In this document: one piece after another, positions 1 to 53,346 of the stretch
Position numbering within the stretch: the first letter of the stretch is position 1
How the letters are laid out: the number at the start of each line of letters is the position of its first letter
From: Pseudonocardiales bacterium
GTDB lineage: Bacteria; Actinomycetota; Actinomycetes; Mycobacteriales; Pseudonocardiaceae
DNA length: 53,346 bases
NCBI GenBank assembly: GCA_023252195.1
Contig: JAHEXI010000023.1
Location: forward strand, 1 to 53,346
Direction: 5' to 3'
Notes under the pieces: model-generated
Told to the model about the DNA's origin: nothing
What the model saw: the letters and a program-made list of their open reading frames with translations, nothing else
Databases searched by the model: none
Program-made: the position numbers and the translations under genes

Positions 1-65
1 AAGACCGAGACCTCGGCCGCGTCCCGGCCGCAACCACCACCGACGAGTAAAGACCAAACCACATG

Positions 66-120
66 CAGGGGGTCAACTTTCAGATGCCGTCAGGGGGTCA
101 GTTTTGGGTTGCCGTTGACA
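66..120 (-). repeat. IS21-type terminal repeats (right end of an element lying to the left)
   Basis: Two 25-bp imperfect direct repeats lie back to back at 66-90 and 91-115. Both begin CAGGGGGTCA and end TGCCGT, and they are followed by TGACA at 116-120. Read on the minus strand the end starts TGTCAACGGC. IS21-family elements start with TG and carry multiple subterminal repeats of this kind. The transposase genes would lie left of base 61, mostly outside the window. The recombinase reading frame begins at this boundary, so the insertion may have replaced its original 5' end. That is inference. Confidence 0.6.
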
Positions 121-1942
121 ACGCCGGGTCTGCTGATCGGCGACGGTGCGCAAGCACCCACACCAAGCGTGCTCCGGCTCATCGACGAGCTCCGCGACGG
201 CGGCGCACAGAAGATCACACCTCCGTCCTGCCCTCACTGTCACCGGGTCATCCACCTACACCGACGGATTGACGGCAGTGGCTCTGTCGCAACTGCGTGG
301 CCAAGTCCCGCGCCCAGCCCTGCTCACGCTGCGGCGCAGTCCGTGAACCCGCCACCCGAGACGAGCAGGGCCGGCCGTTGTGTCCCAACTGCCTGATCAC
401 CGACCCGGCCAACCGGGAGACCTGCATCGACTGCGGTCGGCGCCGCCCGGTCAGCGTCCGCACACCCGACGGCCCGTTGTGTCAGAACTGCCGACCCTGG
501 AAGACCTTGACCTGCGACATCTGTGGCAGACACACCCATGCGTGATCTCCAAAGCCACCGGTAAGCCGTGGTGCGTGGCCTGCAAACAGCGTTGGGCCCG
601 CTGCGCGGGCTGCGGGCAGGTCCGCCCGGTCCGCAGCGGAACCCTCGACCAGCCACGGTGCTCGACCTGCACCCGCTCCGACGCCGAGTTCTGGCGCAGC
701 TGCCCGGGCTGCGGGCAACCGGGCCGGATTCATGCTGGTCGCTGCGCCCGCTGCACGGTCGACCAGCGGCTGCGTGAACTGCTCGGTGACCACAACGGAG
801 AGATCCGCCCGGAGCTGCACGTCCTCTACCAGGCCCTCGCGGCCACTGACCGGCCCACCGCGGTCACGTCTTGGCTGGACAAGAGCGCAGCACCGGCGAT
901 CCTGCGCGGTCTGGGCGCCGGCCAGCCGCTCACCCACCAGACCCTCGATGAGCTGGCCGCCGGCAAGCCGGTCGAGCACCTGCGCGCTGTCTTGGTCTCT
1001 ATCGGAACGCTGCCAGCACGCGATGAGCAGATGACCCGGCTCGAGCGTTGGATCACCCGCACGATCGCCCAACGGCCAGACCCTGACGAGCAACAACTGC
1101 TGCACCGCTACGCGGTCTGGCACCTACTTCGCCGGCTGCGCCGCCGCGTCGGTGACGCGGACACCACCCACGGTCAAGCAGTCGTCGTCCGACAGCACGT
1201 CAAAGCCGCCACCACACTGCTCGGCTGGCTCGCCGCCCATACCCTCACCCTGGCCACCGCCCGACAGGGCGACATCGAGACCTGGCTGACCAGCGAGGAT
1301 GCCGCGCACCGCCGCGAAGCCGGGGCCTTCGTGCGCTGGGCCCACCGCCAGAAGCTGACCAACCTGGACGTCGCCGCCATCGGGTGGGGTGGCCCGACCC
1401 AGATCATGGACACCGAGGCCCGCTGGGACCACGCGCGCCGCCTGCTCCACGACGACACGCTCAAACCCGAGGACCGCGTCGCGGGTCTGCTCGTTCGTCT
1501 CTACGCCCAGTGGCCCGCTGCGATCACCCGCCTCACCCTGGATCACATCGACGCAGCTGAGCACGAAGTACGGCTGCGCCTGGGTCACGAGCCCGTCGTC
1601 TTACCCGAGCCCCTCGCCGCCCTCGTCCGCCAGGTCGCCGCGACCCGGCGCGGGCACGCCGCCATCGGCGACCCAGGCACGTCGCGGTGGCTGTTCCCCG
1701 GCGGGCAACCCGGCCGACCGATCAGCTCCCACCAGCTCGGCGAGCGACTCCGCCAACTCGGGCTGCGCCCCGGGCAGGCCCGCTCCACCGCGCTGTTCCA
1801 ACTCGCCACCGACCTGCCCGCAGCGCTGCTGGCCCGCATGCTGGGCATCCACATCAGCGTCGCCGTCGCCTGGCAACGCGCCTCAGCCGGGGACTGGATG
1901 AGCTACGCAGCCGAGGTCAGCAGACGTCCAGAAAGGACATAG
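109..1942 (+). pseudogene. zinc-ribbon tyrosine-recombinase-like protein, split by two frameshifts
   Basis: Three consecutive frames join into one protein: about 109-275, about 273-545, and about 533-1942. The first two parts carry repeated CxxC zinc-ribbon pairs (CPHC, CRNC, CSRC, CPNC, CIDC, CQNC, CDIC), and the third continues the series (CVAC, CAGC, CSTC, CPGC, CARC). After about 200 residues of helical sequence comes a degenerate integrase fold ending LGIHISVAVAWQRA. The catalytic H, R and Tyr are not in canonical form, which as I recall is usual for this large partner of actinobacterial multi-recombinase elements. The frameshifts near 273 and 535 could be real decay or sequencing errors. 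The third frame alone is open from 380 to 1942 (520 codons), so automated annotation may show only that piece. Confidence 0.65.
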
Positions 1943-2033
1943 CCGGGCAGGATCTGCACGCCGTCTCCGACAACGATCCACAGACTCTCGCGGCCCCGGT
2001 CATCGGAGTGGGGGCCGCGGGCCCGCCTGGGGC

Positions 2034-2219
2034 GATGACCTGCTGCTGCCGGCAGTACCGCTCCGGCACCCATTCGGACACTTCCAATATCCGACGTCGC
2101 CAGAGCACGCCGACCCAGCCCTCAAGGAGAACGCGATCGCCCGGACCGCGCCGCTTGGCATCAAACCCGGCAGATACCGACCCTCCGACACGCTGCTCGC
2201 GTTCCTCGAAGGCCTCTGA
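2034..2219 (+). pseudogene. C-terminal remnant of a tyrosine recombinase
   Basis: The frame beginning at 2034 reads into a characteristic integrase tail, ALKENAIARTAPLGI followed by GRYRPSDTLLAFLEGL and a TGA at 2217-2219. Tails of this form (aLaRTtP...GRYrppDtLLAFLE.L) are typical of the catalytic tyrosine recombinases in actinobacterial transposon-like elements. No catalytic core lies in frame upstream, so this is a fragment. The rest of the 1943-2272 interval shows no other gene. A matching core fragment on the same strand lies at 3624-3770, on the wrong side of the group II intron for a simple insertion. Confidence 0.55.
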
Positions 2220-2272
2220 TCATGTTGAGCAGATCACCGTCGAAACCACAGGGCGCCAGGAAAATCCCGGCC

Positions 2273-2345
2273 CGCTGACCACGTCCTCAACATAATCAGC
2301 GACTGGACATACAACCCGGCGTGGACCTCTCAGCTCACCGGGCTC
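2273..2345 (-). ncRNA. group II intron domain V and candidate domain VI
   Basis: Read on the minus strand, 2345-2313 gives GAGCCCGGUGAGCU, a GAGA tetraloop, then GGUCCACGCCGGGUU. This is a 33-nt hairpin with the lower stem AGCCCGG/CCGGGUU, the catalytic-triad position and a GNRA loop, as in domain V of group II introns. It begins only 3 nt after the stop codon of the maturase frame. A second hairpin, with arms CGCTGA (2296-2301) and TCAGCG (2273-2278), follows and may be domain VI. The branch-point A and the exact 3' splice site were not resolved. Confidence 0.7.
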
Positions 2346-2348
2346 CTA

Positions 2349-3622
2349 TCATCCGGTTCGTGCTGCGGCCGCACGTTGCATGACCTCCCATCTCCAGTGT
2401 GCGAGGAGCCCCGGCCGGTCTCGTTTGATCCCGACCAGGGTCCTGGCTGCTCGTCGTGGTGCTCGCCGTAGGTGTTTGTACTTGCGGCGGGCCCACCGCA
2501 CCAGGTACCGGTCGATGTGGAAGAGCACGTTGACAGTTTCCGACGGACAGAATCGCCCGTAGTACGCCGCCCACCCGCCGGCCCTTGAGTTGATCATTCT
2601 GGCGATGTCGGCGAAGGAAAGGTCACTGCGTAGATGGAAACGCATCCCGCGGATCTGCTGCCGGATCGACGTAGCGGCCTTGCGACTGATGGCCGGAGAG
2701 AAGGTCGTGAACATCGTCTCGTCCTTCTTCTTCGCCCCGCGTGGTTTGAACGTGTATCCCAGGAAGTCGAACGTCACCTGCTCATGCGAGCCATGCCGCC
2801 CGGTCATCTTGCAGTACACGATCCTCGTTTTGGTCGGATGCAACCGCAACCCGCCACACTCAGCCAGACGCGTCGCTATGGCGTCTCGCAACCTCCGGGC
2901 CTGCTGCTGGCTCACACAGTGCACAATCACATCGTCGACGAACCTTTCGAACGGCACCTCAGGGAACTCCCGCGCCATCCACGCGTCGAACGCGTAATGC
3001 ATGAACAGATTCGCCAACAACGGTGAAATCGAGGCGCCCTGCGGACTGCCCCGATCACGACTGACCAGTGTCCCATCCGGCTGCGCCACCGGGGCGGACA
3101 GCCACCGCTGCACATACATCAGGATCCACTTGTCATCCGTGTGGTGAGCGACCGCCTTAAGAATCAGATCGTGATCGAGATTGTCGAAGAAACCTTCGAT
3201 GTCCAGGTCGAGAACCCACCCGTACTTCCAGCACCGCGCCCGGCAGGTTGCCACCGCGTCCAGCGGTGAGCGACCCGGACGGTACCCATAGGAGTCGGCG
3301 TGAAATAGCTTCTCCACCACCGGCTCCAGGTAGGCCACCGCCACCGTCGGCGCGATCCTGTCCGCCACAGTGGGCACACCCAGGACCCGCCTACCACGAC
3401 CCCCATCCTTCGGGATCTCCACCATCCGCACCGGGGACGGGAAGTAACTTCCCGACGACATCCGATTCCACAACTTGTACAGGTTGTTCGTGCCGCCCCG
3501 CGCGAACTGCTCGACCGTGACCCCGTCGATCCCCGGCGCCCCTTTCTTAGCCCTGACCTTCTCGAATGCCGCCATGACCACCTGCTTGGAGATCTCGTAC
3601 GGCTTCGAACCTGACTGACTCA
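2349..3622 (-). CDS. ltrA: group II intron reverse transcriptase/maturase (N-terminus truncated)
   Basis: This encodes an RNA-dependent DNA polymerase that also acts as splicing maturase for its own intron. The similarity starts at KPYEISKQVVMAAFEKVRAK and covers the RT core. Visible motifs are KDGGRGRRVLGVPTVADRI, the YGYRPGRSP block, DLDIEGFFDNLDH, the SPQGASISPLLANLF motif and a catalytic FVDD box (ERFVDDVIVHC, where YADD is commoner). The maturase X/thumb region follows (FDFLGYTFKPR, then GGWAAYYGRFCPS). The protein ends soon after, with no HNH endonuclease domain. No ATG, GTG or RBS lies at the proper N-terminus. The open frame continues upstream to 3962 but there it is antisense or fragmentary recombinase DNA. 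It is probably not functional as a mobile unit because the ribozyme 5' domains are missing. Confidence 0.85.
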
Positions 3623-4327
3623 GCTGGCCCCTCCCGGAAAAAACAAGGCGGCCCAGTTCGACAAGCGGATCGTGACGTTCCTGACCGCCGCGGAGGTCGA
3701 CGCCCTGATCGACGCTCCGGACCAGACCCGGTGGGAAGGCCGACGCGACCGCACCCTCATGTTGATCAACCCCTCGACCAGCGCGAAGCCGAGGAACGAC
3801 CGCAACCCGGTAGCCAGGCGTTCGGCTGCCCGGACGCTGATCTGCTGGCATTGCGACGTCATGAACCTGCTGATGTCGGCAGCGGTCAGCTCGTCGAGTC
3901 CGCGACCTGCGTGGACGGTCAAGAACAGCGTCACCACTCGCCCGTAGTTGGCGATCGTGCACGGTTCGAGGCCATGCTCCACCGTGAGGTACTCGCGGTA
4001 CCGCGCGACCAATAGCTGTTGCTCAGATCGCGGTTGTCGGACAATCGGTTCCTGGGCGACGCCCACGTCCCGCAGGTAGTCGACCATCCAAGCCAACATC
4101 TTCGGCGTGGGACGCCGCCCCGACCACCGAACAGTGCCGAGGAACCGGCTGATCAACTCCAGACTCAGTTCCTCGGCGGTAACCCCGCACTGCTGCAAGA
4201 ACCGGCTCAGTCCGCGGGCCAGCCGCATGTGCAGTTCCGCGACCCGCGGCGTGTAGCCGAGCGTCGTCAACCGTTCCGCCATCCCCGACGCCCACGGCGC
4301 CAACGGGCCGACCATCACCATCGTCAT
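3620..4327 (-). pseudogene. tyrosine recombinase, N-terminal half only
   Basis: The recognisable part is 4327-3771. The ATG at 4325-4327 has GAGGAG 7 nt upstream. It encodes a SAM-like, core-binding N-terminal domain (RYREYLTVEHGLEPCTIANY, then ERLATGLRSFLGFALVEGLI). Right after VEGLIN, at the palindrome 3761-3770, the similarity ends. From there the frame only reads the antisense of a plus-strand integrase fragment, to a stop at 3620. The catalytic domain is therefore missing. The normal partner sequence (FLTAAEVDAL...) is present but inverted, which suggests an inversion or ligation between two related recombinase genes. The protein may still be expressed, but it would have no recombinase activity. 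Confidence 0.6.
3624..3770 (+). pseudogene. tyrosine recombinase fragment (start of catalytic domain)
   Basis: This plus-strand frame reads AAQFDKRIVTFLTAAEVDAL followed by IDAPDQTRWEGRRDRTL. That is the linker and first helices of the catalytic domain of a phage-type integrase (consensus: FLT..EvdALl.APD..TW.GRRDhaLL). The similarity stops at about 3760, exactly where a 10-bp palindrome GTTGATCAAC (3761-3770) marks the junction with an oppositely oriented recombinase N-terminal half. The box I arginine and all later catalytic residues are absent here. Confidence 0.55.
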
Positions 4328-4460
4328 CGCTTCGCTCCTCTCGGAATCTCCTGAGAGGCGAAGCTTTCGCCGCGGTGCCCCCCGCGACTATGCGAACTCG
4401 ATCAGCCGACGACACCGCGCGGGAGCAGCACCAAGTCGGCCTGCCCGGTGCCCATGCCGC

Positions 4461-4706
4461 ATATTCCCGGGCGCCGCATAGGAGGCGCAGACCGATTACG
4501 AGCGGCTAGGGATGTGGACCGACCCGCCTACCGGGCGGCGGCGCACGGTGTGGACCGTTTGTGATAGTGCTGGCCTGCTCGCGGCACATGTTCGTGCGTC
4601 CGACTCTGCTAATGGATCAGGCCGAGTGGACCGCCGCACATGGAGAGACGTTCGCGTTCTCGCTGGGGCGCCCGCCCGATTGGTCCCGGATAACCTTAAG
4701 ACCGGG
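4461..4706 (+). pseudogene. istA: IstA (IS21-family transposase) remnant
   Basis: Pieces of the IstA DDE core are visible in two frames. EAQTDYERLGMWTDPPTGRR and RTVWT lie in the frame of 4482. FVIVLACSRHMFVRPTLLMD and QAEWTAAH lie in the frame of 4558. GAPARLVPDNLKTG at the end returns to the first frame. A stop at 4479-4481 and at least two frameshifts make it non-functional. IstA cuts and joins IS21 ends together with the helper ATPase IstB, which is not seen. The fragment stops within 5 bp of the neighbouring IS5-type remnant. Confidence 0.65.
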
Positions 4707-4710
4707 AGGC

Positions 4711-5000
4711 TTATTCACAGGCCGCGGAGAAGAATAGGCCGATGACGGCTTTGAGCATGCTTTGATATTTTTGTATTGGTGCACGGTCCGGCCGCCTTCC
4801 TCGCTGAGCATTCGCCATGTCTTGAGGTGTGCGATGGCGTGTTCGACGGCGGCACGGATTTTGATCAGCGCGGTGTTGAACTCGGCCTCAGTGGTGTCGA
4901 GGTCGCCCCCGGGGAATCGTTTGAACGGGACTATCTCGATGCCTTCGACACCGACGTAGCCCAAGCCGGCCGCGTTGGACATATCGGCAAGCACGGCGGT
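4711..5000 (-). pseudogene. IS5-type transposase, C-terminal remnant
   Basis: The minus-strand reading gives a DDE transposase C-terminus: GLGYVGVEGIEIVPFKRFPG, then AAVEHAIAHLKTWRMLSEEG with the conserved EHAIAHLKTW helix. A frameshift near 4790 moves the frame to APIQKYQSMLKAVIGLFFSA and a stop at 4711-4713. The upstream half with the first catalytic aspartates is not recognisable. It is a decayed fragment lying tail to tail with the IstA remnant. Confidence 0.6.
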
Positions 5001-5069
5001 CAGTCCCGAGGCCGCAGAGTTCGCGCCGGCCCGCGCCGGCGAGCTGTTGCGAAGCTGCCTCAACGTCAC

Positions 5070-5648
5070 CCGCGCTCAGCGCGACCTGAACCTGCCGGCA
5101 CCCACACCGCTGCTGTGAGGACTGGCCCACACCCTGGACTGGGTACGCACAGTGGGCTTGCACTAGGCGCTTGCGAGATCCCGATCGACAAAAAGTTGTC
5201 GATGTCGCGCCTGTGTGCCACGCTCGGAGGCGATTCCCTCCAAAGCCGGGGGGACAGCCGGTCTGCTGGCACAACCCAATATCACTGGCTGTCGCAAATT
5301 TGGCCAAAAGGGACGCAGAGACCTCGTCTCCAGCGGAGACCATAGGGCGAGCCATCGGAGAGGCGGCCGCTGGACCTGATCGGCCCGTGCCAGCTACGTG
5401 CGTAAACGCAGACAATGCGCGGGTAGGTGAGGGCTGTGTGCCTACCTGGCTCGAAACGCCGGGCAAGTGCCGTGCGCGCGTTTCCAGAGCTGCCCCGTCA
5501 GGGGCCATCCCTTCCGAGCGCAGTCTCGGATGGGACGTAGGGATCCTTGGTCCCTAGCTTGGCTAGGCTGAATACACCGCTTCGCCGGAGGTTTCCGTCC
5601 CAGGTTCTCCCCTGGAGCGCCGGCGCGGATTCGGCAAGGAGGGTTCTT
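5070..5648. other. gene-free interval with no recognised gene
   Basis: Several open frames cross this 580-base stretch, but none gives a recognisable protein and their composition does not favour one frame. The only structured element seen is the short inverted repeat at 5184-5203. The last 100 bases are the leader of the XRE regulator gene and include the possible -10 hexamer TAGGCT near 5568. The interval probably contains further decayed mobile DNA. Confidence 0.4.
5184..5203. repeat. 8-bp inverted repeat
   Basis: ATCGACAA (5184-5191) and TTGTCGAT (5196-5203) form a perfect inverted repeat around AAAG. It stands alone in a gene-free region. It could be an operator or a relic of a mobile-element end. 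Its function is unknown. Confidence 0.35.
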
Positions 5649-6899
5649 GTGGACGCTGAGGAAGCGTCGGCGATCGGTGCGCGTGCTCGCAAGATCCGAC
5701 GTCGGCGAGGGTTGAGTCTGGACGTCACGGCGGGGCTGGCCGGGATTGGCAAGCAGTACCTGTCGATGCTGGAGCTTGGCCAGCGCGGGTTCAATCGGCG
5801 CGGCCTGATCGAGGACCTCGCCGAGGCGTTGGGCTGCTCGGTTGCTGACCTGACCGGGCAGCCGTACCTGGCAGTGGATCGGCAGAGCGCGGACACCGCT
5901 GCGACCATTCCCGGGGTCAGCGCCGCACTGCACGACACCACCCTCGACGACATACCCGACGTTCCGGCACGGCCGCTGCCGGACCTGCTGCTGGCGACCT
6001 CGCACGCCAATGCGTACGCCGATGACGCCCGCTACGCGATGGCTGGTCGGGGCATGGGTGCGCTGCTCACCGAGTTACACGTGCACGCGGTGACCGGGGA
6101 CTCGCGGGACCGTCAGGTAGCGCTGGTGGCGCTCGCGGAGGCGTGCATGGTGGCCTACTGCCTGGCTCTGCGGATCGGGCATGGCGACCTGGCGGTGGTC
6201 GCGGCGCGCCGTGGTTTCGACGCTGCGGTTCGCACCGAGCGCCCCGATCTAGCCGGGATGCTGGCGATGAGCCGCACAGTCGCGCTGATGCGTGCTGGTG
6301 CCCGGCACCGCGCTGCCACCATGTGTGCGGGTGTGCTCAGTGAGATCTCGGCCCTGCCCGGCCCAACATCGGATGACACCACCGTCGCTGAGGCGTGCGG
6401 GACCCTGCATCTGACGTCGGCTCTGGTCGCCGCCCGCGACGGTCGCGATGGTGACGTCGCCACCCACCTCGCGGAAGCCCGGTCGCTTGCCGCGCACACC
6501 GGGGAACGCAATCACCTGCGCTACCACTTCGGACCGACAAACGTGGCCGGGTGGGAGCTGTCCATCGCAGCAGAGAAGGGGGGTGGCCCGGACGCGGCCG
6601 AGCGCTTCGCCACCACGGCGCCCGACCTGTCGGTACTCGGTAGCAAGTGCCGCGAGGGGTACGTGCGTTTCGCGCTAGCCCGCTGCTGGGCCCAGGCCGA
6701 GGGAGCGCGCGATAGTGAGGCGCTGCGCGCTCTGGACACCGCCGACCGTTTAGCGCCGGTCGTCGTCCGCAACGACCCGATAGCCCGCGACCTGGTGATC
6801 ACCCTGGACCGCCGTGCCCGGCACCGAGTGTGGGAGCTGGACAGCTTGCGTAATCGCTTCGGTATCGGTGGCCAGGGTCCACGGAGTGTGGACAACTAG
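5649..6899 (+). CDS. XRE-family transcriptional regulator with TPR-like C-terminal region
   Basis: A 416-residue protein. Residues about 8-65 form a helix-turn-helix (ARKIRRRRGLSLDVTAGLAG, then KQYLSMLELGQRGFNRRGLI). The remaining 330 residues are Ala/Leu/Arg-rich helical repeats like the TPR region of actinobacterial XRE regulators. The GTG at 5649 is chosen because AAGGAGGG lies 6 nt upstream; the frame is open to 5547, but that extension lacks similarity. Regulators of this class are often paired with DUF397 proteins, as in the whiJ-type gene sets of Streptomyces, and a DUF397 gene lies 0.7 kb downstream on the same strand. It probably controls itself and that small-gene string; the target DNA is not known. 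Confidence 0.85.
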   Translation: MDAEEASAIGARARKIRRRRGLSLDVTAGLAGIGKQYLSMLELGQRGFNRRGLIEDLAEALGCSVADLTGQPYLAVDRQSADTAATIPGVSAALHDTTLDDIPDVPARPLPDLLLATSHANAYADDARYAMAGRGMGALLTELHVHAVTGDSRDRQVALVALAEACMVAYCLALRIGHGDLAVVAARRGFDAAVRTERPDLAGMLAMSRTVALMRAGARHRAATMCAGVLSEISALPGPTSDDTTVAEACGTLHLTSALVAARDGRDGDVATHLAEARSLAAHTGERNHLRYHFGPTNVAGWELSIAAEKGGGPDAAERFATTAPDLSVLGSKCREGYVRFALARCWAQAEGARDSEALRALDTADRLAPVVVRNDPIARDLVITLDRRARHRVWELDSLRNRFGIGGQGPRSVDN

Positions 6900-6926
6900 G
6901 GTCGATCTTCACCCATCGTCTGCGGG

Positions 6927-7157
6927 GTGAACGCACCTGAGCAGCCGCCGGAGACGGACAATCGCTCCCACAACCGACGCGTCATCCATGCCACCTGCTC
7001 GACGCACGGGGGTGGGGCCGGGTTCACCAACCTGGTGGTCAGCAAGCGTGGCGGCCACGTCGAGCTGAACCCGCACGCTGGCGGCTCGTGCGTGCTCATC
7101 TTGGCTGAGGATGAGGCGATCGCGCTGCGCGATACGTTGATCGAGTGGCTCGGATGA
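6927..7157 (+). CDS. small hypothetical protein
   Basis: 76 codons from a GTG at 6927. The C-terminal half (HVELNPHAGGSCVLILAEDE, then AIALRDTLIEWLG) has the amphipathic pattern of small actinobacterial proteins found beside XRE and DUF397 genes. I recognise no catalytic motif. Its stop overlaps the ATG of the next gene (ATGA at 7154-7157), a sign of translational coupling. It lies 27 bp after the XRE regulator and may be co-transcribed with it. Confidence 0.6.
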   Translation: MNAPEQPPETDNRSHNRRVIHATCSTHGGGAGFTNLVVSKRGGHVELNPHAGGSCVLILAEDEAIALRDTLIEWLG

Positions 7158-7381
7158 GCCCGGCCATGAAATCGGGATTGAGCCCACTAGCCTGGCGCAA
7201 TCACGCCGTCGACGAGCGGGCGAACCATCCATCTGGCATGTACCGCGCCCAGTGCGGCCACCTCCTGATGAGGGTCACCTACCTGTTCGAGGAGCTTACC
7301 GGCAAGTCGTGCGAGGGCTGCGCCGCCGCCCGGTCCGCTGGTGGCAACCTCTGGCGGGCACTCCAGGGCGAGCTCAGATGA
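7154..7381 (+). CDS. small Cys-containing hypothetical protein
   Basis: 75 codons. The ATG at 7154 overlaps the previous stop (ATGA); an earlier in-frame start at 7145 is possible but less likely. The protein has YRAQCGHLL and SCEGCAA segments with three cysteines and a histidine, compatible with a small zinc site. Function unknown. Its stop overlaps the start of the next gene by the same ATGA arrangement (7378-7381), so the three small genes look like one coupled unit. Confidence 0.6.
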   Translation: MSPAMKSGLSPLAWRNHAVDERANHPSGMYRAQCGHLLMRVTYLFEELTGKSCEGCAAARSAGGNLWRALQGELR

Positions 7382-7578
7382 AAGGCGATCCTTTTGTCGC
7401 CGCTTACCGCAAGCTCAAAGAATTCGTCATGGAAGGCCACACCCAAGAGGAGGTTACCGAATTCGCGCGGCAACTGAACCGTGAACTGCCGCAAGACAAC
7501 GACATCGCGACAGCCATGGTGAAAATACGTGTGATCGGGCACGTCATCAGCGATCTGAATGGAGAAACACATGAGTAA
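7378..7578 (+). CDS. small hypothetical protein
   Basis: 66 codons from the ATG at 7378, overlapping the previous TGA. It is highly charged and helical (YRKLKEFVMEGHTQEEVTEF, then ARQLNRELPQDNDIATAMVK). No family is recognised. It overlaps the DUF397 start at 7571 by 8 bp, continuing the coupled chain. It may be a partner or regulator of the XRE/DUF397 pair, but that rests on position only. Confidence 0.55.
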   Translation: MKGDPFVAAYRKLKEFVMEGHTQEEVTEFARQLNRELPQDNDIATAMVKIRVIGHVISDLNGETHE

Positions 7579-7858
7579 GACGGAACTGTACGCACGTGAC
7601 ATCAGCGGCGCGGTGTGGCGCAAGAGTGGCCGTAGCGACATGAACGAGAACGAGTGCGTCGAGGTCACATTCCTCGATGATGGGGCCGTGGCTCTACGTG
7701 ATTCGACCTCACGCAGCCGACCGGAACTACGGTTCACCAGCAGGGAATGGTCGACGTTCACCGCTGGTTCAACACGGTGGATTCGACAGCTAAACCGATC
7801 TGTGAGTGTCGGTCGGCTGATGACGAGAACAAAAAAACACGACCCCGCAGGGGCATGA
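7571..7858 (+). CDS. DUF397 domain protein with aberrant C-terminal extension
   Basis: The ATG at 7571 (MSKTELYARDISG) gives 95 residues. Residues about 12-62 match DUF397: VWRKSGRSDMNENECVEV, LDDGAVALRDSTSRS, then FTSREWSTFTAG. DUF397 proteins are small acidic partners of XRE/Scr1-type regulators and some behave as toxin or anti-regulator components. The family usually ends just after FTAG.R.GEFD, as the second copy at 24572 does. Here the sequence runs on for about 33 basic residues (RWIRQLNRSVSVGRL...), which looks like read-through after loss of the normal end. Confidence 0.75.
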   Translation: MSKTELYARDISGAVWRKSGRSDMNENECVEVTFLDDGAVALRDSTSRSRPELRFTSREWSTFTAGSTRWIRQLNRSVSVGRLMTRTKKHDPAGA

Positions 7859-7911
7859 CCGGCCCGAAACTGGCCGCCGCGCCCGTCGCCGTCTTTGCGT
7901 AGCGTGGAGCC

Positions 7912-8330
7912 GTGGTCATCCCTCAATCTGGATCCTTGGGCTCTCCTGCCGACCTGCCGCGCACGGTTGGCGCCTTGCGCGCCTCCGGGCATGTGCAGCG
8001 TGATGTCAAGGGCGAGGGCCCTGCTGGCCGGGCACGACGTGGTGCTGCTGGGGAGCGCGGTCAAGGCAAGACCCGACTACTCCGCGCGCTCGTCGGACTG
8101 CTCGATGAGTGGACCCCAGTCATCGAAGGCGCCGAGCTGGCTGAACACCCCTATCAGCCGATCACCCCAGGCTCGATCCGTCGCGCCGCCGAACTCGGCG
8201 ACGACCTGCCGGTGGCCTGGCTGCACCGCTCCCTGCGCTGCACCGAAAAACTCGCCACTCCCGATGCCAGCGTGGGTGACCTGATCGGCGATGTCGACCC
8301 GGTGAAGATCGCCGAAGGCCGCAGCCTGGG
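7912..8330 (+). pseudogene. decayed partial copy of the MoxR-type ATPase gene at 9578
   Basis: Bases 7912-8330 closely match the first 530 bases of the intact gene (9578-10107), including the TAGCGT hexamer 6 nt before the GTG. An internal deletion of about 100 bp removes the segment corresponding to about 9695-9795. A missing base near 8051 (CTGGGGAGCG here, CTGGGCGAGCG in the intact gene) shifts the frame. The GQGKTRLLRALVGLLDEWTP stretch survives. Homology stops abruptly after GAAGGCCGCAGCCTGGG at 8330, and oppositely oriented peptidase-like DNA starts there. The open frame that continues to 8652 is therefore chimeric. Confidence 0.75.
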
Positions 8331-8640
8331 TGCCGGAATCCACCGCTATGATCCCCGCCGTCCGCAACCGGTTCTCCATCAGGTATGGCACCTGCTGCGC
8401 CGACACCACCCTACTGAACTCAGCACTCAGCAGCGCCGCCGCCTGCTGCAGGTCGCGCGGATCGTGCAAACTCGACGCCAACAGATACATAAACCAAGGC
8501 AGCTAAATAACCTGCCCGTCAGCCCGACGAGGAATATAACTGGACTCCTGAGAGCCCAGAGCTCTGATATTCCTCGATCAGCTCGCTCGTCTCCGCCAAC
8601 CACGCACTGCGACCACCACAGGCTCAGTATCGATTGCGTC
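8331..8640 (-). pseudogene. N-terminal remnant of an M50-type peptide zinc metalloprotease
   Basis: The minus strand reads in pieces ELIEEYQSSGL, then YIPRRADGQVI, a TAG stop at 8503-8505, then LPWFMYLLASSLHDPRDLQQ and VPYLMENRLRTAGIIAVDS. This matches the PqqD/winged-helix-like N-terminus of the putative peptide zinc metalloproteases that accompany actinobacterial RiPP genes (consensus: ELlgeYegSG...YLvRRADGQViQLp.LLY...v....v.yLi..KLrPlGlia). A frameshift lies near 8536 and the TAG replaces the expected CAG. The membrane-protease domain is missing because the duplicated ATPase segment starts at 8330. The precursor-like gene lies directly upstream on the same strand. Confidence 0.5.
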
Positions 8641-8689
8641 CCCGACTCGTGACTACCCGCTGTTGGAGAGCGGACTACAGAATGTGTTA

Positions 8690-8718
8690 GGAGGGGTGAC
8701 CGCGCTGATCACCCCTCC
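8690..8718 (-). terminator. strong hairpin terminator after the precursor gene
   Basis: A perfect 10-bp inverted repeat, GGAGGGGTGA (8690-8699) and TCACCCCTCC (8709-8718), with a 9-nt loop lies 50 nt beyond the stop of the minus-strand precursor gene. No clear U-tract follows, as is common in high-GC actinobacteria. It could give high precursor mRNA levels with reduced read-through into the peptidase remnant. Confidence 0.65.
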
Positions 8719-8768
8719 CTAGCTTATGACACCGCCGCGATACCTGATGCACAGCGGACCAGGACGAC

Positions 8769-8987
8769 TCAGCCGGCGGCACCGCCGGTTCCCATGCCGG
8801 CAGTGGCATTCACCGAGCAAGCAACGAGCGCGCAGATGGCCGGGAGCGGCGAGTTGTAGTTGTGGCCGACGCCAGGCTTGCCAACGCCAGGCTTGCCGAC
8901 GCTGATCATCGACAGGACGGTACGGGCGGGCAGCAGTTCCACGTGCTGCGCCTCGAGTTCGGCAAAGGTCACGTTGTCAGACACCAT
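8769..8987 (-). CDS. candidate RiPP precursor peptide (ELLPART-type leader, Gly/Ala-rich core)
   Basis: A 72-codon gene. The ATG at 8985-8987 has AGGAGG 5 nt upstream; a GTG two codons later is the alternative start. The N-terminal half is an acidic leader (NVTFAELEAQHVELLPARTV, then LSMI). The C-terminal half is a low-complexity core with the tandem GKPGVGKPGVG, then NYNSPLPAICALVACSVNAT and AGMGTGGAAG, containing two Cys, three Ser/Thr and many Gly/Ala. Leaders of the form LE.QHVELLPART.LS occur, as I recall, in actinobacterial precursor families of the LxmA/class V lanthipeptide type. A decayed M50 peptide-protease gene lies downstream and a strong terminator follows. No modification enzyme is present nearby, so the locus is probably orphaned. 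Confidence 0.6.
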   Translation of the reverse strand: MVSDNVTFAELEAQHVELLPARTVLSMISVGKPGVGKPGVGHNYNSPLPAICALVACSVNATAGMGTGGAAG

Positions 8988-8998
8988 CAATTCCTCCT

Positions 8999-9565
8999 AG
9001 AAAACGTCTACCGCTAGGGGCAGGATCTCCGTGGTCGTGACCTGACCTAACCGTCAGATCGGGCCGCGCCCAGGTTCCACACCTATCACACACAGCTCCG
9101 TAACACTCACTCATCAGAACCCATCTGGAGGCGAGACTCACGTGAAGCAATTATGACGGACCGTAAAGGATGACCAGCGCAATGGCACTCGAATGGCGTA
9201 GCGTATTTCGACTTGGTGACCGGCTGCATACTTTCCGTTCGATAGTTACCCTCACCTATTACTACTCCGCGAACATAAGCTCCCACGGAGCGTGTCCTGC
9301 CACAATGTGGAGGTAGAACGCGTCAACTGAAGATGAAGCAGTAATTTCAAAGTAAATCGTCCGGAAGACGGGGAGTCGCGTCACTTGCGTCGACACTTCG
9401 TTATAAAGAGTCGTGTTCTCTCAGCACATCGTCGGTCCTGGGTGGAGGCGTCATGGGTGCCGGGCCCAGCCGGCATTGGCTGGCGTGTTTCGAGCCTGCG
9501 CTTCGCGGACCTTGGGATGTTGGGGTTGGCGAACCGGGATGCGGGCGGGGCGGGGCGGGCGTGCG
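8999..9565. other. long gene-free upstream region of lower GC
   Basis: This 570-base stretch separates the divergent precursor gene and the ATPase gene. It is visibly richer in A and T between about 9060 and 9420 than its surroundings, consistent with foreign origin. A 48-codon plus-strand frame (ATG 9170 to TAG 9316, with AAAGG abutting the start) is open, but I recognise nothing in it. The promoter of the precursor gene should lie near 9000-9060. No other gene is seen. Confidence 0.4.
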
Positions 9566-9571
9566 TAGCGT
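9566..9571 (+). promoter_or_regulatory. putative -10 element of a leaderless promoter
   Basis: TAGCGT lies 6 nt before the GTG at 9578 with no Shine-Dalgarno sequence. The same hexamer and spacing precede the decayed copy at 7912. Transcription would start at the start codon. Confidence 0.45.
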
Positions 9572-9577
9572 GGGTCC

Positions 9578-11041
9578 GTGACCTTTCACCGTCAGCGTGG
9601 ATCCACCCAGCCTGCTGAACCTCCGGCCCAGCTACCGCGGACGTTGGGCGCGTTGGGCGCGTCCGGACATGTTCAGCGTGACGTCAAGGGTGAGCTACGG
9701 GCGAACCTGCTCGCCGCCTTGCGCAGCGGGCGAAATCCGTGGCCGGGCATCGTTGGGTTCGAAGACACCGTGTTGCCGCAGTTGGAGCGGGCACTACTGG
9801 CCGGGCACGACGTCGTGCTGCTGGGCGAGCGCGGCCAAGGCAAGACCCGACTACTCCGCACGCTGGTCGGATTGCTCGATGAGTGGACCCCGGTCATCGA
9901 CGGCGCCGAGCTGGCCGAACACCCCTACCAGCCGATCACCCCAGGCTCGATCCGTCGCGCCGCCGAACTCGGCGAGGACCTGCCAGTCACATGGCGGCAC
10001 CGCTCCTTGCGCTACACCGAGAAGCTCGCCACTCCCGACACCAGCGTCGGTGACCTGATCGGCGACGTCGACCCGGTGAAGGTCGCCGAAGGCCGCAGCC
10101 TGGGCGACCCCGAGACGATCCACTTCGGCCTAGTACCCCGCTCCCACCGCGGCATCGTCGCCATCAACGAACTCCCCGACCTCGCCGAGCGCATCCAGGT
10201 GTCGCTGCTCAACGTGATGGAGGAACGCGACATCCAGATCCGCGGCTACACCCTGCGCCTACCGCTGGATGTCCTGCTGATGGCCAGCGCCAACCCCGAG
10301 GACTACACCAACCGGGGCCGGATCATCACCCCGCTGAAGGACCGTTTCGGCGCCGAGATCCGCACCCACTACCCCCGGGAGATGGCCGCCGAGGTCGCGC
10401 TGGTCGCCCAAGAGGCCGACCTGGCCACCATCGGCGCCGAGGTCGGCGAGCCGCTGCTGGAGGTGCTGGCCCGGTTCGCCCGGCACCTGCGCGCCAGTGC
10501 GGCGATCGACCAGCGCTCCGGCGTGTCCGCACGGTTCGCAGTGGCCGGCGCCGAGACCGTCGCCGCTGCCGCGCTGCGCCGCGCCGCGCTGACCGGCGAG
10601 GACCACCCGGTGGCCCGCCCAGTCGACCTGGAAGCGGTACCGGCGGTGCTGCGCGGCAAGCTGGAGTTCGAGTCCGGCTATGACCAACCATCCGCCGAAC
10701 GCGACGAGCAGGGGGAAGTGCTGACCCACCTGCTGCGCCGCGCGGTGGCTGACACCGCCCGGGCCCGGTTGCGCGGACTGGACCTCACCCCGCTGGTCGC
10801 GGCGGTCTCGGGCGGGCACCGGGTGGCCACCGGCGAGCGGGTACCGGCCCGCGAGGTGCTCGCCGCGCTGCCCGAGCTCCCGGTCCTGCACGAGGTCGCC
10901 ACCCGCCTGGGTGCCGCTCCGGACGGTCCGCCGGGCCCGATCGCCGCCGCTATCGAGCTCGCGCTGGAGTCGCTGTATCTCACCCGCAAGCTGGGCAAGG
11001 CCGCCGAAGGCGGCCGCACCGTGTACGGATCCCGGCAATGA
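9578..11041 (+). CDS. MoxR/magnesium-chelatase-type AAA+ ATPase
   Basis: A 487-residue AAA+ protein. The Walker A variant GERGQGKTRLL is near residue 90. A long ChlI-type insert (HPYQPITPGSIRRAAELGED) follows, then the SVGDLIGDVDPVKVAEGRSL block typical of magnesium-chelatase-like ATPases. IVAINELPDLAERIQVSLLN is the Walker B/sensor region and LLMASANPEDYTNRGRI is sensor 1. The next gene, a VWA-domain protein, overlaps by 4 bp (ATGA at 11038). MoxR/VWA pairs act as chaperone-like machines that insert metals or remodel proteins; the client here is unknown. Start: GTG with a -10-like TAGCGT 6 nt upstream, probably leaderless. Confidence 0.9.
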   Translation: MTFHRQRGSTQPAEPPAQLPRTLGALGASGHVQRDVKGELRANLLAALRSGRNPWPGIVGFEDTVLPQLERALLAGHDVVLLGERGQGKTRLLRTLVGLLDEWTPVIDGAELAEHPYQPITPGSIRRAAELGEDLPVTWRHRSLRYTEKLATPDTSVGDLIGDVDPVKVAEGRSLGDPETIHFGLVPRSHRGIVAINELPDLAERIQVSLLNVMEERDIQIRGYTLRLPLDVLLMASANPEDYTNRGRIITPLKDRFGAEIRTHYPREMAAEVALVAQEADLATIGAEVGEPLLEVLARFARHLRASAAIDQRSGVSARFAVAGAETVAAAALRRAALTGEDHPVARPVDLEAVPAVLRGKLEFESGYDQPSAERDEQGEVLTHLLRRAVADTARARLRGLDLTPLVAAVSGGHRVATGERVPAREVLAALPELPVLHEVATRLGAAPDGPPGPIAAAIELALESLYLTRKLGKAAEGGRTVYGSRQ

Positions 11042-12996
11042 CCTCGGCCAGCCGGTACAGCTACGGGCCCTGGGAAGGCGGCCCGGATCCACTGGCGGCC
11101 CCCGCCGATCTGTCCGCGGCGCTGGACCAGATCGGTCGCGACGTGATGGACGGCGCGTCGCCGCAAGCGGCGATGCGGGAACTACTGCGCCGAGGACTGC
11201 CCGACACCCGGGGGATGGACGAGCTGGCCCGCCGCCTGTGGCAGCGCCGCGCCGAGATCACCCGCCGCCACCGGCTCGACGGCACCTTGCAGCAGGTCCG
11301 CGAGCTGCTGGACAAGGCCCGGACCGCGGAGCGGCGGGCGCTGTTCCCCGACCCCGACGACGACGCCCGATTCCGCGAGGCCCAACTCGACGCGTTACCG
11401 CCGGACACCGCGCGCGCCGTCACCGAACTCGCAGGCTACGACTGGCGATCCACCGAAGCCGCCCAGGCCTACCAGGACATCCGTGACCTGCTCGGCCAGC
11501 AACTGCTCGAACAGCGCTTCGAAGGCATCAAGCAGGGCTTGCAGTCAACCTCGCCTGAGGACGTCGAGCGGATCCGGGAGATGCTCTCGGATCTCACCGA
11601 TCTGCTCGCCGCACACGCCCGCGGGGACCCGGAAACCCCCCAGCGCTTCGAGCAGTTCATGCGCCAACACGGCGACTTCTTCCCGGAGAACCCGCGCACC
11701 GTCGACGAGCTGATCAACGCGCTGGCCGCCCGAGCCGCCGCCGCGCAGCGGATGCTCAACTCGATGACCCCGCAGCAGCGCGCCGAGCTCGCGCAGCTCG
11801 CCCAGCAGGCCTTCGGTGACCCGCGGCTGGCCCAGCAGCTCGCGACGCTCGACGCCCAGCTGCAGGCGCTGCGCCCCGGCGAGGACTGGCAGGGATCCGA
11901 GCGGTTCCGCGGTCAGGATCCGCTGGGCCTGGGCGAGGGCGCCCAAGCGATGGCCGATCTCGCCGAGCTCGACGCGCTGGCCGAGCAGCTCGCGCAGTCC
12001 TACAGCGGTGCCCGCGCCGAGGACGTCGACCTCGACGCGCTGGCCCGCCAGCTGGGCGACGAGGCCCGCGTCGACGCTCGCCGGCTCGCCGAGCTGCAAC
12101 GTGAGCTGGAGCGCAACGGTTTCTTCGAACGGGCCCCGGACGGATCGCTGCGGCTCTCGCCCAAGGCCATGCGCCGGCTCGGTTCGCAGGCATTGGCCGA
12201 TGTGGCCGACGCGTTGCGCAGCCGGCGCGGTGAGCGTGACCTGCGCCGGGCCGGCGCTGCTGGGGAGCCCACCGGGGCCAGCCGGCAGTGGGAGTTCGGG
12301 GACTCCGAACCGTGGGACGTCCCGCGCACCGTGCGCAACGCCGTGTTGCGAAAGGCCACTGCGCGCCAGGGCCCGCTGCTGACCGTCGAGGATGTCGAAG
12401 TCGTCGACACCGAGCAGCGCGCCCGGGCCGCGGTGGCGTTGTGCGTCGACACGTCGTGGTCGATGGTGCAGGACGGGCATTGGGTGCCGATGAAGCGCAC
12501 CGCGCTGGCGCTGCACCACCTGGTGCGGACCCGGTTCCGCTCCGACGCACTGGAGCTGATCACCTTCGGCCGCCAGGCGCAGCGGGTGGACATCGCGCAG
12601 CTCACCGGTCTGACCGGGGTGTGGGAGCAGGGCACCAACCTGCACCATGCGCTGCTGCTCGCGGGCCGGCACCTGCGTCGGCATCCGGACGCCGCGCAGG
12701 TGCTGCTGGTCGTCACCGACGGAGAGCCCACCGCGCACCTCGAACCAGACGGGGAGGCGGTCTTCAGCTACCCGCCGCTGCCCCAGACGCTGGCCCTGAC
12801 CGTGCGCGAGATGGACGGCCTGGCCCGCAACGGCACAGCGGTGAGCATCGTGATGCTCGGCCACGACCCCAAGCTCGCCGCATTCGTGCACGCGTTGGCT
12901 CGGCGCTGCGGCGGTCGGGTGCTGGAGCCGGGGGTGGACGGCCTGGGCGCCGCAGTGGTCGGCGACTATCTCCGGCACCGCCGCCGGCCCGCCTAA
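11038..12996 (+). CDS. VWA domain-containing protein (partner of the MoxR-type ATPase)
   Basis: A 652-residue protein. The first about 430 residues are helical and Gln/Arg/Asp-rich (repeated LAQL/ALARQL segments). A C-terminal von Willebrand A domain starts near residue 460 with a MIDAS-type motif (VALCVDTSWSMVQDG), then TFGRQAQRV, the GTNLHHALLLAGRHL block and LLVVTDGEPTAHLEPDGE. The DxSxS metal site is present as DTSWS. Such proteins bind their AAA+ partner through the metal-ion-dependent adhesion site. It overlaps the ATPase stop by ATGA, so the two are translationally coupled. Cytoplasmic: no signal peptide or membrane segment. Confidence 0.9.
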   Translation: MTSASRYSYGPWEGGPDPLAAPADLSAALDQIGRDVMDGASPQAAMRELLRRGLPDTRGMDELARRLWQRRAEITRRHRLDGTLQQVRELLDKARTAERRALFPDPDDDARFREAQLDALPPDTARAVTELAGYDWRSTEAAQAYQDIRDLLGQQLLEQRFEGIKQGLQSTSPEDVERIREMLSDLTDLLAAHARGDPETPQRFEQFMRQHGDFFPENPRTVDELINALAARAAAAQRMLNSMTPQQRAELAQLAQQAFGDPRLAQQLATLDAQLQALRPGEDWQGSERFRGQDPLGLGEGAQAMADLAELDALAEQLAQSYSGARAEDVDLDALARQLGDEARVDARRLAELQRELERNGFFERAPDGSLRLSPKAMRRLGSQALADVADALRSRRGERDLRRAGAAGEPTGASRQWEFGDSEPWDVPRTVRNAVLRKATARQGPLLTVEDVEVVDTEQRARAAVALCVDTSWSMVQDGHWVPMKRTALALHHLVRTRFRSDALELITFGRQAQRVDIAQLTGLTGVWEQGTNLHHALLLAGRHLRRHPDAAQVLLVVTDGEPTAHLEPDGEAVFSYPPLPQTLALTVREMDGLARNGTAVSIVMLGHDPKLAAFVHALARRCGGRVLEPGVDGLGAAVVGDYLRHRRRPA

Positions 12997-13022
12997 CCCC
13001 CAGACCCCGAGATGCGGTGACG

Positions 13023-13028
13023 TAGGGT
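13023..13028 (+). promoter_or_regulatory. putative -10 element of mshC (leaderless)
   Basis: TAGGGT is placed 7 nt before the ATG at 13036, with no ribosome binding site between. Confidence 0.45.
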
Positions 13029-13035
13029 CGAAACC

Positions 13036-14274
13036 ATGCAGCCCTGGACGTCCACCCCGGTTCCGCGGCTATCCGGCCACGGCCGGCCGTTGCGGTTATA
13101 TGACACCGCGGCCGGCGCAGTGCGGCCGACCGCGCCCGGGCGCACTGCGCGGATGTACGTCTGCGGGATCACCCCTTACGATGCCACCCACCTCGGGCAC
13201 GCGGCCACCTACCTGGCCTTCGACCTGGTGAACCGGTACTGGCGTGACGCCGGGCACGACGTGCACTACGTGCAGAACGTCACCGACGTCGACGACCCGC
13301 TGCTCGAGCGGGCGCGCCGCGACCAGGACGACTGGATCGTGCTCGGTATGCGGGAGACCGCGCTGTTCCGGGAAGACATGGAATCGCTGCGGATCCTGCC
13401 ACCGCGGGACTTCGTCGGCGCCGTCGAAGCGATCGGCGAGATCGTCGAGGTGATCGCCAAGCTGCTCGCCTGCGGCGCGGCCTACCGGGTCGAAGACGCC
13501 GAACACCCGGACCTCTACTTCGACCACCAGGCCGCTGCCCACTTCGGTTCCGAGTCGGGATACGACGCCGAGACCATGGCGCGGCTGTCCGCCGAACGCG
13601 GGGGAGACCCGGAACGACCCGGTAAGCGGCACCCGCTGGATGCCCTGATGTGGCGCACCGCCCGTGAGGGTGAGCCATCCTGGGACTCCGAGCTGGGCCC
13701 GGGGCGTCCGGGCTGGCATGTGGAGTGCTGCGCGATCGGACTCAACCGGCTCGGCACCGGCTTCGACGTCCAGGGCGGCGGCTCGGATCTGATCTTCCCG
13801 CACCACGAGTTCTCCGCGGCCCATTCCGAGGCGCTCACCGGCGAGTACCCGATGGCCCGGCACTACGTGCACACCGGGATGATCGGTCTCAACGGCGAGA
13901 AGATGTCGAAGTCGAAGGGCAACCTGGTCTTCGTCTCCCGGCTGCGCGCCGACCAGGTAGATCCGATGGCGCTGCGGCTGGCGTTGCTGTCCGGCCACTA
14001 CCGCACCGACCGGTCCTGGGCCCCCGAGATGCTCGACGACGCGGTGATCCGGTTGGACCTCTGGCGACAGGCCGTCGCGCTGCCCGCCGGGGCACCGGCG
14101 CAGGATGCCGTGCACCAGCTGCGGGCCCATCTGGCCGACGACCTGGACACCCCAGGCGCGCTGGCCGCGGTCGACGCCTGGGCTACCGAGACGCTGACCC
14201 AACGCGGCAGCGACGTCGATGCACCCGCTGCGCTGACCGCCGCGCTCGATGCCCTGCTCGGCATCGCCCTGTGA
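13036..14274 (+). CDS. mshC: L-cysteine:1D-myo-inositol 2-amino-2-deoxy-alpha-D-glucopyranoside ligase
   Basis: MshC joins cysteine to GlcN-Ins by ATP-dependent amide formation, the third dedicated step of mycothiol synthesis in the actinobacterial cytosol. The 412-residue length fits the family. It is a cysteinyl-tRNA-synthetase paralogue: [20 protein letters not shown] contains the Zn-ligand Cys and the HIGH-like [24 protein letters not shown] and [20 protein letters not shown] form the active-site and zinc region. [12 protein letters not shown] is the KMSKS loop. The anticodon-binding domain of CysRS is absent, as expected. The TGA overlaps the GTG of the next gene (GTGA). Confidence 0.95.
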
Positions 14275-15410
14275 TTGACGGGACCGGCTCGCTTGCCGAC
14301 GTGGTGCCGTCGCTGCTGTGCGGCCTGGGGGTAGCCGGGTTCGCCGATCGGTTCGGCCTCAATCCGGCCCGGGCCGTCTGCCTGCTGTTAGTGGACGGTC
14401 TCGGCTGGAATGCGTTGCGGGAACATCCCGCCGACACCCCATTCCTCACCTCGTTGACTGACGGTAGCGCGCCGATCACGGCCGGGTTTCCCGCGACGAC
14501 TGCGGCCAGCGTGGCCACCATCGCAACGGGTATGCCGGTGGGCGAGCACGGAATCGTCGGCTACACCTTCGCCACCCCCGACGGTGATCTGATCAACGCG
14601 TTGAGCTGGCACACCCACGGCGGTGGTCGTCAAGTGGATCTCCGGAAGCGGTTCGTCCCGGAGGACATCCAGCCGCGACCCACAGCGCTGCAACGCGCCG
14701 CCGCGGCCGGCGTCCGGGTCACCCTGGCGGTTCCGCACGCGCATCGGGACACGGGGTTGAACCGCGCGGTGATGCGCGGCGCTGACTTCCAGGGCGTGCA
14801 CGCCCTGGGGGACCTGGCCGCCGCCGCGCTGGCTGCCGTGTCGGGCAGCCAGCCGAGCTTGTGCTACGCCTACCACGGTGACCTGGACCTGCTCGGGCAC
14901 GTCTACGGCGTCGGATCACTGCCGTGGCGGTTGCAGCTGAGCCACGTCGATCGGCTGGCTTCCGCGATCGCCGAAGGCCTGCCGTCGGGTGCCCAGCTGG
15001 TGGTGATCGCGGACCACGGCATGGTGACCGTGCCCGAGGAAGGCAGGCTTGACTTCGACACCGAGCCGTCGCTGCAGGCCGGGGTGCGCATGCTGGGCGG
15101 TGACCCGCGCGCCCGGTACGTCTACACCGAGCCGGGCGCCACCGACGATGTGCGCGCGGCCTGGTGTGAGCTGATCGGGGATCGAGCGTGGATCCGCACC
15201 CGGGATGAGGCCATCGCCGCAGGATGGTTCGGCCCGGTCGTCGAGCCCCACGTCCGCGACCGCATCGGTGACCTCGTCGTCACCGCCCGCACCGACTTCG
15301 CCGTCGTACAGTCTCGCGTCACACCCAGGCTCACCCGCCTGATCGGCCACCACGGCTCACTGACCGACGACGAACAGCTGGTGCCCCTGCTGGTATATCG
15401 CCCGGACTGA
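14271..15410 (+). CDS. alkaline phosphatase superfamily protein (nucleotide pyrophosphatase/phosphodiesterase type)
   Basis: A 379-residue protein started by the GTG at 14271 that overlaps the mshC stop, so it is coupled to mshC. Metal and nucleophile motifs of the superfamily are present: [13 protein letters not shown] (first metal Asp), [16 protein letters not shown] with the nucleophilic Thr, [14 protein letters not shown] (Asp/His metal ligands) and [13 protein letters not shown] (Asp-His). The C-terminal [19 protein letters not shown] supplies the last histidine. It should hydrolyse a phosphodiester or phosphomonoester; the natural substrate is unknown. No signal peptide is evident. Close homologues accompany mshC in many actinobacteria. 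Confidence 0.85.
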
Positions 15411-15472
15411 ACGAAACGCGCGTTCCCGCAGCAGCGGGCCAGCGAAAAGATCGACTACGGGCCCGTGGGCGT

Positions 15473-15532
15473 CATTCGGCTCCGAATGGCGGCTGGTACG
15501 GGTCCGAAACCGCCATTCGGCTCCGAATGGCG
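15473..15532. terminator. two palindromes between convergent genes (bidirectional terminators)
   Basis: CGCCATTCGG (15511-15520) and CCGAATGGCG (15523-15532) form a perfect 10-bp hairpin with a 2-nt loop. An upstream copy, CATTCGG (15473-15479)/CCGAATG (15482-15488), repeats the same 19-bp core 41 bp earlier. The genes on either side converge (stops at 15410 and 15590), so transcription terminators fit. The near-identity of the two copies also allows a small dispersed repeat. The following bases (15541-15585) are a GCGCGAGAG-rich low-complexity run. Confidence 0.55.
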
Positions 15533-15589
15533 ACCGGGCCGCGCGAGAGAGAGGCGCCGCGCGCGAGAGGAGCGCGGAGCGCAGCCACG

Positions 15590-16498
15590 TCAACGGCTGT
15601 CGCGGGGTCCTCGGGGGCCGGAGGTGCCACCGGGGCGGCGGCGGCGCAGGTAGCGCTCGAAGTCCGCGGCGATGGCGTCACCGCTGGCCTCGTGCAAGGT
15701 CAGCTCGGTGTCGCCGCGCTCCTCCAGCGCACGCACGTAGCTGGCCACCTCGTCGTCTTCCTCGGCCATCTCGCTGACCGTGGCCTCCCACTCCTCGGAC
15801 TCCTCCGGCAGCGCGCCGAGCGGAACTTCGAGGTCGAGCACCTCCTCCACCCGGTGTAGCAGCGCCAGGGTGGCCTTCGGGGAAGGCGGGGCGGAAACGT
15901 AGTGCGGCACCGCGGCCCAGAACGAGATGGCTGGCACTCCGGCCTGTACGCAGGCGTCCTGGAAGATCCCTACGATCCCGGTCGGCCCCTCGTACTTGGA
16001 ACGCTCCAGCTTGAACCGGGCGGCCGAGGCGGCATCGTAGGCAGTGCCGGTGACGGGCACTGGCCGGGTATGCGGGGTATCGGCGAGCAGTGCTCCCAAC
16101 GTCACCACGGTGGTGATCTCTAGGTCGGTGACGAAGCGCAGCAGCTCGTCGCAGAACGACCGCCAGCGCATGTTGGGCTCGATACCGTGCACCAGCACCA
16201 CGTCGTAGTCAGCCCCGGGCGGGCGGCACACCGACAGCCGGGTGGTGGGCCACTCAACCCGCCGGGTGATCCCGTCGACCAGTTTGGTGGTCGGCCTGGT
16301 GACCTGGAAGTCGTAATAGTCCTCGGGATCGAGCTCGGCCAGCGGGGTCGCGTCCCAGCTCAGCTGCAGGTGCTCGATCGCGGTGCTGGCGGCGTCCCCG
16401 GCGTCGTTCCAGCCCTCGAACGCGGCTACCAGCACCGGCGAGGTGAGCTGGGGCAGCGACGTGTCCGAGTCGCTGCCGGGGGTGTCCGGATAGGTCAC
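15590..16498 (-). CDS. PAC2 family (proteasome assembly chaperone 2-like) protein
   Basis: A 302-residue protein of the actinobacterial PAC2 family (like Rv2125 of M. tuberculosis). Typical segments are PVLVAAFEGWNDAGDAASTA, DYYDFQVTRPTTKL, DVVLVHGIEPNMRWRSF, VVTLGALLADTPHTRPVPVT and GVPAISFWAAVPHYVS. The C-terminus is acidic then basic (EDDEVASYVRALE, then RRRRPGG). The structure resembles eukaryotic proteasome assembly chaperones, but a role with the bacterial 20S particle is unproven. The start is the GTG at 16496-16498 with TAGGCT 6 nt upstream, so probably leaderless. It is divergent from the metH stump and hisE. Confidence 0.9.
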   Translation of the reverse strand: MTYPDTPGSDSDTSLPQLTSPVLVAAFEGWNDAGDAASTAIEHLQLSWDATPLAELDPEDYYDFQVTRPTTKLVDGITRRVEWPTTRLSVCRPPGADYDVVLVHGIEPNMRWRSFCDELLRFVTDLEITTVVTLGALLADTPHTRPVPVTGTAYDAASAARFKLERSKYEGPTGIVGIFQDACVQAGVPAISFWAAVPHYVSAPPSPKATLALLHRVEEVLDLEVPLGALPEESEEWEATVSEMAEEDDEVASYVRALEERGDTELTLHEASGDAIAADFERYLRRRRPGGTSGPRGPRDSR

Positions 16499-16504
16499 CG
16501 CGCT

Positions 16505-16510
16505 AGCCTA
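16505..16510 (-). promoter_or_regulatory. putative -10 element of the PAC2 gene (leaderless)
   Basis: TAGGCT on the minus strand, 6 nt before the GTG at 16498. Confidence 0.4.
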
Positions 16511-16604
16511 CGGCTCTTGGGTCACGCTGGCCGCCACGCGATACCACGAAGGGACGATATCGCTGCTCTAGGCTGCATCTCATAGCTCTGTTATCGCTGC
16601 TCGA

Positions 16605-16799
16605 CGTCCTAGCGCAACGTGGCTGGTCGCAGATGGGGCGATGGGCACGATGTTGCAGTCGGTTGAGCTGAGCCTCGATGACTTCGCCGGGTTGGAGGGC
16701 TGCAACGAGATTCTCAACGTCACCCGCCCGGACGTCGTGTGCACCGTGCACCGCGGATGCCTGGAGGCGGGTGCCGAAGCGAAGGACTTCAATGCGTGA
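16605..16799 (+). pseudogene. metH: metH stump (methionine synthase N-terminus)
   Basis: The frame through the ATG at 16641 reads WLVADGAMGTMLQSVELSLD then DFAGLEGCNEILNVTRPDVV and VHRGCLEAGAEAK, ending at a TGA at 16797-16799. This is the unmistakable start of cobalamin-dependent methionine synthase (DGAMGTMLQ..., GCNEILN.TRPD). Only about 60 of some 1,200 codons remain; the homocysteine zinc site, folate, cobalamin and activation domains are gone. In M. tuberculosis metH sits between the PAC2 gene and hisE, so the stump lies in the ancestral position. A single internal deletion ending near hisE explains it. The 16499-16827 interval holds nothing else. Confidence 0.8.
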
Positions 16800-16815
16800 G
16801 GCTCGTGAGTAGCCG

Positions 16816-16821
16816 TAGGCT
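16816..16821 (+). promoter_or_regulatory. putative -10 element of hisE (leaderless)
   Basis: TAGGCT, 6 nt before the GTG at 16828. It would give hisE-hisG its own promoter after loss of metH. Confidence 0.4.
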
Positions 16822-16827
16822 GCGGCG

Positions 16828-17091
16828 GTGAAGACGTTCGACGAGCTGTTCGCCGAGCTCACCGACCGGTCCCGGACGCGGCCGGCTGGCTCGGGCACGG
16901 TGGCGGCGCTGGACGACGGGGTGCACGCTCAGGGCAAGAAGGTGCTCGAAGAGGCCGGCGAAGTGTGGATCGCTGCCGAGCACGAGTCCGACGAACGGCT
17001 GGCGGAGGAGATCTCGCAACTGCTCTACCGCGTGCAGGTGCTCATGCTCGGCCGGGGGATCAGCACTACCGACGTCTACCGCTACCTGTGA
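16828..17091 (+). CDS. hisE: phosphoribosyl-ATP pyrophosphatase
   Basis: HisE hydrolyses phosphoribosyl-ATP to phosphoribosyl-AMP, the second step of histidine synthesis. The 87-residue all-helical MazG-like protein has [20 protein letters not shown], then [20 protein letters not shown] with the acidic ExxE...D metal site, and [14 protein letters not shown]. The GTG start follows the leaderless-type hexamer. It is 36 bp upstream of hisG, the enzyme making its substrate, so the pair forms an operon. Confidence 0.95.
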
Positions 17092-17127
17092 GGTGTGCCG
17101 ATGAGCTCGATGAACGGAGATGACGGG

Positions 17128-17973
17128 ATGCTGCGGGTCGCGTTACCCAGCAAGGGCACGCTGGCGGGCCCCGCCTCGGAGATGCTGGTCGAGGCGGGCT
17201 ACCGGCAACGGCACGACGCCAAGGATCTGGCCGTCATCGACACCGCCAACGATGTGGAGTTCTTCTTCCTCCGCCCCAGGGACATCTCGGTCTATGTGGG
17301 TTCCGGGGAGCTGGATCTCGGGATCACCGGCCGGGATCTGGTGCTGGACTCCGAGGCGCCGGTCATCGAGCGGCTCGCGCTCGGTTTCGGCGGATCCACC
17401 TTCCGCTACGCCGCACCGGTCGGCCGGGACTGGAAGGTCGATGATCTGGAGGGCCTGCGGGTGGCCACGTCGTACCCCCGGCTGGTCCAGGCGGACCTGG
17501 CCCGCCACGGGGTCCGCGTCACCCTGATCCAGCTCGACGGCGCGGTGGAGATCTCGGTGCAGCTCGGGGTAGCAGATGCGATCGCCGACGTGGTCGAGTT
17601 CGGTCGCACCCTGCGCCAGCACGGTCTGACGGCCTTCGGGGACCCGATCTGCTCCTCGGAGGCCGTGCTCGTGGAGCGGTCCGACGCGGCGCCATCGCCG
17701 GAACGGGCGCAGCTCATCGCACGCCTACAGGGCGTGGTTTTCGCCCAGCAGTACCTGATCGTCGACTACGACTGCCCCCGCACCCTGCTGGACGAGGCGA
17801 TCGCCATCACGCCCGGGCTGGAGTCACCGACGCTGGCTCCGCTGGCCGATCCGGACTGGGTCGCGGTTCGGGCGATGGTGCCCCGCCGAGACGCCAATCG
17901 GATCATGGACGAGCTCTCCGCGCACGGTGCCAAGGCCATCCTGGCCAGCGACATCCGCTCCTGCCGGTTGTGA
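17128..17973 (+). CDS. hisG: ATP phosphoribosyltransferase (long form)
   Basis: HisG catalyses the first, feedback-controlled step of histidine synthesis: ATP + PRPP to phosphoribosyl-ATP. The ATG at 17128 ([20 protein letters not shown]) matches family N-termini and has GGAG about 8 nt upstream; in-frame starts at 17095 and 17101 are less likely. The 281 residues include [13 protein letters not shown], the PRPP loop region [20 protein letters not shown], and a C-terminal ACT-like regulatory domain ([20 protein letters not shown], then [15 protein letters not shown]) that binds histidine. The long form works without HisZ. Confidence 0.95.
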
Positions 17974-17978
17974 GATCC

Positions 17979-19815
<1,837 letters not shown>

Positions 19816-19914
19816 TTTCTCAGCGCCCGGAGTTGGTCGGCCGTTAACTCACGGTTCTCCCGCGCCGTCCCGTACCGTTAGTGGTCTCCAGAACCATGCG
19901 GGAGGAGGTGCCTC

Positions 19915-21699
19915 GTGCCGCACGACTATTCCGGCGACCGAGCTGCTGACGGTCGAGACCGCATCGACCCAGCGCTGGCCGCCCAGATCAGGGTCCTCGA
20001 GGATGAGGTGACGCTGCTGCGTCGTCGACTGACCGAGTCGCCCCGGCATTTCCGGTTGCTCGAGGAGCGCCTCGCCGAGGCCTCCGCGTCAGTGAGCCAG
20101 CTCACTGAGCGCAACGCCAAACTGGTGGAGACGCTGCGGGAGGCTCGCGGCCAGCTCCTCGCGCTGCGCGAAGAGGTCGATCGGCTGGCTCAGCCACCCA
20201 GTGGTTATGGCGTGTTCCTGGCTTGCTTCGACGACGGTTCGGTGGACGTGTTCACCTCCGGCCGGCGGATGCGGGTGGCAGTGTCGCCCGCGGTCGAGAT
20301 CCCTCAGCTGCGCCGCGGGCAGAGCGTGCGGCTCAATGAGGCGCTGACCGTGGTGGAGGCGGGCTCCTTCGAATCGACGGGTGAAGTCTGCGCACTGCGC
20401 GAAGTGCTCGACTGCGGTCTGCGGGCGCTGGTCATCGGGCACGCCGACGAAGAGCGCGTGGTGTGGTTGGCCGACCCGCTGCTGATGGGCCCGGACAACC
20501 CCGACGCGGTGCCGCTGAAGCCCGGGGACTCGCTGCTGGTGGACACCAAGGCGGCCTATGCATACGAGCGGGTGCCCAAGGCGGAAGTCGAGGACCTCGT
20601 ACTCGAGGAGGTTCCTGACGTCGGGTACGAGGACATCGGCGGCCTGGCCAGCCAGATCGAGCAGATCCGCGACGCCGTCGAGCTGCCGTTCCTGCATGCC
20701 GAACTGTTCCGCGAATACGAACTGCGCCCACCCAAGGGCGTGCTGCTCTACGGCCCTCCCGGCTGCGGTAAGACTCTGATCGCCAAGGCGGTGGCCAATT
20801 CGTTGGCCAAGAAGGTCGCCCAGGTACGCGGGGACACCGATGCCAAGAGTTACTTCCTCAACATCAAGGGTCCCGAACTGCTCAACAAGTACGTCGGAGA
20901 AACCGAGCGGCATATCCGACTGATCTTCCAACGAGCTCGGGAGAAGGCGTCGGAAGGCACTCCGGTCATCGTGTTCTTCGACGAGATGGACTCGATCTTC
21001 CGCACCCGAGGGTCGGGTGTGTCTTCCGACGTCGAGACCACGATCGTGCCGCAGTTGCTCAGCGAGATCGATGGTGTGGAGGGATTGGAGAATGTCATCG
21101 TCATCGGTGCCTCCAACCGCGAGGACATGATCGATCCGGCGATCCTGCGGCCGGGACGGCTCGACGTGAAGATCAAGATCGAGCGGCCGGACGCCGAGGC
21201 GGCCCGGGACGTCTTTTCCAAGTACTTGACACCGACGCTACCGCTGCACGCCGACGACTTGGCCGAATTCGCGCTGGATCGCAAGGCCTGCATCCAGGCG
21301 ATGATCCAGGGCACTGTCGAGCGGATGTACGCCGAGAGCGAGGAGAACCGTTTCCTGGAGGTCACCTACGCCAACGGGGACAAGGAAGTCCTCTACTTCC
21401 GGGACTTCAACTCCGGCGCGATGATCCAGAACATCGTTGACCGGGCGAAGAAGAAGGCCATCAAGTCGGTGCTGGAGACCGGTCAACCAGGATTGCGGAT
21501 GACGCACCTGCTCGACTCGATCGTCGACGAGTTCGCCGAGAACGAGGACCTGCCCAACACCACCAACCCCGACGACTGGGCGCGAATCTCCGGAAAGAAG
21601 GGGGAGCGGATCGTCTACATCCGTACCCTCGTCACCGGCAAGAACGCCGACTCCGGCCGGGCTATCGATACCGCCACCAACACCGGCCAGTACCTGTAG
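19915..21699 (+). CDS. mpa: proteasome-associated ATPase ARC/Mpa
   Basis: A hexameric AAA+ ATPase that binds pupylated proteins, unfolds them and feeds them to the 20S proteasome. The GTG at 19915 is preceded by GGAGGAGGTG at about 5 nt. The 594 residues show an N-terminal coiled coil (about 20-85) that captures Pup, two OB-fold domains (about 90-230), and an AAA module with Walker [17 protein letters not shown] near residue 280 and Walker [36 protein letters not shown] follows. The C-terminus is GQYL, the gate-opening tail (hydrophobic-Tyr-X) that docks into PrcA pockets. It is separated from dop by a 4.4-kb accessory island. Confidence 0.97.
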
Positions 21700-21723
21700 G
21701 AGCCGTCATTACCGCGTTCTGCA

Positions 21724-22060
21724 TTGATACCGTCCGCTAGTGAGCTGAACCAGCGGTCCGCGTCCCAGTTCGCCACCCGGGCCCGGGAGAACTGGCAGCA
21801 CGTTCTGGAGGCCGTCAAGGCCCGCCGGTTCGACGTGTTGTGCTGTGGGAATCCTCTCGGGCAAGCCGGGACCCGGAGGAGTGGATTCCGCTGCTGGCCG
21901 AGTTGTCTGCTGGTCAACGGGCTGCGATGGCGCTTGAATTGGCGCCGACGGAGCAACGGAGAGCGCGTGAATCGAGGGAGAAGGCCGCGAAGGTCGTGGG
22001 TGGGTCCGGGCGTGGTGTCGGGCAAGCGAAAGCTGTCAAACGCGACGCACCCACCCCTTG
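21724..22060 (+). pseudogene. fused remnants of a serine recombinase and a ParB-like protein
   Basis: The frame at 21724 reads IPSASELNQRSASQFATRAR, then ENWQHVLEAVKARRFDVL. One base later the frame of 21840 continues VLWESSRASRDPEEWIPLLA. Together these resemble the N-terminal resolvase domain of large serine recombinases (..W..vl.av...r.DVlvlWESSRasRd.eeW..LL). The sequence then passes into ELSAGQRAAMALELAPTEQR and RARESREKAAKV, like the helical linker of ParB-type proteins. Both parts are incomplete, so this looks like a deletion joint between two mobile-element genes at the left edge of the mpa-dop island. Confidence 0.5.
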
Positions 22061-22069
22061 TCCTGTCGC

Positions 22070-23263
22070 CTATTTCAATTGCACTTCCTGCCCGGTGGGA
22101 GTGATGGTGAATTGCCAGCGGTCGGCGTCTGGGCTGTCCGCGTCGACCCACCAGTGGTAGGCGGCTTCGACTTCATCCCAGAGCCGGCGGGGCCCGGACT
22201 GGAGTACCGGGAACTCGTCTTCGTCGGCGTTGGGGGTCGTGTGAGTGAGTTTCGCCCAGGAACCCCAGGGATCGATCAGCCACAGGACACCGATGGGGTC
22301 GGTGGGTTCCCAGGGACAGTACCGCCATTGGCAGCCCGGGACCCGTTGACCGATGGCGACCCGGGCCCCGGGGGGTCCGGTGACGTTGTGGGGATGGCAG
22401 GTGGTGGTGCTGGCGTCGGTGCGGTCCGGGTCCCTACTGCCCTCGCTGGTGGGTTTGATCGCGCCGCGAGTGTCCCGCTGCCCGCGGAGCCACATGAAGT
22501 TGCTTTCGGCGACGATGCTCCCGGATGCGGTGCCGTCGCCGTTGACGGTTAGCGACAGCAGTCCGCCGGTGTAGGTGTCTGCCCACGGCAGCAGCACCCG
22601 GCCCCCGGACCGGGTCTGGGCCACCCACGGGTAGGGGATCTGGTTGACGGTCGCAGTCGCGATCACCCGGTCAAACGGACCACCCGGGGGGTAGCCGTGG
22701 GTGCCGTCACCGGTGATCACCGTGACGGCCCCGAACCCGGTATCCGACAATCCTTCCCGGGCGTGGGTGGCGATGTCGGGATCGATCTCCACACTGGTCA
22801 CTTGCTCGGCGCCGAGCCGGTGCGCCAGCAACGCCGCGTTGTACCCGGTGCCGGTGCCGATCTCCAGCACCCGATGGCCTTCGTGGGCGTCGAGCGCGGC
22901 GAGCATCACCGCGACAATCACCGGACCCGATGCGGAGCTGGTGGGCATCAACCCACCGGACCCGGGCCCGGTCGGGTGCCCATCATCGACCTGGGTGATC
23001 ACGTAATCGGTCGCGTAGGCCAGTTCCAGCCACCGGTCCGGGTCGTGCTCGCGATGCAGTGGCAGCAGCGTCGGTGGTGGGTCCGCGGTGTTGTCGACCC
23101 ACACCGTGGGCGGCAGGAACCGATGCCGGGGCACCGACAGCAGCGACGCCCGCCACGGCGCGAACGCGACCCGCCACCGGGTCAGGAACTCCTCGGCGGT
23201 GACCGCATCGACCATCGCCCGCCGCAACTCGGCGGTGTCAGCGGTCACGGGGCGGCGGATCAT
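22070..23263 (-). CDS. SAM-dependent protein methyltransferase, PCMT/peptide-maturase type
   Basis: A 397-residue protein. The ATG at 23263 (MIRRPVTADTAELRRAMVDA) has GGAGG about 8 nt upstream. PCMT-like features are VPRHRFLPP, the TSSASGP segment before the core, and SAM motif I VLEIGTGTGYNAALLAHRLG. TSVEIDPDIATHAREGL, VITGDGTHGYPPGGPFDRVI and QIPYPWVAQTRSGGRVLLPW follow. This layout matches the O-methyltransferases that accompany actinobacterial RiPP systems (ATP-grasp peptide-maturase or FxLD type) more than housekeeping Pcm. A C-terminal region of about 150 residues (QWRYCPWEPTDPIGVLWLID) is extra. A 46-codon gene overlaps its start, so a peptide substrate is plausible. Confidence 0.75.
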   Translation of the reverse strand: MIRRPVTADTAELRRAMVDAVTAEEFLTRWRVAFAPWRASLLSVPRHRFLPPTVWVDNTADPPPTLLPLHREHDPDRWLELAYATDYVITQVDDGHPTGPGSGGLMPTSSASGPVIVAVMLAALDAHEGHRVLEIGTGTGYNAALLAHRLGAEQVTSVEIDPDIATHAREGLSDTGFGAVTVITGDGTHGYPPGGPFDRVIATATVNQIPYPWVAQTRSGGRVLLPWADTYTGGLLSLTVNGDGTASGSIVAESNFMWLRGQRDTRGAIKPTSEGSRDPDRTDASTTTCHPHNVTGPPGARVAIGQRVPGCQWRYCPWEPTDPIGVLWLIDPWGSWAKLTHTTPNADEDEFPVLQSGPRRLWDEVEAAYHWWVDADSPDADRWQFTITPTGQEVQLK

Positions 23264-23378
23264 TCCGCGGGTCCTCCCTCTCGTGCTTACCCGGTTCGCG
23301 GGGCGGGATCGGTCGCCCCGGTTGGTGACCGTCACCACCAGGATCAGGTTGCGGCTTCGGCGGATCGTGCTTACCCAT
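23238..23378 (-). CDS. 46-residue Pro/Asp/Arg-rich peptide gene overlapping the methyltransferase start
   Basis: The ATG at 23378 has a very strong GAGGAGGAGGAG 3 nt upstream. The peptide is extremely hydrophilic: MGKHDPPKPQPDPGGDGHQP, then GRPIPPREPGKHEREDPRND and PPPRDR. It has no Cys, Ser or Thr, so it cannot be a lanthipeptide or thiopeptide. Asp and Glu carboxylates could be O-methylated by the PCMT-like enzyme whose start it overlaps by 26 bp. It may be the enzyme's substrate, a leader controlling translation, or just a small structural protein. Expression is likely from the RBS; the function is a guess. Confidence 0.5.
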   Translation of the reverse strand: MGKHDPPKPQPDPGGDGHQPGRPIPPREPGKHEREDPRNDPPPRDR

Positions 23379-23584
23379 GTGCTCCTCCTCCTCGCTCGTT
23401 ACACCATGACGGTCCCGCGAACCTCGCCAACGTGACAAGCTCCCGGGCGGGGTCCGGCAGGGTCGCGTCGGAGGAGCTACGGGGTTTGGGCTCAACCGCA
23501 CAACGCGGCACCGGCCGGGTATTCAATTGGTTGTGGTACCGGCCCGGTCGCCAGGAGTTGGCTCTGCTGACAACCGGACCGGGG

Positions 23585-23677
23585 TCAGGTGGGCCAGTCG
23601 GTCACCACGGTGTGCAGCACGGTGAGCGCGTCACCGGCCACCCTCTCGATGGTTCGGTGGTCATGGCCGCCACCCAC
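23585..23677 (-). CDS. very small ORF downstream of the Cys-rich pair
   Basis: 30 codons from a GTG at 23677 that overlaps the end of the preceding gene: GGGHDHRTIERVAGDALTVL, then HTVVTDWPT. The helix-like pattern and position suggest a real small protein or a frameshifted tail of the gene before it. No family is recognised. The 205 bases between it and the 46-codon peptide gene hold no other gene. Confidence 0.25.
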   Translation of the reverse strand: MGGGHDHRTIERVAGDALTVLHTVVTDWPT

Positions 23678-23882
23678 GAGGCAGGACGACGTAGGCGTTG
23701 GCGCGGCACGCCGCGCACCGTGCGCACCCGCAGGTGCCTTCCCAGGCCCGACTCGCGCACCACGGGCAGCGGCAACCGGCGTGGAATCGCGCTAGGACAC
23801 CGTGCCCCGCGACGTCGGCACCGGCACCGGCCGCGTGCTGCGCCTTGACGAGCGCGGCGCCACCAGCGCCGGAATCGTTCAC
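23661..23882 (-). CDS. small Cys-rich (zinc-site) protein
   Basis: 73 codons from the GTG at 23882, which overlaps the preceding stop (GTGA). The core is HGVLARFHAGCRCPWCASRA, then CGCARCAACRAN with seven or eight cysteines in CxxC-type pairs, followed by AYVVLPRGWRP. Sequences of the form HG....y..GCRC..C..AN occur in small zinc proteins of actinobacterial mobile elements. Function unknown; it probably binds nucleic acid or a protein partner. Confidence 0.5.
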   Translation of the reverse strand: MNDSGAGGAALVKAQHAAGAGADVAGHGVLARFHAGCRCPWCASRAWEGTCGCARCAACRANAYVVLPRGWRP

Positions 23883-24094
23883 CGGGCATCACCGCACTGG
23901 CACTGTCGGCAGATCTGCTCTGGGTCCGGTGGGGTGCCTTTCAGTGCCAGCGGGCCCGCGACCAGGTTCCCGGGTGGCGGCCCCGTGATCCGCAACGTCG
24001 GCCGGGGCGTGAAGCGCAGCCCGCAGCGCGCGGCCACCGTGCCATCACCGCGCAACCGGCCACGGTGGGTGTCGTGGTCACCCAGCGACCGCAA
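23879..24094 (-). CDS. small hypothetical protein with C-terminal CxxC
   Basis: About 71 codons; the exact start is unclear (TTG at 24094, no RBS seen). The readable body is GDGTVAARCGLRFTPRPTLR and the end is PPDPEQICRQCQCGDAR. Short actinobacterial proteins with R/V.A.CG.rF near the N-terminus and PPDPdQvC..C at the end are common next to regulators and WhiB genes. They may bind zinc. Coupled by GTGA to the next gene. Confidence 0.5.
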   Translation of the reverse strand: MRSLGDHDTHRGRLRGDGTVAARCGLRFTPRPTLRITGPPPGNLVAGPLALKGTPPDPEQICRQCQCGDAR

Positions 24095-24141
24095 GAACCA
24101 GCTCAGGCTGCTATAGGTGGTGTGGCCGTTTCACACGTGGT

Positions 24142-24549
24142 GTGGGGCACCGTGCGGCGGTTGCTGGTCTCACGTCGAGCGACCCCCTGCAACTGTCCGC
24201 GCTGATCTCCGAAGCAGCATTGGCCCGCTGCGCCCGCCAACCGAATGTGGCCGCTGAGCAGTTCCGACAACTGCTCGACTGGGCGAAGCGTCCCAACGTC
24301 GAAATCCAGGTGTTGCCGTTCGACGCTGGGTTGCATAGCGGTATGTCGGGAGCGTTCACCCTGCTCAGCTTCCCGGAGGGTCTCCTGCCGGACGCCGGAT
24401 GGCAGGAATATGCCCTGGGTGGCCACATCATCGACGACCCATCGGACGTGGCATCTCTGACTACGCTTTATGACGAACTCCGCAGTCAGGCACTCGGTTG
24501 CGACGAGAGCCTGACCCTGCTCGCGGAGTCCGTCGAAAACACACTCTGA
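24142..24549 (+). pseudogene. Scr1-type (DUF5753) regulator, N-terminally truncated
   Basis: From about 24170 the frame matches the C-terminal part of DUF5753: LQLSALISEAALARC, AAEQFRQLLDWAKRPNVEIQ, VLPFDAGLHSGMSGAFTLLS, GGHIIDDPSDVASLTTLYDE and a final SLTLLAESVENTL. The N-terminal XRE helix-turn-helix and the first third of DUF5753 are missing. Upstream DNA belongs to the divergent Cys-rich genes. The GTG at 24142 could still drive a 135-residue fragment. It is directly followed by an intact DUF397 gene, the usual partner. Confidence 0.7.
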
Positions 24550-24571
24550 CCAGCAGAAAGAGGCAATCACT

Positions 24572-24769
24572 ATGGACGGCCTAGCCCGCGTTCAGTGGCG
24601 CAAGTCTATCCGCAGCAGTGGCAACGCTGCATGCGTGGAGGTCGCCGACCTACCCGACGGTGGCCGTGGCGTCCGCGATTCCAAGAACAAGACCGGCCCG
24701 GCCTTGGTGTTCACCGCGACCGAGTGGGCCGCGTTCACCGCCGGTGTCCGTTCCGGCGAGTTCGACTAG
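24572..24769 (+). CDS. DUF397 domain protein
   Basis: 65 residues, full length for the family: VQWRKSIRSSGNAACVEVAD, then GRGVRDSKNKTGPALVFTAT and EWAAFTAGVRSGEFD at the C-terminus. An AGAGG sits upstream of the ATG at 24572. DUF397 proteins partner Scr1/XRE regulators; here the partner upstream has lost its DNA-binding half, so this gene may be orphaned. A strong terminator follows. Confidence 0.85.
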   Translation: MDGLARVQWRKSIRSSGNAACVEVADLPDGGRGVRDSKNKTGPALVFTATEWAAFTAGVRSGEFD

Positions 24770-24777
24770 CGAACACC

Positions 24778-24828
24778 GGAACGGCCCCGCCGGGCACTGC
24801 ACCGTTTGCACCCTGGCGGGGCCGTTCC
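24778..24828 (+). terminator. strong hairpin terminator after DUF397
   Basis: A perfect 14-bp inverted repeat, GGAACGGCCCCGCC (24778-24791) and GGCGGGGCCGTTCC (24815-24828), with a 23-nt loop begins 9 bp after the DUF397 stop. Confidence 0.75.
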
Positions 24829-24854
24829 GCGCCACCGCAGAGAACACTGCGACG

Positions 24855-25073
24855 GTGGATCACGACGGCATGATGGCGTTGCTCACCGCGATCTTGGCAG
24901 ACCAGCCACGGCTGGTCGGGGCGGCCTGCTGTGGACGGCATGAGCTGTTCGATCCGATCCGCCGCAACGAACCTGGGTTCCAGCGCCACGAGCAGACCCG
25001 CCGGACCGAAGCTGCGCGGATCTGCGCCGGGTGCCCCGGCGTCCGGGCGCAATGCCCCAAGGTCACCACGTAG
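24855..25073 (+). CDS. WhiB-like mini-protein
   Basis: 72 codons from a GTG at 24855; ATGs at 24870 and 24873 are alternatives. It has the WhiB Fe-S layout: GAACCGRHELFDPIR, then EAARICAGCPGVRAQCPKVT. The final spacing is CxxC-x6-C instead of the usual x5, and the gene stops right after, so the GVWGG-type turn and the basic DNA-binding tail are missing. WhiB proteins bind a [4Fe-4S] cluster and RNA polymerase sigma factor; short WhiB-like proteins of this kind occur in phages and mobile elements. It may be non-DNA-binding or a truncated relic. The 25074-25237 gap holds no gene. Confidence 0.6.
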   Translation: MDHDGMMALLTAILADQPRLVGAACCGRHELFDPIRRNEPGFQRHEQTRRTEAARICAGCPGVRAQCPKVTT

Positions 25074-25237
25074 TAGCGGCGGCTCGCCCCGGCGGTGCGG
25101 TGGTTACGGTGGTAGTCGTGGGTTGGACCTCGCCAGGGTCCGTTCGGCAGGCTCGCGAGTGGTCACAACCACACTACCCCGCGATCACTTAGGGTTGATA
25201 TGTATCCATAACGCGGTGCACAGAGAATGCAAGCGAG

Positions 25238-25570
25238 TCAACGCTCGATCTTGGGCCAGTGCAGCCCGACGTACGGCTCGGGGTTAGCGGCGGCCCAGTG
25301 GTCCAGCGCCTCAGCTAGGTGCGCGTCCATGCCACGCTGCGGCAAGTGCGACTTCAGCACGCACACGACGATGATGTCGTGCTCAGCGGCGAAATCCTTG
25401 ACGTTCTCCGTCACGAAGGCTCGACCCTCCCTGGCCGCAGCGGCGGCGACTTCCCGATCCGGGCGGGCGTTCACACCGAGGTCCCGGACTCCAACGGCGT
25501 CGTGACCGCGCTCGACCAGACGAAGGCAGGCTGTCTCCGGAGGAAACATCTCATCGATGAGAAAACGCAT
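25238..25570 (-). CDS. DUF5615 family PIN-like toxin
   Basis: 110 residues. The N-terminal MRFLIDEMFPPETACLRLVE and GHDAVGVRDLG are the DUF5615/PIN-like signature with an acidic Asp-Glu at the start (FLiDEnl.p). FVTENVKDFA gives the second acidic patch (T.N..DF). Such proteins are predicted Mg-dependent RNases. The ATG at 25570 follows the antitoxin stop by 3 bp, so the pair is an operon. Confidence 0.85.
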   Translation of the reverse strand: MRFLIDEMFPPETACLRLVERGHDAVGVRDLGVNARPDREVAAAAAREGRAFVTENVKDFAAEHDIIVVCVLKSHLPQRGMDAHLAEALDHWAAANPEPYVGLHWPKIER

Positions 25571-25573
25571 CTC

Positions 25574-26002
25574 TCACGACGCCAGCAGGCTCGCGCGCTG
25601 CTCGGCGAGGTGACGCGCCTGCTCGGCCGCCGTGTCGTTGGCGGCGACCTGCTCGTCGATGGCCTCCCGGTGCGTAGCCGCGAAATCGATGGCAGTGCGG
25701 ATGTGCCGGGAGTGCAGACCGAACTGCTCAGCCAGCGCTGCGACGCGCTCCTCGGCGCCGCCAGCGGTGTAGCGCAACGCAGAGATGATCTCCCACACGT
25801 CGGGTCCGACCGCCAGCGCAGCGCGTCGTCCAGTCGGTCCATCGCGGTAGATGATGCCCGGGTACTGCAGGGTGTCCAGGCCCTCAGTCACTAGGCGCTC
25901 CAGAAGCGCCCGCTCGGCGATCCCTTCTGCGACGGCTCGAGCTTCCAGCCGCGCCTTGACCGTTGGGTCGATTCGATATGACGTCGCTCGTGAGGCAACC
26001 AT
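25574..26002 (-). CDS. antitoxin of the DUF5615 pair (ribbon-helix-helix-like N-terminus)
   Basis: About 142 residues from the ATG at 26002, with GGAGGTGTC just upstream (GTG at 26005 is possible). SRATSYRIDPTVKARLEARA is a ribbon-helix-helix-type start. The middle RRAALAVGPDVWEIISALRY and the helical C-terminus are typical of antitoxins paired with DUF5615 toxins. It should bind its own promoter and neutralise the toxin encoded directly downstream. Confidence 0.75.
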   Translation of the reverse strand: MVASRATSYRIDPTVKARLEARAVAEGIAERALLERLVTEGLDTLQYPGIIYRDGPTGRRAALAVGPDVWEIISALRYTAGGAEERVAALAEQFGLHSRHIRTAIDFAATHREAIDEQVAANDTAAEQARHLAEQRASLLAS

Positions 26003-26166
26003 CACGACACCTCCATTACTTCACTGTACCGCAGGTGTAGTTCAGCGCCATACCGGGATAACAAATTGAACGTTCAAGTATTTCCGGGCTGTGACGCACC
26101 CCACTTCGCGGCCGTATTCGGGTATCGATCGCCCGGTCGGACCGGACCGACCGCGCTCCGGAGACG

Positions 26167-26172
26167 TACGCT
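26167..26172 (+). promoter_or_regulatory. putative -10 element of dop (leaderless)
   Basis: TACGCT, 6 nt before the ATG at 26179; no Shine-Dalgarno sequence lies between. Confidence 0.4.
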
Positions 26173-26178
26173 GCGGTC

Positions 26179-27702
26179 ATGCGCCGGATCATCGGCACCG
26201 AGGTGGAGTACGGCATCTCAGTGCCCGGAGACAGCACCGCCAACCCAGTCCTGACCTCGACTCAGGTCGTGTTGGCTTACGCCGCGGCGGCCGAAGTACC
26301 GCGAGCCAAGCGAGCCCGGTGGGACTACGAGGTTGAGTCCCCGCTGCGCGACGCCCGTGGGTTCGACCTGGGCGTGCCCGGGATCGCCCAGCCCGATCCG
26401 GAACTCGACGACCTGGGTGCGGCGAACGTCATCCTCACCAATGGCGCCCGGCTCTACGTCGACCACGCCCACCCGGAGTTCTCCGGTCCTGAGGTCACCA
26501 ACCCGCGCGACGCGGTGATCTGGGACAAGGCCGGCGAGCGGATCATGGAAGAAGCCGCGTTACGCGCCCGTACCGTGCCCGACCAGCCGCCCTTTCAGCT
26601 GTACAAGAACAACGTCGATGGCAAGGGCGCCTCCTACGGCACGCACGAGAACTATCTGATGTCGCGGTCCACGCCGTTCACGCTGGTCATCGCTGGCTTG
26701 ACGCCGTTCTTCGCCTCCCGCCAGGTGTTCTGCGGGTCCGGTCGAGTGGGCATCGGGCCGGCGGGGGAGCAGCCCGGCTTCCAGCTGTCCCAGCGGGCGG
26801 ACTACATCGAGGTCGAGGTCGGTCTGGAGACGACACTCAAGCGCGGCATCATCAACACCCGGGACGAGCCGCACGCCGACGCCGACAAGTACCGGCGGTT
26901 ACACGTCATCATCGGTGACGCCAACCTCGCCGAATACTCCACCTATCTCAAGGTCGGTACCACAGCGCTGGTGCTGGATCTGATCGAAGCCGGCGAACGC
27001 TTCGACGACCTGCGGCTGGTCGATGCGGTGCGGGCAGTGCATACGATCAGCCACGACCCGTCCCTGAAGGCGACGGTGGAAGTGGCTGGTGGTCGCCATC
27101 TCACCGGCCTGGATCTGCAACGCGCCTACCACGAGCGGGTCGCGCGGTTCTACGCGCGCAACGGCGGCCCGGATGATACGACAGATGACAGTGCCGACAT
27201 CGCTGAACAGGTCCTCAGCACTTGGGGTGAGGTGCTCGACGCGCTCGCACGGGACCCGATGGAGTGCGCCGACCGGCTCGACTGGCCGGCCAAGCTCCGG
27301 CTACTCGAGGGCTACCGAGCTCGCGACGGTCTGGGATGGGCCTCACCGCGGCTGCAGCTAGTGGATCTGCAGTACTCCGACGTGCGGATGCACAAGGGCT
27401 TGTACAACCGCCTGGTGGCCCGTGGCTCGATGAAGCGGCTGGTTACCGAGGAGGAGGTGCGGGCAGCCATCACCCGGCCACCGGAGGACACCCGCGCCTA
27501 CTTCCGCGGTCGGTGTCTGGAGCGCTACGCCACCGAGGTGGCCGCCGCATCGTGGGATTCGGTGATCTTCGATCTCGGCCGTGAGTCGCTGGTGCGGATC
27601 CCGACACTGGAACCGCTGCGGGGGACCCGCGCGCACGTCGGCGCGCTGCTGGACGCCTCGAGCACCGCCGCGGAACTAGTCGCGGCGCTCACCCGAGGCT
27701 GA
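26179..27702 (+). CDS. dop: depupylase / Pup deamidase
   Basis: Dop converts the C-terminal Gln of Pup to Glu and also removes Pup from substrates. It is a carboxylate-amine ligase (glutamine-synthetase-like) fold. The 507 residues begin [20 protein letters not shown] with the metal-binding Glu pair. [16 protein letters not shown] contains the nucleophilic Asp region. The Dop loop (about residues 40-78), absent from PafA, is present. [19 protein letters not shown] and [20 protein letters not shown] complete the nucleotide site. Pup follows 101 bp downstream; this gene order is conserved. Confidence 0.97.
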
Positions 27703-27803
27703 TCACCCGACTGACCTGGCGACGTTTGTCAGCGCTGGTGGGTACTGGTTGTCGGGGTTGCTGGGTACTGTTTGGGCAGAGACAACTCGGTCCGGGAGGC
27801 GAA

Positions 27804-27995
27804 ATGTCCCAGGAGAAGGTGCAGCGCCAAGGCGGCGGCGACGACGACGAGACGAACGATGGTGCGCCCGCTGGTCAGGAACGTCGGGAGAAGCTCGGCG
27901 AGGATGTGGACGCGATCCTTGACGAGATCGACGATGTGCTCGAAGAGAACGCCGAGGATTTCGTGCGGGCCTATGTCCAAAAGGGCGGCCAGTGA
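27804..27995 (+). CDS. pup: prokaryotic ubiquitin-like protein Pup
   Basis: 63 residues from the ATG at 27804 (GGGAGG 4 nt upstream). It is intrinsically disordered and acidic: MSQEKVQRQGGGDDDETNDG, then LGEDVDAILDEIDDVLEENA and EDFVRAYVQKGGQ. The C-terminal GGQ shows that Dop must deamidate it to GGE before PafA can ligate it. The helix around residues 30-55 binds the Mpa coiled coil, and the N-terminus initiates threading. Confidence 0.97.
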   Translation: MSQEKVQRQGGGDDDETNDGAPAGQERREKLGEDVDAILDEIDDVLEENAEDFVRAYVQKGGQ

Positions 27996-28106
27996 CAGGC
28001 CGGTCGAGCGGTCCGGGCATTATGTTCTTCAACAGCGGGTAACTTACGCACGACAGACTGGTACATGGCAGTTGCGACAACGGGAGCTAGGAGACGATCA
28101 CAACCG

Positions 28107-28976
28107 ATGGACCAGTCCTCGGTCGGACGCTATCCGGGCGCAGCCCTGCCAGCGTCGTACTTCATGGTGGGCAGCTCGTCGTTCACCGATTTCCTTGCCG
28201 CGACGTCGCCTGAGCTGTTGCCAGGACGGGGAATGAGCGGAGCGGGCACAGTTCCGACCGGCACCGAACCGGTGGTCAGCCGGCACGGCACGACCATCGT
28301 CGCGGCCGTCTTCCGGGGCGGGGTGCTCATCGCGGGAGACCGGCGAGCGACGGCCGGCAACCTGATAGCCCAGCGCGACATGGAGAAAGTGTTCGTCGTC
28401 GACGACTACTCGGCGGTGGGTATCGCCGGGACGGCTGCCGTCGCGGTGGAGATGGTGCGATTGTTCGCCGTCGAACTACAGCACTACGAGAAGATCGAAG
28501 GGGTGCAGCTGACCCTGGACGGCAAAGCGAACAGACTCGCCGGCATGGTTCGGGGCAATCTCGAAGGTGCCATGCGAGGGCTGGCGGCGGTGCCGCTTTT
28601 CGTCGGCTACGACCTTGATGCGACCGATCCGGACCGGGCCGGTCGCATCGTGTCCTACGACGTCGTCGGCGGCCGGTACGAAGAAACGCTCGGATACCAC
28701 TCGGTGGGCTCCGGTTCGTTGTTCGCCCGCTCATCGATGAAAAAGCTGCATGATCCGATGATGGAGAGCGACGCCGCCGTCCGGGTCGCTATGGAGGCTC
28801 TCTACGACGCCGCCGACGACGACAGCGCGACCGGCGGGCTGGACCCGGTCCGCCGGATCTACCCCGTGGTGGTCACGGTGACCGCGGCGGACGGGGCCGT
28901 CCGGATGTCCGACGAGCAAGCCGGTCAATTCGCCGATCTGGTCGTGGAAACCCGCAAACGCAAACCCGGTGGCTGA
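28107..28976 (+). CDS. prcB: 20S proteasome beta subunit
   Basis: The catalytic beta subunit. With the ATG at 28107 it has 289 residues; an in-frame ATG at 28065 would add 14. The propeptide runs to Gly61 and autocleavage before Thr62 ([14 protein letters not shown]) exposes the nucleophile. [11 protein letters not shown] contains the active-site Asp-Arg region, then the catalytic-Lys-bearing segment [20 protein letters not shown], and [15 protein letters not shown]. The spacer to its AGGAG is long (13 nt). prcA follows after 50 bp. Confidence 0.95.
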
Positions 28977-29026
28977 CGCTGCCCTCGTCCTTCCCACAAG
29001 ATCCGCCTCACCCAGGAGTTCGCGCT

Positions 29027-29833
29027 GTGACGATGCCGTTCTACGCCTCGGTCGAGCAGGTCATGCGCGACCGCTCGGAGCTCGCCCGCAAGGGCATCGC
29101 TCGAGGTCGCGGTGTCGTCGTGCTCAGTTACTCCCGCGGGGTGCTGTTCGTCGCCGAGAACCTGTCCACCGCCCTGCATAAGGTCTCGGAGATCTACGAT
29201 CGCATCGGCTTCGCTGCCGTCGGCCGATACAACGAGTACGAGAACCTGCGCCAAGCCGGAATCCGGCACGCCGATGTCCGCGGCTACTCCTACGACCGGC
29301 GTGATGTGACCGGACGCGCCCTGGCCAACGCCTACGCGCAGACACTCGGCACGATCTTCTCCGAGCAGCACAAGCCCTTCGAGGTGGAGCTGTGCGTGGC
29401 CGAAGTGGGCGCCAATCCGGACTCCGATCAGCTTTACCACCTCACCTACGACGGTTCGATCGGTGACGAGCCGGACTTCGTCGTGATGGGCGGTCAGGCT
29501 GACGTCATCTCCACGGCGCTCAAGGAATCCTTCCGGCAGGAGATGGACACCGCCGAGGCCGTCGCCGCCGCAGTGGCCGCTCTGAGCTCGGTCTCCACCA
29601 GCGTCAACGGGGCTGGCACGCGCACTCTGGGAGTCGGTCAGCTTGAGGTCGCGGTCTTGGACCGGTCCCGTCCGCGCCGCGCATTCCGCCGCATCACCGG
29701 GGCCGCTCTCACCGCACTGCTCACTAATACCGATAGCCCGACCGCTGACGATGCACCCGCCGAGGACGCGGGTGAAGCGACGCCGGCCGAGACAGCCACC
29801 GAAGGCGACACTGAGCCCACCCCCGGCACCTGA
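29027..29833 (+). CDS. prcA: 20S proteasome alpha subunit
   Basis: The structural alpha subunit that forms the gated outer rings. The GTG at 29027 has AGGAG about 10 nt upstream; [20 protein letters not shown] is the gating N-terminus. [40 protein letters not shown] and [18 protein letters not shown] are conserved. The last about 35 residues ([20 protein letters not shown]...) are an acidic Ala/Thr/Pro tail of low complexity. The stop lies 13 bp from the convergent kinase gene. Confidence 0.95.
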
Positions 29834-29846
29834 CGAGTTGGTTGTG

Positions 29847-31340
29847 TCATTGCTCCGGCTCCGGCCGGTACACCGTCAGCGCCGCGGGTTGGGTGAAGAA
29901 CCGGAACCTGTGACCCTCCGCGATGACCTCACCGTCAGTGGCCAGCGCTAGCGGCCGTCCGAGCACCTCGACCTGCAACTCAGCACACTCCCGCTGGACG
30001 TAGGTGCGGCTGCGCTTCAGCGCTCCAGCCAGCGCCCCGATAACAAACCGGGTCCGGGACAACCGCACGTCGGCACGGACGTAACGGACATCGATCAGCC
30101 CCGAGTCCAGCCGGTGTCGCGCTGCGGCGGCGAAACCGCGGGGCCGGTAGAGGCCGTTGCCCACGAACACCAGCCACACCTTGCGAGGAACACCATCGAT
30201 GCACGCCACGAGCGGATCCGCCTCCCAGAGCACCCGGATCAGCGCGAGTGCGGCCGCCGGCCACTTACCCCAGTGGGCTTCCCCGTCCTCTCGCAGCTGT
30301 ACCAGGTCCGGGTATCCGCCGAGGCTGGCGGTGTTGACGAACCCGTGCGGCGGCGCGTCGTCGATCCGCACCGCTCCCAGGTCCACCGCCATCGCACTGC
30401 CGTCGCGCACCGCCTGGACAGCGTCGGACAGCTCGGCCACCCCGATGTCGCGGGCGAAGTGGTTCAGCGTGCCCGCCGGCACCACCACCAGCGGCACGTT
30501 CCGGCTGGCGGCCACCGCCGCGGCGGCCGCCACCGTGCCGTCACCGCCAGCGACGCCGACTGCTCGCACCGGCCGCTCGGCCGCATCCAGCTCAGCCTCC
30601 AGCTGCTTGGTCAGATCGCCATCAGGTTCGGCGAGCAGCAGCGTGGCTGCCGGCCAGGCAGCGGCCAGCTCCGCGCTGGGGTCCTCGCCCTCAGTTCCGG
30701 AGCCGGGGTTGATCATCATCAACAGGCCCTCGCCGTCGGGAAGCGCGGGCACGTGCGCCCGGTGGTTGCTTTCGGCGGATTCACCGATCCGCAACGGCCA
30801 CCACAGCCGGGTGGCCAGCGCGATACCGGTGCCCATCAGCGCCCCGGCGGCCACATCGGAAGGCCAGTGCGCTCCGGTATGTACCCGGGAGTAGGCCACC
30901 GCTGCCGCGACCGGAGCCACCGCCAGCCCCACCGCGGGATTTTCCATCGTCACCGCAGTGGCGAATGCCGCCGCCGACGCTGCGTGGCCGGAGGGAAACG
31001 ACGATGATCTCGGGTGATCGCGCAGCGCCAGCCGGCGCGCCACCGGGAGATCGTCATAAGCCGGCCGGCGGCGCGGCAGCAACGGTTTGGCCAGGGCGTT
31101 GATGGCGAGACTGGCCCCGCCTATCGCCGCCACACTACGCAGCGCGCCGCGCCGGGTTGAACCCTGGCGGCTGGCCAGCACAGCAGCCACCGCCAACCAC
31201 AGCAGGCTGTGGTTGGCGGCCGTGGAGAGCGCCCGCAAACCGGCGTCAGCAGGCCAGTGTGGGATAACCGCGCTGCGGCGTACCAGCTCTCGGTCGACCC
31301 GGTTGATGTCCTGCGCTACTTTGCGCAACCAGTCCTGCAC
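29847..31340 (-). CDS. PAP2 phosphatase / diacylglycerol kinase fusion protein
   Basis: 497 residues with two domains. Residues about 30-190 are a PAP2 lipid phosphatase with the signature KPLLPRRRP (K-x6-RP type), [19 protein letters not shown] and [13 protein letters not shown], within hydrophobic segments. Residues about 200-497 are a diacylglycerol/sphingosine kinase catalytic domain: [30 protein letters not shown] and [14 protein letters not shown]. Known actinobacterial fusions are thought to act on membrane phospholipids or undecaprenyl lipids; the reaction here is unproven. The GTG at 31340 has TAAGCT 6 nt upstream. It sits, unusually, between prcA and pafA on the opposite strand. Confidence 0.9.
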
Positions 31341-31346
31341 CGTTAC

Positions 31347-31352
31347 AGCTTA
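31347..31352 (-). promoter_or_regulatory. putative -10 element of the PAP2/kinase gene (leaderless)
   Basis: TAAGCT on the minus strand, 6 nt before the GTG at 31340; it faces the pafA promoter across about 40 bp. Confidence 0.4.
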
Positions 31353-31393
31353 AGAGAGCCCGTACGGAGGGCCTGCAGGACGCCTCAGCGGCC

Positions 31394-31399
31394 TAGGGT
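31394..31399 (+). promoter_or_regulatory. putative -10 element of pafA (leaderless)
   Basis: TAGGGT, 7 nt before the ATG at 31407, the same hexamer and spacing as at mshC. Confidence 0.45.
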
Positions 31400-31406
31400 G
31401 GAAGGC

Positions 31407-32765
31407 ATGCAGCGGCGGATCTTCGGCATTGAAACCGAGTTCGGGGTTACCTGCACCTTCCACGGCCAGCGCAGGTTGTCCCCGGACGAGGTTGCCCGTT
31501 ACTTGTTTCGCCGGGTGGTCTCGTGGGGTCGCTCGTCTAATGTGTTTTTGCGCAACGGATCCCGGCTCTATCTCGACGTGGGCTCACACCCGGAGTACGC
31601 CACCGCCGAGTGCGACGACCTGGCTCAGCTGGTGACCCACGACAAGGCCGGCGAACGAATCCTTGAGGACCTGCTGGTCGACGCCGAGCGGCGGCTGGCC
31701 GACGAGGGTATCGGCGGGGACATCTTCTTGTTCAAGAACAACACTGACTCCGCGGGTAACTCCTACGGCTGCCACGAGAACTATCTGGTCGGGCGAGCCG
31801 GTGAGTTCTCCCGGATCGCCGATGTGCTGCTGCCCTTCCTGGTGACCCGGCAGCTGATCTGTGGTGCGGGAAAGGTGCTGCAGACACCGCGCGGTGCCGT
31901 GTACTGCCTGTCGCAGCGGGCTGAGCACATCTGGGAGGGGGTCTCCTCGGCGACGACCCGGTCCCGCCCGATCATCAACACCCGCGATGAGCCGCACGCC
32001 GACGCCGAACGGTACCGCCGCCTGCACGTCATCGTCGGTGACTCGAACATGTCCGAGGTGACCACTTTGCTCAAGGTGGGCACTGCCAACCTGGTCTTGG
32101 AGATGATCGAGGAGGGCGTCACATTCCGCGACTTCACCCTGGACAACCCGATCCGGGCGATCCGCGAGATCAGCCACGACCTCACGGGCCAGCGCGGGGT
32201 GCGGTTGGCCGGCGGACGCGAGGCCTCCGCGTTGGATATTCAACGGGAGTACTACGCGCGTGCTGCGGATCATGTCGCGCAGCGCGGGTCCGATCCGCTG
32301 ACCGATCGGGTGATGGAGTTGTGGGACCGCACTCTGAACGCGGTGGAGCAGCAGGATCTCGGACTGATCGACCGTGAGATCGACTGGGCGATCAAGCACC
32401 GGCTGATTGAGCGTTACCGAGCCAAGCACCGGATGGACCTGTCCAACGCGCGGATTGCTCAACTCGACCTTGCCTACCACGACATCCGGCGCGGTCGCGG
32501 GCTGTTCGACCTGCTGCAGCGCAAGGCGCTAGTCGACCGGGTAACCGACGACGGCGAGATCGAGGCGGCCAAGGACACCCCACCGGCCACTACCCGGGCC
32601 AAGCTCCGCGGCGACTTCATCGCCGCAGCCCAGGCCGCCGGCCGCGACTTCACCGTCGACTGGGTACACCTCAAGCTCAACGACCAGGCCCAGCGCACCG
32701 TGCTGTGCAAAGACCCGTTCCGCGCCGTCGACGAGCGCGTGGAGCGACTCATAGCATCGCTATGA
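31407..32765 (+). CDS. pafA: Pup--protein ligase
   Basis: PafA phosphorylates the C-terminal Glu of Pup and links it to substrate lysines. 452 residues, the same as the M. tuberculosis enzyme. [20 protein letters not shown] has the Mg-binding Glu residues. [20 protein letters not shown] contains the catalytic Asp. [20 protein letters not shown] and [20 protein letters not shown] match Dop, its paralogue, but the Dop-specific loop is absent. The C-terminal domain ends [20 protein letters not shown]. The start is the ATG at 31407; the open frame upstream to 31209 is antisense to the kinase gene. Confidence 0.97.
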
Positions 32766-32766
32766 G
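32748..32766. terminator. short hairpin over the pafA stop codon
   Basis: CTCATAGC (32748-32755) and GCTATGAG (32759-32766) form an 8-bp perfect hairpin with an ATC loop that includes the pafA TGA. Lying between convergent pafA and vapC, it may work as a bidirectional terminator. A second overlapping pair (GCTATG/CATAGC, 32759-32774) allows an alternative fold. Confidence 0.4.
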
Positions 32767-32779
32767 CGCATAGCAGTAA

Positions 32780-33193
32780 TCAGTACAACGCCCCGGGGAA
32801 TGCCACGGTGAGACCGGTGACGCGGGCGGCCTCGATGAGAACCTTGTCATAGGTGAGGAGTACATCGACGGAGGTGCCGAGATCCAACGCGGTGGCCAGG
32901 TGGATCGCATCGAGGGTACGCAGCCGAGGCGGCGGCACCATGGTCGCATCCGCGAGCACCGGAGGTGTGATCTCGACGATGTCGATATCGGTCGCCAAGA
33001 ATTGCTCCGCTGGAGTGACTGTGGCGGGATTGACGAGACGGAGCAGCCGCAGGAGTTCCACGACCATCAACGCAGAAGACACCAGGTGCGGCGTCGACAG
33101 ATCTGAGAGCCATTGCCACATATCAACGGTCTCCCGCTCGGCGATGAACAGCTTCGCTGCTGCTGAGGTGTCGACGTAGATTCTGGTCGGCAT
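32780..33193 (-). CDS. vapC: PIN-domain ribonuclease toxin
   Basis: 137 residues. IYVDTSAAAKLFIAERET is the first acidic PIN motif (DTSA). LVSSALMVVELLRLLRLV holds the conserved Glu, and LDAIHLATALDLG with LLTYDKVLIEAARVTGLTV the C-terminal Asp residues. VapC toxins cleave RNA, commonly tRNA or rRNA loops, using Mg2+. The start abuts the antitoxin stop (33194) with no gap, so they are co-translated. Convergent with pafA. Confidence 0.92.
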   Translation of the reverse strand: MPTRIYVDTSAAAKLFIAERETVDMWQWLSDLSTPHLVSSALMVVELLRLLRLVNPATVTPAEQFLATDIDIVEITPPVLADATMVPPPRLRTLDAIHLATALDLGTSVDVLLTYDKVLIEAARVTGLTVAFPGALY

Positions 33194-33502
33194 TCAGTGC
33201 TCGCCACGGAGGTCGGTAAGCCAGTCCTCGGTTGAGCGCCCGGTCGCGTTGGCTGCGGGCGCGGGCAGGTGAGCGATGTCGAACGGGCGCTTGGCCTGCC
33301 GGATCACCCCAGCCGCGATCAGCTGGTCATACCGGTCGTCGACCGCGGGCACGATTCGCGCCACGATCTTGCCTCTGTCGGTGACCTCGACCGTCTCGCC
33401 TGCGCGGACCAGCGCCATGACCTTCGCCGTGCGTTGGGAGAGCTCGCGCATTCCGACGGTCGGGTGTCCGCCTTCTCGATCGGCACGCGTCACGCTGTAC
33501 AT
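33194..33502 (-). CDS. vapB: Phd/YefM-type antitoxin
   Basis: About 102 residues. The ATG at 33502 (MYSVTRADREGGHPTVGMRE) lies inside the palindromic operator; a GTG at 33493 just below it is equally possible. VGMRELSQRTAKVMALVRAG, then ETVEVTDRGKIVARIVPA, is the Phd fold that binds DNA. The C-terminal part (RSTEDWLTDLRGEH) should block the VapC active site. If the ATG is used the transcript would be leaderless or start within the operator. Confidence 0.88.
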   Translation of the reverse strand: MYSVTRADREGGHPTVGMRELSQRTAKVMALVRAGETVEVTDRGKIVARIVPAVDDRYDQLIAAGVIRQAKRPFDIAHLPAPAANATGRSTEDWLTDLRGEH

Positions 33503-33518
33503 GTTACTACATGTACAG
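33495..33518. promoter_or_regulatory. palindromic operator of the antitoxin-toxin pair
   Basis: CTGTACATGT (33495-33504) and ACATGTACAG (33509-33518) form a perfect 10-bp inverted repeat around TACT. It overlaps or immediately precedes the antitoxin start. Phd/VapB antitoxins autoregulate through such short palindromes, with toxin as corepressor. Confidence 0.7.
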
Positions 33519-33653
33519 CGACGGGGTAGCGGTGCGCTGGTGCACCGCGGGAGAGCGGGCTCGGAGATGTGGACGCTCAAGGGTGTATCACGCCAGCGCC
33601 GCGTCGGCTCTATTGCTCATAGGCACTGATCCCGCGACAGAGGAGTTCTCGCC

Positions 33654-34551
33654 ATGGGCCACGGCAACGCCGACATCGGCGAGCTCACCCCCCGGTCGAC
33701 GTTCTACCAGCAGGGCAGGTTCGGCCGCCTGTTTCCGACTCTGCCCCCGTTCGCGGCGGACACCCCGTTGATTCGCGACGCGCTCGCTGAGCTCGGAGCA
33801 CCGAATGGACCGATGGACGCCAAGGATGACCTGTCTGACCCGATCGCGCTGATCACCGACCCGGGAAAGAGCCTGCATAACCCGAACAATCCGACGATGA
33901 CCGCGGGCTTCACTTTCTTCGGCCAGTTCCTCGACCACGATATGACCTTCGACCCCACATCGAGTCTCGCGAGGCGCCAGGACCCGGAGTCGATTCGCAA
34001 CTTCCGGATTCCCGCGTTCGACCTGGACAGCGTCTACGGTGGTGGACCCACGGCCTCGCCGCACCTGTACGACCAGAGTGTCGATGGCGGGCGCACGACC
34101 CTGCTCACGGAGGAAATCCCCGGCTCGTCGGCGGTATCCATCGACGACTCCGCCCGACACGATCTCCCGCGCAACAGCCAGAACGTGGCCCTGGTGGGGG
34201 ATCCACGCAACGACGAGAACCGGCCTACCGTCGGGTCAGCGGGTGGCCCGCGCGATGACGCTTCCGGAACTGTCAACCGCAGACCTCGCTGACCTCAAGG
34301 ACCTGCAGTTGCACCTCCGCACGCCGTTGTGGTTCTACGTCTTGCGGGAGGCGGCCGTGACGGCGAACGGCGAGCACCTCGGCCCTGTAGGCGGCAGGAT
34401 CGTGACCGAAGTCATCGTCGGCTTGCTGGAGGGTGACCGCCAATCCTATCTGCGCCAAGATCCGGATTGGACACCCACGTACGGCTCCAACAGCACCTTC
34501 ACCATGGTGGACCTGCTGCGGGCAGCGGGCGTGGTCGCCATCATTGCCTGA
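33654..34551 (+). pseudogene. animal-type heme peroxidase with internal deletion
   Basis: The ATG at 33654 has GAGGAG 8 nt upstream. The N-terminal about 190 residues match the family: YQQGRFGRLFPTLPPFAADT, then MTAGFTFFGQFLDHDMTFDP with the distal His-Asp calcium motif, FDLDSVYGGGP and ALVGDPRNDEN. At about 34222 the sequence jumps to the C-terminal end in another frame (SGQRVARAMTLPELSTADLA, then TPLWFYVLREA and GPVGGRIVTEVIVGLLEGDR), ending at 34551. Some 200 residues in the middle are missing, including the catalytic Arg and proximal-His helices. It cannot be an active peroxidase. Confidence 0.85.
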
Positions 34552-34568
34552 CATCATCCGCGGAAATG

Positions 34569-35336
34569 TCACCGGCCATGCCATACCGGTGGCCGGCGCT
34601 CCAGCGCGGCGGCCCGACCTTCCACGGCGTCCTGGGTGGTGTTGGCCACCAGCCGCATCGTCTCACCGAAGCGGATCGCGTCCACACCGGACATGTCCGG
34701 GGCGCGCCGGGCCACTTCTTTGGTGGCCCGGGCAGCCAGTGGAGCGGCGGCGAGCAGCCGGTCGGCGAGCTCCCGGGCGGCGGACAGCAGCGATGAGTGC
34801 GGCACAACCCAGCCGGCGAGACCGATCTCCTTGGCCCGTTCGGCGGTGATCTGCTCGCCGGTGAGGAGCAGCTCCATGGCGTATTGCCAGCCGATCCGCT
34901 GCGGCAACCGGATGGCGCCGACGATCGTGGGAGTGCCGATGCGCACCTCCGGATAGCCGAAGACCGCCTGTTCGCTGGCGATGACGAAGTCGCACCAGGT
35001 GACCAGGGTCAGCCCGTAACCCAGGCAGTACCCGTTCACCGCGGCGATCACCGGCTTGTAGATCTCCCAGCCGCTCTCGAAAGAGTTGACGGTGGGCTTC
35101 TCCCAGAACGTGCCAGGAAACTCGCCGGCAGGATTGCCCGGCGACCGGATGTCTGCTCCGGCGCAGAACGCCCGGCCTGAGCCGGTGACGATCGCCACCC
35201 AGGCGTCCTCGTCGTCCCGGAACGCGGCGAACGCGGCGTTGAGCTCCGCGCGCATCTGCTGGTCGATGACGTTGAGCTTGTCCGGTCGGTGATAGGTGAT
35301 CGTCGCGACGTGCCCGTCGAGCTCGTAACGCACCAT
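34569..35336 (-). CDS. enoyl-CoA hydratase/isomerase family protein
   Basis: 255 residues of the crotonase fold from the ATG at 35336 (a GTG at 35345 is possible). ITYHRPDKLNVIDQQMRAEL, then the oxyanion-hole segment GRAFCAGADIRSPGN and VIAAVNGYCLGYGLTLVTWC. FGYPEVRIGTPTIVGAIRLP follows, where many hydratases have a second Glu in EV..G. It hydrates or isomerises acyl-CoA intermediates; the specific substrate is not deducible. The gene is divergent from the hydrolase gene, with a long inverted repeat between them. Confidence 0.88.
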   Translation of the reverse strand: MVRYELDGHVATITYHRPDKLNVIDQQMRAELNAAFAAFRDDEDAWVAIVTGSGRAFCAGADIRSPGNPAGEFPGTFWEKPTVNSFESGWEIYKPVIAAVNGYCLGYGLTLVTWCDFVIASEQAVFGYPEVRIGTPTIVGAIRLPQRIGWQYAMELLLTGEQITAERAKEIGLAGWVVPHSSLLSAARELADRLLAAAPLAARATKEVARRAPDMSGVDAIRFGETMRLVANTTQDAVEGRAAALERRPPVWHGR

Positions 35337-35374
35337 GTCAGCCACGCCGCCTACAGTAGTGACGGCCACTCAGG

Positions 35375-35438
35375 CTCCCGAACTCCACAGCAGAGCTGCT
35401 CTGCCCGCCGTGGACAGCGCTGCTGTGGAGTTCGGGAG
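35375..35438. repeat. 19-bp perfect inverted repeat in the divergent promoter region
   Basis: CTCCCGAACTCCACAGCAG (35375-35393) and CTGCTGTGGAGTTCGGGAG (35420-35438) are exact reverse complements separated by 26 bp. They lie between the divergent starts at 35336 and 35470. It may be a regulator binding region or a miniature inverted-repeat element. The long stem would also fold in the hydrolase mRNA leader, just before its start. Confidence 0.7.
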
Positions 35439-35469
35439 GAGGAGAGCTGGTAGGAAGATCTGTAGGACC

Positions 35470-36339
35470 ATGGATGCGCTTTCGCGATTCGAAGAGTTCG
35501 ACCTGCAGTTGTCCTCCGGGCGGGTGCATGCCGCTCGCAGCGGCGGGCATGGACCGCTGGTTGTCTGCTTTCCTGGGCTCTCCGCGAACCTCCGCAGTTT
35601 CGATTTCATCGGAGGCGCGCTAGCGGAGGCGGGCTTCCGAGTCGTCATGGTCGACCCTCGTGGCCGGGGCAGGAGCGAGTCGACGCCGCTGGGTACCTAC
35701 GGTTGGCCTGCTCACGCGGCCGACGTCGCCGAGGTGGCGGACCGGCTGGGCGCGGGCTCTATTCACCTTCTCGGCTGGTCCATGGGGGCCTATGTGGCGA
35801 TGCAGCTGGCGAGCACGAAGCCGCATCTCCTTGACAAGGTGGTGCTGATCGATGGTTGTGGGGCGCCCGGACAGTCGGCGAACGCGCTGATCCGGACGGT
35901 GATCGAGCGGCTTGGCGTGATCCACCCCTCGTCGCACCAGTACCTGCAGCTGGTCAAGCAAATGGGCACTATCGTCCCCTGGGATCCTCTGTGGGAGCGC
36001 TACTTCGCCTACGAGCTTGAGCCGGTGGCAGGCGGTGTGCGGGCTCGCGCCAGCCGGCCAGCCGTCACCGAGGACTTCGAGTACGGCGTCTCGCACGACC
36101 GGCGCCGACTCTGGCCGGCCCTGTCGATGCCCGCGCTGCTCGTGCGCGCCACCCAGCCGCTTGTTCCCGGCGGCCCTTTCATCGTCGATGAGGACGAGAG
36201 CGACGCCTTTGCGCAGTCGGTACCCGAAGCACGCGTGGTGGAGGTTGCTGCCAATCACTACGGGGTAGTCACCCATCCCAGGACGGCCGAGGCGATCCGG
36301 GAATTCCTGAAAAGCGACCATCCGGGAGGAGGCTCATAG
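35470..36339 (+). CDS. alpha/beta hydrolase
   Basis: 289 residues from the ATG at 35470. PLVVCFPGLSANLRSFDFIG is the oxyanion region, then VVMVDPRGRGRSESTPLGTY. The nucleophile elbow is HLLGWSMGAYVAMQL (GxSxG), and LPA-type LLVRATQPLVPGGPFIVDED and VEVAANHYGVVTHP carry the acid and the catalytic His. No signal peptide. Only 3 bp separate it from the SDR gene, so the two are co-transcribed, perhaps for hydrolysis of an ester followed by oxidation of the hydroxy acid. The substrate is unknown. Confidence 0.88.
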   Translation: MDALSRFEEFDLQLSSGRVHAARSGGHGPLVVCFPGLSANLRSFDFIGGALAEAGFRVVMVDPRGRGRSESTPLGTYGWPAHAADVAEVADRLGAGSIHLLGWSMGAYVAMQLASTKPHLLDKVVLIDGCGAPGQSANALIRTVIERLGVIHPSSHQYLQLVKQMGTIVPWDPLWERYFAYELEPVAGGVRARASRPAVTEDFEYGVSHDRRRLWPALSMPALLVRATQPLVPGGPFIVDEDESDAFAQSVPEARVVEVAANHYGVVTHPRTAEAIREFLKSDHPGGGS

Positions 36340-36342
36340 GGT

Positions 36343-37122
36343 ATGGAACCCAAAACAGTCGATCTGTCCGGCCGGCGTGCACTGGTCACCGGGGCCGCAT
36401 CAGGGATCGGGTTGGCCGTTGCCGACTGTCTCGCCCGATCGGGTGCTGACGTGCTGATGGTGGACCTGCCAGGTGAGCGGTTGGAGGAGCAGGCGGCAGC
36501 CGTGCCCGGCGCGTCAGCTCATTCAGCGGACCTCTCAGTTCGCAGCGACGTCCACCGCATCGCTACGGAGGCATCCGAGGTGGACGTCCTCGTCAACAAT
36601 GCCGGTCTCCAGCACGTGAGCCCGATAGAGTCGTTCGACGAGGCGCGATGGGACTTGATTTTGGCGGTCATGCTGACGGCACCGTTTGTTCTTACGAAAC
36701 GTCTCATCGGCGGGATGTACGAGCGGCGATGGGGCCGGATTATCAACATCTCCTCAGTGCACGGATTGGTCGCCTCCAGTCACAAGTCGGCCTACGTCTG
36801 CGCCAAACATGGGCTGGTGGGGCTTACCAAGACCGTGGCGCTGGAAGCCAGCGCCCACGGCGAGGCGAACATCAGCGTCAACGCCCTCTGCCCGTCCTAC
36901 GTGCGGACGCCTCTGGTCGAGAAGCAGATCGCCGACCAGGCCGCGCTGCACGGAATCCCGGAGAGCGAGGTGGTGGAGAAGGTGCTGCTTGACCGCAACG
37001 CCGTCAAGCGGCTGATCGAGCCCGCGGAAGTAGCCGGTATGGCCGCGTTCCTCTGCCGGGACGATATGTGGTCGGTGACCGGTCGGGCGCTCACTATGGA
37101 CGCCGGCTGGCTGTCGCACTGA
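36343..37122 (+). CDS. SDR oxidoreductase, 3-hydroxybutyrate dehydrogenase type
   Basis: 259 residues. RRALVTGAASGIGLAVADCL is the NAD-binding motif, then VDVLVNNAGLQHVSPIESFD. IINISSVHGLVASSHKSAYV with CAKHG contains the catalytic Ser...Tyr-x-x-x-Lys. The HGLVAS...KSAYV.AKHG pattern and VNALCPSYVRTPLVEKQIAD are typical of D-3-hydroxybutyrate dehydrogenases, which oxidise 3-hydroxybutyrate to acetoacetate with NAD+. The upstream hydrolase and nearby enoyl-CoA hydratase suit short hydroxy-acid catabolism. Exact specificity is inferred. Confidence 0.85.
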   Translation: MEPKTVDLSGRRALVTGAASGIGLAVADCLARSGADVLMVDLPGERLEEQAAAVPGASAHSADLSVRSDVHRIATEASEVDVLVNNAGLQHVSPIESFDEARWDLILAVMLTAPFVLTKRLIGGMYERRWGRIINISSVHGLVASSHKSAYVCAKHGLVGLTKTVALEASAHGEANISVNALCPSYVRTPLVEKQIADQAALHGIPESEVVEKVLLDRNAVKRLIEPAEVAGMAAFLCRDDMWSVTGRALTMDAGWLSH

Positions 37123-37230
37123 CTCCGCAGGCAGCGATGGGGATCAACGCAACACCGCTGGAGAGGCGGCCTCCAAATCGGTTTCGATCTCGCGCAGGAT
37201 GCCGTGTCGCTGGCGCGAGGCGATGAACAG

Positions 37231-38583
37231 TCACCCGCCTCCCACCGCCATGTAAGCCAGGAAGATGTACGGGAAGAGGACAACCGGGTAGGCGGGCAGC
37301 GGGTAAAAACTGCCGACGGTCGGCACCAGCAGGAACACGAAGGCAAGCACCGCCACGACCACGTTGCGGGGCTTGATCTCGCCGAGTTTGCGCAGATGGA
37401 TCGGTGCGGCCACGGACACCATGAAGTAGGCCAGCAGAAACCCGAACGCGGCCAGCGTGCCGGCGCCGTTGAAGACGGTCACCACGTCGATCTGCGTGGA
37501 CCAGATGGCGGGCACCGCGAACATCAGCAGGATGTAGGCGCTGAGCGCGGCAGCCGGAGTTGCGTTGGCGGTATGCACCTTCCCGAGCCCGGTGGGGAAG
37601 ACCGAGTGCCGGGCCATCGGGTAAATGATCCGGGCGCCGGCGTTGAGGCAAGACAGGGAGAGCGCGAAGAAGCTGATCATCGCGCCGAGCGAGAGCGGGA
37701 GCTTGAAGTAGCCCACCTTGTTGAGGTCGGCGAGGGTGTTGAGCGGGGTGGCAAGGGTGTCCAAGGTGTCGTGCTGGCCTTGGGTACCGAACACCTCGAC
37801 GTATCCCATGAAGACGAAAAACAGGCCGGTGAGAATGAGGCTCCAGATCACCGCCTTCGGGATGGTTCGTAGCGGATTCCGGGCTTCGCCGCCGAGTGCG
37901 GTGGCGCTTTCAAAACCGACCAGGCTGAAGATGCAGGCGACGACGGCGAGGCTCATGCCACGAAACGTCACACCCGTGAGATGGACCTGGGCAGTGTCAA
38001 TGACGATTCCGTGTTTGAAGAGCACAATTGCCGCGAGCGCCAGGATGCACAGTACCGAAAGTCCCTCAAGGATGAGCGTCAGCATAGAGGACAGCCGGAT
38101 GTCCTTCACCGCCAGCGTCCAGCAGAACACCGCGCTGATCGCGAAGAAGACGAAGGCCGGAATGGAGGTGTGGATCCCCACGATGTCAAGGAACTGCCGT
38201 GAGAAGATGGTGAACCCGGTCATTCCGGCTACCCCGATGAACAGGTACGACCAGATCAGCGTCCACCCGGAGAGAACACCGCCGACCGCGCCGAGACCGC
38301 GCCCAGTATAGGCGTACATCGAGCCGGGAGAGGTGGATCGGCGGGCGAACTGGTTGAGGTTGAACACCACGAAGAGCAGCATCGCGGTGCCGAACAGATA
38401 GGCCAGCCAAGTGCCCTGTCCGGCATTGGAAAAAGCCAATGGGATGATGAGGACCGCGGTCATCGTGGGTGAGATGAGAGCGATCGACTGGGCTAGCAGC
38501 GCGGGAAATCCCAGCGCATCTGGCCGCAGTTCCGATGATGCCACCCCGCTGGTGGACGGTGGCTGTGTGCGGACACTTGTCAC
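37231..38583 (-). CDS. APC-family amino acid/amine permease, C-terminus cut by a nonsense codon
   Basis: 450 residues from the GTG at 38583 (GGAGG about 10 nt upstream). About 12 hydrophobic membrane spans are visible, with the APC-family start FPALLAQSIALISPTMTAVL and the conserved VGFESATALGGEARNP. Translation stops at a TGA (37231-37233). The same frame continues LFIASRQRHGILREIETDLE, then AASPAVLR, to a second TGA at 37144-37146. The extension looks like the usual cytoplasmic tail, so the TGA probably replaces a TGG. Loss of 28 tail residues may leave transport intact. It likely imports an amino acid or amine. Confidence 0.85.
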   Translation of the reverse strand: MTSVRTQPPSTSGVASSELRPDALGFPALLAQSIALISPTMTAVLIIPLAFSNAGQGTWLAYLFGTAMLLFVVFNLNQFARRSTSPGSMYAYTGRGLGAVGGVLSGWTLIWSYLFIGVAGMTGFTIFSRQFLDIVGIHTSIPAFVFFAISAVFCWTLAVKDIRLSSMLTLILEGLSVLCILALAAIVLFKHGIVIDTAQVHLTGVTFRGMSLAVVACIFSLVGFESATALGGEARNPLRTIPKAVIWSLILTGLFFVFMGYVEVFGTQGQHDTLDTLATPLNTLADLNKVGYFKLPLSLGAMISFFALSLSCLNAGARIIYPMARHSVFPTGLGKVHTANATPAAALSAYILLMFAVPAIWSTQIDVVTVFNGAGTLAAFGFLLAYFMVSVAAPIHLRKLGEIKPRNVVVAVLAFVFLLVPTVGSFYPLPAYPVVLFPYIFLAYMAVGGG

Positions 38584-38720
38584 AAGGCTCAGACCTCCGG
38601 AAGTTGGATGAGGATCGCAGTTGAGGTCGGCAGGTTGCCTTGATTCCGCAGGGGCGACGACCCATGAGTCCAGGGTGGCAATTTGCTTGCTCGTCCCACG
38701 CAACAGTCGCTGATTGTCAC

Positions 38721-39605
38721 CTAGGTGAGTACCGCCTGGTCGCCGCGCCGGATATTCCCCGGGGTCGCGACGACTGCGTAGACGCCCGCGCAGGGGGATA
38801 ATCCGTCGCTGCCGACGACGATCCTGTTGTGTCGGGCGAGTGTGCGCAGAACGTTCGTGTCATGCGGCAGGTTCTCCTGCGCGAGGGTGGTCATCACACA
38901 CCGCGGATCGGGCTGTATGACGTCGATGTCGACATCGCCGATCATGAGACGGTGGTCGAGCCAGGAGTTCTCGACGAATCCCCAGCCAGCCGTAGCCACG
39001 ATCACGTTCATGCGGAAACGGCGTTCGTCGACGCGGCTCTGCGGCGCCAGCTCACGCAGCCGCTCGAGGGTTGAGGTGGTCAGCACGGAAAGCGGAAAAA
39101 GGTCGAAAAAAGAGCCTTCGGGAACCGGTGACGGCTGACCTACCTCTGCGAAGAACGCCGATCCGGTCCGCGCCTCGACCATTGTGTCTCGGTTCCCGGC
39201 CGGGTCCAGCCCGTCAACGTCTGGGTAGTATTGATCGATGGTGGAGTCCGCTGGGGCGGTCCGCGCCAGTCGCACCTTGCGTCCGAGGAAGTCTGACAGG
39301 ACGGTGTCGGCATCGGGCGCATCGCTGGTCACCGATGCGCCATCGGGTAGCGTGATCCGTACCGGGGGCGGGTCCTCGCCCGGGTGGGGAGGCTCCAGGA
39401 ACCGCGCTCGACAGTGCAGCATATTCGGCCACAGCCTCGGGTTCTTCGCGCTCACGACCTTTCCCGTCGCCGTGTCTATCAGCGCGTAAGCGCGGTCACC
39501 GGCAAGACCGGAGCTACTCACCTCGGTGGCGTCGAGCTCCTCGCCCAGCATGGACTTGACCGGGAACCTCCACAGCGCAGCGATGGTTCCCACCTCTTCG
39601 GCCAT
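38721..39605 (-). CDS. MOSC domain protein (MOSC N-terminal beta-barrel family)
   Basis: 294 residues from the ATG at 39605 (GGGGGG about 6 nt upstream; the ATG at 39611 is possible). GTIAALWRFPVKSMLGEELD and GLAGDRAYALIDTATGKVVS form the N-terminal barrel. The MOSC core has RMNVIVATAGWGFVENSWLD and the conserved Cys in DVIQPDPRCVMTTLAQENLP. Proteins of this family (YcbX/mARC-like) bind molybdenum cofactor through that Cys and reduce N-hydroxylated compounds. No ferredoxin domain is fused, so an external electron donor is needed. Confidence 0.85.
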   Translation of the reverse strand: MAEEVGTIAALWRFPVKSMLGEELDATEVSSSGLAGDRAYALIDTATGKVVSAKNPRLWPNMLHCRARFLEPPHPGEDPPPVRITLPDGASVTSDAPDADTVLSDFLGRKVRLARTAPADSTIDQYYPDVDGLDPAGNRDTMVEARTGSAFFAEVGQPSPVPEGSFFDLFPLSVLTTSTLERLRELAPQSRVDERRFRMNVIVATAGWGFVENSWLDHRLMIGDVDIDVIQPDPRCVMTTLAQENLPHDTNVLRTLARHNRIVVGSDGLSPCAGVYAVVATPGNIRRGDQAVLT

Positions 39606-39611
39606 CGTCAT

Positions 39612-39940
39612 TCCCCCCTGCAACACTGCGCGCCACGCGTTTCGTGTACGGATCGAGGCGCGGATGGACTTTCCCTGAAACCTGGCTCTTCGCGACATTC
39701 GGTTCGATCGGCCCGGTTTGTTCGAATGGTCATGGTGGCCTTCTCGTCAAACGGGCGACGGCCGCCGTCTCATCGAAACGTCCGGTTACCGGCGTCTACG
39801 GTCGCAGGTCCGCGTTGCGTGCCGATGACGTGATAATGACTTGCTGATCACGCCGCGAAGTAGCATGCTCACGCCAGGGCGGTCGTGGACCGGGGTGGTG
39901 CCGTGGCCCGCCGGGTTTGCCCGTGGTCTGGGGGGTCGGG
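39612..39940. other. gene-free interval upstream of the SARP gene
   Basis: This 330-base divergent intergenic region separates the MOSC gene from the biosynthetic locus. I see no gene and no long palindrome. It must contain the promoters of both neighbours. Confidence 0.4.
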
Positions 39941-40885
39941 GTGGGGACGAGGTTTGAGTTCAAACTGCTGGGCCCGCTGGAGGTGTGCGCCGGTGGGTGT
40001 CCGGTGCCGATCCCGGCGGCCAAGCAGCGGGTGGTTCTCGCCTCGTTGCTTGTCGACGCCGGCCGCGTCGTCGCGGTCGATCAATTGATTAATCGGCTTT
40101 GGGACAACGCCGTACCGGACGGTGCTCAGGGTACCTTGCGTAGTTATGTAATGCGATTGCGTCAAGCCTTATACACTACCGCAGCCACCGGTCCGATCGT
40201 GACCTGCGCTGAGGGATATTACATTGATTTGTCCGGCCATGCGCTCGACCTGAACCGTTTCGAAACTCTGATTCGCCAGGCGAGGACCGCCACTGCCCAG
40301 GGCCGATCGGACCGGGCATCTGCACTGTTGTCCAATGCGCTGGTATTGTGGCGCAGTGAGCCATTGTCGAATGTGCCATCAGACGTCCTGCGCCGGGAGG
40401 TTCTCCCGAGGCTAGGTGAGCAATGGCTGCTGGCCCGAGAACTGCGCATCGATGCTGCCCTCGATGTGGGCCATCACCAGGAGATGACCGCGGAGCTGGG
40501 TGAGCTAACGACGCGTTATCCGCTACGGGAGCGATTCGGGGCGCAACGCATGCTCGCCCTTTACCGCTCGGGCCGTCAGGCTGAAGCGCTGGACAGCTAC
40601 CGCAGCCTCAGCACGCTGTTGGCCGGGGACCTGGGGATCAATCCCAGTCCTGAACTGCGATCACTTCACCACGCCATTCTGACCAATGATCCGTGTCTGC
40701 GGTTGGCTTTTCCGACCGGCGCGCTGAAGTGTTCGAAATCGACGGATCAGTCCCGCCGACGGACCCGGACGTCGCGCGCACAACAACTGCGACCCCGAAG
40801 GCGTCCGACACTGCCGGTGTGGGCAAAAAGAGCGGGCGTGCCCTGCTCGACAGCGCAAGACGCCAGGGGGCAGATTGGCGGATAG
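39941..40885 (+). CDS. SARP-family transcriptional activator
   Basis: About 314 residues; the start is uncertain (GTG at 39941 chosen, with others at 39923 and 39917). FEFKLLGPLEVCAGG begins an OmpR-type winged helix (VVLASLLVDAGRVVAVDQLI, then GTLRSYVMRLRQAL). A bacterial transcriptional activation domain (BTAD, about residues 100-245) ends with LYRSGRQAEALDSYRSLSTL and LGINPSPELRSLHHAIL. SARPs activate antibiotic gene clusters by binding direct repeats near -35. The last about 60 residues are basic and overlap the next frame by 193 bp, so the true C-terminus is questionable. Confidence 0.85.
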   Translation: MGTRFEFKLLGPLEVCAGGCPVPIPAAKQRVVLASLLVDAGRVVAVDQLINRLWDNAVPDGAQGTLRSYVMRLRQALYTTAATGPIVTCAEGYYIDLSGHALDLNRFETLIRQARTATAQGRSDRASALLSNALVLWRSEPLSNVPSDVLRREVLPRLGEQWLLARELRIDAALDVGHHQEMTAELGELTTRYPLRERFGAQRMLALYRSGRQAEALDSYRSLSTLLAGDLGINPSPELRSLHHAILTNDPCLRLAFPTGALKCSKSTDQSRRRTRTSRAQQLRPRRRPTLPVWAKRAGVPCSTAQDARGQIGG

Positions 40886-42066
40886 CGCAGGATCTGGGAC
40901 TGTTAGAACGCGAACGCGAGCTACAGGCGCTCGACGCGCTGATCGTGGCGGCGTGTCTGGGGTCGGGTCAGCTGGTAAGGGTGGAGGCCGCCGCCGGTGT
41001 CGGCAAGACCCGGTTACTGGCCGCGGCCCGAGCCCTTGCCCGGCGGGCCGGCATGCGAGTGCTGGCCGCGCGCGGCTCAGAGCTTGAGCGCGAGTTCGCC
41101 TATGGCGTCGTGCGACAGCTGTTCGAGCTGGCCTTGGCAAGTGCAGACAGAGCCGAGCGGGACGATCTGCTCGCCGGTGCGGCTCGGCAAGTCGCGGTGC
41201 TTTTCGACCAGGTTGACGCTCCGGGAAGCAGCGGAGATATATCGTTCGCCCTGCTACACGGGTTGTTCTTGCTGACGGCGAACCTGGCCGAGGGTCCGTT
41301 GATGCTGCTTATCGACGATCTGCACTGGTCAGATGGGCCATCGCTGCGTTTCCTGGCCTACCTCATGCCCCGGTTGGAAGGGTTGCCGCTCTTAGTGGTG
41401 GTGGCGTTGCGGCCCGCAGAGCCGGCTGTCGACCAACACCTGCTCGCCCAGGTCACCACTGACCCGCAAGCCAGGATGCTGCGTCCAGCGCCGCTGAGCG
41501 CGGCGGCATCCGCACAGCTCGTCCGTACAGTGCTGGCCGGACGAGCCGAGGACGCGTTCTGCCTCGCCTGTCACACCGCCACGGCTGGCAACCCGCTGCT
41601 ATTGCGTGAGCTCATCGAGGCCGCCGCTGCCGAGGGTCTTGACGCGACCTCCGCTGGAGTGACACGCCTGCACGAGATCGGCCCGCAAGCAGTCCAGCGA
41701 CGGGTGGCCCTGCGGCTGGCACGGCTGGGATCGTCAGCTGCCGTCTTTTGTGGCGCGCTGGCCATCCTGGGTGATAATGCGACACTGACTCACGTGGCGG
41801 CCCTAGCCGGGTTGGCACCCGCAGAAGCCCTGCAGACCGCCCGTCTGCTCGTTGACATCGAGGTCGTGCACCAGAACCCGCGCTCGCCACGCGAGCCAAC
41901 GAGCACCGCCACGATCAGCTTCGTCCATCCGCTGATCCGGGCAGCGGTGTACGAGGGACTGGCAGCGGCTGAACGGCTGGACGGCCACGCCCGCGCGGCA
42001 CGCCTACTGGCCGACAGCGGACCGGAGTGCGGAGTGGATCACCGCTTGGGCTGCCCTGTCATGTAA
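40693..42066 (+). CDS. LAL-type LuxR regulator, N-terminal ATPase half only
   Basis: 457 codons. LLERERELQALDALIVAACL starts the LAL similarity at about residue 68, so the first 60 residues overlapping the SARP may be spurious. Walker A is EAAAGVGKTRLLAAARALA, then LEREFAYGVVRQLFELAL and Walker B LMLLIDDLHWSDGPSLRFLA. TISFVHPLIRAAVYEGLAAA precedes the normal TPR region. The frame ends at a TAA inside an 18-bp tandem repeat after GPECGVDHRLG. LAL proteins are normally about 900 residues with a C-terminal LuxR helix-turn-helix, which is missing. The product would lack a DNA-binding domain. Confidence 0.75.
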   Translation: MSAVGFSDRRAEVFEIDGSVPPTDPDVARTTTATPKASDTAGVGKKSGRALLDSARRQGADWRIAQDLGLLERERELQALDALIVAACLGSGQLVRVEAAAGVGKTRLLAAARALARRAGMRVLAARGSELEREFAYGVVRQLFELALASADRAERDDLLAGAARQVAVLFDQVDAPGSSGDISFALLHGLFLLTANLAEGPLMLLIDDLHWSDGPSLRFLAYLMPRLEGLPLLVVVALRPAEPAVDQHLLAQVTTDPQARMLRPAPLSAAASAQLVRTVLAGRAEDAFCLACHTATAGNPLLLRELIEAAAAEGLDATSAGVTRLHEIGPQAVQRRVALRLARLGSSAAVFCGALAILGDNATLTHVAALAGLAPAEALQTARLLVDIEVVHQNPRSPREPTSTATISFVHPLIRAAVYEGLAAAERLDGHARAARLLADSGPECGVDHRLGCPVM

Positions 42067-42085
42067 CGCTGCCCTGTCATGTAAC
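42050..42085 (+). repeat. 18-bp tandem duplication at the truncation point of the LAL gene
   Basis: GCTGCCCTGTCATGTAAC occurs twice in succession (42050-42067 and 42068-42085). Each copy contains the TAA that ends the frame. It marks the site where the C-terminal half of the gene was lost. Confidence 0.8.
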
Positions 42086-42184
42086 AAGGGCGTGTCACTA
42101 TGCGATTGATTACCGGGGGCTAGCCTGGAAGGAACGCCCAGGTGTACCGGATGTTACTTGCGATGTACCCGGCTTCGGTGTGAA

Positions 42185-42853
42185 ATGATCTTTTTCACCA
42201 CCTTCGTCACGCTGATTCGACGGCGGCAAGAGGGAGCGGGAAGACGCCTGGGTTCTCCGGCTCGGGTAGAGGGCAATACGGTCCTGCTACCCATCGGAAC
42301 GGAAGTGCAAGTAGGTGACTACTTAGAGTATCGCCTGCCGAGCGATGAGTTACGGACGATGGGCGTGATCGACGTTGTGCACCCGCACATGCCCGATGCG
42401 ACTGCAATTGACGATCACATTGAGGCTACCTGCGTGTTGAGTAGGCGCAAGTCGACCCCCGAAATCACAACTCCGACCCTGCATCCTACGATTTCTGTTG
42501 CCCTTGCGCTGGTCGCGGATGGACGGATGTCCGAGGCGGTTTGCGAAGCGCTACAGTTGGTCGAAGAACGAGTCAGATCGCTTACGGCGAGCGCCGATTC
42601 CGGACTCGCTCTGATGGAGTCTGTGTTCGGTGCTCGGGTACCGCAACTTGACATCACCACCACAACGGGCCAGGCGGCTGAGGACGAGCGCGAGGGTTTC
42701 CGGCTGTTGTTCGAAGGTGCCATTCTTGGGCTGCGAAACCCGCACCGTACCGGCAGAGCTGCTTTTGCTGCATTGGACGAGGCCTTAGAGTGCCTGGCGG
42801 TAGCCAGTATGCTGATGCGCCGTCTGGACCGCGCCGAGGACAGGCTGGGCTGA
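42185..42853 (+). CDS. TIGR02391 (Ymh)-like protein
   Basis: 222 residues from the ATG at 42185 (an in-frame start at 42158 is possible). The N-terminal about 85 residues form a small beta domain (VLLPIGTEVQVGDYLEYRLP, then HIEATCV). From residue 100 the TIGR02391 domain follows: LHPTISVALALVADGRMSEA, VCEALQLVEERVRSL, EREGFRLLFEGAILGLRNPH and a final ALECLAVASMLMRRLDRAED. This family, often linked to phage, abortive-infection or restriction loci, has a HEPN-like helical look with a GLRNP...H motif. The biochemical role is unknown. Its place between an LAL remnant and an ABC gene in a biosynthetic locus is odd. Confidence 0.7.
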   Translation: MIFFTTFVTLIRRRQEGAGRRLGSPARVEGNTVLLPIGTEVQVGDYLEYRLPSDELRTMGVIDVVHPHMPDATAIDDHIEATCVLSRRKSTPEITTPTLHPTISVALALVADGRMSEAVCEALQLVEERVRSLTASADSGLALMESVFGARVPQLDITTTTGQAAEDEREGFRLLFEGAILGLRNPHRTGRAAFAALDEALECLAVASMLMRRLDRAEDRLG

Positions 42854-42862
42854 CCTCGGCAA

Positions 42863-43726
42863 TCATGTCCAGGTGTCCTCGAGCGACCTGTAGCGCGGGG
42901 TCAACTCCTGGATGGGGATGTAATGCGCCGCGGCAGCCGACGCGATCCGCCATGCGTCCAAGCCGGTGACCAACAGACCACCGCCAGGTTCGGCGCGCAC
43001 CGTAGCGCCCATGCCGGTCAGCACCCTGGTTAGCCCGCCGGTCCGGGGGGAGCGCACGAACACGTCGCGCCGAAGACGCTCGGTCAGCTCTCGAGCGGAG
43101 GTCTCGGTGATCAACTCGCCGCGCCGGATGACGAGCATCTTGTCGGCTGTCAGCGCCATCTCACTCATGTGCTTGCTCGTCACCAGAACCGTCCGGCCCT
43201 GAGCGGCCAGCGACCTCATGAGACCGCGAAGCCACCGGATGCCCTCCTGGTCCAGACCGTGCATCGGCTCGTCGAATAGCAGGACACCTGGGTCGCCGAG
43301 CAGCGCGCTGGCGACCCCAAGCCGCTGCCGCATGCCGGCGGAGAAATCACCAATCCGCTTTCCGGTCACCGCCGAAAGCCCGACCTCGTCGAGCACCTCG
43401 GCCACCCGCAGCCGACCGATACCATTACCTTCCGCTAGGCACCGAAGGTGTTCCGTCGCACTGCGCCCGCCGGGCATTGTGCCGGTGTCGAGTAGCGCCC
43501 CCACCGTATGCATCGGCCGGTCGATGGTGGCGTAGCGCTGCCCGTTCACCAGCGCTGTGCCGGACGTCGGGGCGTCCAGGCCTAGGATGAGACGCATCGT
43601 GGTCGACTTTCCGGCACCGTTCGAGCCGAGGACGCCAGTCACCGCACCAGGCCAGGCGGTGAACGACAGCCGGTTCACTGCCCGCTCCTGGCCATAGTCC
43701 TTGGTCAGTTCGCGTACCTCGATCAT
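42863..43726 (-). CDS. ABC transporter ATP-binding protein (bacitracin/lantibiotic-immunity type)
   Basis: 287 residues from the ATG at 43726. LTKDYGQERAVNRLSFTAWP, Walker A VLGSNGAGKSTTMRLIL, the signature DFSAGMRQRLGVASALL and Walker B GVLLFDEPMHGLD, where the H-loop-preceding dipeptide is MH. C-terminal residues (GMGATVRAEPGGGLLVTGLD) match BcrA/NatA-type exporters. No permease gene is adjacent, so the membrane partner is outside the window or lost. It is divergent from the sensor kinase gene (100 bp), a usual layout for drug-responsive export systems. Confidence 0.85.
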   Translation of the reverse strand: MIEVRELTKDYGQERAVNRLSFTAWPGAVTGVLGSNGAGKSTTMRLILGLDAPTSGTALVNGQRYATIDRPMHTVGALLDTGTMPGGRSATEHLRCLAEGNGIGRLRVAEVLDEVGLSAVTGKRIGDFSAGMRQRLGVASALLGDPGVLLFDEPMHGLDQEGIRWLRGLMRSLAAQGRTVLVTSKHMSEMALTADKMLVIRRGELITETSARELTERLRRDVFVRSPRTGGLTRVLTGMGATVRAEPGGGLLVTGLDAWRIASAAAAHYIPIQELTPRYRSLEDTWT

Positions 43727-43829
43727 GCTGGCAATGCTGACACGTGCAAGGCGCGCGCACATCGGAGTAAGGTCCGGACTTGGGGATCGGACCCTGCTCC
43801 GATCCGCTGATCCGGAGATTGCGGCTACC

Positions 43830-45053
43830 GTGGCCCCTGTGACCGAACCCGCCGGAGTTGATTCCGGCGTATTGTCGCTGCGGTTTCGGCAGCGCCCGTG
43901 GCAGCTCGTCGTGATCGACCTGCTGCTGGCGGCGTGGATCACGCTCCTCACCGTCAACGCGACCCTCTACACCGCGCTCGGCCTCTCCAGCGGAACAGTC
44001 GTCGCGGTGTGGCTGCTGGCACTCGCGGTCAGCGTTCCGCTGGTCTTCCGCAGGCGCGGTCCCATCCCGGTGTTCGCCGTCGTCCTGGCCTCAACGATGG
44101 TCGCCTTGTTGCTGGGCATGTCGGTTGCGGCCACCGCGCTGGCCGTCGCAGTAGCGCTCTACTCGGTCGCGCTGTCGTTGCGACCGCGGCGCTCGGCCAT
44201 CGCGGCCATCGCGGCGGTGCTAGGTGTCACCCTGGCAGCAGTGCTCGCGGCGATCGTGCTGGATCCGCACTACCTCCTCGTCGCACCGAACACGAAATCG
44301 TTCAATACCGATCTGCTTTCCGCGCTGAGTTCCTCGTGGTTCACCATCGGCGCGGGCTGGACGTTCGGCTGCAGCGTCCGTGCGCGCCGCGAGTACGCCG
44401 GTCAGATCGCCGAACACCGCGAGCAGAAGGCCGTCTCCGAGGAGCGGTTGCGGATCGCCAGGGAAATGCATGACGTGGTCGCGCACAGCATGAGCGTGAT
44501 CGTGATGAAGGCCGCCGTGGCAAACCACGTATACGACACGCGTCCGGAGGAAAGCCGAGAAGCGCTCGGCGTCATCGAGTCCGTGAGTCGCGCCGCGCTC
44601 GCCGACATCCAACACGTGCTCGGCTCATTGCGATCGGCCGGAGAGGCTCACCTGGCGCCTAGCCCAGGCCTCGACGAGCTACCCGGACTGGTCGAGAACG
44701 CCCGACTTGCCGACGTGCAGGTAGAGCTCGACCGCGGCACAATCCCGGTTCTGCCTGCGGCGGTCCAGCTCTCTGCGTACCGCATCGTGCAGGAGGCGCT
44801 GACCAACGTCATCAAACATGCCGCAGCACCAGCCCGGTGCACCGTCCGCATCACCGCCGAACCGGGCGAGCTGCACCTGGCGGTGATCGACGATGGCATA
44901 CCGCGTCGCCCGACCGGCGAGCCCGGGCACGGCTTGATCGGCATGCGCGAGCGAGCCGCCCTTCACCACGGCACCCTGATGGCGGGTCCGCAAGCCAATG
45001 GCGGGTTCGCCGTGCATGCCCGCCTGCCCTACCAGGCCCCGGGCCCACCATGA
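43830..45053 (+). CDS. NarL-type sensor histidine kinase
   Basis: About 407 residues from the GTG at 43830 or 43839. Membrane spans occupy about residues 30-175 (LVVIDLLLAAWITLLTV, then VVAVWLLALAVSVPLVF and others). The HisKA_3 dimerisation domain has the phospho-acceptor His in RIAREMHDVVAHSMSVIVMK. The HATPase domain follows with YRIVQEALTNVIKHAAAPAR (N box), VIDDGIPRRP and GHGLIGMRERAALHHGTL. No large extracellular domain is seen, so it may sense the membrane or a membrane-active compound. The stop overlaps the response regulator ATG (ATGA at 45050). Confidence 0.9.
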   Translation: MAPVTEPAGVDSGVLSLRFRQRPWQLVVIDLLLAAWITLLTVNATLYTALGLSSGTVVAVWLLALAVSVPLVFRRRGPIPVFAVVLASTMVALLLGMSVAATALAVAVALYSVALSLRPRRSAIAAIAAVLGVTLAAVLAAIVLDPHYLLVAPNTKSFNTDLLSALSSSWFTIGAGWTFGCSVRARREYAGQIAEHREQKAVSEERLRIAREMHDVVAHSMSVIVMKAAVANHVYDTRPEESREALGVIESVSRAALADIQHVLGSLRSAGEAHLAPSPGLDELPGLVENARLADVQVELDRGTIPVLPAAVQLSAYRIVQEALTNVIKHAAAPARCTVRITAEPGELHLAVIDDGIPRRPTGEPGHGLIGMRERAALHHGTLMAGPQANGGFAVHARLPYQAPGPP

Positions 45054-45721
45054 CTGGCACTCAGATCCGGGTACTGATCGCCGACGATCAAGCGCTGCTG
45101 CGGGGCAGCTTGCGGGTACTCATTGAAACCGAACCGGACCTCGTCGTCGTCGGCGAAGCGGGTACCGGAGCCGAGGCCGTCGACCTGGTCCAGGCACAGC
45201 ACCCCGACGTGGTGCTGATGGACGTGCGTATGCCGGACATGGACGGTATCGAGGCCACTAGGAGAATCACCGCACATGAGGACGCCCCGAAAATCCTCGT
45301 GCTCACCACATTTGATCTCGATGAATACGTGTACTCCGCGCTGCGTGCCGGAGCCAGCGGCTTCCTGCTCAAGGACACACCTCCGGCTCAATTGTTAGAG
45401 GCCGTCCGAGTGGTTGCCTCCGGTGACGCGTTGCTCGCACCCACCGTCACCCGGCGGCTGATCGCCGAGTTCATTCGACATCCGGAGCCCGCCCGGCGGC
45501 CAGCCAGCACGCTGGCCGGCATCACCGACCGGGAACGCGAAGTACTCACCCTCATCGCACGGGGACTACGTAACAGTGAGATCGAACAGCATCTGCACCT
45601 CAGCCGTGGGACCGTCAAAACACACATCGGCCGGCTGCTCGCCAAGCTCGACGCCAGGGACCGGGCACAGCTGGTGATCGTGGGGTACGAAACCGGCCTG
45701 GTCGGAGCGGCCCCGACGTAA
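45050..45721 (+). CDS. NarL/LuxR-family response regulator
   Basis: 223 residues. The receiver domain has RVLIADDQALLRGSLRVLIE (acidic pair), the phosphorylated Asp in PDVVLMDVRMPDMDGIEATR, and KILVLTTFDLDEYVYSALRA (Thr switch). The C-terminal LuxR helix-turn-helix reads ITDREREVLTLIARGLRNSE, then RGTVKTHIGRLLAKLDARDR. It is coupled to the kinase and probably controls the divergent ABC ATPase gene and perhaps the NRPS locus. Confidence 0.93.
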   Translation: MTGTQIRVLIADDQALLRGSLRVLIETEPDLVVVGEAGTGAEAVDLVQAQHPDVVLMDVRMPDMDGIEATRRITAHEDAPKILVLTTFDLDEYVYSALRAGASGFLLKDTPPAQLLEAVRVVASGDALLAPTVTRRLIAEFIRHPEPARRPASTLAGITDREREVLTLIARGLRNSEIEQHLHLSRGTVKTHIGRLLAKLDARDRAQLVIVGYETGLVGAAPT

Positions 45722-45747
45722 ACGCAAGGGGTCCTGGGCAAACTTTT

Positions 45748-45766
45748 CCTTAAGCGGACGCTAAGG
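45748..45766. repeat. short inverted repeat upstream of the serine hydrolase gene
   Basis: CCTTAAGCG (45748-45756) and CGCTAAGG (45759-45766) pair with one bulged A. Lying 25 bp after the response regulator stop and 25 bp before the next start, it may be a weak terminator or an operator. A second small pair, GTCAC/GTGAC, flanks the hydrolase start. Confidence 0.35.
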
Positions 45767-45790
45767 TCCTGCGAAGGGCGTCACTCTAAC

Positions 45791-47290
45791 GTGACAGCCA
45801 TGGGAGAGATCGCTGCACTAGATCTACCAATGGGTGGGAACAAGGACGACGTTCGTTCGCTAGGACGAGGTAACGACTCCGCACTGATGGGTGAAGCGGA
45901 GTTAACAGCACGAGTGCCCGTCGACCCGGCCTGGTTGGCCGCCACGATGACCGTGCTGATCGACAAGCACCAGGTCCCCGGGGCTCAGCTCGCCGTCCAC
46001 CACGGTGGGGTAACCGTCGCGGTCGAGGTCGGTGAAAGTGAACACGGCGGGGGGATTCCGGTCACCCGGGAGACCGCCTTTCCCATTGGGTCGATCACCA
46101 AGGCCTGGACCGCAACGCTGGCGATGATCCTGGTCGCGGACGGTGACCTCGAGCTTGACGCACCGCTGGACGAGCACCTGCCCGAGCTCGGCGACCTGGG
46201 CGGTCAGCTCACTCTCGGGCAATTGCTCAGCCACACCAGCGGTTTCGCCTCCAGCCCCGACATACCGGAGCTAGCCACCCTGTCGCTGGGACGCTACGTG
46301 CGGGAGCACTGCCGCTGGCAGGACCTGATACTGCCGCCGGGAACCCGTTTCTCCTACTCCAGCAGGAACTACGTTCTGGCTGGCCATCTGATCGAGATGA
46401 CCACGGGCATGAGCTGGTGGGAGGCCGTGGAGTCGATCCTGCTGCGGCCGCTCGGCGTCGACCCCGCCGCGATCGTGGGGGCGCCACGAGCGCCCTCCGG
46501 TCGTCCCATCGCCACCGGTCACTCGGTCAACTCGGCCTCAGGTCGGACCCGGCCCGTAGAGCAGTCACTGATCCCCGCCGAAGCCCCGGCCGGGGCGCTA
46601 GCGATGAGCGCTGTCGATCTGGTGGCCCTGGGGCTGATGCACGTTGGGCCGGGTCTGCCTGCGCTGCTTCCGGCCGCCTACGCCGAACGGATGCGGGAGG
46701 CCGTTCTCGGCGCCGACCCGTTCGGGCTGGCGGACGGCTGGGGTCCTGGGCTGGCCGTGTTTCGGGACGGAACCACCGACTGGGTCGGCCACGACGGCAA
46801 CGCGTACGGCACTTCTTGCTACCTGCGCATCGATCCGGTCGGCGGCTGGGTAGTGGCGCTCACCACCAACGCCAACACCGGGTCGTACTTGTGGGAGGAC
46901 CTGCGCACCGAACTACGTCGGGCGCACCTGCCGATGGGAGCGCCTAAGCCCGACATGTCGTCGCAGGTACCGGTCGCCCCCCCGGCGGACTGCGTGGGTA
47001 GCTACTGCAACGGCCTGACGGAATATCTGATCACCGCAGCGGAGGACGGGGACCTTTGCCTCGCGAGCGGCGGCGAACTCCTCGCGCGGTTGGCCTTCTA
47101 CGGCCCCGGTATGGATTTCGTCCTCCACGACCTGACCTCGGGCCAGGGACTACACGCCGGACGATTTCTGCGGGACCCGATCACCAGGCAGGTCGAACAA
47201 CTGCAGATCGTCGGCCGGCTCGCCCGGCGACACCGGCCTCTCACTGTGCCGCAACCTCGGTCGCCGGCCGCCTTCCTGAGCCGCATCTGA
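45791..47290 (+). CDS. serine hydrolase of the beta-lactamase/PBP fold, candidate stand-alone NRPS cyclase
   Basis: 499 residues from the GTG at 45791 (ATG at 45800 possible). The SxxK motif FPIGSITKAWTATLAMIL has Ser101/Lys104. The second motif is FSYSSRNYVLAGHLIE, with Tyr followed by SS instead of the usual YxN. The third is DWVGHDGNAYGTSCYL (HxG). A C-terminal lipocalin-like about 110 residues follows. No signal peptide is evident, so it is probably cytoplasmic. PBP-type thioesterases such as SurE release and cyclise peptides from NRPSs that lack a terminal TE, and they sit beside the NRPS genes. This gene lies 32 bp upstream of an NRPS in the same direction. A resistance esterase or peptidase is the alternative. 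Confidence 0.8.
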   Translation: MTAMGEIAALDLPMGGNKDDVRSLGRGNDSALMGEAELTARVPVDPAWLAATMTVLIDKHQVPGAQLAVHHGGVTVAVEVGESEHGGGIPVTRETAFPIGSITKAWTATLAMILVADGDLELDAPLDEHLPELGDLGGQLTLGQLLSHTSGFASSPDIPELATLSLGRYVREHCRWQDLILPPGTRFSYSSRNYVLAGHLIEMTTGMSWWEAVESILLRPLGVDPAAIVGAPRAPSGRPIATGHSVNSASGRTRPVEQSLIPAEAPAGALAMSAVDLVALGLMHVGPGLPALLPAAYAERMREAVLGADPFGLADGWGPGLAVFRDGTTDWVGHDGNAYGTSCYLRIDPVGGWVVALTTNANTGSYLWEDLRTELRRAHLPMGAPKPDMSSQVPVAPPADCVGSYCNGLTEYLITAAEDGDLCLASGGELLARLAFYGPGMDFVLHDLTSGQGLHAGRFLRDPITRQVEQLQIVGRLARRHRPLTVPQPRSPAAFLSRI

Positions 47291-47322
47291 TCCATCGCCG
47301 CGTCGCACCGAGGCCTTAAGAA

Positions 47323-50300
47323 ATGGCGGCTTACTGCCCTATGTCCGTGCCGAGCCCAATGTCCACCGTCCCGCAGGATTCGCCGCAGGTACCGTTCGCC
47401 GAACAAGTCCGGTACTGGGCGCGGCAGCTAGACGGTGTGTCGGCTCCGAAGCTGCCCACCGATCGGACGCGTTCGGCCGGCCCCCCTTCGACTGTCGAAA
47501 CCAGTGACTTCGTCGTGCCGGGGGACGTGGCCGCCGGCCTGCTCGCGTTGACCTCCCAACTCGACGTCACGCTGCGCGATCTCATGGTGGCCGCTTTCCA
47601 ACTGGTCCTGGCACGGCGCGGCGGGCAGGAGGACATCGTGGTGGCCACCCGCGCTCCAGAACGGGACTATCCCGTTCTGCTGCGGTCCCGGGTGCGCGAT
47701 TCGGTCGAGTTTCGGGACTTGCTGCTCGAGGTGCGGGGCACCGCCGCAGCGGCTTTCACCTGCTCGGATGTGCCCTTCCGGCAGCTGGTCGAGGAACTGG
47801 GCTTAGACCCGGCGCTGGCGCAGATCGCGGTCGCCGCCGGCGATCAGCCGGCCGTGTCGTTCCCCACAGATCTCATGGCCCGGTTGGTCAAGAGGGACGA
47901 CAGAATCTTGGTCCTCGTCGAATATCGCGCGGAGAAGTTCGACGCGGTGACGATGCAGGACCTGACCGGGCAGCTCGCCCACGTACTCGAGAGCGTCGCC
48001 GCTGACCCCGCAATGCTGCTGGGCAGGATCGACATCCTGACTACCACCGAGCGTGTTCGGCTCCTTATCGAGTGGAACGACACCGACCGCTGCGTCATCC
48101 CCGCCACATTCCCGGAACTGTTCGAAGCCCAGGTGGCCCAGACCCCGGATGCTCCGGCCCTGGTGTTCAACGGGACGTCCCTGAGCTACGCCGACCTGGA
48201 TGCACGGGCCAACAGGTTGGCCCATCTCTTGATCGCCGGGGGGGCGGGTCCAGAGAAGGTCGTGGCGCTGGCCTTGCCGCGTTCGGCCGACATCGTCGTC
48301 GCCCAGCTTGCCGTGTTCAAGGCGGGCGCGGCTTTTTTGCCGTTGGACCCGGCGTATCCAGCGGAGCGGATCGCCTTCATGCTCGGCGACGCCCGCCCCG
48401 TTTCGGTACTGACCCGACGTGACGTCGCCCCGGTTCTCCCCGATGTCGAGGGGGCATCGGTGCTGGTGGTCGATGAACCGGCGATGCGGTCGGAGCTGGC
48501 CAGGATGTCGGACCGCGCGCCGACCGACGCGGATCGGCTGTTCCCCCTGCTTCCTCGACACCTGGCCTACGTCATCTACACCTCAGGCTCGACCGGGCGA
48601 CCAAAGGGAGTGACGGTCACCCACGCCGGACTGGCCAGCTTCTCCGCTGCCGAGGTGGACCGATACGACGTCGCGCCGGGGGATCGGGTGCTGCAGTTCT
48701 CGTCGCCCAGCTTCGACGCCTCGGTGCTGGAACTGTGCATGTCGCTGCCGGCGGGGGCCGCGCTGGTCGTGCCGCCGCCGGGTCCGCTGCTGGGCGAGCA
48801 CCTTGCCGAGGTGCTCGCCGACGGGCGAGTGACCCACGCGCTGATCCCGCCGGCCGCGCTGGCCACCGTGCCTTCCGCGGCGGTGGAAAACGGTTTGCCT
48901 CACTTTCGGACGCTGATTGTCGGTGGCGAGGCCTGTCCGGGCGACCTGGTCGACCGCTGGGCGCCGGGACGCCGCATGATCAACTCTTATGGACCGACCG
49001 AGTCGACCGTCGTGGCGACCTGGACCGAGCCGCTGTCACCGGCCGGCGTCCCGCCGATCGGCCGGCCGATCTGGAACACCAGGGTGTATGTGCTCGACGC
49101 AGCCCTGCGGCCGGTGCCCAGGGGCGCGGAAGGTGAGTTATACGTCGCCGGGCAAGGCCTGGCCCGCGGTTATCTGAACAGACCGGGGCTGACCGCGCAG
49201 CGGTTCGTCGCGAATCCGTTCGGCAGCCCAGGATCCCGGATGTACCGCACCGGCGACCGGGTCCGCTGGAGCGCAGACGACCAGCTGGAGTTCGCCGGTC
49301 GCATCGACGACCAGGTCAAGATCCGCGGATTCCGCATCGAGCCGGGCGAGATCGAAGCGTTGCTGCGCCAGGCCCCCAATGTTGCCGACGCCGTCGTGAT
49401 CGCTCGCGAGGATCAGCCCGGCCGTAACCGGTTGGTTGCTTATGTGGTGCCCGCCAGCGGCCCAGTGCCGACCTCCAGCGAGCTGCGCGCGCTGGTCGCC
49501 GGGTCCCTGCCTGAGTACATGGTGCCCTCGGCGTTTATGGTGCTGGTCTCCTTACCGTTGAGTCCTAACGGCAAGCTCGACCGGCGTGCGTTGCCCGCGC
49601 CGGACGTCGGTGTGGCCGAGCACGCTGGCTACGTCGCCCCGCGCACCGACACCGAGCGCGCACTGGCTCGAATCTGGGGATGCGTGCTCGGCTTGGAGAA
49701 GGTCGGCATCGAGGACGACTTCTTCGCCTTCGGCGGTGACTCGATCCTGAGTTTCCGGGCGCTGTCGCTCGTCCGGGAGGCTTTCGGCTCCGAGTTGTCC
49801 GCCCGGGCGGTGTTCGATACCCGGACCATCTCGCGGCTCGCGGCGCTGTTGCCCGAGCATCCCGCGGCCGACGCCAGCGGACGGATCACCGCCGTGGCAC
49901 GAGGAGAGGCTGTGCCGCTGTCGCCGGCACAGCAACGGTTGTGGTTCCTCGACGATCTGACGTCCGGCGGAACCGAGTACAACACCGGCATCGGGTTGCG
50001 GCTGGCCGGAGCGCTGGATCTCGAAGCCCTCCGCTGCACCCTGGCAGCTCTGAGCAGCCGGCACGAGTCGCTCCGGACAACGTTCGCCGCTCTCGACGGA
50101 TCCACAGTGCAGGTCGTCGCGGCACGTGGCGAGATACCGCTGCGGGTGCTGGAACTGGCGGACCACCGACTCGACGGCGCGCTGGACCGGACACTGGCGC
50201 AGGAGTTGAGCGCTCCCTTCGACCTGCGACGCGGCCCGCTGACCAGGGTGTTGCTGGTGCGGTTGGCTCAGGACGATCACGTCCTGCTGCTCAACCAGCA

Positions 50301-53300
50301 CCACATCGTCACCGACGGCTGGTCAGTCCGGGTCCTAGTCGACGAGCTGGCCGAGCTGTACGGCGCCGCCCGGACCAACGTCGCGGCGACGCTGGCGGAG
50401 CTGCCGATCCAATATCCGGACTTCGCCGTGTGGCAGCGCGATCGGCTCTCCGATTCGGTGCTGGAACCACACCTGGATTACTGGAAGCGGCAACTCGCGG
50501 GTCTCGAGGCGCTCGAGCTGCCGACGGATCGGCCCCGGCCCCCGCTGCGCACGACATCCGGCGCGATGCACCGCCACGACCTGTCGATCGGCCTGGTACG
50601 GCGGCTGACCGCGGTGGGGCAGGCGCACGAAGCGACGCTGTTCATGACGCTGACCGCCGCGGTCCAACTGTTGCTGTCCCGGTACTGCGCCCAGCGCGAC
50701 ATCGCCGTCGGCACCGTGACATCCGGGCGAAACCGGGCCGAGCTGGACAAGCTGGTCGGGTTCTTCGTCAACACCGTCGTGCTGCGCTCCTGGGTGGAGC
50801 CAACCCAGCCATTCGACGACTTCCTTGCCGAGGTCCGGGAGACTGTGCTGGAAGCGTTCGCCCATGACGAGGTCCCCTTCGACCGGCTGGTCGAAGAACT
50901 CAGAGCTGAACGCGACCCCAGCCGTACCCCGCTGGTGCAGGCCATGGTCGTGCTGCAGCAGGAGATGGTGCACCCGCGCGAGATCGCCGGGCTACGCATC
51001 ACAGAGCACGACCTGCCGCGCACGTCCTCCCGGTTCGACCTCGTCGTGGAGTTCCTGCCCCGGGACGGCTCGCTGAACATCACCGTTGAGTACAACACCG
51101 ACCTGTTCGACGCCGCGACCGTCGCCGGGTTGGTGGCGAGTCTAGAAGTGCTGCTCGAAGGAATTGCCGACGATCCGCACCGGCAGGTGGCTGAGCTTCC
51201 GTCGTTGACCGAAAACGAGCGGCACCGGTTACTGGTGGAGCGCAACGACACCGCGCAGCCGGTGCCTACGGCGGTGTGGACGGAGCTGTTCGAGGCTCAG
51301 GTGGTGCGCACACCGGATGCGGTTGCGGTCGTCTTCGACGGCAACGAGCTGTCCTACGGGCAATTGAACGAGCGGGCGAATCGTCTGGCGCGGCTGTTGA
51401 TCGAGCAGGGCGCGGGTCCGGAACGGTTCGTCGCGTTGGCGGTGCCGCGTGGCCCGGACATGGTCGTGGCCCTGGTGGCAGTGTGGAAGGTTGGCGCGGC
51501 GTACCTACCGATCGACCCCGATTATCCCGCGGACCGGATTGGGTTCATGTTCGCCGACGCCCGCCCGGCGTTGGTGGTGACCACGACCACGGTGGCCGAC
51601 CGGGTGCCCGAGGCGGCGGGAGTGGTCCGGCTGGTTCTCGACGACGCCGCGACAGTCGAGGAGCTCACGCGCTGTGCGGGTTGGGATGTGGTCGAGGCCG
51701 ACCGGATGAGGCCGATGTCGCGAGCCCATCCGGCGTATGTGATCTACACCTCGGGTTCGACGGGCCAACCCAAGGGGGTCGTCGTCACGCACGCGAGCGT
51801 GGTGGATCTCGCAGCGTGGGCGGTGTCGGAATTCGGGTCGTCGGGATTCTCGTGCGTGGTGGCCTCGACCTCGCTCAGCTTCGACGTATCCGTATTCGAG
51901 ATCTTCTGCCCGCTCGTGGCCGGGGGCACCGTCGAGGTGGTGCGTGATCTGCTCGCGCTGGGGGAATCGCGGCAGGGTGGCTGGGTAGCGAGCCTAGTCA
52001 GTGCGGTGCCGTCGGCGTTCGCCCAGGTGATTGCCCATCGGACGGTAGCGGTCACAGCGGATACCGTGGTGCTGGCAGGCGAGGCGTTGTCGGCACAGGT
52101 GCTTCGGGATGTCCACTCCGCGACGGCGTGCCACCGGATCGCCAACATCTACGGCCCGACCGAGGCCACGGTGTACGCGACCGCGTGGTACTCCCACGAG
52201 GGGATGCCAGACGCAGCGGTCCGGGACCAACCGCCGCCGATCGGGCGGCCGATCGCCAACACCCAGGTGTACGTTCTCGATCCCAGGCTGCTGCCTGTGG
52301 CGGCCGGTGTGCCAGGAGAGCTTTATCTGGGCGGTCGCGGGCTGGCCCGGGGCTATCTGCATCGGCCGGGGCTGACTGCGCAGCGGTTCGTCGCCAGTCC
52401 CTTCGGTGCGCCGGGTGCTCGGATGTACCGCACCGGTGATGTCGTGCGCTGGAACAGCCGGAGCGAATTGGAGTATTTGGGTCGGTCGGATCAGCAGGTG
52501 AAGATCCGGGGGTTCCGGATCGAGCTCGGCGAGGTCGAGGCCGCGGTCGTGGGCCACCCCGATGTCGCCGAGACGGTTGTCGTCGTTGCCGACGAGGGCT
52601 CCACGCGCCCACGGCTGGTGGCCTATGTAGTGCTGATCCCGGGCGCGACACCGGACACCGCAGCACGAACGTTGCGCGAGTTCCTCCGTCAGATGCTGCC
52701 GACCTATATGGTGCCGTCGGCTTTCGTGACACTTGACGCACTCCCACTGAATCCCAACGGAAAGGTGGATCGCGGTGCCCTGCCCGAGCCGAACTGGGGC
52801 CTCGTCGCAGAACGGGACTACATAGCTCCGCGGACCGAGGTCGAGCGCGTTCTTGCCGAGGTCTGGGCCGAGGTGTTGGGAGTCGAGCGGGTCGGGGTCG
52901 AGGACAACTTCTTCGAGCTCGGCGGGGATTCGATCCTGAGCATCCAAGTGGTGTCCCGGGCCCGCCAGGCCGGACTGCGGTTGACCTCCCAGGGCCTCTT
53001 CCTGCACCCGACCGTCGCGTCGCTGGCGACGGAGGTGGCCGTGGTCGCGCCGGAGACGGTGGAGCAGGGTCCGGTGACAGGGGAGGTGCCGCTGACCCCG
53101 ATCCAGCACTGGTTCTTCGAGTCCGACCCGCCTCGGCCGGAGCGTTTCAACCAGGCGTTGACATTCGAGCTGGTCGAGAGCGTCCAGGAGACCGCGCTGC
53201 GCTCGGCGTTGGCCGCGGTGATCGAGCACCACGATGGGTTGCGGATGCGGTTTGAGCACCGGTCCGGTGGTTCTGGAACGTTCGAGTGGTGTCAGGTTAA

Positions 53301-53346
53301 TGCGCCGGTCGGGTCGGTGGATGTGTTGTGTTGTCACGATCTGTCT
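47323..53346 (+). CDS. non-ribosomal peptide synthetase (partial; continues beyond the window)
   Basis: One open frame of 2,008 codons runs from the ATG at 47323 (GAGG 10 nt upstream; 47341 is the next ATG) to the window end without a stop. The domains are: half condensation domain (47400-48110) without HHxxxDG; A1 (48112-49600: [36 protein letters not shown]); PCP1 ([11 protein letters not shown], Ser codon 49741); C (50299-50319 HHIVTDG); A2 (51277-52785: [33 protein letters not shown]); PCP2 ([11 protein letters not shown], Ser codon 52930); then an epimerisation-type start, [13 protein letters not shown], from 53085. Manual pocket readings are DALLIGSVV for A1 and DVFSVAIVY for A2; I do not assign amino acids. 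Module 2 should hand on a D-residue. Confidence 0.95.

Follow-up and report, generated by a model that had tools for sequence, protein, structure and literature searches.

A conserved-leader peptide gene beside a protease relic in an uncultured soil actinobacterium, and its probable processing in trans by RRE-like membrane proteases

The window, by which we mean the whole stretch of 53,346 nucleotides that was analysed, belongs to an uncultured soil actinobacterium and contains a short peptide gene flanked by the remains of two other genes and by an intact one, as follows:

7945..8331, plus strand: 5'-part relic of a gene for a MoxR-type ATPase, convergently oriented to the protease relic (sequence match)
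8332..8599, minus strand: relic of an RRE-like/M50 protease gene, N-terminal PqqD-like region only, catalytic part absent (tblastn)
8690-8699 / 8709-8718: perfect 10-bp inverted repeat with a 9-nt loop, between the peptide gene and the relic
8772..8987, minus strand: gene for a leader peptide of 72 aa, with the leader at about 1-28 and the variable core at 29-72
8904..8984, minus strand: conserved leader FAELEAQHVELLPARTVLSM (leader-profile match, E 1.1e-16)
8988..9000, minus strand: Shine-Dalgarno sequence TAGGAGGA, directly before the ATG of the 72-aa ORF
9578..11041, plus strand: intact gene for a MoxR-type ATPase, divergently oriented to the peptide gene and used as the synteny anchor in congeners

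The leader of the 72-aa peptide reads LEAQHVELLPART, and its core contains the tandem GKPGVGKPGV and two Cys residues. The original prediction had singled out this peptide for its strong ribosome-binding site, intact leader, tandem GKPGV and two Cys, all of which we found in the sequence. The leader matches the profile of the family described below with the invariant L-P-x-R-T (G000:C13:8904-8984, E 1.1e-16), an extra codon follows the start, and the glycine fraction of the core is 0.23. No Pfam or NCBIfam model matched the peptide at E up to 10. As for the terminator claimed downstream, the perfect 10-bp stem is present, but no T-run follows the 8690-8718 inverted repeat on the peptide's strand, and the repeat was absent from the calls of our terminator scan.

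The peptide gene lies ~170 bp upstream of the protease relic. The presence of a peptide-protease relic, suspected before, was confirmed by tblastn with the Pseudonocardia bannensis protease as query (E 2.8e-14 at 8338-8599, minus strand), and the reading frame of the relic shifts near 8552-8556 and is also interrupted by a TAG. It is 72% identical to the closest congener protease over 75 aa (8332-8556). A role of the relic as a functional stand-alone leader-binding domain is ruled out by the frame change and the stop. The MoxR fragment and the protease relic abut at 8331/8332, and since the match of the former stops exactly where that of the latter starts, a deletion joint is suggested; we infer, as the simplest account, that one deletion fused the N-terminal third of the protease to the MoxR fragment and that the point lesions came later. 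The partial MoxR 5' copy (7945-8331) and the intact gene (9578-11041) have the same orientation and flank the peptide and the relic. Elsewhere in the window, the ORF at 3620-4327 (minus strand) reads like what we take to be part of a tyrosine recombinase. PADLOC gave no anti-phage defence match, and a phage or plasmid origin was rejected, because the 18 pattern matches in viral contigs included no relatives and the plasmid search returned no match.

The MoxR gene was found in nine of the ten congeners. In G007, G008 and G010, a peptide gene and an intact protease gene stand beside it in divergent orientation; in G004, a C-terminal protease fragment does so with no leader match; in G002, G006 and G009, neither peptide nor protease occurs within the 5-7 kb covered, and the contigs of G003 and G005 end too near MoxR to be informative for either. 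The tenth congener, G001, has no MoxR gene match and carries a MoxR fragment behind its protease, as in the window. Its peptide comes nearest to that of the window (51% over residues 2-72, with the same 23 bases in the ribosome-binding region) and is encoded ~180 bp upstream of the protease closest to the relic (72%). In the tree of N-terminal domains, the relic groups with the G001 protease (support 0.83) and apart from the proteases of the three MoxR-side cassettes. Both relic and peptide are closest to G001:C236; with the three intact cassettes they share their position, but not demonstrably their ancestry. MoxR fragments outside the window lie on G001:C236 (L208:2382-2644) and G006:C390 (L199:1-1053).

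With the window peptide as query, the own genome gave 19 additional matches at E <= 0.015, so the family likeness is above chance, and a leader-only profile gave 21 matches there (one of them, C37:68277, without a clear start codon). The search for further ELLPART peptides proposed earlier was therefore productive, and the description of the peptide as orphaned does not hold, given these 21 matches and the two intact proteases described below. Across the genus, the profile matched 175 times in 11/11 genomes (5 to 26 per genome); G003:C167 and G004:C53 are identical in sequence and coordinates, perhaps a single contig assigned to two bins, so that the 175 leader matches, and the 19 proteases given below, may be double-counted in part. 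Draft assemblies underlie these counts in the own genome and in all ten congeners, and the relatives that bear names derive from metagenomes. Among the named relatives are uncultured Pseudonocardiales as well as the strain Pseudonocardia bannensis DSM 45300. Aligned on the leader, 56 peptides all have the P, R, T, V and S of LPxRTVxS and differ in the core, and across the family L-P-x-R-T and the E/Q before it are invariant or nearly so. Among the 106 distinct family ORFs collected, AGGAGG occurs within 20 nt of the start in 88, core glycine has a median of 0.40 (range 0.08-0.52), and Cys is present in 29 cores. The GKPGV repeat, pointed out before as unusual, is private to this peptide, whose core is of a highly variable kind, and no feature of the family. 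Across the family, the fraction of identical codons at leader sites with the same residue was 0.59, where core codon usage predicts 0.47 (1500 sampled pairs), which indicates that the leader is conserved chiefly at the protein level, with some similarity left in the DNA.

Outside the genus, a search of 50 genomes with a glycine-rich family member gave no match at E <= 0.001, and the family profile matched 5/295 other genomes of a class sample in which the best 18 candidates per genome were scored; for one of the five, the weak match in G071, kinship could not be confirmed. The literature searched contained no description of this leader/protease family, the string 'ellpart' yielding unrelated words among the titles listed.

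Full-length proteases number 19 in the 11 genomes of the genus, with at least one in each and two in the own genome. One of these two, C5:196238-197458, follows closely on four peptide genes; the other, C44:89655-90848, has one peptide gene beside it. The leader peptide that adjoins this second intact protease (L013:8022-8540, on G000:C44) has a long GGDK repeat that an N-run interrupts. HExGH and DG are invariant in the 30 aligned proteases (H207, E208 and H211; D303 and G304), and the M50 signature, HExxH with the distal D of xDG in a membrane protein, was found in 30 sequences; 7/7 proteases scored below the cut-off of Pfam Peptidase_M50 (PF02163), the best with 18 bits vs 27.2. The first 90 residues of the protease matched PqqD at 94.9% over 58 columns in hhalign, against at most 3.1% for 40 column shuffles and 0.25% for the reversed control. 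Searches with single sequences were weak: the Pfam scan of N-terminal domains found PqqD in 2/22 (best 3.7e-4) and PKMT_2nd in 4/22, and against the PDB, PqqD 3g2b (E 0.012) was outranked by four unrelated chains, of TAB1. The N-terminal alignment comprises 22 of the 30 proteases. By profile comparison, and weakly by single-sequence search, the N-terminal domain appears to be a distant relative of PqqD with the RRE fold. At L087, L201, L202, L149, L153, L155-L157 and L160, the protease is part of an open frame of 800-970 codons, and the long C-terminal parts of these frames showed no Pfam family where tested (L087, L156).

The link between protease and leader peptide recurs elsewhere in the phylum. 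Such peptides stand beside the protease in 5/5 outgroup loci (L087, L114-L117); at L087, the locus of Pseudonocardia bannensis DSM 45300, two of them come immediately ahead of it. A lack of ELLPART homologues near peptidases, by which the original prediction would have been refuted, was not what we saw, since they occur in congeners and in these five loci alike. In a phylum sample with the best 4 candidates per genome scored, the protease profile matched 26/396 genomes and 20/237 genera. A strict leader motif occurred in a short ORF on the protease strand in 17/28 loci vs 0/330 control segments, and a relaxed motif on both strands in 24/28 loci outside the own genome vs 2/60; the motif behind both counts was drawn up after these ORFs had been viewed, and the control segments came from 20 of the 25 other genomes. 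At L141, leader peptides are present that the motif misses. Many cores at the phylum loci consist of repeats, for example NANVAAPVNAAVAANVLSDDSVAYANAEQ.

At 30 loci taken together, two groups besides the protease and the leader peptides were present in more than three loci, ABC ATPases (5) and LuxR-type regulators (4), and no tailoring enzyme family recurred beside the protease, with crude gene calls made by a home-made composition script. A Pfam scan of 99 neighbour genes (2 of them, further proteases, having been replaced) gave 92 families, of which 67 had at most one member each, and none was found in more than 3 of the genes. A tailoring step seems to be absent here or unlinked. The protease loci L142, L144, L145, L151 and L251 contain another small ORF close to the protease, which lacks the leader (MKVxKxxxKxxR...GDVNAAVxANV...SRQRxVQR). 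Directly downstream of the protease, L147:389-1114 (minus strand) and L150:3297-3983 encode products with a signal-like start that are likely secreted and have paired Cys motifs of the CEACTTVAVAIQ / CETFAVAYQFVV type.

We propose, with a probability of about 0.7, that the window peptide is addressed by its leader to an RRE-like intramembrane protease of the M50 type, whose substrate it is, and is processed in trans, the local protease having been destroyed. The ~20 precursors of the own genome would share a recognition leader and differ in their cores. Once a precursor is expressed, the PqqD/RRE-like N-terminal domain would bind and read the leader, and the M50-type membrane protease would cleave it off, at a guess just behind the RTVLSM/F segment, and release the core, which would then be exported and is probably a secreted structural or surface peptide; that it acts as surface, matrix or hydration material is our guess from its composition. 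The intact C5 and C44 proteases would serve the window peptide in trans, which could account for its survival, and since most precursors of the own genome have no adjoining protease, processing in trans would be the rule. Maturation in trans had been raised earlier as a possibility, and the two intact proteases elsewhere in the own genome speak for it.

The whole locus could instead be decaying, with the peptide as a pseudogene in waiting. The peptide gene adjoins a dead protease and a dead MoxR fragment, yet the ORF, the Shine-Dalgarno sequence and all invariant leader residues are intact. No close core orthologue exists in the ten congeners (best 51%), and 4 of the 27 leader codons differ from those of the closest congener, G001; as three of these four changes are non-synonymous, purifying selection on the window leader is not apparent from this one comparison, and the extra codon after the start points the same way. 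Most family members, however, have no protease beside them, so the loss of the neighbouring one need not matter. The state of the gene suggests that the peptide is at most in the first stages of decay, and we consider decay of the whole locus unlikely.

We give still less credence to a true RiPP, in which the cores would be modified by enzymes encoded elsewhere and the protease would only finish the process. RRE-like domains are described as a RiPP hallmark (PMC10036551), and Cys occurs in 29/106 cores including the window's, but no modifiable core residue is fixed across the family and, as far as the crude gene calls at the 30 loci and the 99 neighbours go, no modifying family recurs beside the protease. 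Stand-alone PqqD-family genes are present in 11/11 genus genomes, so unlinked peptide-modifying systems are conceivable. A class V (LxmA-type) or other known lanthipeptide precursor, hinted at by the original prediction and superficially suggested by a leader and two core Cys, is highly improbable, as no NCBIfam or Pfam model matched at E up to 10 and the HopA1 family (PF17914), which we take to be the marker of class V synthetases, had 0 matches in the own genome.

If the reading as substrate and leader-binding protease is right, a leader-binding domain known from peptide-modifying pathways also runs a stand-alone route of peptide maturation, and the leader becomes a handle for finding substrates that no Pfam or NCBIfam model covers. 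The window would then be a natural test, with a substrate that has lost its own protease while two relatives of that protease remain. More tentatively, at rather less than even odds, there may be an Actinomycetota-wide two-gene route in which an RRE-like intramembrane protease and a short shared leader mature and release unmodified, repeat-rich peptides. Such a route would have glycine-rich cores here and Asn/Ala/Val/Gln repeats elsewhere, with one or a few proteases serving many unlinked precursors. If true, RiPP-style leader recognition would be used to deliver structural peptides and not for chemistry. This wider two-gene unit is more interesting than the window peptide itself.

Among known systems, PqqD / RRE (PF05402) resembles the N-terminal domain at the level of profiles (94.9%), while most single sequences miss the Pfam model (2/22). 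In epipeptides, the membrane protease YydH/LiaK is thought to cleave and release the leader-bearing peptide (PMC7026026); its model NF058609 shows a weak profile similarity to the present proteases, which reach only 37.3-58.4 bits against a cut-off of 225 (7/7), and no radical SAM epimerase recurs beside them. A parallel in architecture comes from the daptides (PMC10036551, PMC12338566): MpaP/DapP and MpaA/DapA likewise combine a membrane metalloprotease having an N-terminal leader-binding-type domain with several short ORFs whose acidic E-L-x-x leader motif ends in Pro, and the protease removes the leader, a step that is predicted for our system. MpaP itself is an RRE-dependent intramembrane site-2 protease, and its leader motif is ELExMEAP, whereas the leader here is E[LI]xx[QE]xxxxLPx[RK]; the invariant C-terminal Thr of daptides is missing from the window peptide, which reads ELEAQHVELLPAR and ends in Gly (daptide features from PMC10036551). 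The daptide protease model NF041824 gave 73.5-109.1 bits for 7/7 present proteases against a cut-off of 300, and neither MpaB/C/D/M-like neighbours nor a dedicated transporter recur beside them. Our best reading is that the proposed system, although it fails the curated models of both, works like the protease step of the daptide and epipeptide pathways.
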